A DNA stretch of 64,000 bases, from positions 8,703,001 to 8,767,000 of the forward strand of contig NZ_JADEXS020000001.1 in NCBI RefSeq assembly GCF_015207005.2, given 5' to 3'. The translations under genes were made by a program, and so were the position numbers. The notes under the pieces were generated by a model. It was not told the DNA's origin, ran no database searches, and saw nothing but the letters and a program-made list of their open reading frames with translations. Origin of the DNA: Desmonostoc muscorum LEGE 12446 (lineage in GTDB: Bacteria; Cyanobacteriota; Cyanobacteriia; Cyanobacteriales; Nostocaceae). Within the stretch, counting starts at the first letter, position 1, and each line of letters opens with the position of its first letter. Shown one piece after another: positions 1 through 64,000 of this stretch.

Positions 1-150
1 ATACTACATAACTTGATAATTAGCTTCTAGCAAAAGAAGTTTTTAAAATTAAACAAAAATCTATCTAGAGATAAATTACTAAAAATTACAAACTAGCTTA
101 GGGTGTGTAAAGCCTGTGCAATAAGTATTGGTTACTCCCAAACATTCTTG

Positions 151-3100
151 ATGCTCCATATTCACTATTCCCAATTACTGCGTTATGGCATTGTTGTATT
201 AACCGTCGCACTTGCACTAGTGCTAATGCTGATGCTAGACCCCTGGCTGGGCATGAGTGGAACTCCTTTTTTGCTGTTTTTTAGCGCTGTAATGGTGAGT
301 GCCTGGTATGGTGGTTTGAAATCAGGGCTGTTGGCAACCTTCTTGTCTGTGTTATTGAGCAATTACTTCTTCCTCCCGCCAGTTTATCAACTGAGTTTTG
401 ACCTATCCAATTCCGTGCGAATTGGATTATTTGCATTACAGGGATTGCTCTTTAGTATTTTATGTGAGGCATTAAAGACTTCTAAAAGAGGGGCTGATGT
501 AAATTTACAAAAGCTCAAAGTCTCTGAAGAGCGATTTCGCTTAGCCTTGAGCAGTTCAGATATTATGATATTTCAGCACGATCGCAATTTGCGATATCAG
601 TGGATTCATAATCCTCAAGGTGGAGACACAGCACTAGAAATCCTGGGTAAGTCTGATGCTGAATTATTTCCCGCCTCAGTAGCACAGCAATTGACGGCAA
701 TTAAGCAAAAAGTATTAAAAACTGGTATTTCCACCCGTGAAGAGGTTTGTCTGCCAGCCTGTGGAGAAAACCGTTACTATGATTTGCTGATTGAACCGCT
801 AAAGGATGCAGACAATAACATTTATGGTATTACTTGTGTGGCTGTGAATATTACCCAGCGCCACCAGACAGAACTAGAAAAAACTAGATTGCAAAGGGAA
901 CTTCAACAAGCCCTTCAGCAAAAAGATGAATCTTTGGCGTTGCTGAATGCTTGGCTCACCACTTCACCAGTAGCCCTAGCTTTCCTTGATACCGAACTTC
1001 GCTACGTTTACGCTAATGAAGCCCTAGCAGCCGTCAATGGTTTACCACAAAGTCAACATATTGGTCGCACCTTTCGGGAAGTCCTACCCCAATGGGCAGA
1101 ACAAATTGAGCCTGTGTTTGAGCAAGTGATGGCAACCAGGCAGCCCTTACTTAATCAGGAAGTCAGCGGTGAAACTTATCCGCCTGGGGTGTATCGTTAC
1201 GGCATTGTCAGCTATTATCCGGTGTGTTTACCCGATGGGCAGTTATTAGGAGTAGGTATCACATCTGTTGATATCACTCAGCAAAAGCAATCTGAGCAAA
1301 CATTACGGGAAAGCGAAGCGAAGTTTCGCAGTGTAGTTGAGTCAAATATGATTGGCATTGGCTTCTGGGAGAAAGACGGCAAAATCACAGACGCTAACGA
1401 TGCCTTGTTGGATATGTTGGGTTATTCTCGTGCAGAATTAGTTTCCGGCAAACTGAACTGGCAAAACCTGACTCCAGCAGAGTACTTGCCACTCGATGAG
1501 CAAGCACTGATTCAACTGCAAAACAGCCCCTCTTGCACACCCTATGAAAAAGAATATATCCGTAAAGACGGCTCACACTTGCCAATTTTGATAGGTGCTA
1601 GCCAATTTGAGGGGAATTGCGATCGAGGAGCTTTCTTTGTTCTCGATATTACACAGCGTAAGCAGGCTGAGCAAAGACTCCGTTATATTGCCCAAGTTAG
1701 TAGTGTACTATCTACTTCCCTGGATTACGAAGAAACCCTAGAACAAATTGCCAAAATTTCAGTTCCCCAGCTAGCAGATTGGTGTAGCGTCGATATTGTC
1801 AATGAAGATGGTTCCATTCGTCGCTTACCAATTGCCCATGCAGACCCATCCAAAGCCGAATTAGCAGGTAAACTTCAGCAGTATGCCCAAGATTACAAGG
1901 GTGCAAGTGCAATTACTAAAGTACTGCAAACTGGGCAAAGCCAACTAATCCCCGAAGTACCTGACTCGCTATTAGTGGCAAATACTCAGAATGAAGAACA
2001 CTTAGAACTTGTTCGGCAATTGGGGATGAAGTCTGTGATGATTGTGCCGTTAATTGCAGGAGGGCGAGTACTCGGCACCATCAGCTTTGTCACCGCTGAA
2101 TCAGACCGTCGTTACGATCGCTCTGACTTGACTTTAGCAGGAGATATCGCCTATCGTGCTGCCTTGGCGGTGGAAAATGCCCAACTTTATCGAGACATTC
2201 ACCAAGCTTTAATTCATTATGCCGAATCTCTCTCTCTCCTAGATGCGCTGCTAGCAGCCGCTCCCGTTGCTGTATGCTTTTTAGACCGCCAACTGCAATA
2301 TATCCGGATTAATCAGGTGTTCGCAGACATTAACGGTTTAACCATAGAAGAACATTTAGGACGGAAATTTCCAGAAGTCCTGCCAGAGATGGCCGCTGAG
2401 TTGGAAGTGCAGTTACAGCAGGTGTTGAATACTGGAGAACCACTGCTGAATGTCGAAATTCGCACCCAGACACCAGGACAACCCGACAATTACGAATACT
2501 GGCTGGGCAATTATTACCCAGTCAACAACCGAATGGGCGAAACAGTAGGAATTGGGATGATTATGGCAGATGTGACAGCAGCAAAACAAACAGAAGTTGC
2601 CTTGCGAGAAAGCGAAGAAAGATTCCGGGCAATGTTCAACCAAGCTGCTGTCGGCATTAGTTTGGTAGCCTTGGATGGACGATTTCTTCAGGTGAATCCG
2701 GCACTGTGCGAGATTACTGGCTACAGCCACGAAGAGTTAATGCAAATGAACTTCCAACAAATTACCCACCCTGATGACTTAGAAGCTGATAGAGAAAATG
2801 CTCGGCGAGTTTTGGCACAAGAAGACATTAATGGTTATTCCCTAGAAAAGCGCTACATCCGCAAAGATGGTTCCATTGTTTGGGTCAACTTAACTTCATC
2901 AGCAGTTTGGAATAATCAAGGACAACTCAAGTATGCCTTAGGCATTATCGAGGATATTAGCGAACGCAAACGAGTTGAAGCCACCCAACAGTTTTTAGTC
3001 GAAGCCAGCACCCTACTAGCTGCCTCGTTGGATTATGAAATTACCCTAGCTAATGTGGCTAATTTAGCAGTTCCTACCCTAGCTGATTGGTGTATTGTAG

Positions 3101-5205
3101 ATGTTTTTCAGGAAGATTGGTCAAGTAAACAAATTGCGATCGCCATTGCCGACCCCACAAAACAAAATATCTTAGACGAAATCCAACGGCGTTATCCACC
3201 CAAAAGCACAGCACAACAGCTTGTGCAGCAACTACAGATGGGAATATCCGTCTTTTATCCCGAATTATCTCACTCTCATCTTCTGGTGATGGCTCAAGAC
3301 GAGGAGCATCTGCAATTGCTACAAAGCCTGGGTATTCATTCTTTAATGGTGATTCCAGTCCGTTCCCGTGGGCAATTATTTGGCGCAATCTCTTTTTTTA
3401 CAGCCGAGTCAGGTCGGCACTACCAACAGGTAGACTTGGCATTAGCAGAGGATATTGCTCGTCGGGCTGCTACAGCCATTGACAATGCTAGACTCTACCA
3501 AGAAACTCAACAGGCAAAACAAGCAGCTGAGCGTTCCGTCAATCGTACCGTACTTTTACAAAGCATCACCGCCGCCCTCTCGGAAGCCCTAACTCCCCAA
3601 CAAGTAGCTGATGTGGTGATGAACCAAGGAATTGCTGCTTTGGGAGCGTGTGCTGGTTCCGTTGTCTTACTGACTCAAGGAAGTACTACCTTGAAAGTTG
3701 TCCAAGCAACTGGCTATCCACAACCACTCACAGATACCTGGGGAAGTTTTCCCATTACTGCTCCTAACCAAATCGCAGAAACAGTCAGAACTAAAAAGCC
3801 GATTTTTTTAGAAAATGTAGCAGCTTTGATGGCAAATTATCCCAACTTAGTTGATGCTGTGGCTCTCACTGGGAATAACGCCTGGGCTTCCATACCATTG
3901 ATAGCAGAAGGTAAAGCCATTGGCGCACTGGGATTTAGCTTTGCTACTGCCCAAGGTTTTAACGAAGAAGACCGGGGATTTATGTTGACATTGGGACAAC
4001 AATGTGGTCAAGCCATCGCCCGCGCTCAACTTTACGAAGCAGAAAAAACTGCACGGGCACAGGCTGAAACAGCCAACCGCATTAAAGATGAATTCCTCGC
4101 TGTCCTTTCTCACGAACTGAGAACTCCCCTCAACCCGATTTTAGGATGGGCAAAGTTACTCAGAACCCGCAAGTTCGACGAAGCGACTAAAGTCCGTGCT
4201 TTGGAAACAATTGAACGCAACGCCAAATTACAAACCCAACTCATTGAAGACCTGCTGGATGTGTCGCGGATTTTACAAGGTAAGCTGAGTCTAAATCTTC
4301 ATGCAGTGGATTTGAAAGTTGCGATCGCCGCTGCCCAAGAAACAGTACGTTTAGCAGCCGAAGCCAAGTCAATTGAAATTCAGACGCTTCTTAGTAATGA
4401 TGTCGGCAAAGTTTTAGGTGATGGCGATCGCCTGCAACAAATCATGTGGAATTTACTCTCCAATGCCGTTAAATTTACACCATCAGGAGGAAGAGTAGAA
4501 GTACGTCTAGAACAAGTTGACTTGGATGCTCAAATCCAAGTGATTGATACAGGTAAAGGGATCATCCCGGAATTTTTGCCTCACGTCTTTGACTACTTCC
4601 GCCAAGCAGATGCCAAGACAACCAGGGTATTTGGCGGATTGGGATTAGGGCTAGCAATTGTGCGTCATTTAGTTGAACTTCACGGTGGTACAGTTGAGGC
4701 AGACAGCCCCGGAGAAGCACAAGGGGCAACCTTTACAGTTAAGCTACCTTTGCTCAAAAGTGCCGAGTTACGAGTTCCCAGCCCGGAATCTTCTAACTTA
4801 GAACTCAATAGTGAAGACTCATTACTTTTGGGAGTGGAAATTTTGCTTGTGGACGACCAAGCAGATGTACGTGACTTTTTTAGCTTTGCCTTAGAAGAGT
4901 ATGGAGCAACTGTAACCGCAGTTGCATCGGCAGCCGAAGCATTAGAAGCACTAGCCCAATCAAAGCCAGATATCCTATTAAGCGATATTGGAATGCCCTT
5001 CATGGATGGCTACATGCTGCTGCGCGAAGTCAGAAAATTGCCGCCAGAAGAAAATGGACAAATTCCAGCGATCGCTTTGACTGCTTATGCTGGAGAAATT
5101 AACTACAATCAAGCCATAGCAGCCGGATTTCAAAAACACCTACCGAAACCCGTAGAACCATTGGATTTAGCTACTGCGATCCTTAATCTAATTGGTAATT
5201 CCTAA
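151..5205 (+). CDS. Multi-PAS/GAF hybrid sensor histidine kinase with C-terminal receiver
   Basis: Membrane-anchored hybrid histidine kinase of about 1684 residues, much larger than typical kinases. Numbering from the ATG at 151, an N-terminal hydrophobic block (about residues 8-100) resembles the four-helix DUF4118/KdpD-type membrane region. Then come three PAS domains, a GAF, two more PAS domains and two GAF domains. HisKA follows with H-box LSHELRTPLNP (phospho-His near residue 1321, codon at 4111), then HATPase with N-box NLLSNAVKFTP and G-boxes DTGKGI and GLGLGLAIV. A receiver domain ends the protein, with phospho-Asp in LLSDIGMPFMDG (codon at 4984). An in-frame GTG at 103 could extend the protein by 16 residues; I prefer the ATG because the membrane region follows it directly. 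No partner response regulator is adjacent, so the signal and target are unknown. Family assignment is secure. Confidence 0.93.
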   Translation: MLHIHYSQLLRYGIVVLTVALALVLMLMLDPWLGMSGTPFLLFFSAVMVSAWYGGLKSGLLATFLSVLLSNYFFLPPVYQLSFDLSNSVRIGLFALQGLLFSILCEALKTSKRGADVNLQKLKVSEERFRLALSSSDIMIFQHDRNLRYQWIHNPQGGDTALEILGKSDAELFPASVAQQLTAIKQKVLKTGISTREEVCLPACGENRYYDLLIEPLKDADNNIYGITCVAVNITQRHQTELEKTRLQRELQQALQQKDESLALLNAWLTTSPVALAFLDTELRYVYANEALAAVNGLPQSQHIGRTFREVLPQWAEQIEPVFEQVMATRQPLLNQEVSGETYPPGVYRYGIVSYYPVCLPDGQLLGVGITSVDITQQKQSEQTLRESEAKFRSVVESNMIGIGFWEKDGKITDANDALLDMLGYSRAELVSGKLNWQNLTPAEYLPLDEQALIQLQNSPSCTPYEKEYIRKDGSHLPILIGASQFEGNCDRGAFFVLDITQRKQAEQRLRYIAQVSSVLSTSLDYEETLEQIAKISVPQLADWCSVDIVNEDGSIRRLPIAHADPSKAELAGKLQQYAQDYKGASAITKVLQTGQSQLIPEVPDSLLVANTQNEEHLELVRQLGMKSVMIVPLIAGGRVLGTISFVTAESDRRYDRSDLTLAGDIAYRAALAVENAQLYRDIHQALIHYAESLSLLDALLAAAPVAVCFLDRQLQYIRINQVFADINGLTIEEHLGRKFPEVLPEMAAELEVQLQQVLNTGEPLLNVEIRTQTPGQPDNYEYWLGNYYPVNNRMGETVGIGMIMADVTAAKQTEVALRESEERFRAMFNQAAVGISLVALDGRFLQVNPALCEITGYSHEELMQMNFQQITHPDDLEADRENARRVLAQEDINGYSLEKRYIRKDGSIVWVNLTSSAVWNNQGQLKYALGIIEDISERKRVEATQQFLVEASTLLAASLDYEITLANVANLAVPTLADWCIVDVFQEDWSSKQIAIAIADPTKQNILDEIQRRYPPKSTAQQLVQQLQMGISVFYPELSHSHLLVMAQDEEHLQLLQSLGIHSLMVIPVRSRGQLFGAISFFTAESGRHYQQVDLALAEDIARRAATAIDNARLYQETQQAKQAAERSVNRTVLLQSITAALSEALTPQQVADVVMNQGIAALGACAGSVVLLTQGSTTLKVVQATGYPQPLTDTWGSFPITAPNQIAETVRTKKPIFLENVAALMANYPNLVDAVALTGNNAWASIPLIAEGKAIGALGFSFATAQGFNEEDRGFMLTLGQQCGQAIARAQLYEAEKTARAQAETANRIKDEFLAVLSHELRTPLNPILGWAKLLRTRKFDEATKVRALETIERNAKLQTQLIEDLLDVSRILQGKLSLNLHAVDLKVAIAAAQETVRLAAEAKSIEIQTLLSNDVGKVLGDGDRLQQIMWNLLSNAVKFTPSGGRVEVRLEQVDLDAQIQVIDTGKGIIPEFLPHVFDYFRQADAKTTRVFGGLGLGLAIVRHLVELHGGTVEADSPGEAQGATFTVKLPLLKSAELRVPSPESSNLELNSEDSLLLGVEILLVDDQADVRDFFSFALEEYGATVTAVASAAEALEALAQSKPDILLSDIGMPFMDGYMLLREVRKLPPEENGQIPAIALTAYAGEINYNQAIAAGFQKHLPKPVEPLDLATAILNLIGNS

Positions 5206-5232
5206 GTTGCATTTATGCAAGAAGTCTATTCT

Positions 5233-5501
5233 GTTCGAGTACCCGAATATCGTGTTCAAGTACCCGAATATCGTGTTCAAGTACCCGAATGTTGTGTTCG
5301 AGTACCCGAATATCGTGTTCAAGTACCCGAATGTTGTGTTCGAGTACCCGAATATCGTGTTCGAGTACCCGAATGTTGTGTTCAAGTACCCGAATGTTGT
5401 GTTCGAGTACCCGAATGTTGTGTTCGAGTACCCGAATGTTGTGTTCGAGTACCCGAATATCGTGTTCAAGTACCCGAATATCGTGTTCGAGTACCCGAAT
5501 A
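5233..5501. repeat. 21-bp tandem repeat array, 12 full copies plus a partial
   Basis: Twelve consecutive 21-bp units start at 5233, followed by a 17-bp partial unit at 5485. Each unit reads GTTC(G/A)AGTACCCGAAT then ATCGT or GTTGT, so copies differ at only two positions (G/A and AT-C/GT-T). There are no unique spacers, so this is not CRISPR. Because 21 is a multiple of 3 and no unit contains a stop, several frames stay open on both strands; these are repeat artefacts. It starts 28 bp after the kinase stop codon. Confidence 0.95.
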
Positions 5502-5831
5502 GGACTTACGCACTCAGATCCCCCAACCCCCTTAAAAAGGGCAGGGCTGTTTCATTCCCCAAAGAGCTTTAAAAATCAAGGGTTATAGCAATTAAAAATT
5601 AGTTATTTTGTTACCAGCGTGCCCAGAAAATGAACTATTTTACTGATATTTCAGTGTTTAAATGTTCATCTCATCGTCACCCTGACTTATAATTTTCTCG
5701 CTAACCATCTTGACAAATCCTGTTTGAAATGGAATGAAACAGCCCTGCTTAAAAAGGGGGCTTTAGAAGTTCCCCCCAATTTATTGGGGGGTTAGGAGGG
5801 ATCTACGTTTCAGGCTTCAGTGCGTAAGTCC
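5502..5831. mobile_element. MITE-like non-autonomous element with TA-flanked terminal inverted repeats
   Basis: About 330 bp bounded by a perfect 13-bp inverted repeat (GGACTTACGCACT at 5502-5514, its complement at 5819-5831), each end flanked by TA (5500-5501 and 5832-5833). The inverted symmetry continues inward: 18 bases at 5541-5558 (GCAGGGCTGTTTCATTCC) recur inverted at 5731-5748. There is no ORF. The TA duplication is typical of IS630/Tc1-mariner mobilisation, so a MITE moved in trans is the likely identity. No matching transposase lies in the window. Confidence 0.8.
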
Positions 5832-5835
5832 TACC

Positions 5836-5856
5836 AAATATCGTGTTGAAGTACCC
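5836..5856. repeat. Isolated diverged copy of the 21-bp repeat unit
   Basis: Twenty-one bases resembling AATATCGTGTTCAAGTACCC with changes, directly to the right of the MITE-like element. It indicates that the element landed inside or at the edge of a once longer array. Confidence 0.7.
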
Positions 5857-6249
5857 AGGCAGCTCAAGCTAAATTAAAAGAAGAGATATAAAAGTTGTCA
5901 TAGCAGTTTGTTTTTCCCTCCTGTTGCACGTTTAAGGGACTTCCAACTAAAAAAATATTCCATCACTGTGAAGGCAGGGGGCAGGGGGAAAGAACAGTCC
6001 CGTTGAGTCCAGAAATTGGAATAATTTATTTTTTGGAGTTCCCTAATATCTTCTGGACGATTTCGACCCCCTCGAACTACTGATGCAACGCCCTGGGATT
6101 TTCTCCACTGTAGGTTTTTTGACTAAAATACCCGCTACACTTTACCAGAAATCGACAAAAAATTTATGTTGCCCAATGCCCAATCCCACATCCCCAATAT
6201 CGTGATCTAAGATTATTGGGTATCCTATAATTTACGATCGCCACCAACG
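5857..6249. other. Intergenic region upstream of the ABC operon
   Basis: About 390 bp with no convincing gene. It contains a G-rich heptamer-type stretch near 5973-5990 and short inverted fragments. The promoter of the ABC export operon must lie here, but no clear -35/-10 pair can be assigned. Confidence 0.5.
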
Positions 6250-7236
6250 ATGATTGAAGTTGAGCATCTAAGTAAAATATACGGTTCCACCCCAGCGATT
6301 ACTGATGTCACTTTTAGCGTCGAACCAGGGGAAATCTTAGGGTTGTTAGGCCCCAATGGCGCTGGTAAAACTACAACCATGAGGATTCTGGCTGGTTATT
6401 TACCGGCAACCAATGGCAATGCCCGCATTGCTGGTTATGATGTCCATGAAAATTCCCTGGCTGTGCGCCAAAAAATTGGCTATTTACCGGAAACACCGCC
6501 GTTATATCCCGAAATGACGGTGGAAGGATTTTTGCATTTTGTAGCCCGAATTAAGGGAGTTTCAGCAGGCGATCGCAATAATAAGGTAACAGCAGCCATC
6601 GAACGCTGTAACTTACAAGATAAGCGCCGGGTAATTATTCGCAAACTTTCTAAAGGATATCGTCAACGGGTAGGAATTGCTCAAGCGATCGTCCACGATC
6701 CTCCAGCAATCATTCTCGATGAACCCACCGTTGGACTCGATCCCAGACAAATAATTGAAGTGCGGAATTTAATTAAAAGTCTCGCTGGTACTCACACAAT
6801 TATTCTCTCCACACACATCCTGCCAGAAGTGAGTATGACTTGTAGCCGCGTCGCCATCATCAATCGCGGGAAAGTAGTCGCAACTAATACACCAGAAAAT
6901 TTAATGACCCAGTTGACAGGCGGCTCAGGGTATGAAATTGAGATAGAAGGAGAAGCCGCCCTCGCCAAACAAGTCTTGCAAAATATCGCGGGTGTAAGTT
7001 TGGTAGAATCAATTCCGACAGCGGGAGGTCATCAACCCCAGGCAAATCGGGCTTATTTGCGGGTGATATCGCAACCAGGGAAAGAACCAGGAAAAGATAT
7101 TGCCACAACATTAGTGCGTGCAGGGTTTGGTTTACATGAATTGCGGCGAGTTAACGCTACCTTAGAAGATGTGTTCTTGCAACTGACCACAGAAGAAAAG
7201 AATTTAGAAGCAGCCACACAAGGAGAAGCCGCATAA
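6250..7236 (+). CDS. ABC transporter ATP-binding protein, GldA-like
   Basis: ATPase subunit (328 aa) of an ABC-2 type exporter. Walker A GPNGAGKTT lies near residues 35-43, the signature is LSKGYRQRVG, Walker B is AIILDEPTVGLDP, and the H-loop is LSTHIL. A C-terminal extension of about 100 residues, typical of the CcmA/GldA group, follows the nucleotide-binding domain. Its TAA stop is immediately followed by the ATG of the permease gene, so the two are translationally linked. With the next three genes it forms the set known in Bacteroidetes gliding systems as GldA/F/G; the cargo in cyanobacteria is not established. Confidence 0.92.
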   Translation: MIEVEHLSKIYGSTPAITDVTFSVEPGEILGLLGPNGAGKTTTMRILAGYLPATNGNARIAGYDVHENSLAVRQKIGYLPETPPLYPEMTVEGFLHFVARIKGVSAGDRNNKVTAAIERCNLQDKRRVIIRKLSKGYRQRVGIAQAIVHDPPAIILDEPTVGLDPRQIIEVRNLIKSLAGTHTIILSTHILPEVSMTCSRVAIINRGKVVATNTPENLMTQLTGGSGYEIEIEGEAALAKQVLQNIAGVSLVESIPTAGGHQPQANRAYLRVISQPGKEPGKDIATTLVRAGFGLHELRRVNATLEDVFLQLTTEEKNLEAATQGEAA

Positions 7237-8046
7237 ATGGGTGTAGTACTGGGTAATATCATTGCCATTTATCGCCGAGAGTTACAGAGTTATTTTGTAT
7301 CACCTTTGGCATATGCGATCGCAGGTGTATTTTGGTTCGTCGCCGGGTTATTTTTCGTGATGATTTTAGTAGGGCCAAATGGCATTTTTGCAGCAGCGGC
7401 GACAATAGATTTACAAGCACAACAAGGGGCACCAATACCAACAATAGATTTCGCCTACGAATTTGTGCGAGCATTTTTGGATTCAATGGGTGGGCTGTTG
7501 TTATTTATCCTGCCAATTCTCTCAATGGGACTTTATGCCGAAGAACGTAAGCGGGGCACTTTAGAACTATTAGCCACGTCACCAATCACCAATTGGGCGG
7601 TAGCTGTAGGTAAGTTATTAGGCGTGCTAACATTTTTTATCACTATGATTGTGCCCGTGGTAGTGTTGGAAGCGATCGCGATCGGTGGATCAAATCCACC
7701 AATGACGCCCTCAGCTCCCTTAGTGGGTCATTTTGGCTTAATCTTGCTAGCAGGGGCAATTTTATCTTTAGGAATGTTTATTTCTTCATTAACAGACAGC
7801 ACAATTCTCTCTGCTGTTCTCACCTTTGCAGTAGTCTTATTACTGTTATTTATTGATACAGTCGCCAAAATTATTCCTGGTTCCGTAGGTGAAGCCTTAA
7901 GTTATCTGTCGTTGCTGAAACATTACAACATCCTCATTCAAGGTATTTTCGATACCAGCGCCTTAATTTTATTTGCCAGTTATATTTTTTTGGGCATCTT
8001 TCTCACAGCTCAATCAATTGATGCACTGCGCTTTGGGCGTCAGTAG
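7237..8046 (+). CDS. ABC-2 type permease, GldF-like
   Basis: Integral membrane permease of 269 aa with about six hydrophobic segments (around residues 20-45, 85-105, 125-150, 165-190, 195-215 and 240-262). The stretch MGLYAEERKRGTLELL is the conserved cytoplasmic motif of ABC-2 permeases that contacts the ATPase. It starts with no gap after the ATPase stop codon and most probably pairs with that protein. It is followed by a 112-bp spacer with a palindromic repeat before the GldG-like gene. Confidence 0.9.
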   Translation: MGVVLGNIIAIYRRELQSYFVSPLAYAIAGVFWFVAGLFFVMILVGPNGIFAAAATIDLQAQQGAPIPTIDFAYEFVRAFLDSMGGLLLFILPILSMGLYAEERKRGTLELLATSPITNWAVAVGKLLGVLTFFITMIVPVVVLEAIAIGGSNPPMTPSAPLVGHFGLILLAGAILSLGMFISSLTDSTILSAVLTFAVVLLLLFIDTVAKIIPGSVGEALSYLSLLKHYNILIQGIFDTSALILFASYIFLGIFLTAQSIDALRFGRQ

Positions 8047-8061
8047 TCATATGAGTTATGA

Positions 8062-8089
8062 GTACAGACGCGATTAATCGCGTCTGTAC
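8062..8089. repeat. 28-bp perfect palindrome, dispersed cyanobacterial repeat
   Basis: Perfect palindrome with half-site GTACAGACGCGATT, in the gap between the permease and the GldG-like gene. Short inverted ATGAGTTATGAG / CTCATAACTC tracts flank it (8049-8062 and 8106-8140), so the whole spacer can fold. From general knowledge, closely similar palindromes are scattered through Nostoc genomes. It could act as an intra-operon processing or attenuation element. Confidence 0.75.
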
Positions 8090-8158
8090 AGGAGTGAAGA
8101 GTTAAAACTCATAACTCACAACTCATAACTCATAACTCCTCACTTCAGTCTAATTAAT

Positions 8159-9763
8159 ATGAAGATAGTTGCAAAGAAAAAACTGTGGAAATATCTGTTT
8201 TGGCTAGGCCCGTTCCTAGTTGCTGTAGGGTTAACAGTTGGGTTAGTCTCTGAACAATGGGGATTAATTTCATTAGCATTCCTGATTCCAGGAATTGTGA
8301 TTATTGGGTTGTGGATAATATGGCAAAGCTACCAAACTAATTGGTGGAAGCGTCGGTCTACCCAAGCTGGAACTAATGCCTTGGTAGCAACCATAGCAGT
8401 ATTAGCAATTTTGGGATTGATTAACTTTTTGGGAACTCGCTACCACTTTCGGGCAGATTTAACAGAAACTCAATTGTTTACCCTTGCGCCTCAGTCACGG
8501 GAATTGGTGAAAGCCCTGCCACAGCCAGTTAAAATCTGGCTATTTGATATTAACCAGAATCCCCAAGACCAACAATTATTAGAAAATTATCGCCGACAAA
8601 GCTCAAAGTTTAATTTTGAATATGTCGATCCCCAACTTAGACCAGGACTGGCAGAAAAAATTGGTGCCAAAGATTATGGCGAAGTTTACTTAGAATATGG
8701 GGATAAAAGGGAATTAGTACAAACAATCAATCAAAATGAACGCCTTTCAGAAATCAGATTAACCAGTCGCCTACAAAAACTAACAAGTTCAACAACAACC
8801 AAAGTTTACTTACTCCAAGGTCATGGCGAACGCCAACTTTCACCTGGTAAAGGTGCAATATCCCAAGCAATGGAGGGATTAAAGGATAAAAATTACACAA
8901 CAGAACCCCTGAATCTAGCAGAAAACCCAAAAGTTCCTCAAGATGCCGCTGTGGTCATAGTAGCTAGCCCCAAGCGAGGACTTTTTGAAGCCGAAGTCAA
9001 AGCCTTGCAAGAATATCTGAATAGAGGCGGTAACTTACTGCTGATGATTGATCCTAATACCGATCCCAAACTTGACAGCTTGCTAAAAGAGTGGGGTGTT
9101 CGTCTGGATAATCGTTTAGCAGTAGATGTTTCAAGTGAAAGCGTCGTCGGACTTGGCCCTGCCGCCCCCTTAGTCACAGAATACGGACAACATCCGATAA
9201 CCCAAGATTTCCGCAACGATATTTCTTTTTATCCCATTTCCCGACCTCTGGAAATTACCTCAGTACCCAGTATCCAAGCCACTCCTCTACTGCAAACCAA
9301 ACCCTATCCCAGTAGCTGGGCAGAAAGCGACCTAGAAAGCGAAAAATTGGAATTTAATCCAGATAAAGACCTCAAAGGGCCTCTGACCTTAGGCGTTGCC
9401 TTAACAAGAAAACAAATACCCAAACCTACACCCACTCCCCAAACTTCACCCACACCTTCCCCGCTACCATCACCAACCACCCAAAGCAAAGCTAGCCCAA
9501 AAACTCCAACTTCCCCATTACCATCACCAACTACCCAAAGCCAAGCTAGCCCCACTTCTGCACCTGCGGCTACTGCTTCCCCCACTCCCTCATCTGCCCC
9601 ATCCCCCTCATCTCCCCCACTCCCTCATCTTCCCCATCCCCCTCATCCCCCCCCACTCCCTCATCTTCCCCATCCCCCTCATCCCCCCCCCACTCCCTCA
9701 TCTGCCCCATCTCCCTCATCTCCCCCACTCCTTCATCTCAAACACCCACCGAGTCCCGCTTAG
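8159..9763 (+). CDS. GldG-family ABC-associated protein, frameshifted before its C-terminus
   Basis: Auxiliary protein of the ABC export operon (ABC_transp_aux/GldG family). Two N-terminal membrane helices (about residues 10-30 and 32-55) and a third near 78-95 precede a periplasmic domain, with conserved-looking segments TKVYLLQGHGERQL and GGNLLLMIDPNTDPKLD. From about residue 420 the protein enters a Pro/Ser/Thr-rich stretch encoded by C-rich repeats, then stops at 9763. The expected C-terminus (VVFGNSNFATDG, then a final membrane helix) continues in the -1 frame at 9751-10017. Adding one base, or removing two, within the C-runs would restore one continuous protein of about 619 residues. 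Either a sequencing error, slippage/phase variation or true inactivation would explain it. Confidence 0.85.
   Translation: MKIVAKKKLWKYLFWLGPFLVAVGLTVGLVSEQWGLISLAFLIPGIVIIGLWIIWQSYQTNWWKRRSTQAGTNALVATIAVLAILGLINFLGTRYHFRADLTETQLFTLAPQSRELVKALPQPVKIWLFDINQNPQDQQLLENYRRQSSKFNFEYVDPQLRPGLAEKIGAKDYGEVYLEYGDKRELVQTINQNERLSEIRLTSRLQKLTSSTTTKVYLLQGHGERQLSPGKGAISQAMEGLKDKNYTTEPLNLAENPKVPQDAAVVIVASPKRGLFEAEVKALQEYLNRGGNLLLMIDPNTDPKLDSLLKEWGVRLDNRLAVDVSSESVVGLGPAAPLVTEYGQHPITQDFRNDISFYPISRPLEITSVPSIQATPLLQTKPYPSSWAESDLESEKLEFNPDKDLKGPLTLGVALTRKQIPKPTPTPQTSPTPSPLPSPTTQSKASPKTPTSPLPSPTTQSQASPTSAPAATASPTPSSAPSPSSPPLPHLPHPPHPPPLPHLPHPPHPPPTPSSAPSPSSPPLLHLKHPPSPA
9560..9742. repeat. C-rich low-complexity repeat inside the GldG-like gene
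   Basis: Tandem, slightly varying CCCCATCCCCCTCATC / CTCCCTCATCT tracts, including runs of 8 and 9 consecutive C (near 9647-9654 and 9683-9691). It encodes a Pro/Ser/His-rich linker and is where the reading frame is lost. Similar CCCTCAT-type tracts occur at 60970-61018 in another gene. Confidence 0.85.
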
Positions 9764-10017
9764 TCGTTTTCGGAAATTCTAACTTTGCCACCGATGGCTT
9801 GTTTGACAAGCAACTAAATGGAGATGTATTTCTCAACTCAGTCACCTGGCTGAATCAACAAGATAAGCAACCCCTTTCTATTCGCCCCAAAGAACCCAAA
9901 AACCGACGGATAACCCTAACAACCACCCAAGCCAATCTTTTAACAGTGTCATCTTTGTTAGTTTTACCCCTCATTGGGTTTGCGGCAGCAGTTCTTATCT
10001 GGTGGCAACGACGGTAA
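9751..10017 (+). pseudogene. Displaced C-terminal part of the GldG-like protein
   Basis: In the -1 frame relative to the upstream ORF, this 88-codon segment begins ESRLVVFGNSNFATDG and contains a Leu/Val-rich helix (LLTVSSLLVLPLIGFAAAVL) with a WWQRR tail, which is the normal C-terminal anchor of GldG-like proteins. An internal ATG at 9799 is unlikely to be a real start, because the residues before it belong to the same fold. It is best read as the continuation of the gene starting at 8159. Confidence 0.75.
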
Positions 10018-10101
10018 AAAGGAACTAGTGGTTGGAAATTCAAGCTTCCCTACTTCCTACTCCCTATTCCCTACTCCCAATAAATAACAAATGACAAAAA
10101 A

Positions 10102-10728
10102 ATGAAATTGCCACGAACAACTTTACTTTTGATACTGCTAGCACTGGGTTTAGGCAGTTTTGTTTATTTCTATGAAATTAAGGGTGCTACTCGGCGAGAA
10201 GAAATCAAAGAGGAAAAGCAGCAAATTTTCTCTTTTGCCGAAGATGATGTGCAGACTTTAACAGTAAAGACAAAAAAACTTACCCTGAATCTGGAACGCA
10301 GCAATCAATCTAGTAACTCCAAGTGGTTAATTAAATCTCCAATATCCGAACCAGCAAATGACGCTATTGTTTCTTATTTGATGGATTTGTTAGTCAAGAG
10401 TAAGAGTAATCGCACTTTGCCAACTCCAGCAAATGAGCTTGGACAATTCGGTTTAGATCAACCACAAGCAACTATTAATATTACACTGAAAAATCAGCAA
10501 AGCCATCAGTTAATTTTAGGTAAATCTAACTTTAACGGGCGTTTATTATATGCTCAAGCTGACCCACCTACAAAACCCAATGGTAATGTCAATGTGCTAT
10601 TGGTATCTACAGATTTTCAAAATGCTGTAAATCGGGAATTATCAGAGTGGAAACAACCCGTAGATAATGTTAAATCAACACCTTTGCCAAGCAATCTACC
10701 TCTACCAACTCCGACAAATGCCAAATAG
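10102..10728 (+). CDS. DUF4340 domain protein of the ABC export operon
   Basis: Protein of 208 aa with one N-terminal membrane segment (TLLLILLALGLGSFVYFYEI) followed by a DUF4340-type domain, recognised from WLIKSPISEPANDAIVSYLM and ELGQFGLDQPQATI. DUF4340 proteins commonly follow GldG genes in cyanobacteria and other bacteria and are thought to be exporter accessories. It is the fourth gene of the operon, 84 bp after the GldG C-terminus. Its C-terminus (LPSNLPLPTPTNAK) is Pro-rich. Confidence 0.85.
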   Translation: MKLPRTTLLLILLALGLGSFVYFYEIKGATRREEIKEEKQQIFSFAEDDVQTLTVKTKKLTLNLERSNQSSNSKWLIKSPISEPANDAIVSYLMDLLVKSKSNRTLPTPANELGQFGLDQPQATINITLKNQQSHQLILGKSNFNGRLLYAQADPPTKPNGNVNVLLVSTDFQNAVNRELSEWKQPVDNVKSTPLPSNLPLPTPTNAK

Positions 10729-10770
10729 GCAATCATAGAAGTTCTCATATCTGTTAATATAACCCTCAAT

Positions 10771-10794
10771 AGGGGCATACATCTGTACGCCCCT
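10771..10794. repeat. Stem-loop downstream of the DUF4340 gene
   Basis: AGGGGC and GCCCCT arms enclose an inner TAC/GTA pair, forming a stable hairpin 43 bp after the stop codon. The following sequence (ACTTTAAATC) is only weakly T-rich, so it may be a dispersed repeat that also helps end transcription. Confidence 0.55.
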
Positions 10795-10856
10795 ACTTTA
10801 AATCTCACTACTTTTTCTAAGTTATACCAATTCTGTATGAAAATGCACATAATAAT

Positions 10857-10908
10857 ACCCCCCTGTAGTCCCCCCGATGCTTTGGGGGGACGCCGATAGC
10901 CGGGGGGT
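10857..10908. repeat. Nested hairpin with C/G-run arms
   Basis: The inner stem GTCCCCCC/GGGGGGAC has an 8-base loop and sits inside an outer ACCCCCC/GGGGGGT pairing. The flanks carry direct copies of TTATACCAATT (near 10822 and 10940), a motif common in Nostoc intergenic repeats. It looks like a small dispersed element. Confidence 0.6.
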
Positions 10909-11040
10909 GAATTATATGCAGCTTCACAAATAAAGGGTATTATACCAATTTGAAAAATGATTACCACAGATGAATTCACTAAACCCACATTCAGAATGCT
11001 ATTTTCAATCTAAAATCTAAAATCTAAAATCTAAAATAGT

Positions 11041-11895
11041 ATGACAAATCCGACAGCAACTTTGCTAATTTCCTGCCCGGATCAACGGGGACTAGTGGCG
11101 AAATTTGCCAATTTTATCTATTCTAATGGTGGTAATATTATCCATGCAGACCAGCATACAGATTTTGCTGCCGGGTTATTCCTCACGCGCATTGAATGGC
11201 AGTTAGATGGCTTCAATTTACCGCGAGAGTTTATTGCACCGGCTTTTAATGCTATAGCTCAACCTTTAGGCGCTAAATGGGAACTACATTTTTCTGATAC
11301 TGTACCCCGTATTGCTATTTGGGTAAGTCGCCAAGACCATTGTTTATTTGACTTGATTTGGCGACAACGTGCTAAAGAATTTATCGCTGAGATTCCTTTA
11401 ATTATCAGCAACCATTCTAGTTTAAAGGTCGTAGCAGAGCAATTTGGTATTGACTATCAACACATTCCCATTACTAAAGAAAACAAACTAGAACAAGAAG
11501 TCAAACAACTTGAATTACTGCGACAGTACAAAATTGATTTAGTTGTATTGGCCAAATATATGCAGATTGTTAGTGCAAATTTTATTAATCATTTTCCGCA
11601 AATTATCAATATTCATCACTCATTTTTACCAGCATTTGTAGGAGCAAACCCTTATCATCGAGCTTTTGAACGTGGTGTGAAAATTATTGGTGCAACTGCT
11701 CATTATGCCACTGCTGATTTAGATGCAGGGCCAATTATTGAACAGGATGTAGTGCGAGTTAGTCACCGTGATGAAGTGGAAGATTTGGTGAGAAAAGGCA
11801 AAGATTTAGAGCGAGTTGTATTAGCAAGAGCAGTGCGATCGCACTTACAAAATCGTGTATTAGTCTATGGTAATCGGACAGTAGTATTTGAGTAG
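11041..11895 (+). CDS. purU: Formyltetrahydrofolate deformylase
   Basis: Hydrolyses 10-formyl-THF to formate and THF, balancing one-carbon pools and feeding formate to purine synthesis. The 284-aa length is normal. An N-terminal ACT domain (about residues 1-80, starting TATLLISCPDQRGLVAKF) precedes a formyltransferase fold (about 88-284). NHSSLK, INIHHSFLPAFVGANPY and the segment ending in TADLDAGPIIEQDV contain the catalytic Asn, His and Asp. Before the ATG lie four copies of an 8-base AATCTAAA repeat (about 11009-11037) rather than a clear ribosome binding site. It appears to be a single-gene unit. Confidence 0.95.
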   Translation: MTNPTATLLISCPDQRGLVAKFANFIYSNGGNIIHADQHTDFAAGLFLTRIEWQLDGFNLPREFIAPAFNAIAQPLGAKWELHFSDTVPRIAIWVSRQDHCLFDLIWRQRAKEFIAEIPLIISNHSSLKVVAEQFGIDYQHIPITKENKLEQEVKQLELLRQYKIDLVVLAKYMQIVSANFINHFPQIINIHHSFLPAFVGANPYHRAFERGVKIIGATAHYATADLDAGPIIEQDVVRVSHRDEVEDLVRKGKDLERVVLARAVRSHLQNRVLVYGNRTVVFE

Positions 11896-11914
11896 ATTTC
11901 TAGCATAAATTCTC

Positions 11915-11996
11915 CTTGCCTATCGCGCTTGCGCTGTGCTTCTCTGCGAGACGCTTAGCGTAGCTTGGTTCTCCGCAGGAGTACGCGCACCACGCA
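11915..11996. repeat. Dispersed GC-rich palindromic repeat
   Basis: About 80 bp rich in short self-complementary pieces (TCTCTGCGAGACGCTTAGCG and neighbours) between two convergent genes. Similar fragments occur near 13855, 32300, 46268 and 60455, which marks it as a dispersed repeat. It may terminate transcription from both sides. Confidence 0.55.
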
Positions 11997-12010
11997 AATA
12001 AATTCAAAAA

Positions 12011-13393
12011 TCAAAGTTTCTCCAGAGTAACTTTCTGGCTTAGACATTCATCCATATCTTGTGAAAAGTCAAGTTGATCTGAGAAAGGACTTGTATCCGG
12101 TAACTCATCTTCCAGCAGACGCAGACGGGGATAAAAGTAGGCAATGAAGGTGACAAAGATGCTAAATATACCCATAATGACAAACATCAAACCAATACCG
12201 CGACCATGCCCAACACCAATAATTTGCCCAATGCTAGCTGCTCCCAACCCATCAGCAGCCATCAACGGTTCAAAAACTTGGTCGGCTAGTGGCCCTGCTA
12301 TCAGATAAGAAAGCGGCAGAAAACCCTGAGTAAGCGCACTACGGAATGCAAAGACCCTTCCCTGTACCTCTGGAGCAACTTTCTTTTGGTAAATTACTTG
12401 AATTCCAGCATTCACGATTGGAACTATGAAAAATATAAAGAAATTAGAGATAGTGAACAGAATCGGGAAAGGACACAAGCCAGCCAACACATAGAATAAA
12501 CCCAAAAAAAACATTGAGATAAATATTATATTTATCTGGCGCTCTAGTCCCCCCCAAAAGCTCATAACCAAACTACCGACTAACATCCCAGAGCTAGCAA
12601 TAGAAGAGATTGTCCCCAGATTTTGAATGGAAGTGAAGGAAAGTACCAGAGGTGTAGTTAGAGCTTCATCGAAACCGATAAGGAAGTTACTGATACCAAT
12701 AAATATGACTAACCCAATCAGTCCAGGTCGCTCAATTAAATAATTCCATCCAAAAGTCACTTCTTGCAGCAATGAAGAGAGAAAACCAACTTCTTCTCGA
12801 TCGGTTTTTGGTTTTGCGATCTGAACTTCAGGAAAATTAACCAGTAACAAACAGATCAGGGCAAAGCACAAAGTTGTCAGATCAATGATAATAACTCCCG
12901 GAATTTGGACACTTACCAGCAGTGCAGTTGCCAGCACTGGTGAGAGGATTTCCGCAATCGCCAACCTAATCTGCGTCATCGAACTAGCACGACCAAGTTG
13001 TTCTTTAGGCACTAGTAATGTTGTGGCTGAAGAATAGGCGAGGGACTGAAAGGCACTGAAGCCGGAGCTAATAGCACTAATTAAGCACAGACTCCAGATT
13101 TCTAGGTTGCCATTCATAAATAACCAGGCAATGGTTAAGGTACACAGACCAGCGCAGAAGTCACTAATAATCATGATCCAGCGACGACTCCAGCGATCTA
13201 CAAACACTCCAGCAATGGGGGAGATAATAATCGCAGGTAAGGTCGTTGATAGAATCAGGAGAGTGAACTGGGTGTTTGAGTTAGTATGCTGATAAATCCA
13301 AATACTCAGAGCAAAACTGGTCATGCGAGAGCCAACCAGAGATAGCACCTGACCAATCCAGATCAAGATAAAAACACTCATGCTTTGAGTCAT
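12011..13393 (-). CDS. MFS transporter, putative exporter of the NRPS product
   Basis: Major facilitator protein of 460 aa with about 12 hydrophobic segments. The loop between helices 2 and 3 reads FVDRWSRRWIMIISDF, the family's conserved basic motif. A long acidic cytoplasmic tail (RLLEDELPDTSPFSDQLDF) ends the protein. It begins 36 bp after the NRPS stop on the same strand, so the two are very likely co-transcribed. That position favours export of the peptide or self-protection. Similarity is to the enterobactin-exporter-like group of MFS proteins. The substrate is inferred only from context. Confidence 0.88.
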   Translation of the reverse strand: MTQSMSVFILIWIGQVLSLVGSRMTSFALSIWIYQHTNSNTQFTLLILSTTLPAIIISPIAGVFVDRWSRRWIMIISDFCAGLCTLTIAWLFMNGNLEIWSLCLISAISSGFSAFQSLAYSSATTLLVPKEQLGRASSMTQIRLAIAEILSPVLATALLVSVQIPGVIIIDLTTLCFALICLLLVNFPEVQIAKPKTDREEVGFLSSLLQEVTFGWNYLIERPGLIGLVIFIGISNFLIGFDEALTTPLVLSFTSIQNLGTISSIASSGMLVGSLVMSFWGGLERQINIIFISMFFLGLFYVLAGLCPFPILFTISNFFIFFIVPIVNAGIQVIYQKKVAPEVQGRVFAFRSALTQGFLPLSYLIAGPLADQVFEPLMAADGLGAASIGQIIGVGHGRGIGLMFVIMGIFSIFVTFIAYFYPRLRLLEDELPDTSPFSDQLDFSQDMDECLSQKVTLEKL

Positions 13394-13429
13394 AAATACC
13401 GGATGATAAAAGAAAGGTTCGCCCTCAAC

Positions 13430-16400
13430 TTATACAAATTCAGAAACCTGGCTGCTTGGATGTTGGACAAGCTTCTCTAGAATTTTTTGGTAATTGCTAA
13501 ACAGATACTCAATGGTTTCATTTGTAAATAGCTCTGTGCTGTACAAGACTTTAATTTCAATGGTTGGATTATTTACAGAAGGTGAAGAAACATAAAGTTC
13601 TAGAGGAATTTCCGCATACCATAGGCTGCGATCGCGCTTAATTGTTACAAAGTCTACATCTAACATCCAGTCATCGTAATTTTGTACAGGTAGCATGGTC
13701 AGAGATGCTGAGAGGTTAAGTGGTTGTTTGCTTGTAATAGCGTCAATGACTGTTTGAACAGAAATTTCTTTATTGTTGATTGCTTCCGTAAGGGTTTCTT
13801 TCACCTGCTCTAAAAGAGTAAGTCCCGTTTCCTCAGATGAAAGATACGATAACGAAGCGTTGCTGCGGAGCGCAGATCGCAAAATTACGTCGTTGATAAA
13901 GCAACCGAGCATTTTTTCGGTTTCTACTGTACTACGATTACCAACTGTTGCCATTACTAAAATTTCGTTTTTACCACTGTAATTAAACAAAAGTATCTTC
14001 AGAGCAGTCAGAATGATGACAAAGATGGTGACTCTTTGAGAACGGCTGAGGGTTTCCATTGATGCCACAAGACTGGCTGGCAGAACTACAGAATAAATAG
14101 ATGCGCTTGTGCTGTTACTCACCTGTGGCTGATTGCTAGACACCACATCAGATGCCAGTGAAGTATTAGTCAGTTTTTGTAGCCAATAAGCAAGTTGCTG
14201 TTCTATTACCTTTTCATTAAAGTATTTCCGTTGCCAAAGGGTAAAATCTGCGTACTGAACAGATAATTGGGGTAAGGGTGAAGGTAAACCATTGGCAAAA
14301 GCTTCATAGAGTATTCGTAACTCCTCCAACAACAGGCCAAATGACCACCCATCTGTAATAATATGGTGCATATTTATGATCAACCAATGCTCCTGTTGAG
14401 CTAATCGCAGCAAGGTTGTCTTGATTAGAGGACAAGAAGCTAGATCAAAATGGTGCTGATATTCCAGAGCAGCAAGTATTTGCGCTTTAGATGTTCGCTC
14501 TGTCTTAGGTAGGTTTTGTAGGTCTATAATCTTCAACGGTATAGTCAGGAATGGGGTAATGATTTGTACGGGTTGACCTTCTACCACAGCAAAGGCCGTC
14601 CGTAATATTTCATGACGGCGAATAATCTCGTTGAAGCTAGATTCCAACACACTTGCAGAAAGCAAACCAGTAAAACGTAAAACAAAAAAGCTGTTGTGGG
14701 CGAAACTTTCAGGAGCTAATTGTTGTACAGACCATATATACTCTTGTGCAAAAGACAGTGGTATGTATGTGTCTCGGACTTGAGGGACAAGAGGTTGTAA
14801 GGTATCAAATGTCACAGTACTTGCACTCTGCTCCTGTAACTCAACCTGACGAGCAGTTATCACCTGACTAAGTGCAGCTATAGTAGGTGCTTCAAATAGA
14901 GAGTGCAGAGGAAGTGCGATCGCCAAACTTTCTCGAATGCGAGATATTACAGATGTTATCAGGAGAGAGTGTCCCCCCAATTCAAAGAAGTTATCGTAGA
15001 TGCCTACTTTTTCCCGATGTAATACTGTACACCAGATTTCGGCTAATTTTTCTTCTTGCCAAGTACGAGGTGCGACAAAAGCGGCTTCTAGTTCTGAATT
15101 TGTTGTCTCTGGCTTTGGCAAAACCCGGCGATCGACTTTACCATTAGGAGTCAGGGGTAAGGTTTTGAGCATCACAAAAGCAGCTGGTATCATATATTCA
15201 GGCAGCTGTTGTTTGAGAAACTGACGCAATTCGCTACTAGTCAATGTTTCTGTTTCGCCAACAACATAAGCTGTTAAATATTTATTCCCTGGTTCGTCTT
15301 CCCGTACAGTCACCACTGCTTGCTGAACTTGGGGATGTTGACTCAGGATCGTTTCAATTTCTCCTGGTTCAATGCGAAAACCGCGAATTTTAACTTGGTT
15401 ATCAATGCGTCCCAGAAATTCAACATTTCCATCTGGTAAATAACGAGCTAAATCACCTGTCTTATACAATTTATAGTTGGCTTGGAAAGGATGAGAAATA
15501 AATTTTTCGGCTGTTAATTCTGGACGGTTGAGATAACCTCTAGCTAAACCTACACCACCAATATGTAATTCTCCAGGTACACCAATAGGAACAGGTTGTA
15601 AATAGCGATCGAGAATATACACTTGGGTGTTAGCAATGGGACGACCAATAGGCGGAAGTTTACTTGCTAATTTTCCAGGTAAAATTTGCACAGAAGTTGT
15701 AACTACAGTATTTTCTGTGGGACCGTAGTTATTAAAAAACTTAAATGGTAATGTCTCTGATGAATAATAATTAAGTTTATCTCCACCAGTTAATATAGTC
15801 CGTAAAGCTGTATTTTCTGGCCATGCTAAAAGACATAATTTTTCTGCTAAGGGTGTAGGAATAAAACTAATAGTAATATTTTGTGATATCAACTGCTCTT
15901 GGAGGGTTTTTGGTGAAAGCAGAAACTCTGATTTAATTAAATATATACTTGCCCCGACTACTAAATAAGGCCATAATTCCCACACAGCAGCATCAAACGC
16001 TGTTCCTGCTAACTGTGTTCCTCGATCTGATAATTTAACTTCAAAATTGTTTAAGTGCCAAAACAGTAAGTTTAACAGTGCTGAATGTTGAATTAGTACA
16101 GCTTTGGGTTGCCCTGTAGAACCAGAAGTATAGATGACGTAAGCTAAATTTGCAGGTTGTACACTATTAATAGGATTATCTAAACTCTGACTTGCAATAG
16201 TTTCTATATCTTTATCCCAACAGATGATTTTGGTTTGTGCTTGCTCTAGCGTTGCTGATAAATGTGGCAGTAATGAAGAATGAGTCAAGATAACCGACAT
16301 TTGCGAATCTGCCACCATATAATTGAGGCGTTCTGGGGGATAATTAGGATCTAGGGGAACATAAGCACCACCAGCTTTCAAAATGCCCAAAAATCCCACT

Positions 16401-19400
16401 GCCATTTCAAAAGAACGTTCCAAAAAAACACCCACTAAAGTTTCTTTCTCTACACCACAAGACTTCAAATAATGGGCTAGTTGGTTAGCTTGGACATTTA
16501 ATTGTCGGTAGGATAATTGCTGATTCTCAAATACCACTGCTACCGCATCAGGTGTTTTTTCTGCTTGTATTGTTACTAATTCATGAGTACACTTATCTTG
16601 TGGGTAATTAGTTTGTGTATTATTCCATTCCCCAAGTAGCTGATGCTGTTCAGCTGCTGTCAGCAGTGGTAAATTAGCAATTTGTTGTTCTGGATTGGTA
16701 ACAATACCTTCTACCAAAGTTTGAAAATGTCCTACCATCCGTGCAATGGTGTCAGCATCAAACAAGTTGGCATTATATTCAAATGCCCCCCTGAGTTCTG
16801 AGTCTATTTCTTGCATCGACAGGGTTAAATCAAAAGTCGCGCCTGCGGTCGGTCTGTCTAATTCGATCTGCGTTACACTCAAACCTGGCAATTCCAGTTT
16901 TTCCACTGGGGAATTTTGCAATACAAACATCACCTGGAACAGAGGGCTGTGGCTGAGGTGACGTTGTGGTTGGAGAAATTCAACCAGTCGATTAAAAGGT
17001 ACATCTTGGTGAGCGTAAGCATCAAGAGCAACCTGTCGTACCTGGGTTAGAAGTTCTCGAAATGTAGGGTTGTTTTTTAAGCGGGTGCGTAAAACCAGAG
17101 TGTTGACAAAAAAACCAATTAATGGCTCAAGGGCTGGATGGTTGCGGTTAGTAATGGGAGAGCCGATAACAATATCTTCCTGACCAGTGTAGCGAGAAAG
17201 CAACGTCACAAAAGCCGCTTGGAGAGTCATAAATAGGGAAGCACCTGACTTCTGACTTAGGGTTTTCAGTTTGCTAGTCAGATCATCACCCAACTTAAAC
17301 CTCTCGATGCTGCTACGAAATGTCTGGATAGCAGAGTGCGATCGGTCTGTTGGTAATTCTATTAAGGGTGGAGCATCTGCTAACTGTTGTTTCCAGTAGT
17401 TTAGCTGAGTGGCGATAACATCGTTTTGCAGCCACTGACGTTGCCAATAAGTATAATCTGCATACTGGATAGGCAGTTCTGGTAAAGGAGAACCTGCATA
17501 CAGAATGGACAACTCTTGAAGGAAAATTCCCACTGACCAAGCATCAGAGATGATGTGATGCATCGTTACCAGTAGCACATGGGATTCTGACTCTAGGCGA
17601 ATGAGGCTGACTCTTAATAAAGGTGCTGTGCTTAAATCAAAAGGTTGTGTATATTCTGCGGTAATTAATCTTTGTAATTCGGACAGTCGTTCAACTTCTG
17701 GTAATTCTTGTAAGTCTACTAAGGGTAAAGTAAATGCTACAGTTGCAGCAATAAATTGCACTGGTTTACCATCTACCATGCCAAAGGAAGGACGCAGGGT
17801 TTCATGGCGTTGAATAATTTCCTTTATTGCTTGTTGGAGTGTTGTTAAATTCAGCCTACCTACTAGCCGCAATGCCCTAGCAATATTGTAGGCAGCATTT
17901 GCTCCTTCCATTTGGTCTATAAACCAAAATCGCTGCTGAGTCAAAGATAAGGGTAATTCCAGAGAACGGGAAACTGGCTGTAATGCTGGTAGGGGATTAG
18001 TTTGCTGCTTTTGATGGTGGGAAGTTGCAATTTGTTCGCTTAAACTGGCTACGGTAGGTGATTCAAATAGCGCACCCACAGATAATTCCACAGATAAGGT
18101 TTCACGTAATCTAGATATAACTAAACTGGCGAGCAGCGAATGTCCCCCCAATTCCAAAAAATTATCATAAATGCCTACTTTTTGTAATCCTAAAACTTCC
18201 GCCCAAATAGTTGCTATAAGTTGTTCTATAGGGGTACGAGGTGCAACAAAGTTACGAATATCAGCAGATATATTTGGTGCAGGTAAGCTGTGGCGGTCTA
18301 ATTTGCCGTTGGGTAATACTGGCAGTTTCTCCATCAGCACGAAGGCATTAGGAACCATATAATCTGGTAGTTTCTGCTCTAGAAAGCTGCGGATTTCTCC
18401 CCAATCAAAGGCTTGATTGTTAGCTACAATATAGGCTACTAGACGCAGGTCTCCTGGTATATCTTCTCTTGCGGTGATTATACCTTCTCGGACACTGGGA
18501 TGAAGTTTCAATACTGATTCGATTTCTTCCAGTTCAACTCGCATCCCCCGAATATTTACCTGAAAGTCGATCCGACCAAGAATTTCTAGAGTACCATTGC
18601 TTGAGTAGCGAGCTACATCACCAGTTTTGAAAAGTCGCTGTTGTGGATTAAAGGGATTAGAGATAAATTTTTCTGCATTGGCTTGAGTTCGGTTTAGATA
18701 GTCACGAGCTAAGGTAGAACCTGCAACATATACTTCACCAGACTCACCAATTTTAACTGGTTCAAGATGCGAATTGAGTAAATAAACTTGCTGAATGTTT
18801 TCTAAAGGATGACCGACTGGGACATATCCCTCTTCCTGCTTGCAATCCTCTGGAATGACATAAAAACCATGTCCAATAGTTTCTGTTTGACCTAAAATAT
18901 TAACAAATTGAGGTGGTATTTTAAAGAAGTTACGTAACTTTTTAATTAATTGATAGGGTAGTAATTCGCCACCAAATACTATTAATCTTAATTTTGATTC
19001 GCTCAGCGCTTCAGTATATTTTACATCTAAACTTTCTAAAGCCATCAGTCCATAACGCCACACAGAAGGTACACCATCAGAGATAGTGACACCCTGTGTT
19101 TGGATTAATTCAAATAGGCTCAGGGGAGTTCTAGTTTGTTCGCGGGTGGCAATGATACTTGTAGCACCTTGGGATAAAGGTAAGAATAATTGTCTGACTG
19201 AGGCGGTAAAAGAGAAAGATGCTGTGTGGAGATAAATATCATTGCTATTAACAGGTAATATTTTAGCGATCGCTTGCAAATAATATCCAACACTGACGTG
19301 GGGCATTTGCACTCCTTTTGGCTTGCCAGTAGAGCCAGAAGTATATATTAAGTAAGCGAGATTTTCCGGCGTTACATTACACACTGGATTCTCTTGGCTT

Positions 19401-19813
19401 TGTTGCTCAATTTTCTGCCAGTCTGCATCAAGAAGAATCACTGAAGCGGTAACAACAGGTAGTATCTCTATCCACTCTGTCTTAGTTAAAACCACTTTTA
19501 AGTTAGTATCTTCTAACATAAATGCCAGACGTTCTTGGGGATAAGCAGGGTCTAAAGGAACGTAAGCTCCACCCGCTTTGAGGATACCGAGAATTCCGAT
19601 AATTACTTCAATAGAGCGCTCTACGCATAGACCCACCAATACCTCTGAGCCGACCCCCATCGCTTGCAAGTAATGTGCCAGTTGATTAGCTTTTGCATTC
19701 AATTCCCTGTAGGTGAATTGCTGGTTTTCAAATACGACTGCTACTGCATCAGGTGTTTTTTCTACCTGCTCTGCAAACACGTGATGAATACACTTGTTTT
19801 GACAATATTTCAT
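13430..19813 (-). CDS. Two-module non-ribosomal peptide synthetase, A-T-C-A-T-C
   Basis: A 2127-aa NRPS. Domains: A1 (about 5-520), T1 (LGGHSL, phosphopantetheine Ser near 559), C1 (about 610-1050, HHIISDA near 752), A2 (about 1075-1575), T2 (LGGHSL, Ser near 1616) and C2 (about 1660-2120, HHIITDG near 1813). There is no N-terminal C domain, so module 1 looks like a loading module, and no thioesterase or reductase. By manual alignment to GrsA, the A2 specificity residues read D-A-W-F-L-G-N-V-V-K, the known Leu code. A1 reads T-A-R-D-V-G-I-G-H-K. The Asp235 that binds the substrate alpha-amino group is Thr, which suggests a substrate without a normal alpha-amino group. The terminal C domain may release the chain onto an amine or alcohol, or pass it to a separate protein. 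An in-frame stop just upstream supports this ATG. The MFS gene follows and a membrane oxygenase gene precedes it. Confidence 0.94.
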   Translation of the reverse strand: MKYCQNKCIHHVFAEQVEKTPDAVAVVFENQQFTYRELNAKANQLAHYLQAMGVGSEVLVGLCVERSIEVIIGILGILKAGGAYVPLDPAYPQERLAFMLEDTNLKVVLTKTEWIEILPVVTASVILLDADWQKIEQQSQENPVCNVTPENLAYLIYTSGSTGKPKGVQMPHVSVGYYLQAIAKILPVNSNDIYLHTASFSFTASVRQLFLPLSQGATSIIATREQTRTPLSLFELIQTQGVTISDGVPSVWRYGLMALESLDVKYTEALSESKLRLIVFGGELLPYQLIKKLRNFFKIPPQFVNILGQTETIGHGFYVIPEDCKQEEGYVPVGHPLENIQQVYLLNSHLEPVKIGESGEVYVAGSTLARDYLNRTQANAEKFISNPFNPQQRLFKTGDVARYSSNGTLEILGRIDFQVNIRGMRVELEEIESVLKLHPSVREGIITAREDIPGDLRLVAYIVANNQAFDWGEIRSFLEQKLPDYMVPNAFVLMEKLPVLPNGKLDRHSLPAPNISADIRNFVAPRTPIEQLIATIWAEVLGLQKVGIYDNFLELGGHSLLASLVISRLRETLSVELSVGALFESPTVASLSEQIATSHHQKQQTNPLPALQPVSRSLELPLSLTQQRFWFIDQMEGANAAYNIARALRLVGRLNLTTLQQAIKEIIQRHETLRPSFGMVDGKPVQFIAATVAFTLPLVDLQELPEVERLSELQRLITAEYTQPFDLSTAPLLRVSLIRLESESHVLLVTMHHIISDAWSVGIFLQELSILYAGSPLPELPIQYADYTYWQRQWLQNDVIATQLNYWKQQLADAPPLIELPTDRSHSAIQTFRSSIERFKLGDDLTSKLKTLSQKSGASLFMTLQAAFVTLLSRYTGQEDIVIGSPITNRNHPALEPLIGFFVNTLVLRTRLKNNPTFRELLTQVRQVALDAYAHQDVPFNRLVEFLQPQRHLSHSPLFQVMFVLQNSPVEKLELPGLSVTQIELDRPTAGATFDLTLSMQEIDSELRGAFEYNANLFDADTIARMVGHFQTLVEGIVTNPEQQIANLPLLTAAEQHQLLGEWNNTQTNYPQDKCTHELVTIQAEKTPDAVAVVFENQQLSYRQLNVQANQLAHYLKSCGVEKETLVGVFLERSFEMAVGFLGILKAGGAYVPLDPNYPPERLNYMVADSQMSVILTHSSLLPHLSATLEQAQTKIICWDKDIETIASQSLDNPINSVQPANLAYVIYTSGSTGQPKAVLIQHSALLNLLFWHLNNFEVKLSDRGTQLAGTAFDAAVWELWPYLVVGASIYLIKSEFLLSPKTLQEQLISQNITISFIPTPLAEKLCLLAWPENTALRTILTGGDKLNYYSSETLPFKFFNNYGPTENTVVTTSVQILPGKLASKLPPIGRPIANTQVYILDRYLQPVPIGVPGELHIGGVGLARGYLNRPELTAEKFISHPFQANYKLYKTGDLARYLPDGNVEFLGRIDNQVKIRGFRIEPGEIETILSQHPQVQQAVVTVREDEPGNKYLTAYVVGETETLTSSELRQFLKQQLPEYMIPAAFVMLKTLPLTPNGKVDRRVLPKPETTNSELEAAFVAPRTWQEEKLAEIWCTVLHREKVGIYDNFFELGGHSLLITSVISRIRESLAIALPLHSLFEAPTIAALSQVITARQVELQEQSASTVTFDTLQPLVPQVRDTYIPLSFAQEYIWSVQQLAPESFAHNSFFVLRFTGLLSASVLESSFNEIIRRHEILRTAFAVVEGQPVQIITPFLTIPLKIIDLQNLPKTERTSKAQILAALEYQHHFDLASCPLIKTTLLRLAQQEHWLIINMHHIITDGWSFGLLLEELRILYEAFANGLPSPLPQLSVQYADFTLWQRKYFNEKVIEQQLAYWLQKLTNTSLASDVVSSNQPQVSNSTSASIYSVVLPASLVASMETLSRSQRVTIFVIILTALKILLFNYSGKNEILVMATVGNRSTVETEKMLGCFINDVILRSALRSNASLSYLSSEETGLTLLEQVKETLTEAINNKEISVQTVIDAITSKQPLNLSASLTMLPVQNYDDWMLDVDFVTIKRDRSLWYAEIPLELYVSSPSVNNPTIEIKVLYSTELFTNETIEYLFSNYQKILEKLVQHPSSQVSEFV

Positions 19814-19917
19814 TTCCGTTGTTGTTGTTATATCTGAATTTCATAAGTGCATTTTAGCTGTGTTTTGCACTACTTTTTTACAAAATCCCACTAATAGGTG
19901 GAATCCATGCATTTAAA

Positions 19918-20877
19918 TCAGACTGAATTTTTGCTGATTCTCTGTCTAATTGCTCTCAAAGGCTGTAAAAATATATTAGTGACACTATTAAACAAATTTG
20001 ATTCTCCATCTGATAAACCAAAGCTCAGTTTTTCATAGTTGCTTGGCACGTATAAACAGCCAAACATCAAGTCCCAAAATGCGAAAATATAACCAAAGTT
20101 TTTATCATAATGTTTGGGGTCTACACTATGATGAATTTGGTGTTGTGCTGGACTGATGAAAATATGGCTGATCCACTGAGAATAAGCTAACCAGATATGA
20201 GAATGACGCAAGTTATATCCTGCTAAATAAAAGATAAAAATCTCAAAGCTGACTCCATAAATTAATAGCTCTTTCATCCCGTTTCCAAACAAGTAAATCC
20301 AAATGCCTGCTCCGAAATTAGTGACTGTAACAATCGTTATTGTGCCTAAAAACATCTCAAATGGATGAATGCGATATACCGTCAATGGTGTGATGACTTC
20401 GGCTGAATGATGTACTTTATGGAATTCCCACAAAATAGGAATTTTATGAGCCAGATAATGGTAGAAAAAATTAGCAAAGTCACCTAATAATGCTAAAAAA
20501 ATGCTGAATACGATCTGCTGCCATAATTGCGGACTTGTGACGGCAAAAGGTGTGGTAATGCCTGTAATTTGTATCAAACTTTGGCAAGTTATATCGGTAA
20601 CTTTTACTAAAAATAGTGTTATTGGCACTACGAAAAATATCTCGAACAATGAAATGAAAAAAAAGTATTTGTATTGAGTAATAGATGAAGGATGTAGATA
20701 AACTTCTTGAGGTAAAAGGTATTCTAGAAAATTTTTCTCTTTGTCCCGATTGGGTAAACCAAGTATATATAGTATTGTCGCCAGTAAAATAGTTGAAAGC
20801 ACATATAACCAATAAATTTGAGAGGATGCCAAAAATGGTACTTTAAATGGATATAAAATATTGTTTACTATTTCCAT
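19918..20877 (-). CDS. Fatty acid hydroxylase/sterol desaturase family membrane oxygenase
   Basis: Membrane di-iron oxygenase of 319 aa. His clusters typical of the family are visible: HYLAH (around residues 141-145), HKVHHS (around 154-159) and, near the C-terminus, HQIHHS. Four or more hydrophobic helices surround them (WLYVLSTILLATILYILGL and others). Such enzymes hydroxylate or desaturate lipids, sterols or carotenoids. The gene ends 104 bp before the NRPS on the same strand and could modify a lipid-like substrate or product of the NRPS. That link is inference; the family call is firm, the substrate unknown. Confidence 0.88.
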   Translation of the reverse strand: MEIVNNILYPFKVPFLASSQIYWLYVLSTILLATILYILGLPNRDKEKNFLEYLLPQEVYLHPSSITQYKYFFFISLFEIFFVVPITLFLVKVTDITCQSLIQITGITTPFAVTSPQLWQQIVFSIFLALLGDFANFFYHYLAHKIPILWEFHKVHHSAEVITPLTVYRIHPFEMFLGTITIVTVTNFGAGIWIYLFGNGMKELLIYGVSFEIFIFYLAGYNLRHSHIWLAYSQWISHIFISPAQHQIHHSVDPKHYDKNFGYIFAFWDLMFGCLYVPSNYEKLSFGLSDGESNLFNSVTNIFLQPLRAIRQRISKNSV

Positions 20878-21446
20878 AATTATTTGATTAATTACAAAAA
20901 GTTGACTTAATAGATGATTTATGAATTCAACTTCTGAGTATTAAATTTTTACTATAGCAATCGGATCTGATTTGCAAAAATTCCCACGTGCTATATCCCC
21001 GATTTTTTTTTAAAATTGGGGTTATAAGTTCTCACTAATGATTGAGGACTGCTATATTAATTCACTGTGTAACCAGACATTAATTTACAGCATATTAACT
21101 AGATAGTCAACAAACTCCTTCGGGGTAGGAAACTCTTAATAAGGAATAGGAAACAGGGTACAATAAAACCAAACTATGTGAAAAAAACTAAACAAGGCTC
21201 AAACCCTTTTTCCCCCTGCCTTCTGCCCCCTGCTCGCTGCCTTATCCCAACAACAATTATTTACGCCTACTTAGTTATATCTTCTGCGAGTTTTAAAACA
21301 ACCTCTGAGCAGATACAGAATGGGTTGGAAATTATTGTATGTAAACAAAACAGATAAAAATTACCAAACAAAAACATCTGCAAAAAATCTCAAACCCTTT
21401 GTGTGGCTATTTTTGCAGATGTTGAAGAAACTCAAATCGGATGAAA
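20878..21446. other. Intergenic region between lipoxygenase and hydroxylase genes
   Basis: About 570 bp without a gene. It holds a heptamer-like C-rich tract (about 21206-21235, CCCCCTGCC/CCCCTGC type) and, next to the lipoxygenase end, the terminator listed separately. Because of that terminator and the gap, the hydroxylase-NRPS-MFS unit probably has its own promoter here. Confidence 0.5.
21369..21422 (-). terminator. Probable terminator of the lipoxygenase gene
   Basis: Thirteen-base perfect stem: ACATCTGCAAAAA at 21374-21386 pairs with 21410-21422, with a loop of about 23 bases. On the minus strand the stem is followed by a T-rich tract ending near 21369. It lies 25 bp after the lipoxygenase stop codon. 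Confidence 0.7.
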
Positions 21447-23090
21447 TTAGACGCTGATACTATTGGTAACAAGCCTTGGTTTGAGGTAGTTATACTTTAT
21501 TAAACGACTCTTATTGTTCAACTCAATTTCCCGCTCTACCTCGTTCAAATCCTGCTGAAATGTAACTAAAATATCCTGAGCTTCTGGGTCTGTGAACTTA
21601 TCGTCATAGTAGCCTAATCTGTCGTAACGGTAAGCTGACAGGATGAATAAAATTGACAATTGGTCAGCAGTTTGCTTCGACGGTGGCAGAAATGATAATA
21701 GGCTTTTGCGGTCAGGAATAGTGCCTTCTGCTGTCATTTGTTTATAAGCAGCAAGGGGCATATTCGGCATGAAGGTCATATATTCATATTGTGGGTAGTT
21801 AACAGCAGCGTGTTGTGGCCCACAGGTGAAAATTACCGCAGTAGCAATGTCAACTAATTGTTCTAATTTTTCAATCCGCGAAGGAACACCTTTAACTCGT
21901 CCGCCTGATTGGGAAACTAATTCCTGCGCCCAAGCTTGCAATTCTAAGTCTGCTGTCAAATCTTGGGGAGTTTTGTAGTATAAATTCAAGTATTCAGACA
22001 CAAACTTTTTAATGGCATTCCACAATAGCATCCCATCGTCTCGATAGGGATAGTGAGGTAAGTTGTCAGGATCGCCCATACCACGATTTTTGATTTCAGT
22101 GGGTAAAGCAAATTGATCTAAGCTCCATTCTTTATAGGCGTTGATCACAATTTGTAATGATTCTTGCAGAGTTCCAGCTAGCAATTCGTCAACAGATCCA
22201 CCTCTATTAATTAGGCGCTTGCGAGCCAAGTCGTTATTCGCCAACATGAAACGGAAGTGGGGTTTTAGTAATAAATTGAGGGGATGATTATCAGCTAATT
22301 GACGGGCTGTGACAATGGCGAAAGGTTCCATGACAAAGTGAGTTCGACAAAGATGACTACTCATTTCATGATGGTTAGCATCAGCAATTTGAACACAAAG
22401 TTTGGCATGAAACCAAGTTAAAGGATCGTCAAAAGGTGTGATTAATTGGCTTTGTCTGCCAACTGCGGGATTGAGTTGAATGGCAATAGGTACGAGTTGA
22501 CCGCGATCGCTAAAACCAGAACTACGCCAACAGAAAAAAGCTAGGGGTGTTGGTAAATACTTTTTACCTCTTTCGTAAGTACCACCTTTAACAAATGAAA
22601 GCGGTCTGTAATCAGTTATATATAAATTCCCATTCGCAAGTTTTTCTACCAAATTGATAGATTCGCCAAATTTTTCTTGCAGTTCTTCGATGGTAAACTC
22701 AAACCCCAACGGCATCTCTTTAATTTGCTGTAAAGCCACAGGATTCGCGCCACACAGCCGTTGTTCACAAAAAGAGTCATCAGTTTGGTATGTTTTGATG
22801 ACATTAGGTTTAGGCAAGACTGGAAAATAGTCTTCATAGTCTTGCAATTCATCTAAAGGGTCCCATAAAGCACGGGTTTTAACAGCCAACATATTGATAG
22901 GAAGCTCTGCTGTCTCTACTGTACGTTCAGCAATATACCTGGTAGAAAAATTTTCGACAGCAGGTACATCTTTGAGCATTGCGATCGGCGGTAAAAAGTC
23001 GTGATCAAATTCATACTCTCCTTGTTTCCGCTCTAACGAAGATTTGCGTTGTGTCGGGTTAGGATCATTTTGAGGAAGGTATGGTTTCAT
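21447..23090 (-). CDS. Lipoxygenase family protein
   Basis: Non-haem iron dioxygenase (547 aa) that would oxygenate polyunsaturated fatty acids to hydroperoxides. It has only the catalytic helical domain, without the N-terminal PLAT domain of plant enzymes, which is common in bacteria. Iron ligands are visible: His residues in HHEMSSHLCRTH (about 238-250), then His and Asn in CGPQHAAVNYPQY (about 423-435). The C-terminal residue, normally an iron-ligating Ile, is Val (NSISV). It lies upstream of the hydroxylase and NRPS genes on the same strand, separated by 569 bp and a terminator-like hairpin, so it may be a neighbour rather than an operon member. Family call is firm; regiospecificity is unknown. 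Confidence 0.92.
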   Translation of the reverse strand: MKPYLPQNDPNPTQRKSSLERKQGEYEFDHDFLPPIAMLKDVPAVENFSTRYIAERTVETAELPINMLAVKTRALWDPLDELQDYEDYFPVLPKPNVIKTYQTDDSFCEQRLCGANPVALQQIKEMPLGFEFTIEELQEKFGESINLVEKLANGNLYITDYRPLSFVKGGTYERGKKYLPTPLAFFCWRSSGFSDRGQLVPIAIQLNPAVGRQSQLITPFDDPLTWFHAKLCVQIADANHHEMSSHLCRTHFVMEPFAIVTARQLADNHPLNLLLKPHFRFMLANNDLARKRLINRGGSVDELLAGTLQESLQIVINAYKEWSLDQFALPTEIKNRGMGDPDNLPHYPYRDDGMLLWNAIKKFVSEYLNLYYKTPQDLTADLELQAWAQELVSQSGGRVKGVPSRIEKLEQLVDIATAVIFTCGPQHAAVNYPQYEYMTFMPNMPLAAYKQMTAEGTIPDRKSLLSFLPPSKQTADQLSILFILSAYRYDRLGYYDDKFTDPEAQDILVTFQQDLNEVEREIELNNKSRLIKYNYLKPRLVTNSISV

Positions 23091-23126
23091 AAATGTTTAT
23101 CCCAGTTGAAAGTAAGAAGAATAGCA

Positions 23127-23161
23127 AGTAAGTTAACTAGCTAAAGTCTAGTTAACTTACT
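23127..23161. promoter_or_regulatory. Perfect 13-bp inverted repeat upstream of the lipoxygenase
   Basis: AGTAAGTTAACTA at 23127-23139 and its exact complement at 23149-23161 are separated by 9 bases, ending 36 bp before the lipoxygenase ATG. There is no T-run, so it is more likely an operator or 5'-UTR stem-loop than a terminator. Confidence 0.5.
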
Positions 23162-23845
23162 CAGCAAGCTTGTTATTGAGTTTGATAAACTGCTATTGAC
23201 CTTTAAAAGTACTCACGCGATCCTTTTTAAAGGACAATTATGTGGTAAATCATCCGATACAACTTTGAGGTAACACTGAAAATTAATAAAATTGTAAGAA
23301 TTCAGAATTCAGAACTCAGAATTCAGAATTCAGGAGTCAGAATGAGTGGGAAATATAACTTAATAATTTGGTTGGAATTATTAAGTTTGTATATCAAAGT
23401 TTCTGGAATTATGAGCTATGAATTCTTACATCATTAACAGTATTCATTAAGACCTGTCCGCAAACTGCAAAATCTATAGTTTTAAACTGCTAATCAGGAA
23501 TCAGGATTATTGATTGTTTTTATGCAGAGTATCTACTTTTGTAAAAATTCTTCACTTATAGTCAAATCCCTATCTGAAAAATTACATCGTCAAGGGATTT
23601 GTAAAAGGGACTGGGGATTGGGTATGAAGCTTCAAAATAATGTTTGAGGCTTTAAGTAAGCATCGGCAAATTTTGGAAAACTTACCCAGTCCCCAATCCC
23701 CAGTCCCCAGTACCCAATACCCAGTCCCCAATCCCCAGTCCCCAGTACCCAATACCCAGTCCCCAATCCCAGAGCGAAGCTGTAGCCTGTGGTAGACATC
23801 GGGTGATAATGAAGAAAGATTAAGCAGATTCTCACAAAACTCTCA
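23162..23845. other. Repeat-rich intergenic region
   Basis: About 680 bp between divergent genes. It contains an ATTCAGA-type heptamer run (about 23299-23341) and the 35-bp higher-order repeat listed next. A minus-strand ORF through these repeats has no protein-like features. Promoters for both flanking genes should lie here. Confidence 0.5.
23685..23770. repeat. 35-bp higher-order repeat built from five heptamers
   Basis: Two full and one partial copy of a 35-bp unit made of the heptamers CCCAGTC, CCCAATC, CCCAGTC, CCCAGTA, CCCAATA. This is a clear case of the short tandemly repeated sequences of heterocystous cyanobacteria organised at a second level. Confidence 0.9.
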
Positions 23846-24678
<833 letters not shown>

Positions 24679-24679
24679 T

Positions 24680-25705
24680 TTACGAAGAAACAGCCTTCAA
24701 ATGTCGGACATGAGATAAGTGTTTGGAGTCGATAACCCGATTACGCCCAGTAGTTTTAGCCTGTAGTAAGCATTGATCGGCGCGATCGAGCAGACTTTTT
24801 CCTTGTTCGTCATCGTCAGCTTCTAAAGAGGCTGTACCCAAGCTAATGGTGATATTAATTGTCAGTTTATTATTGAGTGCAAATGGTTCGTCGCTGACTA
24901 TGCGATTGAGACGACGGGCTACAATTAGTGCTTCTTCACCGGTAGTGTTTGCCAGAAGAATCACAAATTCTTCACCTCCATAGCGAAATGCAGTGTCTTG
25001 AAAACGCAGATTGTGTTTTAGACGCTGACACAACACCTGCAAAAGGCGATCGCCAACTAAATGCCCATAAGTGTCGTTAACTTTTTTGAAATGATCTACA
25101 TCTAGAATAATCAAACTCAGGGAAGTTTTCTGAGTTCTTGCTTTTTGAATTTGCCTCGGTAAATCCCATTCTAAAGCACGGCGATTATTTAATTCTGTCA
25201 ATGAATCGGCTAAGGCGATCGTTGATAATAAATCATTTGTCCGAATCAAATCTCGGTATTTTTGCGCTTTCCGCAAGCCAACGGTCAATTGGGCAAGTAT
25301 TAGCCCATGATTCGCGGTCAATTCTTCCAAGCTATGCTCTGTTTTTTCATCAATTAGATGCCAAATATAAGCATCAGCTCCTTGCTTTAATACCGCAGCA
25401 GTCATTTCTAATTCTCTGTGCCAACCATACTTTTTTCTCTCAGTCAGCTGTTGGGGACGATCTTCAAAAAGAATACAGTATATCCACGACAGCTTTGTTT
25501 GGTCTTTCAACCAACTGCACAATTCCATACTGCCATCCTGGCTAGCCTGCACAAGTATGATATCAGGGGGTGTCATTTGAATGTGCGATACCGCCTGATT
25601 CACATTATCCATAACTTCTACATTCAAGGCGATCGCATAACGTAACTGATCTGGAAGTGTGTTGCGAAAGTTATTATTTCCAAAGACCAAAATGGAAATA
25701 TTCAT
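24680..25705 (-). CDS. Diguanylate cyclase with a degenerate receiver-like domain
   Basis: Predicted c-di-GMP synthase of 341 aa. Residues 1-120 resemble a CheY-like fold (SILVFGNNN... PPDIILVQASQDG), but the phospho-acceptor Asp position is Gln, so it is probably not phosphorylated. A linker helix leads to the GGDEF domain (about 170-330). The active-site loop is RYGGEEFVILL (GGEEF, active type), preceded by RFQD five residues upstream, which matches the RxxD product-inhibition site. DVDHFKKVNDTYGH is the metal/nucleotide-binding segment. It is monocistronic and convergent with the peptidase gene. Confidence 0.9.
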   Translation of the reverse strand: MNISILVFGNNNFRNTLPDQLRYAIALNVEVMDNVNQAVSHIQMTPPDIILVQASQDGSMELCSWLKDQTKLSWIYCILFEDRPQQLTERKKYGWHRELEMTAAVLKQGADAYIWHLIDEKTEHSLEELTANHGLILAQLTVGLRKAQKYRDLIRTNDLLSTIALADSLTELNNRRALEWDLPRQIQKARTQKTSLSLIILDVDHFKKVNDTYGHLVGDRLLQVLCQRLKHNLRFQDTAFRYGGEEFVILLANTTGEEALIVARRLNRIVSDEPFALNNKLTINITISLGTASLEADDDEQGKSLLDRADQCLLQAKTTGRNRVIDSKHLSHVRHLKAVSS

Positions 25706-26884
25706 TGCTTTTTTTACAGGATTCCAACCTTAAGGAGATTAAACTACTAAAACTTGTTGCTCTTGTTGTCTAATAATAAATTTACCGAATCAGGCAAAAG
25801 TAAAAATTTAAAAACCACAATCAATAAGAAGTAACAATATTTCCCAGACCATAAATTTATTTCAGGGAATTTTGTTTTTAATTTGAGATTTTTACTTTTT
25901 AATGATGCTTGCGGCTAACTTATGTTTCTTGTTATACAATTTTTAACGCTGAATTTAAAAAAAACTCTCAACTTTAATCTCCTCTTAAGACTTTCTATTT
26001 ATTACTACAATTTCTGAAACCTCTATTTATAGTAACTAATGTCTTCTTTACAGAATGTTTTTAAAACAGTATAAATACTGAATATTTTATACTTGTATAT
26101 CAAGCATTGCTGTAGTTTATTCGGTGTTATTTACCTGAGGTAATTACGAGAATAAAAAATTTTCAATCATCGTAATGTCTGCCAGCAAAATTGCTGACAC
26201 ATCAAAAAATGAAAAAAATATTAATTTTTAATTTCACCGTAAAAACCGAAGTTTCATAAATATGAAAACTACTAACTAACTCCAGCAAATTGGATGTAAT
26301 ACCTATGTTTAAACCTCACTGCTCAAAGGAGAGAGGCTTTGATTTACCCTGAAAGCTTCCTTAAGCAGGTTGGGAGGTTAGTTAGGTCTGTTTTATATTT
26401 TTTCAAGTTGACCTAATTTACTTTTCCAGCATCTGAGTCTTTTCCCTTAGAGACTAGGCTTTCATCACCTATTAAAAAAAGGAGTGGACTGAGAAAAATG
26501 TCAATCACATACTACAAAATCGCCTCCCATAGGAGGAATTTTTGCAGGTGCTGATTGACCCTAAAATTACACAGCAGACTCGTAGGGCGGGAAATTCACT
26601 ATCTAAGTCAGACCTCAGCCAAACTTTGATAATGTGTTAGTCGCAGAAAATTTTTTATACTTATTTTTTTCCGTGTTGGTTTACTTAATTCATATTTTTT
26701 TATTTGCAAGAAATACCATCAATGCACAAAAAAGCTAAATAAAAAACCGGATGTCAAAATGTACCTATAATGTGGGAAATTAGTTGAATTTCACTCACAA
26801 AAAAGCGTAAATCAGAGAAAAAGATTTTGTTAGCGTAGCCTAAAATATTAAAGTGTCAAGTTTTGTAACAAGTCAAAATCGGAT
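25706..26884. other. Long AT-rich intergenic region
   Basis: About 1.18 kb with no convincing ORF. Around 26309-26385 is a sequence resembling a decayed MITE (CCTCACTGCTC...GGAGAGAGG, then CTTCCTTAAGCAGGTTGGGAGG). Near 26520-26545 a CCTCC-CATA-GGAGG hairpin is followed by AATTTTT, a possible small-RNA terminator. Nothing else is assignable. Confidence 0.4.
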
Positions 26885-27085
26885 TTAGTAACCTTCGACA
26901 GCATAACCAGCAGCAACAATTACCTGTTTGATTGATTCTTCAGAAGCTGCGGATTCCACGGTGACGGTTTTAGTGTTAACATCGACATCCACCTTGGCGT
27001 CAGGTTCCATAACATGGATTGATTCAGTAATTGTTTCTGCACATCCTTCACAAGCAATATTTGATACTTTCAGTTTTAGTGCCAT
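26885..27085 (-). CDS. HMA-domain heavy-metal chaperone, Atx1-like
   Basis: A 66-aa protein with a single heavy-metal-associated domain. The metal-binding motif is NIACEGCAET (CxxC at residues 13-16), and the length matches cyanobacterial Atx1-type copper chaperones that pass Cu(I) to P-type ATPases for thylakoid plastocyanin. The spacing and the GYAVEGY end fit the ferredoxin-like fold. A GAGG ribosome binding site lies 6-9 bases before the ATG. No ATPase gene is adjacent. The metal (probably copper) is inferred from the family. Confidence 0.88.
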   Translation of the reverse strand: MALKLKVSNIACEGCAETITESIHVMEPDAKVDVDVNTKTVTVESAASEESIKQVIVAAGYAVEGY

Positions 27086-27444
27086 TTTTTACCTCAATAT
27101 GGAATTTTTAAACTATTTCTTAAGGATTAAGATAAATCATTATCTGGCGATCGCACATCCCACCAGAGTAGAGTAGTGACCTAAAAGCACCATAATCGCT
27201 GTATTTAGCTCACCGACTAGTACAGTTGGCTGGCAGCAATACCAAACAAAATGCAAAAATATATAAAGCTGCTTATGGAAATACACCTAGTGCCGCTGGG
27301 CGGAAGTCAAAAGTCAAAAGTCAAAAGTCAAAACCCTTTAATTCTGGGCTTTTGCTCTGTTTTGAATAGTGGGCTTATTTTACGCCATGCTGTACTAGTG
27401 GAGGTAGGCATAAGTCAAAAGTTAAAAGAAAGTTAAAAACTCCC
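27086..27444. other. Intergenic region upstream of alaS with direct repeats
   Basis: About 360 bp. CCTAGTGCCGCTG...GGAAGTCAAAAG at 27288-27310 recurs almost unchanged at 53547-53575, and AGTCAAAAGTCAAAAGTCAAAA (heptamer AGTCAAA) follows it. A short ORF here (27251-27436) is repeat-derived. No clear promoter element was identified. Confidence 0.45.
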
Positions 27445-30147
27445 ATGTCTTCAAATCCCCAACACCTAAGCGGTAACGAAATTCGCAACATATTTCTCGA
27501 CTTCTTTGCCCAACGGAGTCACCAAGTTCTGCCAAGTGCCTCCCTCGTGCCAGAAGACCCGACCGTGCTGCTGACGATCGCGGGGATGCTACCATTTAAG
27601 CCGATATTCCTGGGACAGCGCACACCAGAATTTAAGCGGGCTACGACTTCCCAAAAGTGTATCCGCACCAACGACATCGAAAACGTCGGACGCACCAAAC
27701 GCCATCACACGTTCTTTGAAATGCTGGGTAACTTCAGCTTTGGTGATTATTTTAAAGAACAAGCGATCGCTTGGGGTTGGGAAATTTCCACTCAAGTCTT
27801 TGGCTTATCTCCAAAAAATCTCGTCGTCAGCGTTTTTAGAGATGATGATGAAGCCTTTGCTATCTGGCGGGATCAAATCGGTGTGCCAGAAGCGAGAATT
27901 AAGCGCTTGGGCGAAGACGATAACTTTTGGGCATCTGGTCCCACAGGCCCTTGTGGCCCTTGTTCGGAGATTTATTACGACTTCCACCCCGAACGCGGCG
28001 ACGAAAATATAGATTTAGAAGACGATACGCGGTTTATCGAGTTTTATAATCTCGTCTTCATGCAATATAACCGTGATGCTACTGGCAATTTAACGCCACT
28101 GCAAAACAAGAACATCGACACCGGTATGGGTTTGGAAAGAATAGCGCAAATTCTCCAAAAAGTGCCGAATAACTACGAAACTGACTTAATTTTCCCAATT
28201 ATCCAAACAGCAGCCCAAATTGCTGGCATTGATTACCACAGCAGTGATGAAAAAACCAAAGTCTCTCTAAAAGTCATTGGCGATCACGTTCGTTCTGTCG
28301 TCCACATGATTGCTGATGAAATTCGCGCCTCCAACGTCGGACGCGGTTATGTGTTGCGGCGATTAATTCGGCGGGTGGTGCGTCATGGGCGATTAATTGG
28401 GATTAGTGGTGAATTTACTACCCAAGTTGCCGAAACTGCGATCGCTCTTTCAGAATCAGCTTACCCCAACGTGCGCCAACGGGAAGCAGCAATTAAAGCT
28501 GAGTTGCAACGGGAAGAGTCTAATTTTTTGAGAACTCTGGATAGAGGGGAAAAACTTCTCGACGAGGTTATAAATCGTATATCTCCAATACAACAAGAGA
28601 ATGATCTTCCCTCTCCGATACGCGAAGAATATTATCATCCTTCTCCTTTACCAAAACAAAATATTTCTGGACTAGATGCTTTCACCCTCTACGATACTTA
28701 CGGCTTCCCGTTAGAACTAACGCAGGAAATAGCAGCAGAAAATGGTCTAGAGGTTGATGTTGAGGGATTCAATGCCGAAATGCAAAAGCAGGTGGAACGT
28801 GCCAAAGCAGCACATGAAACCATCGATTTAACTGTCCAAGGTTCCCTCGACAAATTAGCAGAACACATCCACGCCACCGAGTTCTTAGGATATTCCCAAT
28901 CTGCGGCGACGGCGAAAGTCGAAGCGATTTTGGTAGAAGGCGTTTCCCAAGAGGAAGCAGAAGCAGGAACACTGGTACAAATTGTCCTTGACAAAACGCC
29001 ATTTTATGCTGAGTCTGGGGGACAAATCGGCGATCGCGGTTATATCTCCGGTGATGGGATTGTGATTCGCGTGGAAGACGTGAAAAAAGAATCTGATTTC
29101 TTTGTTCACTTCGGACGCATCGAACGCGGTACACTCCGTGTAGGAGATGCTGTAACTGCCCAAATCGATGCGGCTTGTCGGCGTCGCGCCCAAGCTAACC
29201 ATACTGCAACCCACCTACTGCAAGCCGCGTTAAAGAAAATTGTCGATGATGGCATATCCCAAGCGGGTTCTCTGGTTTCCTTTGACAGATTGCGCTTTGA
29301 CTTCAACTGTCCCCGTGCGTTGACAGCCGAGGAAGTCCAACAAATTGAAGAACAAGTAAATACTTGGATTGCTGAGGCGCATAATGCCAAAGTCGAGGTA
29401 TTACCTTTAGCAGAAGCCAAAGCTAGGGGTGCCGTTGCCATGTTCGGCGAAAAATACGGAGAAGAAGTGCGAGTAATTGACTTTCCTAGCGTATCAATGG
29501 AACTATGCGGTGGCACACATGTCAGTAATACTGCTGAAATTGGCGTCTTTAAAATTATTTCCGAAGCTGGAGTAGCTTCTGGGGTGCGACGCATTGAAGC
29601 TGTTTCGGGCCCAGCAATACTGGATTATCTCAACGTGCGGGATAAAGTAGTTAAAGATTTGAGCGATCGCTTTAAAGTTAAACCCGAAGAATTACCAGAC
29701 AGAATTACTAGTCTGCAAACCGAACTTAGAACAGCCGAAAAGCAACTAGAATCTTTGAAAGGACAGTTGGCGATCGCTAAATCTGACAGCTTACTACAAA
29801 CAGCGGAAACTGTCGGCGATTCTAAAATTATCGTCGCCCAATTAGAAGACGTTGACGCAGAATCGTTGAAAACCGCAGCCGAACGCTTGCTGCAAAAAAT
29901 CGGTAATGGTGCGGTGGTACTGGGTTCTGTTCCCGAAGCTGGGAAAGTCAGTATAGTTGCGGCTTTTAGTCCAGAAGTTAATAAAAAAGGACTGCAAGCT
30001 GGTAAATTTGTGGGAGCGATCGCTAAAATCTGCGGTGGCGGCGGCGGTGGCAGACCAAACTTAGCCCAAGCCGGCGGTAGAGATGCGAGTAAATTACCAG
30101 AGGCGTTAGCACAAGCAAAATCTGAGTTAATTAGTGGGTTGGGTTAA
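27445..30147 (+). CDS. alaS: Alanyl-tRNA synthetase
   Basis: Charges tRNA-Ala and edits mischarged Ser/Gly. The length (900 aa) is slightly above the usual 870-880. The catalytic class II core begins at residue 6 ([11 protein letters not shown]), with [19 protein letters not shown]. The editing domain shows HTATHLL and the zinc-site CGGTHVSNT, and a C-terminal Gly-rich stretch ([15 protein letters not shown]) belongs to the C-Ala domain. About 30 extra residues near 380-405 ([12 protein letters not shown] and following), Ser/Pro-rich, interrupt the region before [15 protein letters not shown] and account for the extra length. It stands alone with its own terminator. Confidence 0.97.
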
Positions 30148-30156
30148 TTTCTTGTA

Positions 30157-30187
30157 AGGTAGGCATCTTGCCTGCCTATAAATTTTT
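30157..30187 (+). terminator. Rho-independent terminator of alaS
   Basis: Nine-base stem AGGTAGGCA/TGCCTGCCT (one G-T pair) with a 3-base loop, followed by ATAAATTTTTA, starting 10 bp after the stop codon. A second dispersed hairpin (GGTGGA/TCCACC, 30201-30227) follows. Confidence 0.75.
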
Positions 30188-30314
30188 ATACAAATGCTAT
30201 GGTGGACTATTTTCCGCATAATCCACCCTACTATTTGTATTCACAGTATAGTACATATGAACTAAATTGCGTGTTATCCTTGATAAACTACATTTATTTC
30301 TTGAACTAAGTTTT

Positions 30315-31880
30315 ATGTGGATTTCTGAAATTAACTTGAACAACTTTAGATGCTTTTCAAATACGAGTATTGAATTGTCTAAAGGAATTAATTTGATAGT
30401 AGGTTCAAATAATTCCGGTAAATCAAGTTTGTTGAAATCAATATTATGGCTTCAAAGGGGCTTTAGCTTGGATTGCAAAGATTTACGAATATCCCAAAAT
30501 AGCGGATATGTTCAAGTGTGGATAAATGAGGTGAATCAAGACTTTTTAAATCGAAATCCTGGACGAGAAGTTTTGTTCAAATTAAATATATTGAGAAATA
30601 CTACTACTCTCCATTTAATCAGTGACTTAGGAGATACTTTTTTTACCAGTAACGATTTTAAAAACGAACAAATTTTTAATGAAGAACCTAGAAATTTTAT
30701 ATATCCATACCTCTCTAAACGAAAGGTTGCAGGTTTTCATGAATCAATAAATCTGAGTGCAGCAAATTCAGTTAGAGGTGATTTATATAATTTATATGCA
30801 AAAATCGACCGGATATCTAATCCTCAAATGCCAGCAAATGAACAATATGTTCAAGCTTGTGAAGACATAATAGGTTTCCAAGTTACATCAACTCCTTCGC
30901 CGAATGGTAAGCAGGCTGCTTATATAGTCAGCAATCAGGAAAATATACCATTAGATGCAATGGGTGAAGGTGTTGCTAATTTGGTTGGATTAATTGTAGA
31001 TTTATGCATGGCTGAAAATCAGTTATTTTTGATTGAAGAGCCAGAAAATGATGTGCATCCAAAAGCATTAAAGAAACTTCTTAATTTTATTACTGAAAAA
31101 TCTGTAAATAATCAGTTTATAATTACAACGCACTCTAATATAGTTGCTAAATATTTGGGGGCGCATCCGAATTCTAAGCTTTTTTCAGTATCGATGGAGT
31201 TTCAAAATCGTCTACCTACATCGCATATAGAAGAAATAGATAATACTCCAGAAGCTAGACGGCACGTTCTTGAAGAACTAGGGTATGATTTTTTCGATTT
31301 TGATTTATGGTCAGCTTGGTTAATTCTTGAAGAATCTTCAGCAGAAAGAATAATCAGAGATTATCTTATACCTTGGTTTTCCCCTGAGTTAAAAGGTAGG
31401 CTACGTACATACTCAGCTAATTCGCTTAGTGAAGTTGAAACTAAGTTTAGAGATTTTGATAAATTATTTGTCTTCTTACATATGCAACCAATTTATAAGA
31501 ATTTAGCTTGGGTAGTTGTAGATGCAGGAGAAGAAGAAGCAAAAATTATTGAAAAATTAAAAAGTAAATATACTCGCAGTGGTTGGAATGAGAGTAATTT
31601 TCTTCAGTTTTGTGAGCATGATTTTGAACGATATTATCCAGCAGAATTTCAATTAAAAGTAGACACTGTAGTGCGAATGCCACCCGGACAACATCGGCAA
31701 AAAAGTAAAGATGCTCTTCGCCAAGAGGTAATGACTTGGATTGATGAGAATCCTAATAAAGCAAAAGATGCGTTCCAAGATTCTGCTTCAGATGTTATTC
31801 AGGTTCTTCAATGTATACAATCTTACCTGAGTATAAATTCATCGTCGAGGTTTAAATCAAATGCAGAAAGTCACAGTTGA
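30315..31880 (+). CDS. OLD-like AAA ATPase with a divergent TOPRIM-type C-terminus
   Basis: SMC/ABC-type ATPase related to OLD/RecF proteins, 521 aa from the ATG at 30315. An in-frame TTG at 30267 is less likely. Walker A GSNNSGKSSL is near residue 30, and a short signature-like stretch LDAMGEGVANL precedes Walker B LFLIEEPENDVHP (about 236-248) and the H-loop ITTHSN. The C-terminal third begins LILEESSAERIIRDYL and contains VVVDAGEEEAK, which look like weakened versions of the acidic TOPRIM motifs of OLD nucleases, so nuclease activity is uncertain. The last 20 bp overlap a toxin-antitoxin gene. OLD-like proteins often act in phage defence; this is a context-based guess. Confidence 0.82.
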   Translation: MWISEINLNNFRCFSNTSIELSKGINLIVGSNNSGKSSLLKSILWLQRGFSLDCKDLRISQNSGYVQVWINEVNQDFLNRNPGREVLFKLNILRNTTTLHLISDLGDTFFTSNDFKNEQIFNEEPRNFIYPYLSKRKVAGFHESINLSAANSVRGDLYNLYAKIDRISNPQMPANEQYVQACEDIIGFQVTSTPSPNGKQAAYIVSNQENIPLDAMGEGVANLVGLIVDLCMAENQLFLIEEPENDVHPKALKKLLNFITEKSVNNQFIITTHSNIVAKYLGAHPNSKLFSVSMEFQNRLPTSHIEEIDNTPEARRHVLEELGYDFFDFDLWSAWLILEESSAERIIRDYLIPWFSPELKGRLRTYSANSLSEVETKFRDFDKLFVFLHMQPIYKNLAWVVVDAGEEEAKIIEKLKSKYTRSGWNESNFLQFCEHDFERYYPAEFQLKVDTVVRMPPGQHRQKSKDALRQEVMTWIDENPNKAKDAFQDSASDVIQVLQCIQSYLSINSSSRFKSNAESHS

Positions 31881-32100
31881 TGAGATCCAACGAGATCCTT
31901 TGAAATACCTGAATCAAGTTGAGGCGGGTGAAAGCTTTCTCATTGTCCAAGCAGATAAACCAATTGCTGAATTAAAACCAATTACAAGTACCACAAAACA
32001 ACGACGCCCATTTGGTTTATGTGCAGGAGAATTTACGGTGTCTAATGATTTTGATGTACCTTTGCCTGATGAGATTATGAATGCATTTGAAGGTAAATGA
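31861..32100 (+). CDS. Phd/YefM-type antitoxin
   Basis: Antitoxin of 79 aa whose N-terminus (MQKVTVDEIQRDPLKYLNQV) and the following EAGESFLIVQADKPIAELKP match the Phd/YefM DNA-binding fold; the tail (NDFDVPLPDEIMNAFEGK) is the usual VapC-neutralising end. It overlaps the OLD-like gene by 20 bp and its stop codon overlaps the start of a VapC remnant by ATGA, the classic layout of these pairs. Since the toxin is destroyed, it is now an orphan. Confidence 0.88.
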   Translation: MQKVTVDEIQRDPLKYLNQVEAGESFLIVQADKPIAELKPITSTTKQRRPFGLCAGEFTVSNDFDVPLPDEIMNAFEGK

Positions 32101-32266
32101 AAATTCTTCTAAACACTCATATTTTCTTGTGGTTTATTTACTAAATTTAGCATTATTGCATAATGACCCTTTTGATAGAATGCTTATCTGTCAAGCTTTG
32201 CATCACGGCTTAACGATTGCAACAGTCGATGCAAAAATCCGCGCCTACTCAGTTAGCCTTATTTAA
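32097..32266 (+). pseudogene. vapC: Decayed VapC-type PIN toxin
   Basis: The ATG overlaps the antitoxin stop. The first frame gives MKILLNTHIFLWFIY then a stop (32142-32144). This is a VapC N-terminus in which the first catalytic Asp (LLDTHIFLW) is Asn. The rest appears in another frame: LLHNDPFDRMLICQALHHGL, then TIATVDAKIRAY, the normal VapC C-terminus, ending at 32266. About 60-70 central residues are missing. The gene has therefore suffered an internal deletion plus frameshift and cannot make an active RNase. Confidence 0.85.
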
Positions 32267-32666
32267 AAAAAGCGATGCTGTCACTTAACCCAATCTACAA
32301 CGAAGAGCGATGTCTACGACGGGCTACGCCTACGCAATAATTTCATAGTATTTTAGTACTATAGATGTCAACTTAAATCTTTTAAAAAACTTGTGTTCAC
32401 CTACTACAGGACTCCTATTTGATTGCGTGAAAAAACTCTCCCCACTTCCCTACTCCCTACTCCCTACTCCCTACCCACGCAAACAAGTTCAAAAATCAAA
32501 GCAGATAACTACGCTACTGAGCCAAGTTTCCTGAAACCTTGAGGTTGGGGGTAGCGTCACTATTTCAGCCAGTAGTTATCCTAAATCACTCCAGATTGTA
32601 CGTTTCGTTTCTGGATAGAGTACTTGAGATAATTAAAACACAAGCCCAAACTCTCAACCCCCAATA
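32267..32666. other. Intergenic region with dispersed repeats
   Basis: About 400 bp. It has a GC-rich dispersed fragment (CTACGACGGGCTACGCCTACGC, about 32312-32334) and a CTCCCTA heptamer run (32437-32474). The CTATTTGATTGCGTGAAAAAACT stretch at 32415-32437 resembles 53482-53505. The lptA promoter should lie in the last 150 bp. Confidence 0.45.
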
Positions 32667-33164
32667 ATGATGTCCTGCTATAAATTGCCCATATCCCAGA
32701 TGCGTCGTGTTGGATTAGCCTTATTGCTGCCAGCTTTTCTCTTAGGAACTTCTGCTTTCCCGAACCAAGTCCAAAGCGCTACTGCACAAACATCTGGAGG
32801 AAATCGCCCTCTGACTATCCGTGCCGATGTGCAAGAATATGACGCCAACACTCAAGTAGTCACCGCTCGCGGCAATGTGCAAATGTTCTATCCTGCTCGC
32901 CAGCTTCAGGCAACAGCCGCCCAAGCACAGTATTTTAGTAAAGAACGCCGCATTGACTTTAGTGGGAACGTTTATATTTTGCAACAAGGAGGTAACAGTA
33001 TCAGGGCAGAGAAGGTAACCTATTTAATTGATGAAGGGCGATTTGTCGCCTTACCCCAATCCAACCGCCAGGTAGAGTCCATCTACATGCTCCAGGAATC
33101 CGATAATGATGGACAAACTGCGACACCTGCGCCAAAGACACCAGAATTCAAGCGTTCTAATTAG
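32667..33164 (+). CDS. lptA: LptA/OstA-like periplasmic lipopolysaccharide transport protein
   Basis: Periplasmic bridge component for LPS transport, 165 aa. A signal peptide (RRVGLALLLPAFLLGTSAFP, cleavage probably after VQSATAQ) is followed by an OstA beta-jellyroll: LTIRADVQEYDANTQVVTARG, GNVQMF and RRIDFSGNVYILQQGGNSIRA. The C-terminus is short and polar. It is 30 bp ahead of lptB on the same strand, and a permease of the same pathway follows, so the neighbours confirm the role. Confidence 0.85.
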   Translation: MMSCYKLPISQMRRVGLALLLPAFLLGTSAFPNQVQSATAQTSGGNRPLTIRADVQEYDANTQVVTARGNVQMFYPARQLQATAAQAQYFSKERRIDFSGNVYILQQGGNSIRAEKVTYLIDEGRFVALPQSNRQVESIYMLQESDNDGQTATPAPKTPEFKRSN

Positions 33165-33194
33165 CATCTACTAGTAAGAAAGGCTGCCTCTAGC

Positions 33195-33923
33195 GTGAAA
33201 ATTGTTTTAGAGAATATTCACAAATCTTATAACAAGCGAGTAATTGTCAATCGCGTCAACCTTTCTGTTGCTCAAGGTGAAGTCGTTGGTTTACTAGGCC
33301 CCAATGGGGCTGGTAAAACTACGACTTTTTACATTGCTACAGGTCTAGAAAAACCCAATCAAGGAAAAGTCTGGCTAGGTAATTTAGACGTTACAGGAAT
33401 GCCAATGCACAAAAGGGCACGATTGGGCATTGGTTATTTAGCGCAAGAACCAAGTGTTTTTCGCCAACTCTCAGTACAGGATAATATTCTATTGGTGCTA
33501 GAGCAAACTAATGTGCCACGATGGGAGTGGTCAAGGCGACTAACAACTTTATTGCGGGAGTTTCGCTTGGAAAAATTAGCTAATAGCAAAGGGATTCAAC
33601 TTTCTGGTGGTGAGCGACGCCGGACGGAATTAGCAAGGTCTTTGGCTGCTGGGCGAGAAGGGCCAAAATTTTTACTTTTGGATGAACCCTTTGCGGGAGT
33701 TGATCCCATAGCAGTCTCGGAAATTCAGCAAATTGTGGGACAATTGCGCGATCGCGGTATGGGTATTTTAATCACAGATCATAATGTCCGCGAAACCCTC
33801 GCCATCACCGATCGCGGTTATATCATGCGTGAGGGGCAAATTCTCGCTTTTGGTACTGCTGACGAACTCTACCACAACCCCCTCGTGCGGCAATATTACT
33901 TGGGCGATAGCTTTCAAGTCTAA
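33195..33923 (+). CDS. lptB: LPS export ABC transporter ATPase LptB
   Basis: ATPase of the LptBFG exporter, 242 aa, normal length, starting with GTG. Walker A GPNGAGKTT (about 36-44), Q-loop GYLAQEPSVFRQLSV, signature LSGGERRRTELARSLA, Walker B FLLLDEPFAGVDP and H-loop ITDHNVRETL are the LptB hallmarks. It energises extraction of LPS from the inner membrane together with the permease encoded downstream. Confidence 0.95.
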   Translation: MKIVLENIHKSYNKRVIVNRVNLSVAQGEVVGLLGPNGAGKTTTFYIATGLEKPNQGKVWLGNLDVTGMPMHKRARLGIGYLAQEPSVFRQLSVQDNILLVLEQTNVPRWEWSRRLTTLLREFRLEKLANSKGIQLSGGERRRTELARSLAAGREGPKFLLLDEPFAGVDPIAVSEIQQIVGQLRDRGMGILITDHNVRETLAITDRGYIMREGQILAFGTADELYHNPLVRQYYLGDSFQV

Positions 33924-33928
33924 ATTCA

Positions 33929-34018
33929 GAAGTTAGGAGTTAGGAGTTAGGAGTTAGGAGTTAGGAGTTAGGAGTTTGGAGTTTGGAGTTTGGAGTTTGG
34001 AGTTTGGAGTTTGGAGTG
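33929..34018. repeat. TTAGGAG / TTTGGAG heptamer array
   Basis: About 12 tandem heptamers, TTAGGAG changing to TTTGGAG half way, just after the lptB stop. It is complementary to the array at 34247-34320. Confidence 0.92.
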
Positions 34019-34246
34019 AAAAAAGTTTTATATTTAGCTTTCAGACTAAGGTGCTATGGAGCATTTGATCGCAAAGTGCTGTATTTAGTTAACAATTTAA
34101 AAGAATAGCTTCATGGTTTATTTTTCACCATGAATTTCTTAGTTAATTTTTAGCTATTAATAATTGATTTTTCATACTAAACAAAGTAGACATAGTTAAG
34201 TGATCTACAGAATTTATACTCCCAAACCAGATATGAAACCTATTTT

Positions 34247-34320
34247 TCTCCTAACTCCTAACTCCTAACTCCTAACTCCTAAAACTCCTAACTCCTAACT
34301 CCTAACTCCTAACTTCTCCT
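34247..34320. repeat. CTCCTAA heptamer array
   Basis: About 10 tandem CTCCTAA heptamers, the inverted counterpart of the array at 33929-34018. The two could form a long hairpin enclosing about 230 bp of lptB-lptF spacer. Confidence 0.92.
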
Positions 34321-34370
34321 GTATACTTTGCTTCACCAGGGTTGCCAATATTTAACTTTTGAAGTTGCTT

Positions 34371-35546
34371 ATGATATCAAAGAAATTCCCATCTTTCTAC
34401 AGCCTACGTTCGCTGCTGCCTTTTACGATTATGGATCGTTATCTTGGCAGCGAATTGTTGCCGCCGTTCTTCTTTGGTGTCGGAGCTTTCTCTTCAATCG
34501 GCGTCACCATTGATGCTGTATTTGATCTAGTTAGAAAAGTCGTCGAATCTGGACTACCTGTAAGCATTGCCATTCAGGTTTTTTTATTAAAGTTTCCCAA
34601 CTTTATCGTTTTAGCCTTCCCCATGTCCACACTGCTGGCTACTTTGATGACTTACAGTCGTCTTTCCAGCGAAAGCGAATTAATAGCCTTGCGTGGTTGT
34701 GGGGTGAGTGTCTATCGCATGGTGTTAACTGCTGTGATCTTAAGTCTTCTGGTTACAGGAATGACATTTGTATTTAACGAACAAATTGCACCAGCAGCAA
34801 ATTACCAAGCGGCGATGACTCTGGATAAAGCCCTCAAATCAGACAAGCCAAGTTTTAAACAGCAAAATATTTTTTATCCTGAATACCAGGATGTTGTACA
34901 GCCAGATGGCACTAAGAATAGAATCTTGACACGCTTGTTTTACGCCGACCAATTTGATGGTAAGCGTATGACAGGTTTGACAATTATAGATCGTTCAACC
35001 AAAGGTCTGAATCAAATTGTGGTATCAGAATCCGCCGAGTGGAATGGTTCTAAAAATGTCTGGGATTTTTATAACGGCACAATCTATTTTGTCGCAGCCG
35101 ATCGCTCTTATCGCAATATCGTCAGATTTGAACAGCAACAACTGCAACTACCCCGCACGCCATTAAGCTTGGCAGAAAAAAGCCGGGACTACGACGAAAT
35201 GAATATTGCTGAAGGGTTCGATCAACTAGAAGTGGAACGTCTCGGTGGCGATCGCCAAAAAATTCGTAAACTTGAAGTCAGGATTCAACAAAAAATTTCC
35301 TTGCCCTTCGTATGCGTAGTTTTTGGCTTAGTCGGCGCAGCAATGGGAAGCATACCCCAGCGTACCGGCAGAGGCACCAGTTTTGGGATTAGCGTGATAA
35401 TTATTTTTTCCTACTACTTAATTTTCTTTATTAGTGGTGCGATCGCACAAGCAGGTGTCCTCTCTCCCTTTATGGGGGCTTGGTTACCCAACTTTGTTTT
35501 TTTGGGAATAGGTATGTTTTTATTGATGCGAGTCGCCAATCGGTAA
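34371..35546 (+). CDS. LptF/LptG family LPS export permease
   Basis: Inner-membrane permease of the Lpt exporter, about 392 aa from the ATG at 34371. An ATG at 34431 giving MDRYLGSELLPPF is an equally family-like start, so the exact start is unsettled. Hydrophobic segments lie near the N-terminus (PPFFFGVGAFSSIGVTI), around FIVLAFPMSTLLATLM and in the C-terminal block (GISVIIIFSYYLIFFISGAI). A periplasmic jellyroll sits between them. Only one such permease is seen here; a second LptF/G-type gene may be elsewhere or the protein may dimerise. Confidence 0.9.
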   Translation: MISKKFPSFYSLRSLLPFTIMDRYLGSELLPPFFFGVGAFSSIGVTIDAVFDLVRKVVESGLPVSIAIQVFLLKFPNFIVLAFPMSTLLATLMTYSRLSSESELIALRGCGVSVYRMVLTAVILSLLVTGMTFVFNEQIAPAANYQAAMTLDKALKSDKPSFKQQNIFYPEYQDVVQPDGTKNRILTRLFYADQFDGKRMTGLTIIDRSTKGLNQIVVSESAEWNGSKNVWDFYNGTIYFVAADRSYRNIVRFEQQQLQLPRTPLSLAEKSRDYDEMNIAEGFDQLEVERLGGDRQKIRKLEVRIQQKISLPFVCVVFGLVGAAMGSIPQRTGRGTSFGISVIIIFSYYLIFFISGAIAQAGVLSPFMGAWLPNFVFLGIGMFLLMRVANR

Positions 35547-35600
35547 ATTGAAGAAGATGGGGAAAGGAAGCAAAGGTGCAGAAGAACTAATTCAATTCCT

Positions 35601-35641
35601 CCCCAATCCCCAATCCCCAGTCCCCAATCCCCAGTCCCCAC
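35601..35641. repeat. CCCCAAT/CCCCAGT heptamer run between convergent genes
   Basis: Six CCCCAATC/CCCCAGTC-type heptamers immediately before the CBS-CP12 stop codon, in the convergent gap after the Lpt permease. No strong inverted partner is present except a short GATGGGGAAAGG (35558-35569). Confidence 0.8.
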
Positions 35642-35648
35642 ACCTCAA

Positions 35649-36269
35649 TCACGGTTGATAATTTCGACATTCTGGTGCGTCTGGATTTTCCTTACAATAT
35701 TTTTCAAAAGTAACTTTGGCTGACACCATACCCTCAGCTTTTTGATGAGCTGCTTCCGCCTGGAGTTCTTCTACCTCATCCCAAGCCGCAGCACAGGCTT
35801 TAGAATAAGCACCTTGTTCGGTGCAAATAGCACGAGCCTGTTCAATTGCTTTTTGAATTCTCTCCTCTAGCAATAGCACTTTTGGCGCTTCCACAAAGTC
35901 GCTTTTGGTCAAAATGTCGGTAATCGAGATAATGCCCAACAGCTTACCTTGAATCACAGGCGCTCTGTGGATACCAGTGTTAGCAAATAATCTTGCTACA
36001 TATTCCACACCCAAATCAGGGTTTACCACAATGCAAGGCTTACTCATAATTTCGTAAACCCTTACTTCCTTTGGGTCTTTACCGTAGGCTATTATTTTAT
36101 AGACAACATCTGTCTCTGTAACAATGCCATAAGCATCATCGTCATAGCGACGATCTACAACCAGCGCCCGCAATTTTTTTTCTTTCATCAGCCCCACCGC
36201 TTCAGCAACAGTTGCCGAACCGCGAATGGTAACTACGTTTTTGGTCATGATATCTTCAGCTTTCATCAT
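35649..36269 (-). CDS. CBS-CP12 fusion protein
   Basis: Redox and energy-state regulator joining a pair of CBS domains (about residues 1-130: AEDIMTKNVVTIRGSATVAE, YEIMSKPCIVV) to a C-terminal CP12 domain. The CP12 core AAAWDEVEELQAEAAHQ is intact, as are both Cys pairs (CTEQGAYSKAC and CKENPDAPEC). CP12 binds phosphoribulokinase and GAPDH under oxidising conditions; CBS-CP12 variants are known in cyanobacteria and bind adenine nucleotides. I start at the ATG at 36269, which has AGGAG about 10 bases upstream; an in-frame extension to 36332 is not CBS-like. Expression is probably monocistronic. Confidence 0.9.
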   Translation of the reverse strand: MMKAEDIMTKNVVTIRGSATVAEAVGLMKEKKLRALVVDRRYDDDAYGIVTETDVVYKIIAYGKDPKEVRVYEIMSKPCIVVNPDLGVEYVARLFANTGIHRAPVIQGKLLGIISITDILTKSDFVEAPKVLLLEERIQKAIEQARAICTEQGAYSKACAAAWDEVEELQAEAAHQKAEGMVSAKVTFEKYCKENPDAPECRNYQP

Positions 36270-36718
36270 TGCCGTAGTCTCCTGGTAAATAGTACAGTGC
36301 GGCACAGTGCCCTCAGAAGCGTAGCGAAGCATTGCAGCGCACAGTTTCCTAACTAGAAAGTGAAAAACTTGAATTTTGGCCCAGCTACAACAATAAACTT
36401 AGAGCAATTATCAATTCCTGATGTTATCGAATGTGACCAATGCCTAAAAACTAAGCACCAATTGCAATAATATTCTGTCAATTAAGATCTTGCAGTATTG
36501 TCAATAACTCTAATTATCCAAAAATAAAACAGGCTTTATCCCTTGCTACCAGACCTAGTTTAAAAATTCAGAGCCTCTCAAGAGCAGTAGAGAGGTTTTC
36601 CAGATAAGAGTGAAAAGTCAGGTGTCATAGCTGCTAATCTGAATACGATTTGGGATTTTAGATTTAAATGTACGAGAAATTGATATGCTAAAGGCCGAGA
36701 CTAGCGATTATTCAAACC
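36270..36718. other. Divergent promoter region of CBS-CP12 and chlD
   Basis: About 450 bp between divergent genes. No gene or strong repeat is visible apart from short CAGTGCGGCACAGTGCC direct repeats near 36294-36310. Both promoters should lie here but cannot be assigned by eye. Confidence 0.4.
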
Positions 36719-38749
36719 ATGCCTGCGCCCACTATCAACCCTACTATCACTGCCTTTCCTTTGACTGCTGTAGTCGGTCAAGAAGCGATTAAATTAGCTC
36801 TGCTGTTAGCAGCCGTCGATCCGGGGTTGGGGGGAGTGGCGATCGCAGGTCGTCGCGGTACGGCAAAATCTGTGATGGCTCGTGCTATCCACGCTCTACT
36901 ACCGCCCATCGAAGTAGTTAAAGGTTCTATCAGTAATTGTGACCCCAATCACCCAGAAGAATGGGACGATCAACTTTTGGCGGAGTACACAGATAAAGAT
37001 ATTCAAGATGTTCCCGTCGAAATTATTCCCGCACCTTTTTTGCAAATTCCTCTAGGTATTACAGAAGACAGGCTCCTGGGTTCCGTAGACGTTGAAAAGT
37101 CGGTAAAGCAAGGTGATACGATTTTTCAGCCGGGTTTACTCGCTACAGCCAACCGTGGTGTACTGTACGTAGATGAAATTAATTTATTAGATGACCAAAT
37201 ATCAAATCAGCTACTAACAGTATTATCTGAGGGACGTAACCAGATTGAACGGGAAGGGATTAGTTTTCAGCATCCGTGTAAATCCCTATTTATTGCCACC
37301 TACAACCCAGAAGAGGGAGCATTAAGGGAACATTTACTAGATAGAATTGCGATCGCTCTTTCTGCTGACGGTGTACTGGGCTTAGATCAAAGAGTAGCAG
37401 CAGTAGAGGTGGCGATCGCCTACTCCCAATCTCCCCAAGAGTTTCTTTTGCAGTACAACGAAGACTTAGACGCCCTGAAAACCCAAATTATCTTGGCACG
37501 GGAATGGCTCAAGGATGTCTGCATTACCCAAGAACAAATCGCCTACCTGGTGAATGAAGCAATTCGCGGCGGAGTCCAGGGACATCGCGCCGAGTTATTT
37601 GCCACGCGGGTTGCCAAAGCAGCTGCGGCTTTGGAGGGACGCACAACAGTCAATGCTGAAGACTTGCGTCGTGCTGTGGAGTTGGTGATTGTACCACGGG
37701 CAACAATTGTGCAGACACCACCACCAGAACAAGCACCACCACCGCCACCACCGCCACCTCAAAATCAAGAAGAACCAGACGAATCAGAACAAGAAGAAGA
37801 AGAAGAACAAGAAGAACAGGAAGAAAATCAAGAGCAAGAACCCCCCAGTATCCCGGAGGAATTCATCTTTGATCCGGAAGGGGTAATTTTGGATGACAGC
37901 GTGCTTTATTTTACGCAAATGGCGAAGCGCCAGGGTAAATCTGGTAGTCGCAGCGTCATCTTTTCCGATGACCGGGGACGTTACATTAAGCCAATGTTGC
38001 CCAAGGGAAAAGCGCGACGCATTGCCGTAGATGCCACCCTCAGAGCGGCTGCCCCGTATCAAAAAGCACGCAGAGAACGTCACCCAGACAGAAAAGTGAT
38101 TGTCGAACAAGGTGACATTCGCTCCAAACGCTTGGTACGTAAAGCCGGGGCGTTAGTGGTGTTTGTGGTAGATGCTTCTGGCTCAATGGCCTTAAATCGG
38201 ATGCAGTCGGCCAAAGGCGCAGTGATGCAACTTTTGACGGAAGCTTATCAAAACCGTGACCAAATAGCCTTGATTCCCTTCCGGGGAGAACAAGCGGAAG
38301 TATTATTGCCGCCAACACGTTCCATTGCCTTGGCGCGTAACCGCTTGGAAAGATTACCCTGTGGTGGGGGTTCACCCTTAGCGCATGGTTTAACCCAAGC
38401 TGTGCGCGTCGGCTTAAATGCCCAGATGAGTGGAGATATTGGGCAAGTAGTACTTGTAGCGATCACCGACGGGCGGGGTAATATTCCCTTAGCGCGTTCT
38501 TTAGGTGAACAGCTAGAACCAGGAGAAAAGCCAGATATCAAAGGAGAATTGCTCGAAATTGCTGCGAGAATTCGTGGTTTGGGGATGCAACTATTAGTGA
38601 TTGATACGGAGAGTAAGTTTGTTTCTACTGGCTTTGCTAAGGAATTAGCCCAAACAGCAGCAGGTAAGTATTATCATTTACCAAAAGCGACAGATCAAGC
38701 CATTGCTGCCATGACTAAAGGTGCGATCGCTGATTTAAAATCTCGATAA
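36719..38749 (+). CDS. chlD: Magnesium-chelatase subunit D
   Basis: D subunit of the ATP-dependent chelatase that inserts Mg into protoporphyrin IX, the first step specific to chlorophyll. The protein has 676 aa, the usual size. An N-terminal AAA+-like domain ([18 protein letters not shown] near residue 42) is followed by a Pro-run and very acidic linker (PPPPPPP, then [12 protein letters not shown], about 340-380) and a C-terminal von Willebrand A domain. The MIDAS motif [12 protein letters not shown] is complete. This gene marks the organism as phototrophic. It converges with sigF. Confidence 0.97.
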
Positions 38750-38909
38750 TTAGTCATTTGTTATTAGTTATTTGTCATTTGTCAGTTGTTTTTCTACTAA
38801 TACCAATTTCAAAAATCAATGGGAGAGATGGATTAATAGAACTCTTGAAGAGAAAAAAATTCTCAACCCAAAATCAAAAATGGTATAACGACTGACCATT
38901 GACTAATAA

Positions 38910-39695
38910 CTACGATCCAGTGGGCATAACTTGTGGTTGCAAATAGCAAATTAAATCCTGAATTCCCTTTTGCAGATACCGCGTTACTGTCATCGGACTA
39001 GTGCCAATATTCTTAGCAGCATCCTTGCGAGAAAGTTCCTTCAAAAATACCATTTCAACTGCCATCCGGGGCTTTTCTTCTAACATATTGATTGCCCCTT
39101 GGAGTTGTTGGCGTTCTTCGTCTAGTTGTTGTTGGGCAGTAGAACGGGGACAAGGAAGTGCTTCACCCAAGGTGATTTGGCAATCAACATAGTTAACTGC
39201 GGTCGCATCTAAACTCAAAGGCAAACGGTTTTGAGCAGCTAACTTGGTTTCTTGCCATTCTTGTACAGATACTCGGAGTTCCTTGGCAATTTCAGCATCC
39301 TTGGGGGCACGACCCAAAGACATAGCCAATTCTTTGCGAATCTTTTGTCCTTCGTTGTACAGTTCTTGCCAACGACGAGGAATCTTTAATAGAGTACTGC
39401 GATCGCGCAAAAAGTGCAGCATCTCACCGCGAATATATGGCACAGCAAAAGAACTAAAAGCATATCCTTGACTAGGATCAAAACGCTCAATTGCCCTAAT
39501 TAAACCAAAATAACCAATTTGTTCTAAATCTTCATAAGGTTCATTACATTGATGGCTGAATTTATGAGCCATCTTCCGCACTAAGCCAGTATGTAATTGT
39601 ACAAGTTTATTACGAAGTTTAATAGATGGATTCTGGTGGTACAAGTGTAATAATTCTATACCATCAGTTCGTAAAGAGGACTCACTTGCTGCCAT
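38910..39695 (-). CDS. sigF: RNA polymerase sigma factor SigF, group 3
   Basis: Alternative sigma factor, 261 aa, with sigma region 2 (YEDLEQIGYFGLIRAIERFD, then SFAVPYIRGEMLHFLRD), region 3 and region 4 helix-turn-helix (SRKDAAKNIGTSPMTVTRYL). It resembles the B/F/G-type group 3 factors. In Synechocystis SigF drives type IV pilus genes, and in Nostoc relatives it takes part in hormogonium development; this role is from the family. An AGGAA site lies 7 bases before the ATG. It is convergent with chlD, with no anti-sigma factor gene adjacent. Confidence 0.93.
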   Translation of the reverse strand: MAASESSLRTDGIELLHLYHQNPSIKLRNKLVQLHTGLVRKMAHKFSHQCNEPYEDLEQIGYFGLIRAIERFDPSQGYAFSSFAVPYIRGEMLHFLRDRSTLLKIPRRWQELYNEGQKIRKELAMSLGRAPKDAEIAKELRVSVQEWQETKLAAQNRLPLSLDATAVNYVDCQITLGEALPCPRSTAQQQLDEERQQLQGAINMLEEKPRMAVEMVFLKELSRKDAAKNIGTSPMTVTRYLQKGIQDLICYLQPQVMPTGS

Positions 39696-40033
39696 ATAAA
39701 TTCCTTTGTTGTAACTCCTATTTTTGAGAAAATGGAGCTGCGTATATCTTCTTCAAGGCTGTCATTATTTTCCTTAGGCAAGACTGAATAAGCCATCGTC
39801 GTTTCACTGAACTTATCAGGGGCTACAGTCTATAATTCAGTATTTGTACGCATGATTTTGCGACTTTCTCTCTCGCCAGTTATTTTTGTTTTCCGGATAA
39901 AAATTTCAACGCAGCATCATCTTTTTTATTTAGTTGTCTCCAACTTTGTGTAACCTCTCCCTGGTTTCTCGTTCCAAATCTTGGTAAGAATAGGAATAAG
40001 CAGAACATTTTCCTCAAAAACTAGTTTTTCAAT
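39696..40033. other. Divergent intergenic region sigF / BI-1
   Basis: About 340 bp with AT-rich runs. I see no gene, repeat or clear operator. Confidence 0.4.
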
Positions 40034-40762
40034 ATGAGCAATACCAGCAATTTTCGTGAAGCTATCCGTGAGGCGAAATCTCACGGACTCGTTGGCCCAA
40101 ATGTGATTGCTAACGCCCTCCCCTACGTCGGTGGTGGATTGGTGCTAACTGCATTGGGAACCTACGGAGGTTTAGGAGTTATCCGTACTAACCCCGGAAT
40201 ATTCTTTCCTACCTTCATTGGTGCGGTGATTTTAGAGTTAATTTTGTTCTTTGTTGCCCAAAATGTTGCCCAAAAAGGTAACAAGGGTCTGGCACTACCC
40301 CTGTTGGCAACCTACAGCCTTTTATCTGGATATACCCTCAGTGGCTTGGTATTTGTCGCTTTGAGATCCCAAGGCGTTGGCATTCAAGGCATTGGTTTAG
40401 CTGCCCTTGGTTGTGGCGTTACCTTTATTCTCGCCCGTCAAATTGGTTCAAATCTTTCTGAACAAGATGGCATGGCTTTGACGAAAACCATCAACCTCGG
40501 CATCATTGCTTTGGTGGTTGTGTGCCTTGCCCAATTTGGGTTTGCCATGTTTGGTGTTTACGCGCCAAATTGGTTAGAAATCGCTATCTCCGGTTTGGGA
40601 GTATTTCTGTTTGTTGGGGCTTCAGTTGTCGATTTCTACATCTTGCCGCGCACTTACAGTGATGACCAGTATTTGCCTGCTGCTTTATCGATGTATCTTA
40701 CTTACATCAACCTATTTGTCTTTATCTTGCGGTTGCTAATAGCCATCAATGGCCGCGATTAA
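40034..40762 (+). CDS. Bax inhibitor-1/YccA family membrane protein
   Basis: Polytopic protein of 242 aa with about seven hydrophobic segments and the family's C-terminal signature: VGASVVDFYILPRTYSDD, then LPAALSMYLTYINLFVFILR. BI-1 members are Ca2+/H+ leak channels or FtsH-associated membrane proteins; no specific role is known in cyanobacteria. It has its own terminator at 40797 and converges with the restriction-modification gene. Confidence 0.9.
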   Translation: MSNTSNFREAIREAKSHGLVGPNVIANALPYVGGGLVLTALGTYGGLGVIRTNPGIFFPTFIGAVILELILFFVAQNVAQKGNKGLALPLLATYSLLSGYTLSGLVFVALRSQGVGIQGIGLAALGCGVTFILARQIGSNLSEQDGMALTKTINLGIIALVVVCLAQFGFAMFGVYAPNWLEIAISGLGVFLFVGASVVDFYILPRTYSDDQYLPAALSMYLTYINLFVFILRLLIAINGRD

Positions 40763-40796
40763 CCACTCGTAAGTAGAAAAACTTAAACATTTTATC

Positions 40797-40830
40797 AACC
40801 GTGGTTAACTGTGAGTAACCACGGTTTTTT
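40797..40830 (+). terminator. Rho-independent terminator of the BI-1 gene
   Basis: Eleven-base perfect stem AACCGTGGTTA/TAACCACGGTT (40797-40807 with 40816-40826), an 8-base loop, then a T-run. It sits between convergent genes and might also slow the opposite transcript, which meets an A/T-rich tract on its other side. Confidence 0.92.
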
Positions 40831-40842
40831 CATTAGTACCTC

Positions 40843-43431
40843 TTATTCTGTTCCCAAATCTCTATCTAATTTGTAAGGCTGTAATAAGTATTCTCCATTG
40901 AAGTGAATCAGATGAGTAGCATCTTCAGCAACCCAAACATCTGTTTCCCATGCAATTTCAGCCAAATACTCCACCATCGCTTTACGGCTTAAAAAAGTTG
41001 TTACCATTACAAGGGGAATTTTTATACCAGCAAAGATAACTTCAAGTTCTTTCTTACGTTTAGGGTTAATTGGCCCGTGGGAAGTTACAGCCTCAATTAA
41101 AACTAGCCAATTATTTTTTAGATGATGGATAATCACATCAGGCATTTTACCATGAGAATCGACAGTAACCCCTAAATCTCTCAATGCTGCTTCATTAAAG
41201 TGCGCGAATTTTTCATCTGTATCGCCGACATAAATGAGTTTTCCCCCAGGTGTAAAACGTTCTGCAAAATCTTTAATAATCTTCTCAATCAAAATATTTT
41301 GACCACCTGGTGATAGAGTTTTTACCTTCCCTTCAATCACTATGGGAATACGTGATAATTCACGCTCTTGAGCATATCGTTTTTTCAAAGTCTCAACTGA
41401 GGAAAGATAAGTACGAATGCTCTTTCTCCATTCAGTAGTTCCATAAGTACGTAATAATTCAAGGGCACTTTCTTCAATCTTGTATACGGTTTTTGGGCTG
41501 TTAATGGGACGATCGGGAGCGTCTGGATTCGCAATTATCAAAGCTGCGTCTAAGAATTGATGGACTGTTTGGCGACGAACAGTTTCCCGCGTATTAGGTT
41601 TATATGTTTTGCCGTAGTGCTGTGCCATAAATTCCATCATTGGTGTAATTCCTATTAATGGAGATGCAGCAGTTTCCCAAGGTTCAGTCGGCTTTAAATC
41701 AACTAGAGCCAGAAGAGTTAAGGCTGAACGTTCGTTAAGTTGTGCCCGTGGAAATCCAAGTTCAACTAATATTTGCAGTGCTTCATCAATACGGTTTTTA
41801 ATTATTAAGGGGTTATTTTCAAACTGATTGGTCATACTTAGTAACTCTTCTTCCACAATTTCATCAATTTCGGACTGTGACAGTAAAGACCCTCCAATAC
41901 GTAACCCCACGGTCATTAGCTGCTCTATTGTGGGATATTTTAAATTTCGTAAATCGGTTGCATTCACCTGAGTATGACCATTAAACAACCGAAAAAATTC
42001 GTCTACGAGGGTGGAGTTTAGATAAGCAGCAAGACCACGTGCTAGGGTAAGATCGAGTCCCCTTCCATCCTTGTGAAAGTAATTCAAGTGATTTTCAAAA
42101 CCTACCCAAAAACAATCAATCCGATTGGCATCGTATACAACTGCAACTACTCGTTTTCTTTCCTCTTTTGAGGAGAATCGTTTAGTCAGTACATAATGTT
42201 CGTTGGGTACTAATAGAGAAACCGTTTGTTCAACATATACTAAAGCTTGATGTTTTCTAGTTATCTTTGGATACTCGACATATCCTGTTGAGAAATTTAA
42301 TGGATAAATTAAGGGAACAGTGTTTTTTTCTGGCATTAAACACAGATATTCTTTGGCACGGAAATCTACAACACGTCCCGTTGATACAGTCAATCCAATG
42401 TCTTTTAATGTGCAGGTAAAATTCCCCATTCGTCGAATAACCTGCTGACTGAATGTATCTGGGATAATGTGAATGAATTGTTGGGAGTCGTTGTAATTAA
42501 CTATCTCTGTATAACGTAAAGAATTTGATTTAATCAAATCATCCTCAGCACTCGAACTTGTACTGATGAGTACATTATCGAATTTTTGTTTTTGTTTGAC
42601 AGCATGAATAATGATTATTTCCTGCAAAACTTCATCATCACTAAAAGCTTCCTGTCTCGATTCAAAAAGATGTATCTGGTCTAAAGCCATCATTTCCAAA
42701 AACATCCTTCGGAAATCCCTAAAATATGGGCCATTACAGAAACTACGCGGCGAAATAGCTACAAGCTCCCCTCCGGAATTGAGAAGTTGAGATGTGGCAG
42801 CAATAAAACCTGTATATAGATTGCTGGTTTCTAAGCCTAGAGAACGTAATAAACCACGAACTTTTGAATGAGCGTTGATTTTCAAATATGGAGGATTTAA
42901 AATAGCGTGCGTAAATCTTGGATTGTTAGGATTATCAAACAAACTAGGCTGAACAAGCCTCACGACATCTTCAATAAAGTCCGTATTGCGGATTTCATAT
43001 TGCAAAGAGATACCAGCTATTTGACATGCTCTTGCACATAATTTTAATGTCTGACGTAAATATTCAATAAGAAAAGGATCAATTTCATAGGCAACAATAT
43101 CTATATTGGCTGGGCGTTCTTCTCTGTGACATAGGTTAGCCACAAATGCTGCAAGTAATGAGCCAGATCCTGCTCCTGCATCAAGTAGAGATATTTGAGG
43201 AAGATTAAGTTTGTTAAACATCCCAGCCATTAATTCTGCTACCGGAGCAGGAGTTAAAAACTGACCGAGTGTTACTTTCTTCCGTTTTTGTTGCTGTTTC
43301 TGGCTTGCAGCAATCCTGAGAAGGTCAACTTCACTAAGCAAGTTTTTGCAAGGGCATTCTAGAATGCTATTGAATTGCAACGCCTGATTCTGATTGTCTG
43401 TAAACTCTCTACTGCTTGATTGGAACATCAC
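40843..43431 (-). CDS. Single-chain restriction-modification protein: N6-adenine methylase plus BsuBI/PstI-type nuclease
   Basis: Protein of 862 aa with two enzymes. The N-terminal part (about 45-560) is an Eco57I-like amino-methyltransferase: SAM motif DAGAGSGSLLAAF and catalytic motif ILNPPYLKINAH (NPPY, adenine-N6). The C-terminal part (about 590-862) matches the BsuBI/PstI restriction endonuclease family: KLIYVGDTDEKFAHF, GKMPDVIIHH, LIEAVTSHGPINPKRKKEL, IAWETDVWVAE and LIHFNGEYLL. BsuBI and PstI recognise CTGCAG with separate methylase and nuclease genes; here they are fused, so one protein may both protect and cut. The recognition site of this version cannot be read from sequence. No other restriction genes are adjacent, and the gene is isolated and convergent to BI-1. 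Confidence 0.9.
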   Translation of the reverse strand: MMFQSSSREFTDNQNQALQFNSILECPCKNLLSEVDLLRIAASQKQQQKRKKVTLGQFLTPAPVAELMAGMFNKLNLPQISLLDAGAGSGSLLAAFVANLCHREERPANIDIVAYEIDPFLIEYLRQTLKLCARACQIAGISLQYEIRNTDFIEDVVRLVQPSLFDNPNNPRFTHAILNPPYLKINAHSKVRGLLRSLGLETSNLYTGFIAATSQLLNSGGELVAISPRSFCNGPYFRDFRRMFLEMMALDQIHLFESRQEAFSDDEVLQEIIIIHAVKQKQKFDNVLISTSSSAEDDLIKSNSLRYTEIVNYNDSQQFIHIIPDTFSQQVIRRMGNFTCTLKDIGLTVSTGRVVDFRAKEYLCLMPEKNTVPLIYPLNFSTGYVEYPKITRKHQALVYVEQTVSLLVPNEHYVLTKRFSSKEERKRVVAVVYDANRIDCFWVGFENHLNYFHKDGRGLDLTLARGLAAYLNSTLVDEFFRLFNGHTQVNATDLRNLKYPTIEQLMTVGLRIGGSLLSQSEIDEIVEEELLSMTNQFENNPLIIKNRIDEALQILVELGFPRAQLNERSALTLLALVDLKPTEPWETAASPLIGITPMMEFMAQHYGKTYKPNTRETVRRQTVHQFLDAALIIANPDAPDRPINSPKTVYKIEESALELLRTYGTTEWRKSIRTYLSSVETLKKRYAQERELSRIPIVIEGKVKTLSPGGQNILIEKIIKDFAERFTPGGKLIYVGDTDEKFAHFNEAALRDLGVTVDSHGKMPDVIIHHLKNNWLVLIEAVTSHGPINPKRKKELEVIFAGIKIPLVMVTTFLSRKAMVEYLAEIAWETDVWVAEDATHLIHFNGEYLLQPYKLDRDLGTE

Positions 43432-43593
43432 GGTTTGTCCTCAGATAATTGAGGATACTTAAAAGTAATTTGGGTAACTTATACAAATAGTGCAAGATAA
43501 TTTGCCCAACTACAGCTAAAATCAAAAAAGATAAGTAAAATGTAGAGCAATTTCCCAATCCAAAGCGCTCTATCTATAAATTCAGCAAGTACT

Positions 43594-44716
43594 ATGGATG
43601 TCCTAGAACTCAAACGCGAAATCGAAACGTTGTCTGGCCGCCTGGGTAAAACCCAGGACTATCTTTGACGTACCTGCACTGACAGCTAAAATTCAAGACC
43701 TGGAACAAATATCTGCTCAGCCAGAATTTTGGGATGACCAAACCCAAGCTCAACAAACGCTGCAAGAACTTAACGACTTAAAAGCCCACATCGAGCAATA
43801 CGATCGCTGGCACACCAATCTGGAAGATACTAAGGCAGTTGTTGAGTTGTTGGAGTTAGAAACCGACGAAGCACTATTGCAAGAAGCGGAATCTACCATC
43901 ACGAAACTTAATCATGACCTTGACCAGTGGGAGTTACAACAGTTACTTTCCGGTCCCTATGATGCCGAAGGTGCTGTACTGACGATTAGTGCTGGTGCTG
44001 GTGGTACAGATGCTCAAGATTGGGCATTTATGCTGATGCGGATGTACACCCGTTGGGGCGAAGCTCACGGCTACAAGGTGACTTTGGCTGAAGAGTCCGA
44101 AGGTGATGAAGCCGGAATTAAATCGGCAACCTTAGAAATTACTGGTCGCTATGCCTATGGTTACTTGCGATCGGAAATGGGTACACATCGCTTAGTGCGG
44201 ATTTCGCCGTTTAATGCCAATGGCAAGCGGCAAACTAGTTTTGCGGGGGTGGAAGTCATGCCCCAGATAGATAATTCTGTGCAGTTGGATATTCCAGAGA
44301 AAGATTTGGAAATCACTACAACTCGCTCTGGTGGTAAAGGCGGGCAAAACGTCAACAAAGTAGAAACAGCGGTGCGGGTTGTTCACCTTCCCACTGGAAT
44401 TGCCGTGCGTTGTACAGAAGAACGATCGCAGCTGCAAAATAAAGAAAAAGCCCTGGCTCGACTCAAAGCAAAGCTATTGGTCATTGCCCAAGAACAACGC
44501 GCCCAAGAAATTGCCGAAATTCGTGGCGATATGGTGGAAGCCTCCTGGGGTAACCAAATCCGTAACTATGTGTTTCATCCTTACCAAATGGTGAAAGATT
44601 TACGCACAAATACGGAAACTACAGGGATTATAGATGTGATGAATGGCGAACTTGATACATTCATCCAAGCTTATCTGCGGCAAGAAAATAAACTAGTAGA
44701 AAACACTCCTGCATAG
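43594..44716 (+). CDS. prfB: Peptide chain release factor 2, with programmed +1 frameshift
   Basis: Recognises UGA and UAA stop codons. The first frame encodes 24 codons ([20 protein letters not shown] and on to L) and then meets TGA at 43666; reading continues in the +1 frame from GAC at 43667 ([13 protein letters not shown]). The complete protein has about 373 residues, the expected size. [14 protein letters not shown] contains the SPF stop-codon reading motif and [16 protein letters not shown] contains the GGQ hydrolysis motif. The in-frame TGA makes synthesis self-regulating: low RF2 favours frameshifting. It should not be called a pseudogene. Confidence 0.96.
43655..43669 (+). promoter_or_regulatory. 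prfB: RF2 programmed frameshift site
   Basis: CAGGACTATCTTTGAC contains the slippery CTT-TGA-C identical to the classic RF2 site, with an AGGA upstream resembling the internal Shine-Dalgarno element. RF2 shortage slows termination at TGA and lets the ribosome shift +1. Confidence 0.9.
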
Positions 44717-44728
44717 TTGGGGATTAGT

Positions 44729-44779
44729 AATAGGTACTAAGTAATTATTTTTACTATTACTTAGTACCTATTATTTTTT
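44729..44779 (+). terminator. Terminator of prfB
   Basis: Perfect 17-base stem (AATAGGTACTAAGTAAT at 44729-44745 with 44756-44772), a 10-base loop and ATTTTTT after it. One of the longest perfect stems in the window. Confidence 0.92.
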
Positions 44780-44927
44780 GAGTATTTGAGATTGGGGCGA
44801 TCGCAGCATAACACCCCTTGGAATTGAGGCGGTTGACACAGAAAAGACTCAATATTATATGGGCGATCGCAATCCTATAGCAGACCCAACTGTTACAGTT
44901 ATAAAAGAGTCCGCGATCGAATTAACT

Positions 44928-45083
44928 ATGAGTAACTCTCCTTCAACAGAACCTCAACCCAGCTACGTAAAACTGGCCATGCGAAACATGGTGCGTAAAG
45001 GTGGAACTTCCCTGAAACATTTTGCGTTAACCACTATAGGACTTTTAGCCGTCCTGATTGGTCTTGCTTACCTAACTCACTAA
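44928..45083 (+). CDS. Small single-helix membrane protein, DUF3285 family
   Basis: Cyanobacterial protein of 51 aa from the ATG at 44928; an ATG at 44859 gives 23 more residues that do not look conserved. A cationic amphipathic start (YVKLAMRNMVRKGGTSLKHF) leads into one C-terminal membrane helix (ALTTIGLLAVLIGLAYLTH). The family is of unknown function. The prfB - DUF3285 - ybeY order is, to my knowledge, conserved in cyanobacteria. It is 32 bp from ybeY and probably co-transcribed. Confidence 0.75.
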   Translation: MSNSPSTEPQPSYVKLAMRNMVRKGGTSLKHFALTTIGLLAVLIGLAYLTH

Positions 45084-45115
45084 CAAAAAACTGTGACCTT
45101 AGACTAGGAGAGTGC

Positions 45116-45655
45116 GTGGCTCTGGGAGTTGAATTATATGTGGAAGATTATTTTTACGAGTTGTCCCCGACAAACTCGGTAAACTTTGGCGAAACTGATC
45201 TCCGAATTACCCCTGAAACTTGGGAAAACTGGTTTAATAGCTGGTTAGAAATACTCCACCCTCATATTCCACCAGCACCAGGTTATGAGATTGGGCTGCG
45301 TTTGACAGATGACTCGCAAATTCAGGAACTCAATGCTCAGTATCGTCACAAAAATCAGCCCACAGACGTTTTAGCTTTTGCTGCTTTAGAGGTAGATTTT
45401 CCTCAAAGTGAAGAAATGCTTGCCTCTGTACCACTATATTTAGGCGATATTATCGTGTCTGTAGATACCGCACAACGTCAAGCCCAACAGCAGGGACACA
45501 ATTTACCAACTGAACTAGCCTGGTTAGCTGCTCACGGTTTATTGCATCTGTTGGGGTGGGATCATCCTGACGAAGAAAGTTTGGAACGAATGTTAGAACA
45601 GCAAGTAAAATTGCTGAAGGCAATAGGTATTGCTATTAACAAAGAATGGCAGTAA
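45116..45655 (+). CDS. ybeY: Endoribonuclease YbeY
   Basis: Metal-dependent endoribonuclease acting in 16S rRNA 3'-end maturation and ribosome quality control. The zinc motif HGLLHLLGWDHPDEE (HxxxHxxxxDH type) is complete, and the region before it contains DVLAFAALEVDFPQSEE and LGDIIVSVDTAQRQA. It is 179 aa, starting at GTG with AGGAG five bases upstream. It is followed by dgkA in the same direction after 146 bp. Confidence 0.94.
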   Translation: MALGVELYVEDYFYELSPTNSVNFGETDLRITPETWENWFNSWLEILHPHIPPAPGYEIGLRLTDDSQIQELNAQYRHKNQPTDVLAFAALEVDFPQSEEMLASVPLYLGDIIVSVDTAQRQAQQQGHNLPTELAWLAAHGLLHLLGWDHPDEESLERMLEQQVKLLKAIGIAINKEWQ

Positions 45656-45801
45656 TGAGTCACGCCTTAGTGTTAATTTTGGGTAATACTTTTATAATAC
45701 CTCTATGGAAAATTGCTTAAAGATTGCCTCAAAGTTAATTACGCTATAAACATCACCCAAAATTGCCACTGTAGCAACTGTGTTTTTGTATTTTTAAGTG
45801 T

Positions 45802-46254
45802 ATGTCCCAAAAAATTTCTCCACCAACGCCTACCTCGTTACAAAAAATTGTGACCAACGAACGGGAATTTTCGTGGAAGGTTGCTTCTAATTTATTTGTT
45901 AGTTTTAAGTATGCTTGGGCTGGAATCACTTATAGTTTTCAAACTCAACGTAATTTTCGCATTCACACAAGTGTTTGTGCCTTAGCGATCGCTTTAAGCG
46001 TATATTTGCATCTGCAACCAGTAGAAATAGCAGTAATTGGCATAACTAGTGGTTTAGTTTTGGCATTAGAGTTACTGAATACAGCGATCGAGTCTCTTGT
46101 GGACTTAACAGTGAAACAGACTTACCATGATTTGGCAAAAATTGCCAAAGATTGTGCTGCTGGTGCAGTGCTGGTTTCAGCTTTAGTAGCGGTGTTGGTC
46201 GCTGCTACACTGTTGCTGCCTCCTCTGGTAACGTTAATTATATCGGCTTTGTAG
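45802..46254 (+). CDS. dgkA: Diacylglycerol/undecaprenol kinase
   Basis: Small integral membrane lipid kinase, 150 aa. ITYSFQTQRNFRIHTS, LELLNTAIESLVDL and HDLAKIAKDCAAGAVL are the conserved DgkA-type motifs, with three membrane helices. In Gram-positives and likely cyanobacteria this clade phosphorylates undecaprenol. The N-terminal 40 residues are an extra extension. It lies after ybeY and before trpG; these three genes often occur together in cyanobacteria. Confidence 0.93.
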   Translation: MSQKISPPTPTSLQKIVTNEREFSWKVASNLFVSFKYAWAGITYSFQTQRNFRIHTSVCALAIALSVYLHLQPVEIAVIGITSGLVLALELLNTAIESLVDLTVKQTYHDLAKIAKDCAAGAVLVSALVAVLVAATLLLPPLVTLIISAL

Positions 46255-46460
46255 ATGTGATTTGCACAGGCGTAGCCCAACCCAGGCATTGCCAAGTGAT
46301 TCCTGAGGATTCAAAATTCCCTTACAGCAAGCGTCTAGGCTATTGACTGGATGCTTTCTGAACTCAAGTCTGCTCCTCAAGAGGCAGCTTGTGCGTGTAG
46401 CTTTCTGGGTTATGACAGTTTTATGTCTGTCACCTGCAATCTGTAATATTTCCCCTACTT

Positions 46461-47060
46461 ATGTTAATAGTCATCGATAATTACGATAGTTTTACATATA
46501 ATCTGGTGCAGTATCTGGGAGAATTGGCAGCAGAGTTCCCAGTGGCAGCTGATATTAGAGTTTTTCGCAACGACAAAATATCTATAGATGAGATTCGGGC
46601 ATTAAAGCCAGAAGCCGTGGTTATTTCTCCTGGGCCTGGTCGTCCAGAAGATGCAGGTATTTCCCTAGAGTTGATTGAGCAACTAGGACAAGAATTGCCA
46701 ATTTTAGGCGTCTGTCTAGGCCATCAAAGTATCGGTCAAGTGTTCGGTGGTAAAATAGTCTCTGCTCCAGAGTTGATGCATGGCAAAACCTCTCTGGTGT
46801 CTCACACTGGGGTAGGGGTTTTCCAAGGATTAGAAAATCCGCTCACCGCAACCAGGTATCATAGTTTAGCGATCGAACGCGAGACTTGCCCTGATGTGCT
46901 AGAAATCACCGCTTGGGTTGAAGATGGCACAATTATGGGAGTGCGACACCGGAACTATCCCCAGATTCAGGGCGTCCAGTTTCACCCAGAGAGTGTCCTG
47001 ACATCATCAGGAAAGCAGCTATTGCGAAACTTTCTCCAACAGTTACAGTCGAGAGCCTAA
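46461..47060 (+). CDS. trpG: Anthranilate/aminodeoxychorismate synthase glutaminase subunit
   Basis: Class I glutamine amidotransferase (199 aa) that supplies ammonia to TrpE or PabB. It starts [20 protein letters not shown], has the oxyanion strip [11 protein letters not shown], the nucleophile in [15 protein letters not shown], and His-Glu in [11 protein letters not shown]. It may serve both tryptophan and folate synthesis. Only 3 bp separate its stop from the next gene, which is therefore co-transcribed. Confidence 0.95.
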
Positions 47061-47063
47061 TTA

Positions 47064-47831
47064 ATGAAACGACGACAGTTGATGGGTTATGCTGGGGCGG
47101 GATTGGTCACAGCTTCAGTTACTTCCTTGGGTTCCCACCTCCGAGCTGACGCACAATCTAGCGGTTTATCAGTTAAGTGGTTGGGCCATACTTGCTTTCT
47201 TTTTGATGGTAGCAGCGCAAAAATTCTCGTCAATCCATTTCGAGCGGTCGGCTGTACTGCTGGGTATCGTGTGCCAAAAGTTGCAGCAGATTTAGTACTG
47301 ATTAGCAGCCAACTGCTAGATGAAGGTGCTGTAGACGTACTACCGGGAAATGCAAAACTGATCTATGAACCGGGAGTTTACGAGTTCAAAGGCATTAAGT
47401 TCCAAGGAATTGCCATAGACCACGATCGCAAAGGTGGTAAGCAGTTTGGCTCTAATACTGCTTGGAGTTGGAAACAAGGCGGAATTAATATCTTGCATTT
47501 AGGGGGAGTTGCTGCACCCATTTCCATTGAGCAAAAAATTCTCATGGGGCGTCCCGATGTGCTATTTATTCCAGTGGGTGGCAGTGCAAAAGCCTACAAT
47601 GCTCAAGAAGCAAAGCAGGCCGTTCAGGTATTAAATCCCAAGATAGTGATTCCTACCCATTACCGGACACAAGCCGCCGATCCTGCTGCGTGCGACATTT
47701 CGCCACTCGATGATTTTCTCACCTTAATGCAAGGAATCACAGTGCGGCGTAGCAGCACAGATACTATTTCCATTAACTCTAAAGATTTGCCGGAAAATAG
47801 CGTAATTCAGGTTTTGAGTTACAAATTTTGA
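47064..47831 (+). CDS. Metallo-beta-lactamase-fold protein with lost metal ligands
   Basis: Protein of 255 aa with a Tat-like signal (MKRRQLMGYAGAGLVTASVT) and the beta-lactamase-fold layout of UPF0173-type hydrolases: VKWLGHTCFLFDG, KILVNPFR and the later VIPTHYRT. The key HxHxDH metal motif is absent; the aligned segment reads LVLISSQLLDEGAV. The later Asp of HLGD is Gly (HLGG). It is thus probably catalytically inactive in the usual sense. It is located directly after trpG (3-bp gap). Confidence 0.82.
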   Translation: MKRRQLMGYAGAGLVTASVTSLGSHLRADAQSSGLSVKWLGHTCFLFDGSSAKILVNPFRAVGCTAGYRVPKVAADLVLISSQLLDEGAVDVLPGNAKLIYEPGVYEFKGIKFQGIAIDHDRKGGKQFGSNTAWSWKQGGINILHLGGVAAPISIEQKILMGRPDVLFIPVGGSAKAYNAQEAKQAVQVLNPKIVIPTHYRTQAADPAACDISPLDDFLTLMQGITVRRSSTDTISINSKDLPENSVIQVLSYKF

Positions 47832-47975
47832 GGAGCAGGGGAGTGGGGAGTGGGGAGTGGGGAGATGAGGGAGATGAGGGAGATGAGGGAGCAGGGGGAG
47901 AAAAATAACTCCTAACTCCTGACTCCCAACTCCCAACTCCCAACTCCCAACTCCCCACTCCCAACTCCCCACTCC
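47832..47975. repeat. Inverted heptamer repeats between convergent genes
   Basis: GGGGAGT heptamers (47837-47862) and GATGAGGGA nonamers (47863-47890) face CAACTCC/CCACTCC heptamers (47910-47975). The two sides are complementary. It occupies nearly the whole convergent gap and resembles 24505-24678. Confidence 0.85.
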
Positions 47976-47994
47976 TGAATTCTGAATTCTGCTT

Positions 47995-49242
47995 TTAGAA
48001 CGTATACCACTCTGGGGTCAGCTTATCTGCATCGCTGATGGGAGTCTCAACGGCTGTTGTGTCATTGATAGTCCAAATGTTGTCTGCACCAGCTGTCTGA
48101 TCGCGCCAGTAGATATCGGTCTTGCCATCACCGTTATAATCGCCAAGGGATGGGGTTAGAGATGCGTTGTTGCTAGGTAAGAAGGCTTCAGTTGAAACTG
48201 TTGTACCATCCATCAACCAAGCAGTGTTCTCACCTGTGGTTCCATTGTGCCAGAAGATGTCGGTCTTCCCATCGCCGTTGAAATCACCAATTTTAGAAGT
48301 CCAGGATGAATCTAGTGTTCCCAAAGCACCTTCTGTAACTAAGATGCCTCTGATTGTCCAGACCTTGTTCTCACCTGTTTGAGTGTTTCTCCACAGCAAG
48401 TCGGTGCTGAGGTCGCCGTTGAAATCGCCAACACTTGCAGTCCAGGCTGCGTCTTGTGATTGCAGGCTAAACTCACTCTTTTGGGCGCCATCCATAAACC
48501 AAACGCTGTTATCGCCAGTTGTCTGATTCCGCCAGAAGATGTCACTCTTACCGTTGCCGTCAAAATCAACAATGGTAGCAGTTAGGGCTGGGTCAGTGGT
48601 GTCTAAAACAGTTGCATTCAGAACTGTTGTGCCATCCATTTCCCAAATAGCGTTCTCGCCGGTTTGACTATTGTGCCAGAAGATATCAGTTTTGCGATCG
48701 CCGTTGAAATCGCCAATACTTGGAGTCCATGCTGCGTCAACGCTGGTTAGAGAAGCCGCATTAGCAACTCTAGTTCCATCCATCAACACAATGCTGTTCT
48801 CACCGGTTGTCCTATTGCGTAATAAGAAGTCAGTTTTGCCATCATTGTTGAAATCAGCAATTTTGTAATCATAAGCCGATAGGTCAAATTGACCCAAAGA
48901 ACCCTGTTCGATAACTCTTGTTCCATCCATCAGGCGAACGATAATTTCACCAGTTTGGGTATTCACCCAAAGTTTGTCCGTTTTACCATCAGCGTTGAAA
49001 TCAGGAACAATCGCCGCGCTGGTTAAGTAAGGATTAGGATTGGGATTTGCTGATACCACCGCAGATTCTTGTGGTTGTGAGGAACTCTTACTCACAAAAG
49101 TTGAACCAGAATTTAGAGAATTTGAATTATCAAGTGGAGATGCTAATGCTTGCGATTTGTGGAAAGATTCTGATGCCCATTGAGATGTATTCAAAGACAA
49201 GTTTGAGGAGTTTTTACTTCCAAACATGGTGTTTTTTATCAT
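47995..49242 (-). CDS. FG-GAP/VCBS repeat protein
   Basis: Protein of 415 aa made of seven repeats of about 45 residues with the pattern DFNGDGKTDIFWHN then TGEN..W.MDGT. The DxNxDGxxD loops are calcium-binding motifs of beta-propeller blades, so this is probably one seven-bladed FG-GAP propeller. The first 60 residues are Ser/Asn-rich without a recognisable signal peptide. Secretion by a type I route or outer-surface location is possible but not shown. Ligand unknown. Confidence 0.85.
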   Translation of the reverse strand: MIKNTMFGSKNSSNLSLNTSQWASESFHKSQALASPLDNSNSLNSGSTFVSKSSSQPQESAVVSANPNPNPYLTSAAIVPDFNADGKTDKLWVNTQTGEIIVRLMDGTRVIEQGSLGQFDLSAYDYKIADFNNDGKTDFLLRNRTTGENSIVLMDGTRVANAASLTSVDAAWTPSIGDFNGDRKTDIFWHNSQTGENAIWEMDGTTVLNATVLDTTDPALTATIVDFDGNGKSDIFWRNQTTGDNSVWFMDGAQKSEFSLQSQDAAWTASVGDFNGDLSTDLLWRNTQTGENKVWTIRGILVTEGALGTLDSSWTSKIGDFNGDGKTDIFWHNGTTGENTAWLMDGTTVSTEAFLPSNNASLTPSLGDYNGDGKTDIYWRDQTAGADNIWTINDTTAVETPISDADKLTPEWYTF

Positions 49243-49956
49243 TGGTTGTTATCTATTTTTAGTTTTTTTGATCAACAACTTTCTGTAATCAAATAACATT
49301 TACACGGGTTTTCAGATTTCTTTATAACTATTTTTTTTTGCTTAATGTCAGTCTTTGAACACAAAATTGTATTTGTTTTAAATCATTTATTAAAAAACTT
49401 CAAGTCCTATCTAAACAATTAGAAAACCAATTTTGTATGTGATGATTTATAGATAAAAGTATGTGGCGTTTTGCTAATAATTCACGAACCAGAAGTCAAA
49501 ATTCCGAATAATTGTCAAATTAAGTCTGGGTATGGCTGCTTGATTTTTTTGCTGATTAAGCTTGGGTATCAAAATCTTCTCAATTCTGAATACTTAGATG
49601 TATTTCTGTTTTATCAAACAGAATTCAGGAGTCAGGAGTCAGAATTCAGCAATGTTTTTTGTGCGACACAACGACCGGCTCAGTGCATCGCTGGTGGATG
49701 AATCCAGGGGTTTAAGACCCCCACTAAATCTGCATATTTAGTGGTGCAACAATTCAGTGGTGAGTCCCAATCCCCCACTGATTCATTCTGACTTCTGTTA
49801 GCGATAGCGGGGCGTTTAGCCCATTCTGACTTCTGAATTCTTCTTCAAAACTTTGGCTAAAATAACTAAGATTAGCAACTACTGAGAAGCATCATCTGTG
49901 CATCCTCTGGTTGTCAAAAGTGTAAAATAACACGATACTTTACAAATACATCAACT
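49243..49956. other. Intergenic region with hairpins resembling an IS remnant
   Basis: About 710 bp. It contains a 9-base hairpin CCACTAAAT/ATTTAGTGG (49721-49744) preceded by GGGG-TTTAAGA-CCCC, and heptamer-like TTCAGGAGTCAGGAGTCAG (49620-49640). The hairpin pair and nearby TGGTGGATGAATCC may be the end of a decayed IS200/IS605 element, but no transposase fragment was found. The short ORF at 49471-49701 is not protein-like. Confidence 0.45.
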
Positions 49957-51267
49957 ATGCAAACAGAATATCGGCAGCGTCGTGAGCAGTTAATGGCAAA
50001 AATTGGTAATGGTACAGCCATTTTTCGCAGTGCGCCAATGGCAGTGATGCACAACGATGTTGAGTATGTTTATCGCCAAGATAGTGATTTTTTCTACTTA
50101 ACTGGATTTAACGAACCACAGGCTGTTGCAGTGTTAGCGCCCCATCATGCTGAACATCGGTTTGTGCTGTTTGTTCAACCCAAGGATCGGGAAAAGGAAG
50201 TATGGAGTGGGTATCGGTGTGGGGTAGATGCAGCGAAGGAAATTTATGGTGCTGATGAAGCGTACCCCATTAGCGAGTTAGATGAAAAGTTACCGCAGTA
50301 TTTGGAAAAAGCCGATCGCATTTACTATCACTTAGGACGCGATCGCGCTTTTAATGACACAATCTTGGGGCATTACCAACGATTACTCCAAACTTACCCC
50401 AAACGCGGTACAGGACCGATCGCCATTGAAGATACCGGGACTGTGATCCACAGCATGAGGCTAATCAAAAGTGAAGCTGAGTTGGAGTTGATGCGCCAAG
50501 CAGCAGCGATCGCAACTGTTGCACACAATCACGCCCAAGAAATCGCTGCACCTGGACGTTATGAGTATGAAATTCAGGCGGAGATGGAACGCATCTTTCG
50601 AGTGCGGGGTGGAATCGGCCCGGCTTATCCTTCCATTGTGGCTTCTGGTGTGAATGCTTGCGTGTTGCATTACATTGAAAATAATCGGCAAATGCAAGAT
50701 GGAGAATTACTGCTAATTGATGCCGGTTGTGCTTATGGTTATTACAATTCCGATATTACCCGCACATTTCCTGTGGGAGGGAAATTTACAGCAGAACAAA
50801 AGACATTGTATGAACTTGTTTTAGAGGCACAAAAACAAGCGATCGCCCAAGTGCAACCAGGTAATTCCTTCAAATCTGTTCATGATACAGCAGTGCGCGT
50901 TTTAACTGAAGGTTTAGTTGAACTTGGCATTCTCCAAGGCGAAGTTGACAAATTAATAGAAGAAGATAAATACAAACCATATTATATGCACCGTACCAGC
51001 CATTGGTTAGGTTTGGATGTCCATGATGTGGGAATTTACCAGCACGGTGAAGATAAACCGCAGATTTTACAACCAGGTCAAATTTTGACAGTGGAACCAG
51101 GACTTTATATTGTGCCTGATACCAAATTAGCAGAAGACCAACCAGAAACTCACCCGCGATGGATTGGCATTGGTATTCGTATTGAAGATGATGTGTTAGT
51201 TACACCTAATGGACATGAAGTGTTAACTGCGGGAGTTCCCAAAGCAGTGGATGAACTAGAACGTTGA
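49957..51267 (+). CDS. pepP: Xaa-Pro aminopeptidase
   Basis: Removes N-terminal residues preceding proline. The length of 436 aa is normal for aminopeptidase P. Residues 1-165 form the AMP_N domain (YRQRREQLMAKIGNGTAIF), and 175-430 the pita-bread metal domain with LLIDAGCAYGYYNSDITR (two Asp ligands), HRTSHWLGLDVHDVG (His), TVEPGLYIV and IGIRIEDDVLV (Glu ligands). The final TGA at 51265-51267 coincides with the end of an IS605-type element, so the natural C-terminal tail may have been replaced. Confidence 0.95.
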   Translation: MQTEYRQRREQLMAKIGNGTAIFRSAPMAVMHNDVEYVYRQDSDFFYLTGFNEPQAVAVLAPHHAEHRFVLFVQPKDREKEVWSGYRCGVDAAKEIYGADEAYPISELDEKLPQYLEKADRIYYHLGRDRAFNDTILGHYQRLLQTYPKRGTGPIAIEDTGTVIHSMRLIKSEAELELMRQAAAIATVAHNHAQEIAAPGRYEYEIQAEMERIFRVRGGIGPAYPSIVASGVNACVLHYIENNRQMQDGELLLIDAGCAYGYYNSDITRTFPVGGKFTAEQKTLYELVLEAQKQAIAQVQPGNSFKSVHDTAVRVLTEGLVELGILQGEVDKLIEEDKYKPYYMHRTSHWLGLDVHDVGIYQHGEDKPQILQPGQILTVEPGLYIVPDTKLAEDQPETHPRWIGIGIRIEDDVLVTPNGHEVLTAGVPKAVDELER

Positions 51268-51420
51268 CATACTCACCGACCTTAAAGGTCGGTGATTCTT
51301 GACAGTTCACAGTAACCTGCTGCCGAAACAGTCTTACAGTCACTCCCTGTCCGTTTAAGGTCGTGCCGATGCCCCATGCCGACCATTTCTATATTTCTAG
51401 ATGCGTTTTCGTCTCTGTCG
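51264..51420 (-). ncRNA. Putative TnpB guide RNA (omega/reRNA)
   Basis: In IS605 elements the 3' end of tnpB and the right-end hairpin form the scaffold of the TnpB guide RNA, and the next 16-20 flanking bases act as guide. By position, the scaffold covers the tnpB 3' end and the 51274-51294 hairpin, and the guide would be the antisense of the pepP 3' end. The exact 5' end is not visible. Confidence 0.35.
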
Positions 51421-52457
51421 TGTTCAGTGTTGCAGTTTAAGCACAACACTGAGCGAACAGACAAATCAATCTTGCCCCAAGGATACCCACAGCAAGAGCA
51501 AGTTTGACTAGTAGGTTCCCATCTGTTAATGACTCTGAAATATCGACTAAGCTTTTGAGATTTAGCTTCACAAAATACCCGGAATTCACGCCATCCCTGC
51601 AAACTGATAACTCTTGCAAGCTTACGGTTTTTAACCATCCCTGACACATTTAAATCTTCCAAAACAATTACTTGATTGTCGTTAACTATTTTGGTTGACA
51701 GTTTATGCAAAAAGTCTTTTCTAGTATCAGAAATATGGTTGTGTAGTTTAGCTATCCTTACGCGAGTTCTATTTCTTCTTTTTGAGTCTTTTTGCTGGCG
51801 TGCTAATTTTCGCTGCAATTTCCGAATCTTGGGGTCATGTTTTGAGTAGCTAGGGCTTAAAGCTTTTTCTCCATTGCTCATTACAGCAAAAGTCTTCACA
51901 CCTAAATCAATACCTATGCTTTGGTTTTTAGCAACAGTAATAACGGGGTCAATTTCTACAACAAAGCTAAGAAAATAGCGGTTAGCACAATCTTTTATTA
52001 CCGTGACTGAACTAGGTTCAGATGGTAATTCTCTAGACCAAATTGGTTTGATTGTCCCAATTTTAGCTAAATAAACTTCCCCAGACTTTACAGAGAAACC
52101 AGATGCGGTAAACTCGGCTGATTGCGAGTTAGTCTTTCTCTTGAATCTAGGCACACCAATCGTACCCCCTTTTCTTTTCCCGTTACGAGAATTGAAAAAG
52201 TTTTTGTAAGCAACATCTAAGTACCTAAGAGACTGTTGCAATGGCACTGAGGAAACATCAGATAGCCATTTTCTTTCATCAGTCTTTTTAGATTGGGTAA
52301 GCATTGCCGAGAGTTTATTGTATCCAGGCAGCTTTTGAGATTGTTTACAGAACGCTAAAGCATCATTCCAGACAACCCTAACGCAACCAAACAACGAGCG
52401 CAAACTCTGTTGCTGTTGGTCTGTTGGGTAAAATCTATACTGATATCTAGCTTTCAT
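51282..52457 (-). CDS. tnpB: TnpB RNA-guided endonuclease
   Basis: TnpB of 391 aa, the ancestor-type nuclease of Cas12. The RuvC triad looks complete: IGIDLGVKTF (Asp), VIVLEDLNVSGM (Glu) and HDRDENASRN (Asp). The zinc ribbon CSCCGYPWG and CLNCNTEH lies between the last two motifs. The N-terminal helix-turn-helix (YRFYPTDQQQQSLRSLF) is typical. The stop codon lies inside the right-end hairpin. TnpB cuts at sites matching its guide and promotes retention of the element. Confidence 0.95.
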   Translation of the reverse strand: MKARYQYRFYPTDQQQQSLRSLFGCVRVVWNDALAFCKQSQKLPGYNKLSAMLTQSKKTDERKWLSDVSSVPLQQSLRYLDVAYKNFFNSRNGKRKGGTIGVPRFKRKTNSQSAEFTASGFSVKSGEVYLAKIGTIKPIWSRELPSEPSSVTVIKDCANRYFLSFVVEIDPVITVAKNQSIGIDLGVKTFAVMSNGEKALSPSYSKHDPKIRKLQRKLARQQKDSKRRNRTRVRIAKLHNHISDTRKDFLHKLSTKIVNDNQVIVLEDLNVSGMVKNRKLARVISLQGWREFRVFCEAKSQKLSRYFRVINRWEPTSQTCSCCGYPWGKIDLSVRSVLCLNCNTEHDRDENASRNIEMVGMGHRHDLKRTGSDCKTVSAAGYCELSRITDL

Positions 52458-52508
52458 ATCTTGTGTTCAAATTGGTCTGCTAAGATATTTTATATTGGTC
52501 AATTTGAG

Positions 52509-52898
52509 ATGGCAAGTAGTTTAAGACATGAAATACATAGTGTTTCAGACTTAAAAATACATTTGGTCTGTGTCACCAAGTATAGAAGAAAGATTTTTAC
52601 CATTGAAAGTCTTGAACTAATCCACAAATCATTTGTAGAAGTCTCTAAAAAAATGGACTTCAACGTGCTTGAATTCAATGGAGAATCTGACCATATTCAC
52701 ACAGTAATTGAGTTTCCACCTAAACTCTCAATATCTGAAATAGTTAATGCGTTAAAAGGTGTGTCTAGTCGTAGATATGGTCAAGCTGGATTCCCTAAAC
52801 CCTATGGTAAGCAAGCTCTATGGAGTCCTAGTTATTTCGTGTCTTCGGTTTGGGGTGCGCCACTCGAAGTTCTTAAAAAATACATCCAAGCATCTTGA
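52509..52898 (+). CDS. tnpA: IS200-type Y1 transposase TnpA
   Basis: Small HUH transposase of 129 aa from the ATG at 52509; the upstream in-frame extension to 52410 overlaps tnpB's start and is not conserved. ESDHIHTVIEFPP contains the HUH motif, SPSYFVSSVWG is the conserved C-terminal piece, and the catalytic Tyr is in VLKKYIQ. It excises and inserts single-stranded DNA. Its intact motifs suggest the element could still move. Confidence 0.94.
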   Translation: MASSLRHEIHSVSDLKIHLVCVTKYRRKIFTIESLELIHKSFVEVSKKMDFNVLEFNGESDHIHTVIEFPPKLSISEIVNALKGVSSRRYGQAGFPKPYGKQALWSPSYFVSSVWGAPLEVLKKYIQAS

Positions 52899-53121
52899 AA
52901 AGCCGTGCTTCTAGCACGGGGTTTTAAACCCAATTTTTCGATAAAAAAGGAGTCAGACAATTTTGGATTTTAGATTTTGGATTTTAGATTGACTGAACAA
53001 GGCAAATTCTACCTTGTGAATGCTGATCGCAAAAAATGAGTGGATAATTGTGGGCGTTACACCACATATCCACTCTCAACTTACTGGATTAAACTCATCA
53101 AAAAAAACACCAGAAAATAAT

Positions 53122-53140
53122 TAAAACTTGGCAAAGTTTT
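53122..53140 (-). terminator. Weak terminator of the 64-aa ORF
   Basis: On the minus strand, AAAACTT-TGCC-AAGTTTT is followed by AATTATTTT, 7 bases after the stop codon at 53147. The stem is short (7 bp, A/T-rich), so confidence is limited. Confidence 0.5.
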
Positions 53141-53146
53141 AATTAA

Positions 53147-53341
53147 TTAACGTGACTCAGTTCCTTGATTGGGGCTGCCTTGTACAGTATCATTTTCTGG
53201 CGCTTCTGGCGTAGCAGTGGTTTTAGCATCACTTTTTTCAGCATCGCCAGTTTTGCGGGTAGCTTCGTCAATGGGGGTTTGGTAGCCACCAGAAGAAGTG
53301 GGCGTAGTACCTTCCTTACTAGGTTTTTGTTGTTCAGCCAT
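53147..53341 (-). CDS. Small disordered protein of unknown function
   Basis: A 64-aa polar protein (MAEQQKPSKEGTTPTSSGGY, then many Thr/Ser/Glu/Lys/Pro) with no hydrophobic segment and no domain. It looks intrinsically disordered. AGGA upstream of the ATG and a small terminator after the stop support a real gene. Function is not recognised; desiccation or stress proteins often look like this, but nothing here proves it. Confidence 0.55.
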   Translation of the reverse strand: MAEQQKPSKEGTTPTSSGGYQTPIDEATRKTGDAEKSDAKTTATPEAPENDTVQGSPNQGTESR

Positions 53342-53718
53342 TATTTAGATTCCTATTCATTTAGTCTTGGCATTATCCTAATGAAATTAGGGGTCTGAGT
53401 TTATCTATCTAGAATATAGTTATGGCTGATTTGCCTCTCTATCGAAAGTATTATTTAGTACTAATTATCTATAAGATCCCTATTTTATTGCGTGAACAAA
53501 CTCGCCCTCACATCGAAAAGGCTGATTCGCTATTCCCTAAATGCCTAGTACCGCTGCCTTGGAAGTCAAAAGTCCCAGATAGTCTGCTACGTATAGAATA
53601 TACCCATGTTGGCATAGCCTGTTACTTGAAAAATCACTACCAATTCAGCGCGGATAAGCATCTTAGATTTTTTACTTGCTTTTGGGAATCCTAAATCTAG
53701 GAAGCTAGAGAAACGCAG
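53342..53718. other. Intergenic region with dispersed repeats
   Basis: About 380 bp. The CTATTTTATTGCGTGAACAAACT stretch (53482-53505) parallels 32415-32437, and CCTAGTACCGCTGCCTTGGAAG (53547-53570) parallels 27288-27308. A 90-codon ORF across it (53422-53694) is made from these repeats and is not accepted. Confidence 0.45.
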
Positions 53719-56574
53719 ATGTATATGACTAAATTTCAAATATCTGACTCAATACAATGGCAATTTTTCCCATTTGTAGTAAGTCGTAGTATTGTTCTTT
53801 TTACCAGCATTTTGTTATTTACAGAATCAAATATTGCAATTGCTAAAGAATATGCGGTAAACATTGCACAGACAACACAGAGCAATGATGCGACTCGCAA
53901 TGCTGCTGATGCGGCATATAAAGAGGGAAAGCAGCTATATGAGCAAGGAACAGGAGAATCTTTGTTAAAGGCGATCGCTAAATTTGAAGAGGCACTCCCA
54001 CTGTATCAAAAAATTGGCGATCGTTCATCAGAAGCTTTTACTGTCGCGCATCTGGGGAAAATTTATTCAGATTTAGGACAACAGCAAAAAGCACTCTTTT
54101 ATTTGAATCAAGCCCTATTACTTCGACGCCAGATAGGAGATAAAACAGGGGAAACTATTACCCTCAATAATATTGGTAGCGTCTACTCAGATTTAGGAGA
54201 ATTGCAAAAAGCACTCGATTCTTTCCACGAAGCTTTGTTAATCAAACGAGAGATAGGAGATAAAATCGGGGAAGCCCGTAATCTTAACAACATTGGTAAT
54301 GTCTACTTAAACTCAGGAGAATCTCAAAAGGCACTAGATTATTTTCAACAATCCCTTACCCTCAGACGTGAAGTGGGAGACAAATTAGGGGAAGCCCGTA
54401 CTATTAATAATCTTGGCTTGATTTACTTAAATTTAGGACAACAGCAAAAAGCACTAGATTATTTTAGCCAAACCTTGCCTTTATATCAAGAAATGGGAGA
54501 CAAATCAGCAGAATCTATTTCTCTTAACAATCTTGGTACAGTCTACTCAGATTTACGACAACAACAAAAAGCGATTGATTATTTTCAGCAATCTCTGATT
54601 ATCAGCCGACAGTTAGGAGACAAATTAGGGGAAGCTCGCACCATAAATAATATTGGTGATGTCTACTCCAAAATGGGAGAAAAACAAAAAGCCCTAGATT
54701 ATTTTCACCAATCTTTACCTATATTTGAAGCTGTAGAGAATAAATCAGGCTTAGCAGCTAACCTCAGCAATATTGGCATAATATACTCAGATTTGGGAGA
54801 ACAGCAAAAGGCATTGGATTATTACCAGCAATCTCTGTCTCTATATCAAAAAGTAGGAAATAGAGAAGCAGAAGCTCTGACTATTTATAACATCGCCTCT
54901 GCTGAACGCAAACAGGGCAATCTTAACGCAGCCCTGACTCAAATAAAAATAGTCATCAACATTGTTGAAGATCTACGTACTAAAATTAACTCTCAAGAAC
55001 TCCGCGCTTCCTATTTTGCTACAGTGCAGAATTATTATCAATTCTATATTGATTTGTTGATGCAACTGCACAAACAGGAACCATCCAAAGGATATGATGC
55101 TTTGGCACTGCAAACTAGCGAACGCGCCCGCGCCCGCAGTCTTTTGGAACTGCTGACAGAAGCAAAAGCTGATATTCGCCAAGGCGTGGAACCAAAATTA
55201 CTTTCTCAAGAACGTAACTTACAAAAACAAATTGATGTTTTAGAAAAACGTCGGATACAACTCTTAGGTGGAAACTACACTAAAGCCCAGCAACAAGCTT
55301 TAGAAAAAGAAAATGAAGCAGTTCTAGAAGAATATCAGCAAGTCCAGGTAAAAATCCGTGCCACTAGTCCACATTATGCAGCCTTGACTCAACCTCAACC
55401 TCTTTCACTCGCCCAAATTCAACAGCAAGTACTTGATGAGGACACCTTACTTTTAGAATATTCTTTAGGAGACAAGCGGAGTTATCTTTGGGCAGTTACT
55501 AATAAGAGTATCACCAGTTACGAACTACCCAAACGTGCAGACATTGAAGCGATCGTTCAAAAGTTCCGTCAAGAAATCACTACCCCATATCTCAAACATA
55601 GCCCATCTATAGATGCTCTATCTAAAATCATACTTGCACCAGTAGCCCCGCAACTCCAAAATAAACGCTTAGTAGTTGTTAGCGATGGTGCTTTGCAATA
55701 TGTACCATTTGCTGTGCTAACTAAACCTAATTCCCAAGGAACTAGCAACTATGAACCATTGCTAATTAACCACGAAATTATTACTTTACCCTCAGCTTCT
55801 ACAGTGGCTATTCTTAGAAATGAACACAAAGAACGCAAACCTGCCACTAAGACATTAGTTGTGTTAGCAGATCCCATTTTTAGTATTGATGATGAGCGTC
55901 TCCAAAGTAAAGCACAAGTATCTCCTCCACCTGTACCAGAAGGCAATTTAAACACCCTCGCTTTAACTAGAGCTGCTAGAGACTCAGAAATTAGTTTTCA
56001 GCGTTTACAATTTACACGCCACGAAGCCGAGCAAATTCTTGCCCTTGTTCCAGCTAACAAAGCCAAGCCAGCTTTTGACTTTACCGCTAGTCGTAACACT
56101 GCAACTAGCGACGAGTTGAGTCAATATCGCATCATTCATTTTGCTACTCATGGCATTCTCAACAGCAAACATCCAGAATTATCAGGGATAGTGTTGTCGC
56201 TATTTGACGACAAAGGAATGCCACAAAATGGCTTTTTGCGCTTGCATGATGTTTTCAACCTCAATCTGCAAGCAGAACTGGTGGTACTTAGTGCCTGTAA
56301 AACTGGACTGGGAGAGGAAGTTAAAGGAGAAGGATTAGTAGGATTAACTAGAGGGTTTATGTATGCAGGTAGTCCACGAGTTGTGGTGAGTCTGTGGAGT
56401 GTAGATGACCAGGCAACATCGGAACTGATGAAAGTATTTTATAAAAAAATGCTACAAGAAGGGTTAAAGCCTGCGGCAGCATTGCGAACAGCCCAGCTAG
56501 AAATTTGGCGCACTCAAAAATATGCTGCACCTTATTATTGGGCGGCTTTCACTCTACAAGGTGAGTGGAGATGA
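53719..56574 (+). CDS. TPR-CHAT protein (caspase-like protease)
   Basis: Protein of 951 aa. A hydrophobic N-terminus (SIVLFTSILLFTES...AIA) looks like a signal or anchor. About nine 40-residue tetratricopeptide repeats (GDVYSKMGEKQKALDYFHQ type) cover residues 70-420, a coiled-coil linker spans about 450-550, and the CHAT domain (about 640-951) has catalytic His in HFATHGILNSKHPELSG (near 811) and Cys in LSACKTGLGEEVKGEG (near 860). CHAT proteases are caspase relatives; in defence systems such as TPR-CHAT/Craspase they are activated by partner proteins, but single-gene TPR-CHAT proteins are common and mostly uncharacterised in cyanobacteria. The catalytic pair is intact, so protease activity is plausible. 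Confidence 0.93.
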   Translation: MYMTKFQISDSIQWQFFPFVVSRSIVLFTSILLFTESNIAIAKEYAVNIAQTTQSNDATRNAADAAYKEGKQLYEQGTGESLLKAIAKFEEALPLYQKIGDRSSEAFTVAHLGKIYSDLGQQQKALFYLNQALLLRRQIGDKTGETITLNNIGSVYSDLGELQKALDSFHEALLIKREIGDKIGEARNLNNIGNVYLNSGESQKALDYFQQSLTLRREVGDKLGEARTINNLGLIYLNLGQQQKALDYFSQTLPLYQEMGDKSAESISLNNLGTVYSDLRQQQKAIDYFQQSLIISRQLGDKLGEARTINNIGDVYSKMGEKQKALDYFHQSLPIFEAVENKSGLAANLSNIGIIYSDLGEQQKALDYYQQSLSLYQKVGNREAEALTIYNIASAERKQGNLNAALTQIKIVINIVEDLRTKINSQELRASYFATVQNYYQFYIDLLMQLHKQEPSKGYDALALQTSERARARSLLELLTEAKADIRQGVEPKLLSQERNLQKQIDVLEKRRIQLLGGNYTKAQQQALEKENEAVLEEYQQVQVKIRATSPHYAALTQPQPLSLAQIQQQVLDEDTLLLEYSLGDKRSYLWAVTNKSITSYELPKRADIEAIVQKFRQEITTPYLKHSPSIDALSKIILAPVAPQLQNKRLVVVSDGALQYVPFAVLTKPNSQGTSNYEPLLINHEIITLPSASTVAILRNEHKERKPATKTLVVLADPIFSIDDERLQSKAQVSPPPVPEGNLNTLALTRAARDSEISFQRLQFTRHEAEQILALVPANKAKPAFDFTASRNTATSDELSQYRIIHFATHGILNSKHPELSGIVLSLFDDKGMPQNGFLRLHDVFNLNLQAELVVLSACKTGLGEEVKGEGLVGLTRGFMYAGSPRVVVSLWSVDDQATSELMKVFYKKMLQEGLKPAAALRTAQLEIWRTQKYAAPYYWAAFTLQGEWR

Positions 56575-56697
56575 GGGAGTGGGGAATGGGGAATGGGGAA
56601 TGGGGCATGGGGAGATGAGGGAGCAGGGGAGGCAGGGGAGGCAGGGGGAGAAATAACCCATGCCCAATGCCCAATGCCCAATGCCCAATGCCCCATA
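56567..56697. repeat. Inverted heptamer repeats after the CHAT gene
   Basis: A GGGGAAT/GGGGAGT-type run (56576-56610) and GGGGAGGCA tracts are followed by TGCCCAATGCCCAATGCCCA (56663-56695). The two sides are complementary. The last CHAT codons run into the repeat. Confidence 0.85.
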
Positions 56698-56767
56698 CAA
56701 ATTTTTCCGGATGAGTCGAAATATAAGTGAATAATTACTTTACATTAAATATGCATAGCTAAAACTC

Positions 56768-57091
56768 ATGGACTTACCCCAACGCGTATCAGTGCGCTAC
56801 AAAGACGCGTCCTACAATACTAATGAAATCCGTTTGAGAACTTTTCGGCTTGGGTTACAAATATGGGAAGAACAAACTAAGCCGAGAAAAACAGAGCTTT
56901 ATGAGTTTATATTGTCTTGCTTGAAACAAGTTGACCGGCAAGATCGTTTTATGTTTTCTCTGCTGTTTATAGAATTAACAGACCTCATACGTAATTCTTC
57001 CTTGGAGAGAGCAACCAAGGAGGTTCTAATTAAGACAGCTTTTAGGGAGTTTGCTTATGCAATAACAGACTTTGAAGAGGTTGCCAAATAG
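56768..57091 (+). CDS. Hypothetical protein, 107 aa
   Basis: Not recognised. It is mostly helical with alternating charged and Leu/Ile/Phe residues (FILSCLKQVDRQDRFMFSLL, then LFIELTDLIRN), no membrane segment, no signal peptide and no Cys pairs. It is co-directional with the CHAT gene, with 193 bp containing heptamer repeats between them. Its frame and composition look protein-like, but no ribosome binding site is obvious. Confidence 0.6.
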   Translation: MDLPQRVSVRYKDASYNTNEIRLRTFRLGLQIWEEQTKPRKTELYEFILSCLKQVDRQDRFMFSLLFIELTDLIRNSSLERATKEVLIKTAFREFAYAITDFEEVAK

Positions 57092-57097
57092 TACAGG

Positions 57098-57176
57098 TTG
57101 GGCATGGGGGGAGGGGGGAGTGGGGAGTGGGGAACGCCGGGGAGGCAGGGGGAGAAATGCCCAATGCCCAATGTCC
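57098..57176. repeat. Heptamer repeat pair downstream of the 107-aa gene
   Basis: TGGGCATGGGG, GGGGGGAGTGGGGAGTGGGG and GGGGAGGCAGGGGG on one side, CCCAATGCCCAATG on the other. Same family as 56567-56697. Confidence 0.8.
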
Positions 57177-57279
57177 TTTATTTTGAGCAGTTGTTCTGGA
57201 ATTTGAATTTGTAGTGTGTATTTAGACTTAGATCAAAATCAAGTCTATAACTGTAGTAAAAATTATAGAGAGCAAACTC

Positions 57280-57534
57280 ATGACACACCCTAATCCACAA
57301 GACAAAAACAACTTTCTTTACCCTCGTAGTCGGTATTATGGTAAATTCCAGCCAGAGAATTTGGTGTTTAATGCCAACCTCCAAGAATTTGCCCAGAAAA
57401 TTACTTATATCAGTTGTCTACAAACAGGTGGAAAACTATCTTCCCAAGAAGCTTACGAACAAATTAGGGTGCTTTGGAAACAGCTGAAACACAGCAAAAA
57501 AGAACTAGCTATTGGCCTGAATAAAGAAGTTTAA
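57280..57534 (+). CDS. Small conserved cyanobacterial protein, DUF7219-like
   Basis: An 84-aa soluble protein starting MTHPNPQDKNNFLYPRSRYY, then GKFQPENLVFNANLQEFAQK and GGKLSSQEAYEQIRVLWKQL. I recognise this as a family widespread in cyanobacteria whose function is unknown. No membrane segment or metal motif. It stands alone. Confidence 0.75.
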   Translation: MTHPNPQDKNNFLYPRSRYYGKFQPENLVFNANLQEFAQKITYISCLQTGGKLSSQEAYEQIRVLWKQLKHSKKELAIGLNKEV

Positions 57535-58009
57535 AGTTTTAAGAAGTTGTGCAAGATTTTTCGATACATTTCACAAACAGAATTAACCAAATTTATCAAT
57601 AATGTTAAAAAACTAAACAATTAATATTGATATCAAGGGTTTCCAGATGGAGTGAATCAGTTTCTGGAGGCTAAATCACGACTGGGTTGAAGGTTTTGGG
57701 TGGTCAAGAGCGATCGCTCTTTAGCATTCACCAAAAGACCCCACTATAATCAAAACAGCTATCGCCATCACAAAGCAGCTTTAATCGGCTAGTTCTAAGG
57801 CATCAAAAATCTAGTTACTGGCTGGTCAATTTTACAAAACTTTTTGGAAAAGAATCCGAAAAGCAAGAAACTAAACTTGTAGTTTATGATGCCATTCATG
57901 GGAATGCATAGTAACGGTTTGCAATTTAGTAGGGTAACTTCTGCCAAACACTCTTCAAATTGCACATCATCAACAAGCGCCATCAACTTTTTTGAACAGG
58001 AGTTAAGCT
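57535..58009. other. Intergenic region upstream of the four-gene cassette
   Basis: About 475 bp with one HIP1 site (57711-57718) and AT-rich stretches. I see no gene; an AGGAG site at 57998-58002 serves the next gene. The cassette promoter is expected here. Confidence 0.45.
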
Positions 58010-58633
58010 ATGACGCCGCGACTGACTCAAGAGGAATTAGCACAAATAGTTACTGAAGTTGAAAGTCTGCAAACGCGTCGAGAAGTCGAATTAGACCAAG
58101 AGCAGGTTAAAGAAATTTTACAGGAGATGAATTTAGCACCGGAGTTACTAGATGAAGCACTAATTCAGTTGAATCGTCGTCAAGCCTTGGAGGTGCAGCA
58201 ACGGCAAAATCGATGGATTACCTCTGGAGTGGTGGCACTCTTAGCGGTGGTGAGTGCATCTACAATATTTGTGATGCACCAACATAGTTCTGCACTTTCT
58301 CATGTTTCTGCTCAACAAGACCGCATCACTTTGGCACAAAATAATAGCGGCAATTTAGAGACAATTTCGCGCCAAAGCAATCCAGAAGTTTTTTATCGTG
58401 TCACTTTGAAAGATACACCCTTGGGTAAAAAACTGGCTCTCTCTTGTAATTGGACTGACCCCAACGGTCAAATTGTCAAGCAAAACACCTATCAAACCCG
58501 CGAAATTAATACGTCTGTTTGGAATACTCAGTGTCGCCACACTATTAATTCAGCTGCAACCATCGGCAAATGGCAGGTGCAAATGTTTTTGGAAGGCCGT
58601 CAAATTAGCGATGAAACCTTTCAAGTGAACTAG
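58010..58633 (+). CDS. Single-pass membrane protein with C-terminal beta domain (unknown)
   Basis: Protein of 207 aa. Residues 1-65 are charged and helical (TQEELAQIVTEVESLQTRRE), followed by a membrane helix (about 68-87, ITSGVVALLAVVSASTIFVM) and an extracytoplasmic beta-type domain (VFYRVTLKDTPLGKKLALSC, NWTDPNG, ending GRQISDETFQVN) with two Cys that could pair. A strong AGGAG precedes the ATG. It ends 6 bp before the synthetase-like gene, so they share a transcript. I do not recognise the family. Confidence 0.72.
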   Translation: MTPRLTQEELAQIVTEVESLQTRREVELDQEQVKEILQEMNLAPELLDEALIQLNRRQALEVQQRQNRWITSGVVALLAVVSASTIFVMHQHSSALSHVSAQQDRITLAQNNSGNLETISRQSNPEVFYRVTLKDTPLGKKLALSCNWTDPNGQIVKQNTYQTREINTSVWNTQCRHTINSAATIGKWQVQMFLEGRQISDETFQVN

Positions 58634-58639
58634 TCCAAT

Positions 58640-60451
58640 ATGGACAACATCCCACTTCATTTTCTTGGGTATTGGGGTTACGGCGCTGAACATCAGTTGG
58701 AAGCGCTGTTAACTGGTGTTTTGGAAAACCTCTCTCCAAACCTCTCCCCTACGAGGCAAGAGGCTTTGAATTTAGGGGTTAGGGGGTTAAGTCAGTTCTC
58801 TCCACAAGAAAATCATCTTCTTCCCATATGGAATGTTGTTCATATAGGACTAAATAGAAGTTGTTCACGGTTAGAAAATAAAATTGCTGGTGTTTCGGCG
58901 TCAGGAATATTAACTTCGCCCGATGCTTGGGTAAGTCTGGAGGAAAATAACTGCCTCATTTTGGGCAGAGAACCTTTCGGAAAGGTGCCTTTGTATTGGA
59001 CTGTGCAAGGACAAGTCATCTGGTTTGCAACTCAACTGCAACTACTCTTACCGATTTTGCAACCACCAGAAGTTAGTATTGCTGGTTTATACGGCTATGG
59101 CTGTTTTTCCTATGTTCCAACACCTTTTACTCCTGTGACTGGAGTGTTTGCAGTGACGGCGGGGACTGAATTAATTTGGCAGGGTAATTGTGAATTAGGT
59201 ATCCTTCAAACACCTAAATCTAAAAATATCAATTCCTGGCGACAAGCTCCAGAACAGCTAACAGATGAAGCTACGGCAATTAGGGAATTGCAAATCCTCT
59301 TAAAAAATTCCATTGGACAACAAATTGCCGATTTAAAGGATGAGCCTGTTGGGGTGTTTCTCTCTGGCGGACTTGATTCTTCAATTGTGGCGGCGCTACT
59401 AGTGCAGGCAGGGGTGAAAGTCCGCGCCTACACTTTGGATTTTGGTGATGCAGGGATTCCAGAATATCCCTATGCCCAACAAGTCGCGCAGTTTCTGAAA
59501 ATTCCTTTAGTCAAAGTGCCAGCAGAGCCAAATCATATCAAAAATGCTTTAATTCCTACGGTGCAGGCATTGGATTTACCTTTTGGAGATGGGGTATGTG
59601 TTCCGTTGTATTTGCTATCTCAAAAAGCTAGTCAAGAAACTCAGATAATTTTTAATGGGGAAGGTGGAGATCAATTATTTGCCGGTTGGACGAATAAACC
59701 TTTAATTGCCGCAGGTGTTTATCAGTCAGAAAATCCCGCCGGAGAGGAAACTTTTATCCAGCAATATCTCCGCACTTTTCACCGTCTTTGGGGATACGAA
59801 TCTCAAGTTTATCAGCCAGAAATATCTGCTCAAATAGAGAATTTGCATCCTGAAGATTGGTTGTTGGCGGCTCTCGATGCTACTGAGTGTCCATCTTTCC
59901 TGCATCGCCTCCGCCGTGCCAGTTTGATGCTCAAAGGAGCGCAGAATATCCATCCCCGTGCTACTGCTTTGGGGTTGGCTCATGGATTGCGGGTGCGATC
60001 GCCTTTTTGTAACCTAGATTTAGCACAGTGGACATTTCGTTTGTCTGGGGAACTTTGTTTACAGGGAGCCTGTGAAAAATATATCCTCAAACGTGCTGTA
60101 GAAAATTGGTTACCGCCGGAAATTGTCTGGCGACAAAAACGTGGGATGGGAGTTCCTTTAACTTCTTGGTGTTTAAATGATTTTTGGCATCAAATTGGTG
60201 TCTGGCTAAATCCAGAAATACTGGGTGCCAACAATCATTTTAATCCACACATCGCCGTCCAAATCGTCGAAGGTAATTTGGGAGGAGCTATTCAAGGCCG
60301 TCGGATTGGTGAGATTCTCTGGTTATTAATTATGTGGCAACTTTGGCGATCGCACTTCTTAAATGAAAACCTCAGCAAACAATCTTGGAATCATCCGTTT
60401 TGGTTACCTCGTTGGCTATGGAGAAACTACAAAATAATTCGTAATTCGTAA
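58640..60451 (+). CDS. Asparagine synthetase-like ligase lacking the glutaminase cysteine
   Basis: AsnB-type protein of 603 aa. The C-terminal synthetase domain is complete: PP-loop VFLSGGLDSSIVAALL (about 237-252), NGEGGDQLFAGW (about 335-346) and EKYILKRAVENWLPPEIVWR. The N-terminal glutaminase fold is recognisable only from LILGREPFGKVPLYW onward. The protein starts MDNIPLHFLGYWGYG, without Cys2, so glutamine cannot be the nitrogen donor in the usual way. Residues 27-54 (LSPNLSPTRQEALNLG) come from a dispersed genomic repeat. Cys-less AsnB relatives such as beta-lactam synthetase and lasso-peptide cyclase adenylate a carboxylate for intramolecular amide formation. Here the amide partner may come from the neighbours. 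No precursor-peptide gene is evident nearby. Confidence 0.86.
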   Translation: MDNIPLHFLGYWGYGAEHQLEALLTGVLENLSPNLSPTRQEALNLGVRGLSQFSPQENHLLPIWNVVHIGLNRSCSRLENKIAGVSASGILTSPDAWVSLEENNCLILGREPFGKVPLYWTVQGQVIWFATQLQLLLPILQPPEVSIAGLYGYGCFSYVPTPFTPVTGVFAVTAGTELIWQGNCELGILQTPKSKNINSWRQAPEQLTDEATAIRELQILLKNSIGQQIADLKDEPVGVFLSGGLDSSIVAALLVQAGVKVRAYTLDFGDAGIPEYPYAQQVAQFLKIPLVKVPAEPNHIKNALIPTVQALDLPFGDGVCVPLYLLSQKASQETQIIFNGEGGDQLFAGWTNKPLIAAGVYQSENPAGEETFIQQYLRTFHRLWGYESQVYQPEISAQIENLHPEDWLLAALDATECPSFLHRLRRASLMLKGAQNIHPRATALGLAHGLRVRSPFCNLDLAQWTFRLSGELCLQGACEKYILKRAVENWLPPEIVWRQKRGMGVPLTSWCLNDFWHQIGVWLNPEILGANNHFNPHIAVQIVEGNLGGAIQGRRIGEILWLLIMWQLWRSHFLNENLSKQSWNHPFWLPRWLWRNYKIIRNS

Positions 60452-60500
60452 TGACGCTCGTTCCTCGCTACCGCTGCGCTAACGTAATTCGTAATTGATA
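60443..60500. repeat. Direct repeat with dispersed GC-rich element
   Basis: TAATTCGTAATTCGTAAT (60438-60452) and TAATTCGTAATTGAT (60484-60498) bracket CGCTCGTTCCTCGCTACCGC, a dispersed Nostoc-type fragment also seen in part near 13855 and 32300. Confidence 0.6.
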
Positions 60501-60523
60501 GACGGAGTAACTCAGTTTAAGTT

Positions 60524-61855
60524 ATGGAGAGTAAGAAATTTTATAATTTTCAAACTTCCCTTAGTCCGCCATTTCCTTGGGAACAGGCTCAGGAGTTACT
60601 GAATAACTACGGTTCTCCGCTTTATGTTTATGATGGCGATCGCTTACGCCAAACTATTGAGTGTATAACTGGGGCTGTGAGCTATCCTCGTACACAATTT
60701 CGCTTTGCCAGCGTCACTAATGGTAACATTGCGCTGTTAAAAATTTTTCGCTCGGCTGGCTGGGGACTCCACGCTAATACGCCAGGAGATATTTTTCTGG
60801 GTTTGCAAGCTGGTTTTAACCCAAATGAGATTGTTTACAGTGGGAGCAATTTGAATCGGGCGGAGATGATACAGGTTCTTGATTGGGGAGTCACAACTCT
60901 CAATTTAGATAGTTTGGATCAGTTGCGGTTGTGCTGCGAAGTCTTCATTAACGAAGTTAGCAAAAATAATCCCCCTCATCTCCCTCATCTCCCTCATCTC
61001 CCTCATCCCCCCATCTCCCCACCCCGCCTGGGTTTACGCTTGAATTTGCCGGAGATTACGGGAGATAGTCGCATTGGTGTGCGTTCTGAGGAATTTGGTG
61101 AGGCGATCGCTTTGACTGGTGAAGTTGGACTGAAGTTGAGTGGTTTACACTTCTATCGGGGGACGGGAACTAATGCTACAGCAGCTTTCACTGAGGTGAT
61201 TGACACGGTACTCGCTACAGCAAAACTGTTACCAGATTGGGAATATCTCGATTTTGGTGGTGGCTTTGGCTATCCCTATCATCACAGCAAAGTAGGGTTT
61301 GATTGGGAAATATTTGGAGCTGAGTTAAGCGAGAGAATTGGGTGCTTAGGAAGGAAAATTGATTTGGTGATTGAACCGGGACGAAGTGCGATCGCTGGAT
61401 GTGCAACAATGCTTGCTCAAGTTGTTTCTGTCAAATGGCAACAAGACAAACAAATTCTCGGAGTTGATACCACCGTTGCTAATCTTTCAGTACCTTCAGT
61501 ACACGGTGCATACCGAGAAATCATCACCTGGAAAAAACAACTCCCCACTCCCCAATCCCCAATCCTCAGTCCCCAGTCCCCAATCCCCAGTCCCCACTCC
61601 CTCTTCACAACTGATGTTTGTGGTAACACAACTTACTCCAGAGATTATTTAGGCAAAAATTGCCAACTCCCAGCATTAGAAATCGGTGATATTATTGCCA
61701 TTTTAGATGTGGGTGCTTATGGCTATGCTATGTCATCTCACTTTTTACACCGCCCTAAACCTGCGGAAGTCTTATTAGAAAATGGCAGACATCGCCTAAT
61801 TCGCCAACGGGAAGATTACAACGTTCTGCTGGCGAATCAGGTGTTGGATAACTAA
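60524..61855 (+). CDS. Diaminopimelate decarboxylase-like protein without the PLP lysine
   Basis: Fold type III (alanine racemase-like) protein of 443 aa. The pyridoxal lysine of YAVKAN is Val: RFASVTNGN, Val64 (codon 60713). Phosphate- and substrate-side motifs remain: SGLHFYRGTGTN, YLDFGGGFGYPY (about 238-249), DLVIEPGRSAIAG (about 281-293) and DVGAYGYAMSSHF (about 404-416). The CESGD-type C-terminal motif is altered to TTYSRD. Without the lysine no internal aldimine can form, so classical decarboxylation is unlikely. Two Pro/Ser/His-rich insertions (residues about 149-166 and 339-360) are encoded by heptamer or CCCTCAT repeats. It is the third gene of the cassette, 72 bp after the ligase. 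Confidence 0.85.
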   Translation: MESKKFYNFQTSLSPPFPWEQAQELLNNYGSPLYVYDGDRLRQTIECITGAVSYPRTQFRFASVTNGNIALLKIFRSAGWGLHANTPGDIFLGLQAGFNPNEIVYSGSNLNRAEMIQVLDWGVTTLNLDSLDQLRLCCEVFINEVSKNNPPHLPHLPHLPHPPISPPRLGLRLNLPEITGDSRIGVRSEEFGEAIALTGEVGLKLSGLHFYRGTGTNATAAFTEVIDTVLATAKLLPDWEYLDFGGGFGYPYHHSKVGFDWEIFGAELSERIGCLGRKIDLVIEPGRSAIAGCATMLAQVVSVKWQQDKQILGVDTTVANLSVPSVHGAYREIITWKKQLPTPQSPILSPQSPIPSPHSLFTTDVCGNTTYSRDYLGKNCQLPALEIGDIIAILDVGAYGYAMSSHFLHRPKPAEVLLENGRHRLIRQREDYNVLLANQVLDN

Positions 61856-61884
61856 CGATTCACTACTAATATCCAATAAAAATT

Positions 61885-63186
61885 ATGAAGTGTATTAAAT
61901 GCGGAACTGATAATAAATTAAAAGAGCGGACAGCTAATCAAGGTCGGTGTGTAAAATGCAACCATCCGTTTGCCTTTGAACCGACAAGTATGGGTAAAAT
62001 TAAAATTACTGACCCTCTATTTGCCAAAGCTTTATCTGATATTTCTGCTAACAACACCTTATTTTTTACACCTAAACAACTATTCTATTTTTTAAACCTG
62101 CGTCTTGGGAGTAAGTCATTTTCTTCGGTATTTAGCTCGTTGTTCGTATATTTTTTTTGGAGTCTAGTGATAGGTTTGGGGTCAGCTAATTTCACTAGTG
62201 GAAATCAAGAAATTGCTGCCTTGGCACTGTTTATTTTTAACTCTTTTTATATTTTTAATCTTTTTCAAAATACATATTCTAGGAAGCTTAACCCCAAAAG
62301 TCGCAGAGCCAATGCCAGAGTTTTGCAAATTATCGGAATTATCATTCTTGGTGGAGGAATTTCTGCCAGTATATTGGTGATAAGTTCGTTCTATGCATTT
62401 ACCTTGAGCGTCCTCATGGGAATGGTGTCGATATATTTGGGAACTCAACAGCTACAAAATACTGGACTATCAACACAGGAATTTTTATTTTCTCAAAACG
62501 AGTTTGAAAATTGGGTGAATCGCTGGCGACAAATTAATGGTTTAATGGTCAAAATTCTTCCTTTACCACGCGAAGACAATACCCTAACTACATTTAATCC
62601 TGATGTTACTGCTTACAGTTTTGATAAATTAGTCGTTTGCGATCGCGCTACGATTGCTCAACTATTAATCGCTAATAATTTCCATTTTGAAAATAACTGT
62701 GCAATTCTGAGCATCACTGGTTATCCTCAAGGTATTTTTGAAACTATGATGCAAATGCTACGCCGCAATCCTGATTTGAAAGTCTATGCACTCCATGATT
62801 GCAGTCCCCAAGGAATTGGTTTAGTTCACCATCTACGTACTAGCCCTAAATGGTTTCAAGATAGCAATATTGTAATTATTGACATCGGATTAACACCGCG
62901 TCAAATTATTGCTGCTAAGCGCGGAATGTTCATTCAATCCTCTCCAGAATCGGCGCAAGCAGCAAAATATTTAACTGGAGAAATTCGTCAAAATTTATTT
63001 GTTGAGGAAATAGAATTTTTGGAATCTGGAAAGTTTGTGGAATTAGAATCTTTCACTCCCCAAAGACTAATTCAAATTCTGCAAAAGGGTATTGCTGGTA
63101 GTCAAAACCTCGAAAGTGATGACAGTGGCTTGTTTTTAGCGAATGATACAGGAAATGATATGTACGTTGTTCAAAGTTTCGGTTAA
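61885..63186 (+). CDS. Zinc-ribbon membrane protein with TOPRIM-like C-terminus
   Basis: Protein of 433 aa, not matched to a named family. Residues 1-30 form a zinc ribbon (MKCIKCGTDNKLKE, GRCVKCNHPFAF; two CxxC knuckles). Residues 80-190 hold about four hydrophobic helices (SLFVYFFWSLVIGLG, IAALALFIFNSFYIFNLF, IIGIIILGGGISASILVISS). The C-terminal 200 residues contain FDKLVVCDRATIAQLL, ILSITGYPQGIFETMMQML and VYALHDCSPQGIGLVHHL, which resemble the E, GYP and DxDPxG signatures of topoisomerase VI/Spo11-type TOPRIM domains; the first acid is Asp here. It follows the decarboxylase-like gene by 29 bp and is probably the last gene of the cassette. Function unknown. Confidence 0.75.
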   Translation: MKCIKCGTDNKLKERTANQGRCVKCNHPFAFEPTSMGKIKITDPLFAKALSDISANNTLFFTPKQLFYFLNLRLGSKSFSSVFSSLFVYFFWSLVIGLGSANFTSGNQEIAALALFIFNSFYIFNLFQNTYSRKLNPKSRRANARVLQIIGIIILGGGISASILVISSFYAFTLSVLMGMVSIYLGTQQLQNTGLSTQEFLFSQNEFENWVNRWRQINGLMVKILPLPREDNTLTTFNPDVTAYSFDKLVVCDRATIAQLLIANNFHFENNCAILSITGYPQGIFETMMQMLRRNPDLKVYALHDCSPQGIGLVHHLRTSPKWFQDSNIVIIDIGLTPRQIIAAKRGMFIQSSPESAQAAKYLTGEIRQNLFVEEIEFLESGKFVELESFTPQRLIQILQKGIAGSQNLESDDSGLFLANDTGNDMYVVQSFG

Positions 63187-63189
63187 TAC

Positions 63190-63290
63190 AGCGCTTCCTG
63201 CTGTTATGAAGTACAGTTTTTTCCCCACTCCCCGCTATCTCCTGTATCTTTTCAGGACTGAGAACGTACCTCATAACACCGGGAAGTGCT
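63190..63290. repeat. Imperfect 25-bp inverted repeat element
   Basis: AGCGCTTCCTGCTGTTATGA (63190 onward, 25 bases) pairs with 63266-63290, with about 4 mismatches, around a loop of about 50 bases that includes a heptamer-like CCCCACTCCCC. It sits right after the cassette and may serve as terminator. It also resembles dispersed repeats of Nostoc. Confidence 0.65.
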
Positions 63291-63751
63291 ATATGTTCAT
63301 CGGTTTGAGGATATGATGTCATGTTGACTATTTTAGACTTTTTAGAGTTAGTGTAACTAGGTATGTAAAGTTTTGTATGAGAATTCAATATTACTGGGAA
63401 TGAGGTAAAATTTCCATGTACTATATCGGATTGTGGGTATCATCAAAAGATAGTATTTAAGGAAAAATGGCTCATTTCAATATTATTTGTCTACCTATAG
63501 ACTACATTTTTAATTATAACAAATATTCAATTAATAATTCGTACAACAAGTACGTAGGCACAATTAAACCGAACTACATAAACTTATGTAAAGCGCCAAA
63601 AAAGCTTTCAAAATAGGCTTTTAAGCAATTTAAATTTCTTAATTTAGTTGTGTTTTTTAACGCCTACTTACTTAGTTACTTCAATGCAAGCAATTTCTGT
63701 GGGTATTTAACACAGGAAAGATGAAAGTATGCTTTTGCTAAAAAATACGTT
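63291..63751. other. Intergenic region upstream of the PKS gene
   Basis: About 460 bp, AT-rich. A short inverted repeat CGTAC-AACAA-GTACG lies at 63540-63554, about 200 bp before the PKS ATG, and could be a regulator site. No ORF. Confidence 0.45.
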
Positions 63752-64000
63752 ATGACTGAGAATACGCCATATATGCAGCAAAGTTCAAAAGAAACCACTT
63801 ACTATGAATATGGAGGCAGTGGCAGAGAAAAAGAACCCATCGCTATTATCGGTATGGGCTGCCGTTTTCCAGGTAGTGCTAATAGCCCAGAAGCTTTCTG
63901 GAAACTGCTGGTTTCGGGTGTCGATGCTATTACCGAAGTGCCAGAGTCACGCTGGAATATAAACAAATTTTACGACCCAGATATAACAAAACCAGGCAAA
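63752..64000 (+). CDS. Modular type I polyketide synthase, N-terminal part (runs off the window)
   Basis: The ATG at 63752 opens a frame that is still open at the window end (83 codons). After about 30 residues comes [20 protein letters not shown], the classic start of a ketosynthase domain, followed by [20 protein letters not shown], then [13 protein letters not shown]. This is the beginning of a modular PKS or a hybrid NRPS-PKS subunit. The active-site Cys and other domains are beyond the window. It is 565 bp downstream of the four-gene cassette, same strand, and may form one gene cluster with it. Confidence 0.9.

Follow-up and report, generated by a model that had tools for sequence, protein, structure and literature searches.

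Locus layout and distribution

The window analyzed here is a 64,000-nt stretch of the Desmonostoc muscorum LEGE 12446 genome. It carries four forward-strand ORFs in one direction: g1 (58010..58633, 207 aa), the AsnB-family gene g2 (58640..60451, 603 aa), the LysA-family gene g3 (60524..61855, 443 aa), and g4 (61885..63186, 433 aa), which encodes a zinc ribbon, hydrophobic helices, and a Toprim domain of the Topo VI-A/Spo11 type. The initial annotation had given gaps of 6, 72, and 29 bp within this set and 565 bp between g4 and a PKS, and the ORF coordinates match these exactly. Its protein assignments also held. The membrane protein g1 has one hydrophobic TM-like segment (residues 70-88); the Cys-less AsnB-like g2 matched PF00733 (E 7e-54) and has no Cys after its start; the Lys-less decarboxylase-like g3 scored 220 bits against TIGR01048 (lysA), below the 297.9 cut-off, and has Val at the PLP lysine site; the zinc-ribbon TOPRIM-like membrane protein g4 has four Cys, hydrophobic segments, and a match of 26.6 bits (cut-off 24.1) to the Spo11-type Toprim model PF21180; and the ORF at 63752 opens a type I PKS. 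A fifth gene, g5, was missed by that annotation. It encodes a second Cys-less AsnB-like protein, adjoins the set, and in this genome lies outside the window, ~15.5 kb past g4 (G000:C1:8781730-8783457).

All four genes g1-g4 were found in 36/195 genomes of the order; single-gene tallies were taken at E up to 1e-60, which leaves out ordinary LysA and AsnB. In 28 of these 36 genomes the genes shared one contig within 15 kb, always in the same order (28/28), and seven of the remaining eight had them spread over draft contigs. The cassette proposed by the initial annotation is thus a real module, clustered rather than scattered in relatives. g5 occurred in 66 of the 93 fetched loci holding g1-g4, some of which were short, and in 21/22 of loci L112-L133; because many of these loci stop close to the edge of a contig, a gene absent there means little. 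One genome, G188, lacked g2 and retained g1, g3, g4, and g5. nifH showed no association with the module (14/42 module genomes vs 49/153 others), and the NtcA box was not enriched upstream (6/88 vs a shuffled mean of 11).

The PKS, also placed by the initial annotation at the end of the cassette, does not share this history. In this genome a 15.4 kb island separates g4 from g5 and contains the PKS, two TauD-type dioxygenases, an IS4/5 transposase, and HlyD and FtsX-type exporter genes. Its left end occupies 63192..64000 on the forward strand, it extends beyond the end of the window, reaching approximately window position 78603, and the ORF for the 2814 aa PKS protein begins within it on the same strand (63752..64000, open at the window edge). 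Desmonostoc geniculatum and Nostoc linckia z4 (L159 and L163) lack the island and have g4-like relics in the g4-g5 gap, and a C-terminal g4 fragment sits at the far end of the island in this genome. Among the 120 relatives' loci scanned, a PKS match >200 bits occurred in only 2, both past g5 and distant in sequence (33 and 36% identity). The adjacency in this strain (565 bp) is what would speak for g1-g4 belonging to the neighboring PKS's biosynthetic cluster; given the island's absence in two close relatives and the rarity and position of PKS matches, we regard that membership as highly improbable. The PKS lies outside the module and looks like a later insertion.

Residue replacements in the AsnB-like and LysA-like proteins

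The search for related loci was limited to the best 80 of 359 relatives. Residues were counted in rows from loci L039/L040, L112-L151, L156-L235, and L237, taking the best match per locus above 450 bits for g2, 400 for g3, and 500 for g5 and dropping broken or short copies. Some genomes enter twice; by their last 150 residues, 94/102 g2, 104/114 g3, and 68/77 g5 rows were distinct.

In the AsnB family, other amide-forming ligases are known to have arisen through loss of the glutaminase Cys. The N-terminal MC, with which the canonical AsnB of the same genome begins (MCGI), was absent from the first 80 residues of all g2 (0/102) and g5 (0/77) rows. A loose pattern caught an internal, not N-terminal, VCSI in one g2 row (L218). 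g2 and g5 have the same two-domain PF00733 architecture, ATP-pyrophosphatase motifs, and RxK as AsnB-family proteins including beta-lactam synthetase, CarA, and the lasso cyclases. The SGGxDS ATP loop was kept in 101/102 g2 rows (one gap) and 77/77 g5 rows, both acidic residues of GEGxD (Glu and Asp) in every g2 and g5 row, and the RxK Lys in 102/102 g2 and 75/77 g5 rows (two gaps). What sets the pair apart from AsnB-family ligases is the Glu/Tyr dyad, replaced by Gln/Trp in 102/102 g2 rows (Q345/W350 here) and by Pro/Pro in 77/77 g5 rows.

PMC13060819 describes this dyad, Glu363-Tyr368 in PesC, as activating the carboxylate in AS-like carboxylate amidating enzymes, and gives the PesC Tyr-to-Phe change as abolishing activity. 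From residue spacing we infer that the PesC dyad corresponds to DE..GGY. Because g2 and g5 have lost both dyad residues and the PesC Tyr-to-Phe variant was inactive, the two proteins may be inactive. The dyad Glu is also absent from the Cys-less ligase CarA, which in our alignment has Leu instead and a Tyr at the GEG position. g2 and g5 share the absence of the Cys with beta-lactam synthetase and CarA-type ligases, but the module holds two paralogs and lacks the partners known from those Cys-less pathways. Scores against the lasso peptide cyclase model NF033535 were far below its cut-off of 525 bits (g2 32.9, g5 170.4).

g3 is a nearly full-length homolog of LysA, a PLP fold type III protein (2p3e, E 8e-38). 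Aligned to the genome's own LysA, all 114 g3 rows kept the cofactor phosphate and ring pocket, including the GGG phosphate loop, EPGR, and the GAY Tyr. In contrast to LysA, the same 114/114 rows had Val in place of the PLP lysine (Val64 here), had lost the ring-stacking His (Tyr211 in this strain), had Thr/Tyr for the Cys/Glu of CES, and had Val or Ile for the RPxxY Arg. According to the initial annotation, the active sites of both altered enzymes are otherwise intact; this is so for the g2 ATP motifs and the g3 B6 pocket, but not for the g3 ring-stacking His and CES Cys/Glu or the g2 Glu/Tyr dyad.

The altered residues are not peculiar to this strain, as the same replacements recur in every row examined. 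The idea of a real system thus withstands the check proposed by the initial annotation itself, and the recurrence contradicts the reading of g2 and g3 as decaying AsnB and LysA copies. Broken or partial copies in some genomes (G127, G180, G066) and a D. geniculatum record without g1 and without the g2 start fit decay, but pairwise dN/dS is 0.12-0.39, the replacements are identical in all rows, and the genome has a canonical AsnB and a canonical LysA at other sites, so we consider it almost certainly wrong. Since the genes co-occur and the replacements are invariant, neither the layout nor the fixed residues are due to chance. Judged on gene order, dN/dS, and residue conservation, g1-g5 is a self-contained five-gene module, widespread in cyanobacteria, maintained by selection, and marked by identical residue replacements. 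The module points to an undescribed membrane-linked system.

Membrane proteins and a Streptomyces counterpart

The C-terminal part of g1 contains two nearly invariant Cys, C146 and C175. With its single TM-like segment, the N-terminal part of g1 is probably cytosolic and the part with C146/C175 probably outside. Pfam gave just weak g1 matches to DUF3859/MG2, below cut-off.

In g4 the zinc ribbon Cys are C3, C6, C22, and C25. Hydrophobic helices follow between about residues 82 and 195 (hydropathy gives three segments, the structural model four helices), and residues 226-407, approximately, share the Toprim domain fold with Topo VI-A/Spo11 as well as JetD and MksG. A conserved T-x-x-Q-L-x-Y, which we take to resemble the Spo11-type tyrosine motif, includes Q65 and Y68, invariant in 63/63 cyanobacterial rows. 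In Topo VI-A/Spo11 the catalytic Tyr sits on a 5Y-CAP (winged helix) domain; among the listed structural matches of g4 to these proteins, none covers the part with Q65 and Y68. Unlike Topo VI-A/Spo11, g4 has a leading zinc ribbon, has hydrophobic helices between the Tyr motif and the Toprim domain, and does not keep the Toprim acids. In the 63 cyanobacterial rows the Toprim Glu position held Asp in 58, S in 3, and G and N in 1 each; the first DxD position was D in 52, N in 6, and S in 5; and the second was S in 42, T in 11, N in 9, and A in 1, never Asp. Among g4-like actinomycete rows, the second DxD position was Asp in 14/40.

A related gene pair occurs on a plasmid of Streptomyces NBC_01237, where g4-like zinc-ribbon proteins adjoin a g5-like AsnB (41% identity) that shares the GEGGDP..GGP replacement of g5. 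In an hhalign comparison, the cyanobacterial and actinomycete g4 profiles matched across 312 columns with a probability of 99.0 and an E of 7.8e-18. The Streptomyces cluster has three consecutive g4-like genes; recognition was by eye for the first, by profile for the second, and by tblastn for the third. Within the 20 kb examined there was no g1 or g3 match, and the g2 query found the same AsnB only; in place of g1/g3 there is a cupin-like and an aldehyde-dehydrogenase-like gene, both named by eye. On a tentative reading, the g4-g5 pair, found in cyanobacteria and Streptomyces alike, would be the ancient core of the module.

Candidate functions of the module

The initial annotation suggested recruitment of the altered enzymes to a new reaction. 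Its premise that the altered residues recur rather than mark decay stands; recruitment itself is conceivable, and a non-catalytic role fits about equally well. We tentatively favor a membrane-bound, ATP-dependent ligase pathway because of the co-occurrence and order of the genes, the presence of g5, the retained ATP-site and B6-pocket residues, the dN/dS values, the CarA precedent, and the TM-like segments. In such a pathway g1 and g4 would hold a complex at the cytoplasmic membrane, and g2 and g5 would act as ATP-pyrophosphatases adenylating a carboxylate. Lacking the glutaminase, they would use an amine other than glutamine-derived ammonia to form amide bonds, like beta-lactam synthetase and lasso cyclases. 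g3, with its B6 phosphate/ring pocket kept, would be unable to form an internal aldimine and might bind PLP/PMP or a pyridoxyl-amine non-covalently, presenting or protecting the amine. The g4 Toprim domain, without its metal-binding acids, could function in docking or in binding a ligand instead of cutting DNA, and the product may be an amide-linked small molecule or a surface modification, with the PKS uninvolved. Several observations run against this. The dyad is gone from g2 and g5, and g3 has lost nearly all the tested residues that do the chemistry. A ligase pathway is an unusual place for a Toprim protein, the genes flanking the module showed no conserved exporter, tailoring, or carrier function, and G188 does without g2. 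The lack of any association with nifH or exosortase and of NtcA-box enrichment also counts against it.

A close rival, equally tentative, is a membrane-anchored pseudoenzyme sensor or regulatory complex. In it, g2/g5 would bind ATP together with an amino acid, the ligand of g3 would be a B6 vitamer or diamino acid, and g4 and g1 would relay a signal through or along the membrane, without any bond being formed. Each of the four enzyme-like proteins lacks canonical catalytic residues and retains its ligand-binding frame, and no conserved metabolic or transport genes were seen nearby. The g3 superfamily also has a non-enzymatic member, antizyme inhibitor, a chain of which was the last of the PDB matches to g3. 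However, the AsnB ATP-site residues are ~100% conserved in two paralogs, in our judgment beyond the need of mere docking; the dyad Glu lost here is likewise missing from the ligase CarA; and Pfam and NCBIfam (for g5, NCBIfam only) revealed no output domain or transcription-factor domain of a known kind in g1-g5.

A further candidate is a defense or plasmid-control system, in which g4 would be a membrane-tethered relative of JetD/MksG/Spo11 and the AsnB-like and LysA-like partners would sense or modify. We consider this improbable, as the second DxD position lacks Asp throughout the cyanobacterial g4 rows and PADLOC returned just weak QueC-like matches for g2 (E 8.9e-6) and g5 (0.062), with none for g1, g3, or g4 at E up to 0.1. 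g3 is moreover 57-80% identical across most genera and its tree groups by genus, unlike the fast evolution expected of defense genes.

Also improbable is that the module corresponds, in cyanobacteria, to the amidotransferase and PLP-decarboxylase pair of the XrtA/PEP-CTERM exopolysaccharide system and modifies envelope sugars or peptides. In that system, too, the amidotransferase and decarboxylase genes are neighbors, the AsnB-like and LysA-like families are common to both, and the exosortase-associated models TIGR03108 (g2/g5) and TIGR03099 (g3) were among the better matches. But scores fell far below cut-off (147 and 242 vs 816.9 for g2/g5; 91.8 vs 478.45 for g3), the catalytic Cys and Lys are lost, and exosortase showed no association with the module (36/42 module genomes vs 129/153 others).

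The module may, as a tentative view, be a membrane machine of an undescribed kind. Its Toprim domain, of the Topo VI-A/Spo11 type, would no longer act on DNA; it would follow a zinc ribbon and membrane helices and work together with divergent ATP enzymes of the AsnB type. To this, cyanobacteria would have added a second AsnB paralog and a Lys-free PLP barrel, and the outcome would be either a new B6 or ligation chemistry that needs no Lys or a complex of former enzymes that senses nutrients. For annotation, the boundaries of the neighboring PKS cluster should leave g1-g4 out, and the catalytic residues of the module's proteins do not support the database names "diaminopimelate decarboxylase" and "asparagine synthetase B family protein". 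Should the module prove to be an enzyme pathway, it would be a case of fold type III PLP proteins and AS-family ligases functioning without the residues regarded as defining for their chemistry; should it prove to be a sensor, several unrelated pseudoenzymes would be joined in one complex, which is rare. Either way, a Toprim membrane family common to cyanobacteria and Streptomyces gains a genetic context and concrete residues.

Gene content and distribution of the module

The four neighboring + strand genes at the end of the window were g1, a small protein bearing a single TM-like segment; g2, of the AsnB family; g3, of the LysA family; and g4, a membrane protein with a zinc ribbon and a Spo11-type Toprim match. 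These ORFs, and the start of a type I PKS as the ORF after g4, were as initially annotated, with gaps of 6, 72, 29, and 565 bp confirmed. The window covers G000:C1:8703001-8767000 of the 9.6 Mb host genome; judged by g4 and g3, its closest named relatives were the cyanobacteria Desmonostoc and Nostoc. Upstream of g1, window positions 53719-56574 encode a TPR-repeat protein of 951 aa that by eye looks CHAT-like; relatives at ~54-59% precede g1 in three Microcoleus-type loci as well, namely L193, L200 (in pieces), and L211. TnpB-like and Y1-transposase-like ORFs lie back to back at 51282-52898, by eye an IS200/IS605-type element.

We found g4 in 49, g3 in 42, g2 in 41, and g1 in 45 of 195 genomes from the order (g3 and g2 counted at E up to 1e-60), and all 42 genomes with g3 had g4. 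The four genes constitute a real set: 36 genomes held all of them, 28 on a single contig within 15 kb, and the order was colinear in 28/28. Seven of the other eight had the genes split across draft contigs, and in the remaining one (G090) g1-g2 lay ~three megabases from g3-g4. One genome (G188) was without g2, g1 adjoining g3, and g1 and g4 occurred without g3 in 8 and 7 genomes, counts that include some weak or partial matches. Across a phylum sample, g3 was found in 24/292 genomes (the window's own included; E up to 1e-70), and two of these lay outside the order; three of the five genomes listed there from the window's genus had it. Scanning species genomes with the g3 alignment returned 359 relatives, and the best 80, which we fetched, were all titled cyanobacteria. 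A conjugative Gloeothece verrucosa PCC 7822 plasmid carried one more complete copy of the module.

The conserved four-gene set is incomplete as first described: relatives' loci revealed a fifth gene, g5. This second AsnB-like gene is mostly 550-610 aa with 26-31% identity to g2 in the fetched-locus layouts. It was present in 78/120 loci and in 66/93 of those holding g1-g4 (some loci being short), including 21/22 of L112-L133. Within the 78, g5 was convergent past g4 in 69, past g4 in the same direction in 3, upstream of g1 and divergent in 1, and upstream in the same direction in 5 from Nostoc and Desmonostoc, which fall on another branch of the g5 tree. The window's genome carries g5 beyond the PKS (G000:C1:8781730-8783457, - strand), one of four PF00733 matches there alongside the canonical AsnB, g2, and one short match.

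The g3 tree showed clustering by genus, with 31 changes needed across 26 groups vs a shuffled mean of 44, but its grouping was not strictly taxonomic; the single genome of Nostoc mirabile CHAB5784 had two modules (L164, L188) on different branches. Module losses and broken copies also occur. This pattern suggests that the module was largely inherited vertically, was lost in places, and was sometimes transferred.

The PKS island and the g4-g5 gap

The cassette had been annotated as leading into the PKS, a link that comparison with relatives contradicts. The window's genome and Desmonostoc geniculatum HA4340-LM1 (L159) were colinear as far as position 63192 of the window and from ~78603 onward; in place of the 15.4 kb island, L159 has 306 bp containing a g4-like relic. 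The island is likewise missing from Nostoc linckia z4 (L163), where the gap again contains a g4-like relic, and a C-terminal g4 fragment marks the island's far edge (G000:C1:8781487-8781663). Within 120 relatives' loci, PKS matches >200 bits were found only in L186 (36%) and L234 (33%), both beyond g5. The PKS between g4 and g5 looks like an insertion. It spans 2814 aa (KS-AT-DH-MT-ER-KR-ACP-TE), and the island also encodes two TauD-type dioxygenases, an IS4/5-type transposase, and HlyD/FtsX-type exporter genes. Eight Anabaena/Dolichospermum/Cuspidothrix loci (L114, L115, L195, L204, L209, L217, L218, L219) have an ATPase-like gene between g4 and g5, with an HNH-like gene too in 6/8, by eye resembling a Septu-like defence pair. 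Given these genes and the PKS island, the gap looks like an insertion hot spot.

In the L159 MAG (8356-8460), g1 and about the first 106 g2 codons are missing while the remaining module is kept, as if by a single deletion. In the window, a ~60 bp dispersed repeat spans the g2 end and g2-g3 gap (60435-60496; three other genome copies, 84-94%). Positions 60963-61000 in g3 include ~30-36 bp matching dozens of other genome sites at 93-100%, and g3 has a second Pro/Ser/Gln-rich insert at ~residues 339-360; together these look like a dispersed repeat grown inside g3 in this strain.

Fixed REPLACEMENTS and retained residues

We scored g3 residues against the genome's own LysA and g2/g5 residues against its own AsnB, and the same altered residues recurred across relatives. 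In 114/114 g3 rows the PLP lysine position was Val, the ring His position Tyr, and the CES motif had Cys to Thr and Glu to Tyr, with the glycine loop, EPGR, and the GAY tyrosine all kept. The Glu/Tyr of DE..GGY was Gln/Trp in g2 (102/102) and Pro/Pro in g5 (77/77), and no g2 or g5 row had 'MC' in its first 80 residues. Both retained SGGxDS (save one gapped g2 row), GEGxD, and RxK (save two gapped g5 rows). The role of a Glu/Tyr dyad is described for PesC (PMC13060819); the Glu/Tyr of DE..GGY probably corresponds to it, by equal spacing. CarA aligns with Leu at the same Glu position, and thus loss of this Glu need not mean inactivity. Pairwise dN/dS of the five genes was 0.12-0.39 (up to ten relatives; our own Nei-Gojobori script), with dS near or >1 in distant pairs.

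Relatives beyond cyanobacteria and predicted function

On a Streptomyces plasmid, NZ_CP108509.1 (L236), three consecutive g4-like genes accompany a g5-like AsnB (41% identity) that shares the GEGGDP..GGP replacement of g5; in the 20 kb of this locus covered, neither g1 nor g3 had a match. Profiles built from 16 cyanobacterial g4 and 16 actinomycete proteins aligned along 312 columns, starting at the zinc ribbon and reaching the C-terminus (probability 99.0, E 7.8e-18). A database search with one of these Streptomyces proteins, scoring only the 7994 candidates that shared most words, gave 90 matches, the named ones being Streptomyces, Kitasatospora, and Actinacidiphila. With both genes common to cyanobacteria and Streptomyces, g4 and g5 look like a putative older core of the module. 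The operon-like run at L236:6710-14533 comprises cupin-like, three zinc-ribbon or Toprim-like, g5-like AsnB, and aldehyde-dehydrogenase-like genes, with those at either end identified by eye; the second zinc-ribbon/Toprim-like gene has a relative in S. venezuelae, SVEN_0194.

The module proteins have kept ligand sites and lost standard catalytic residues, in a conserved set. Tentatively, we favor a membrane-located pathway of ATP-dependent ligation, because the ATP site is near-completely conserved in two paralogues. A pseudoenzyme sensor complex is only slightly less likely; a defence role is improbable, and envelope amidation slightly more so. Each of g2-g5 comes from a known superfamily, none fell within the known functional families tried, and the literature searched, in partial coverage, described no system with the g1-g5 set.
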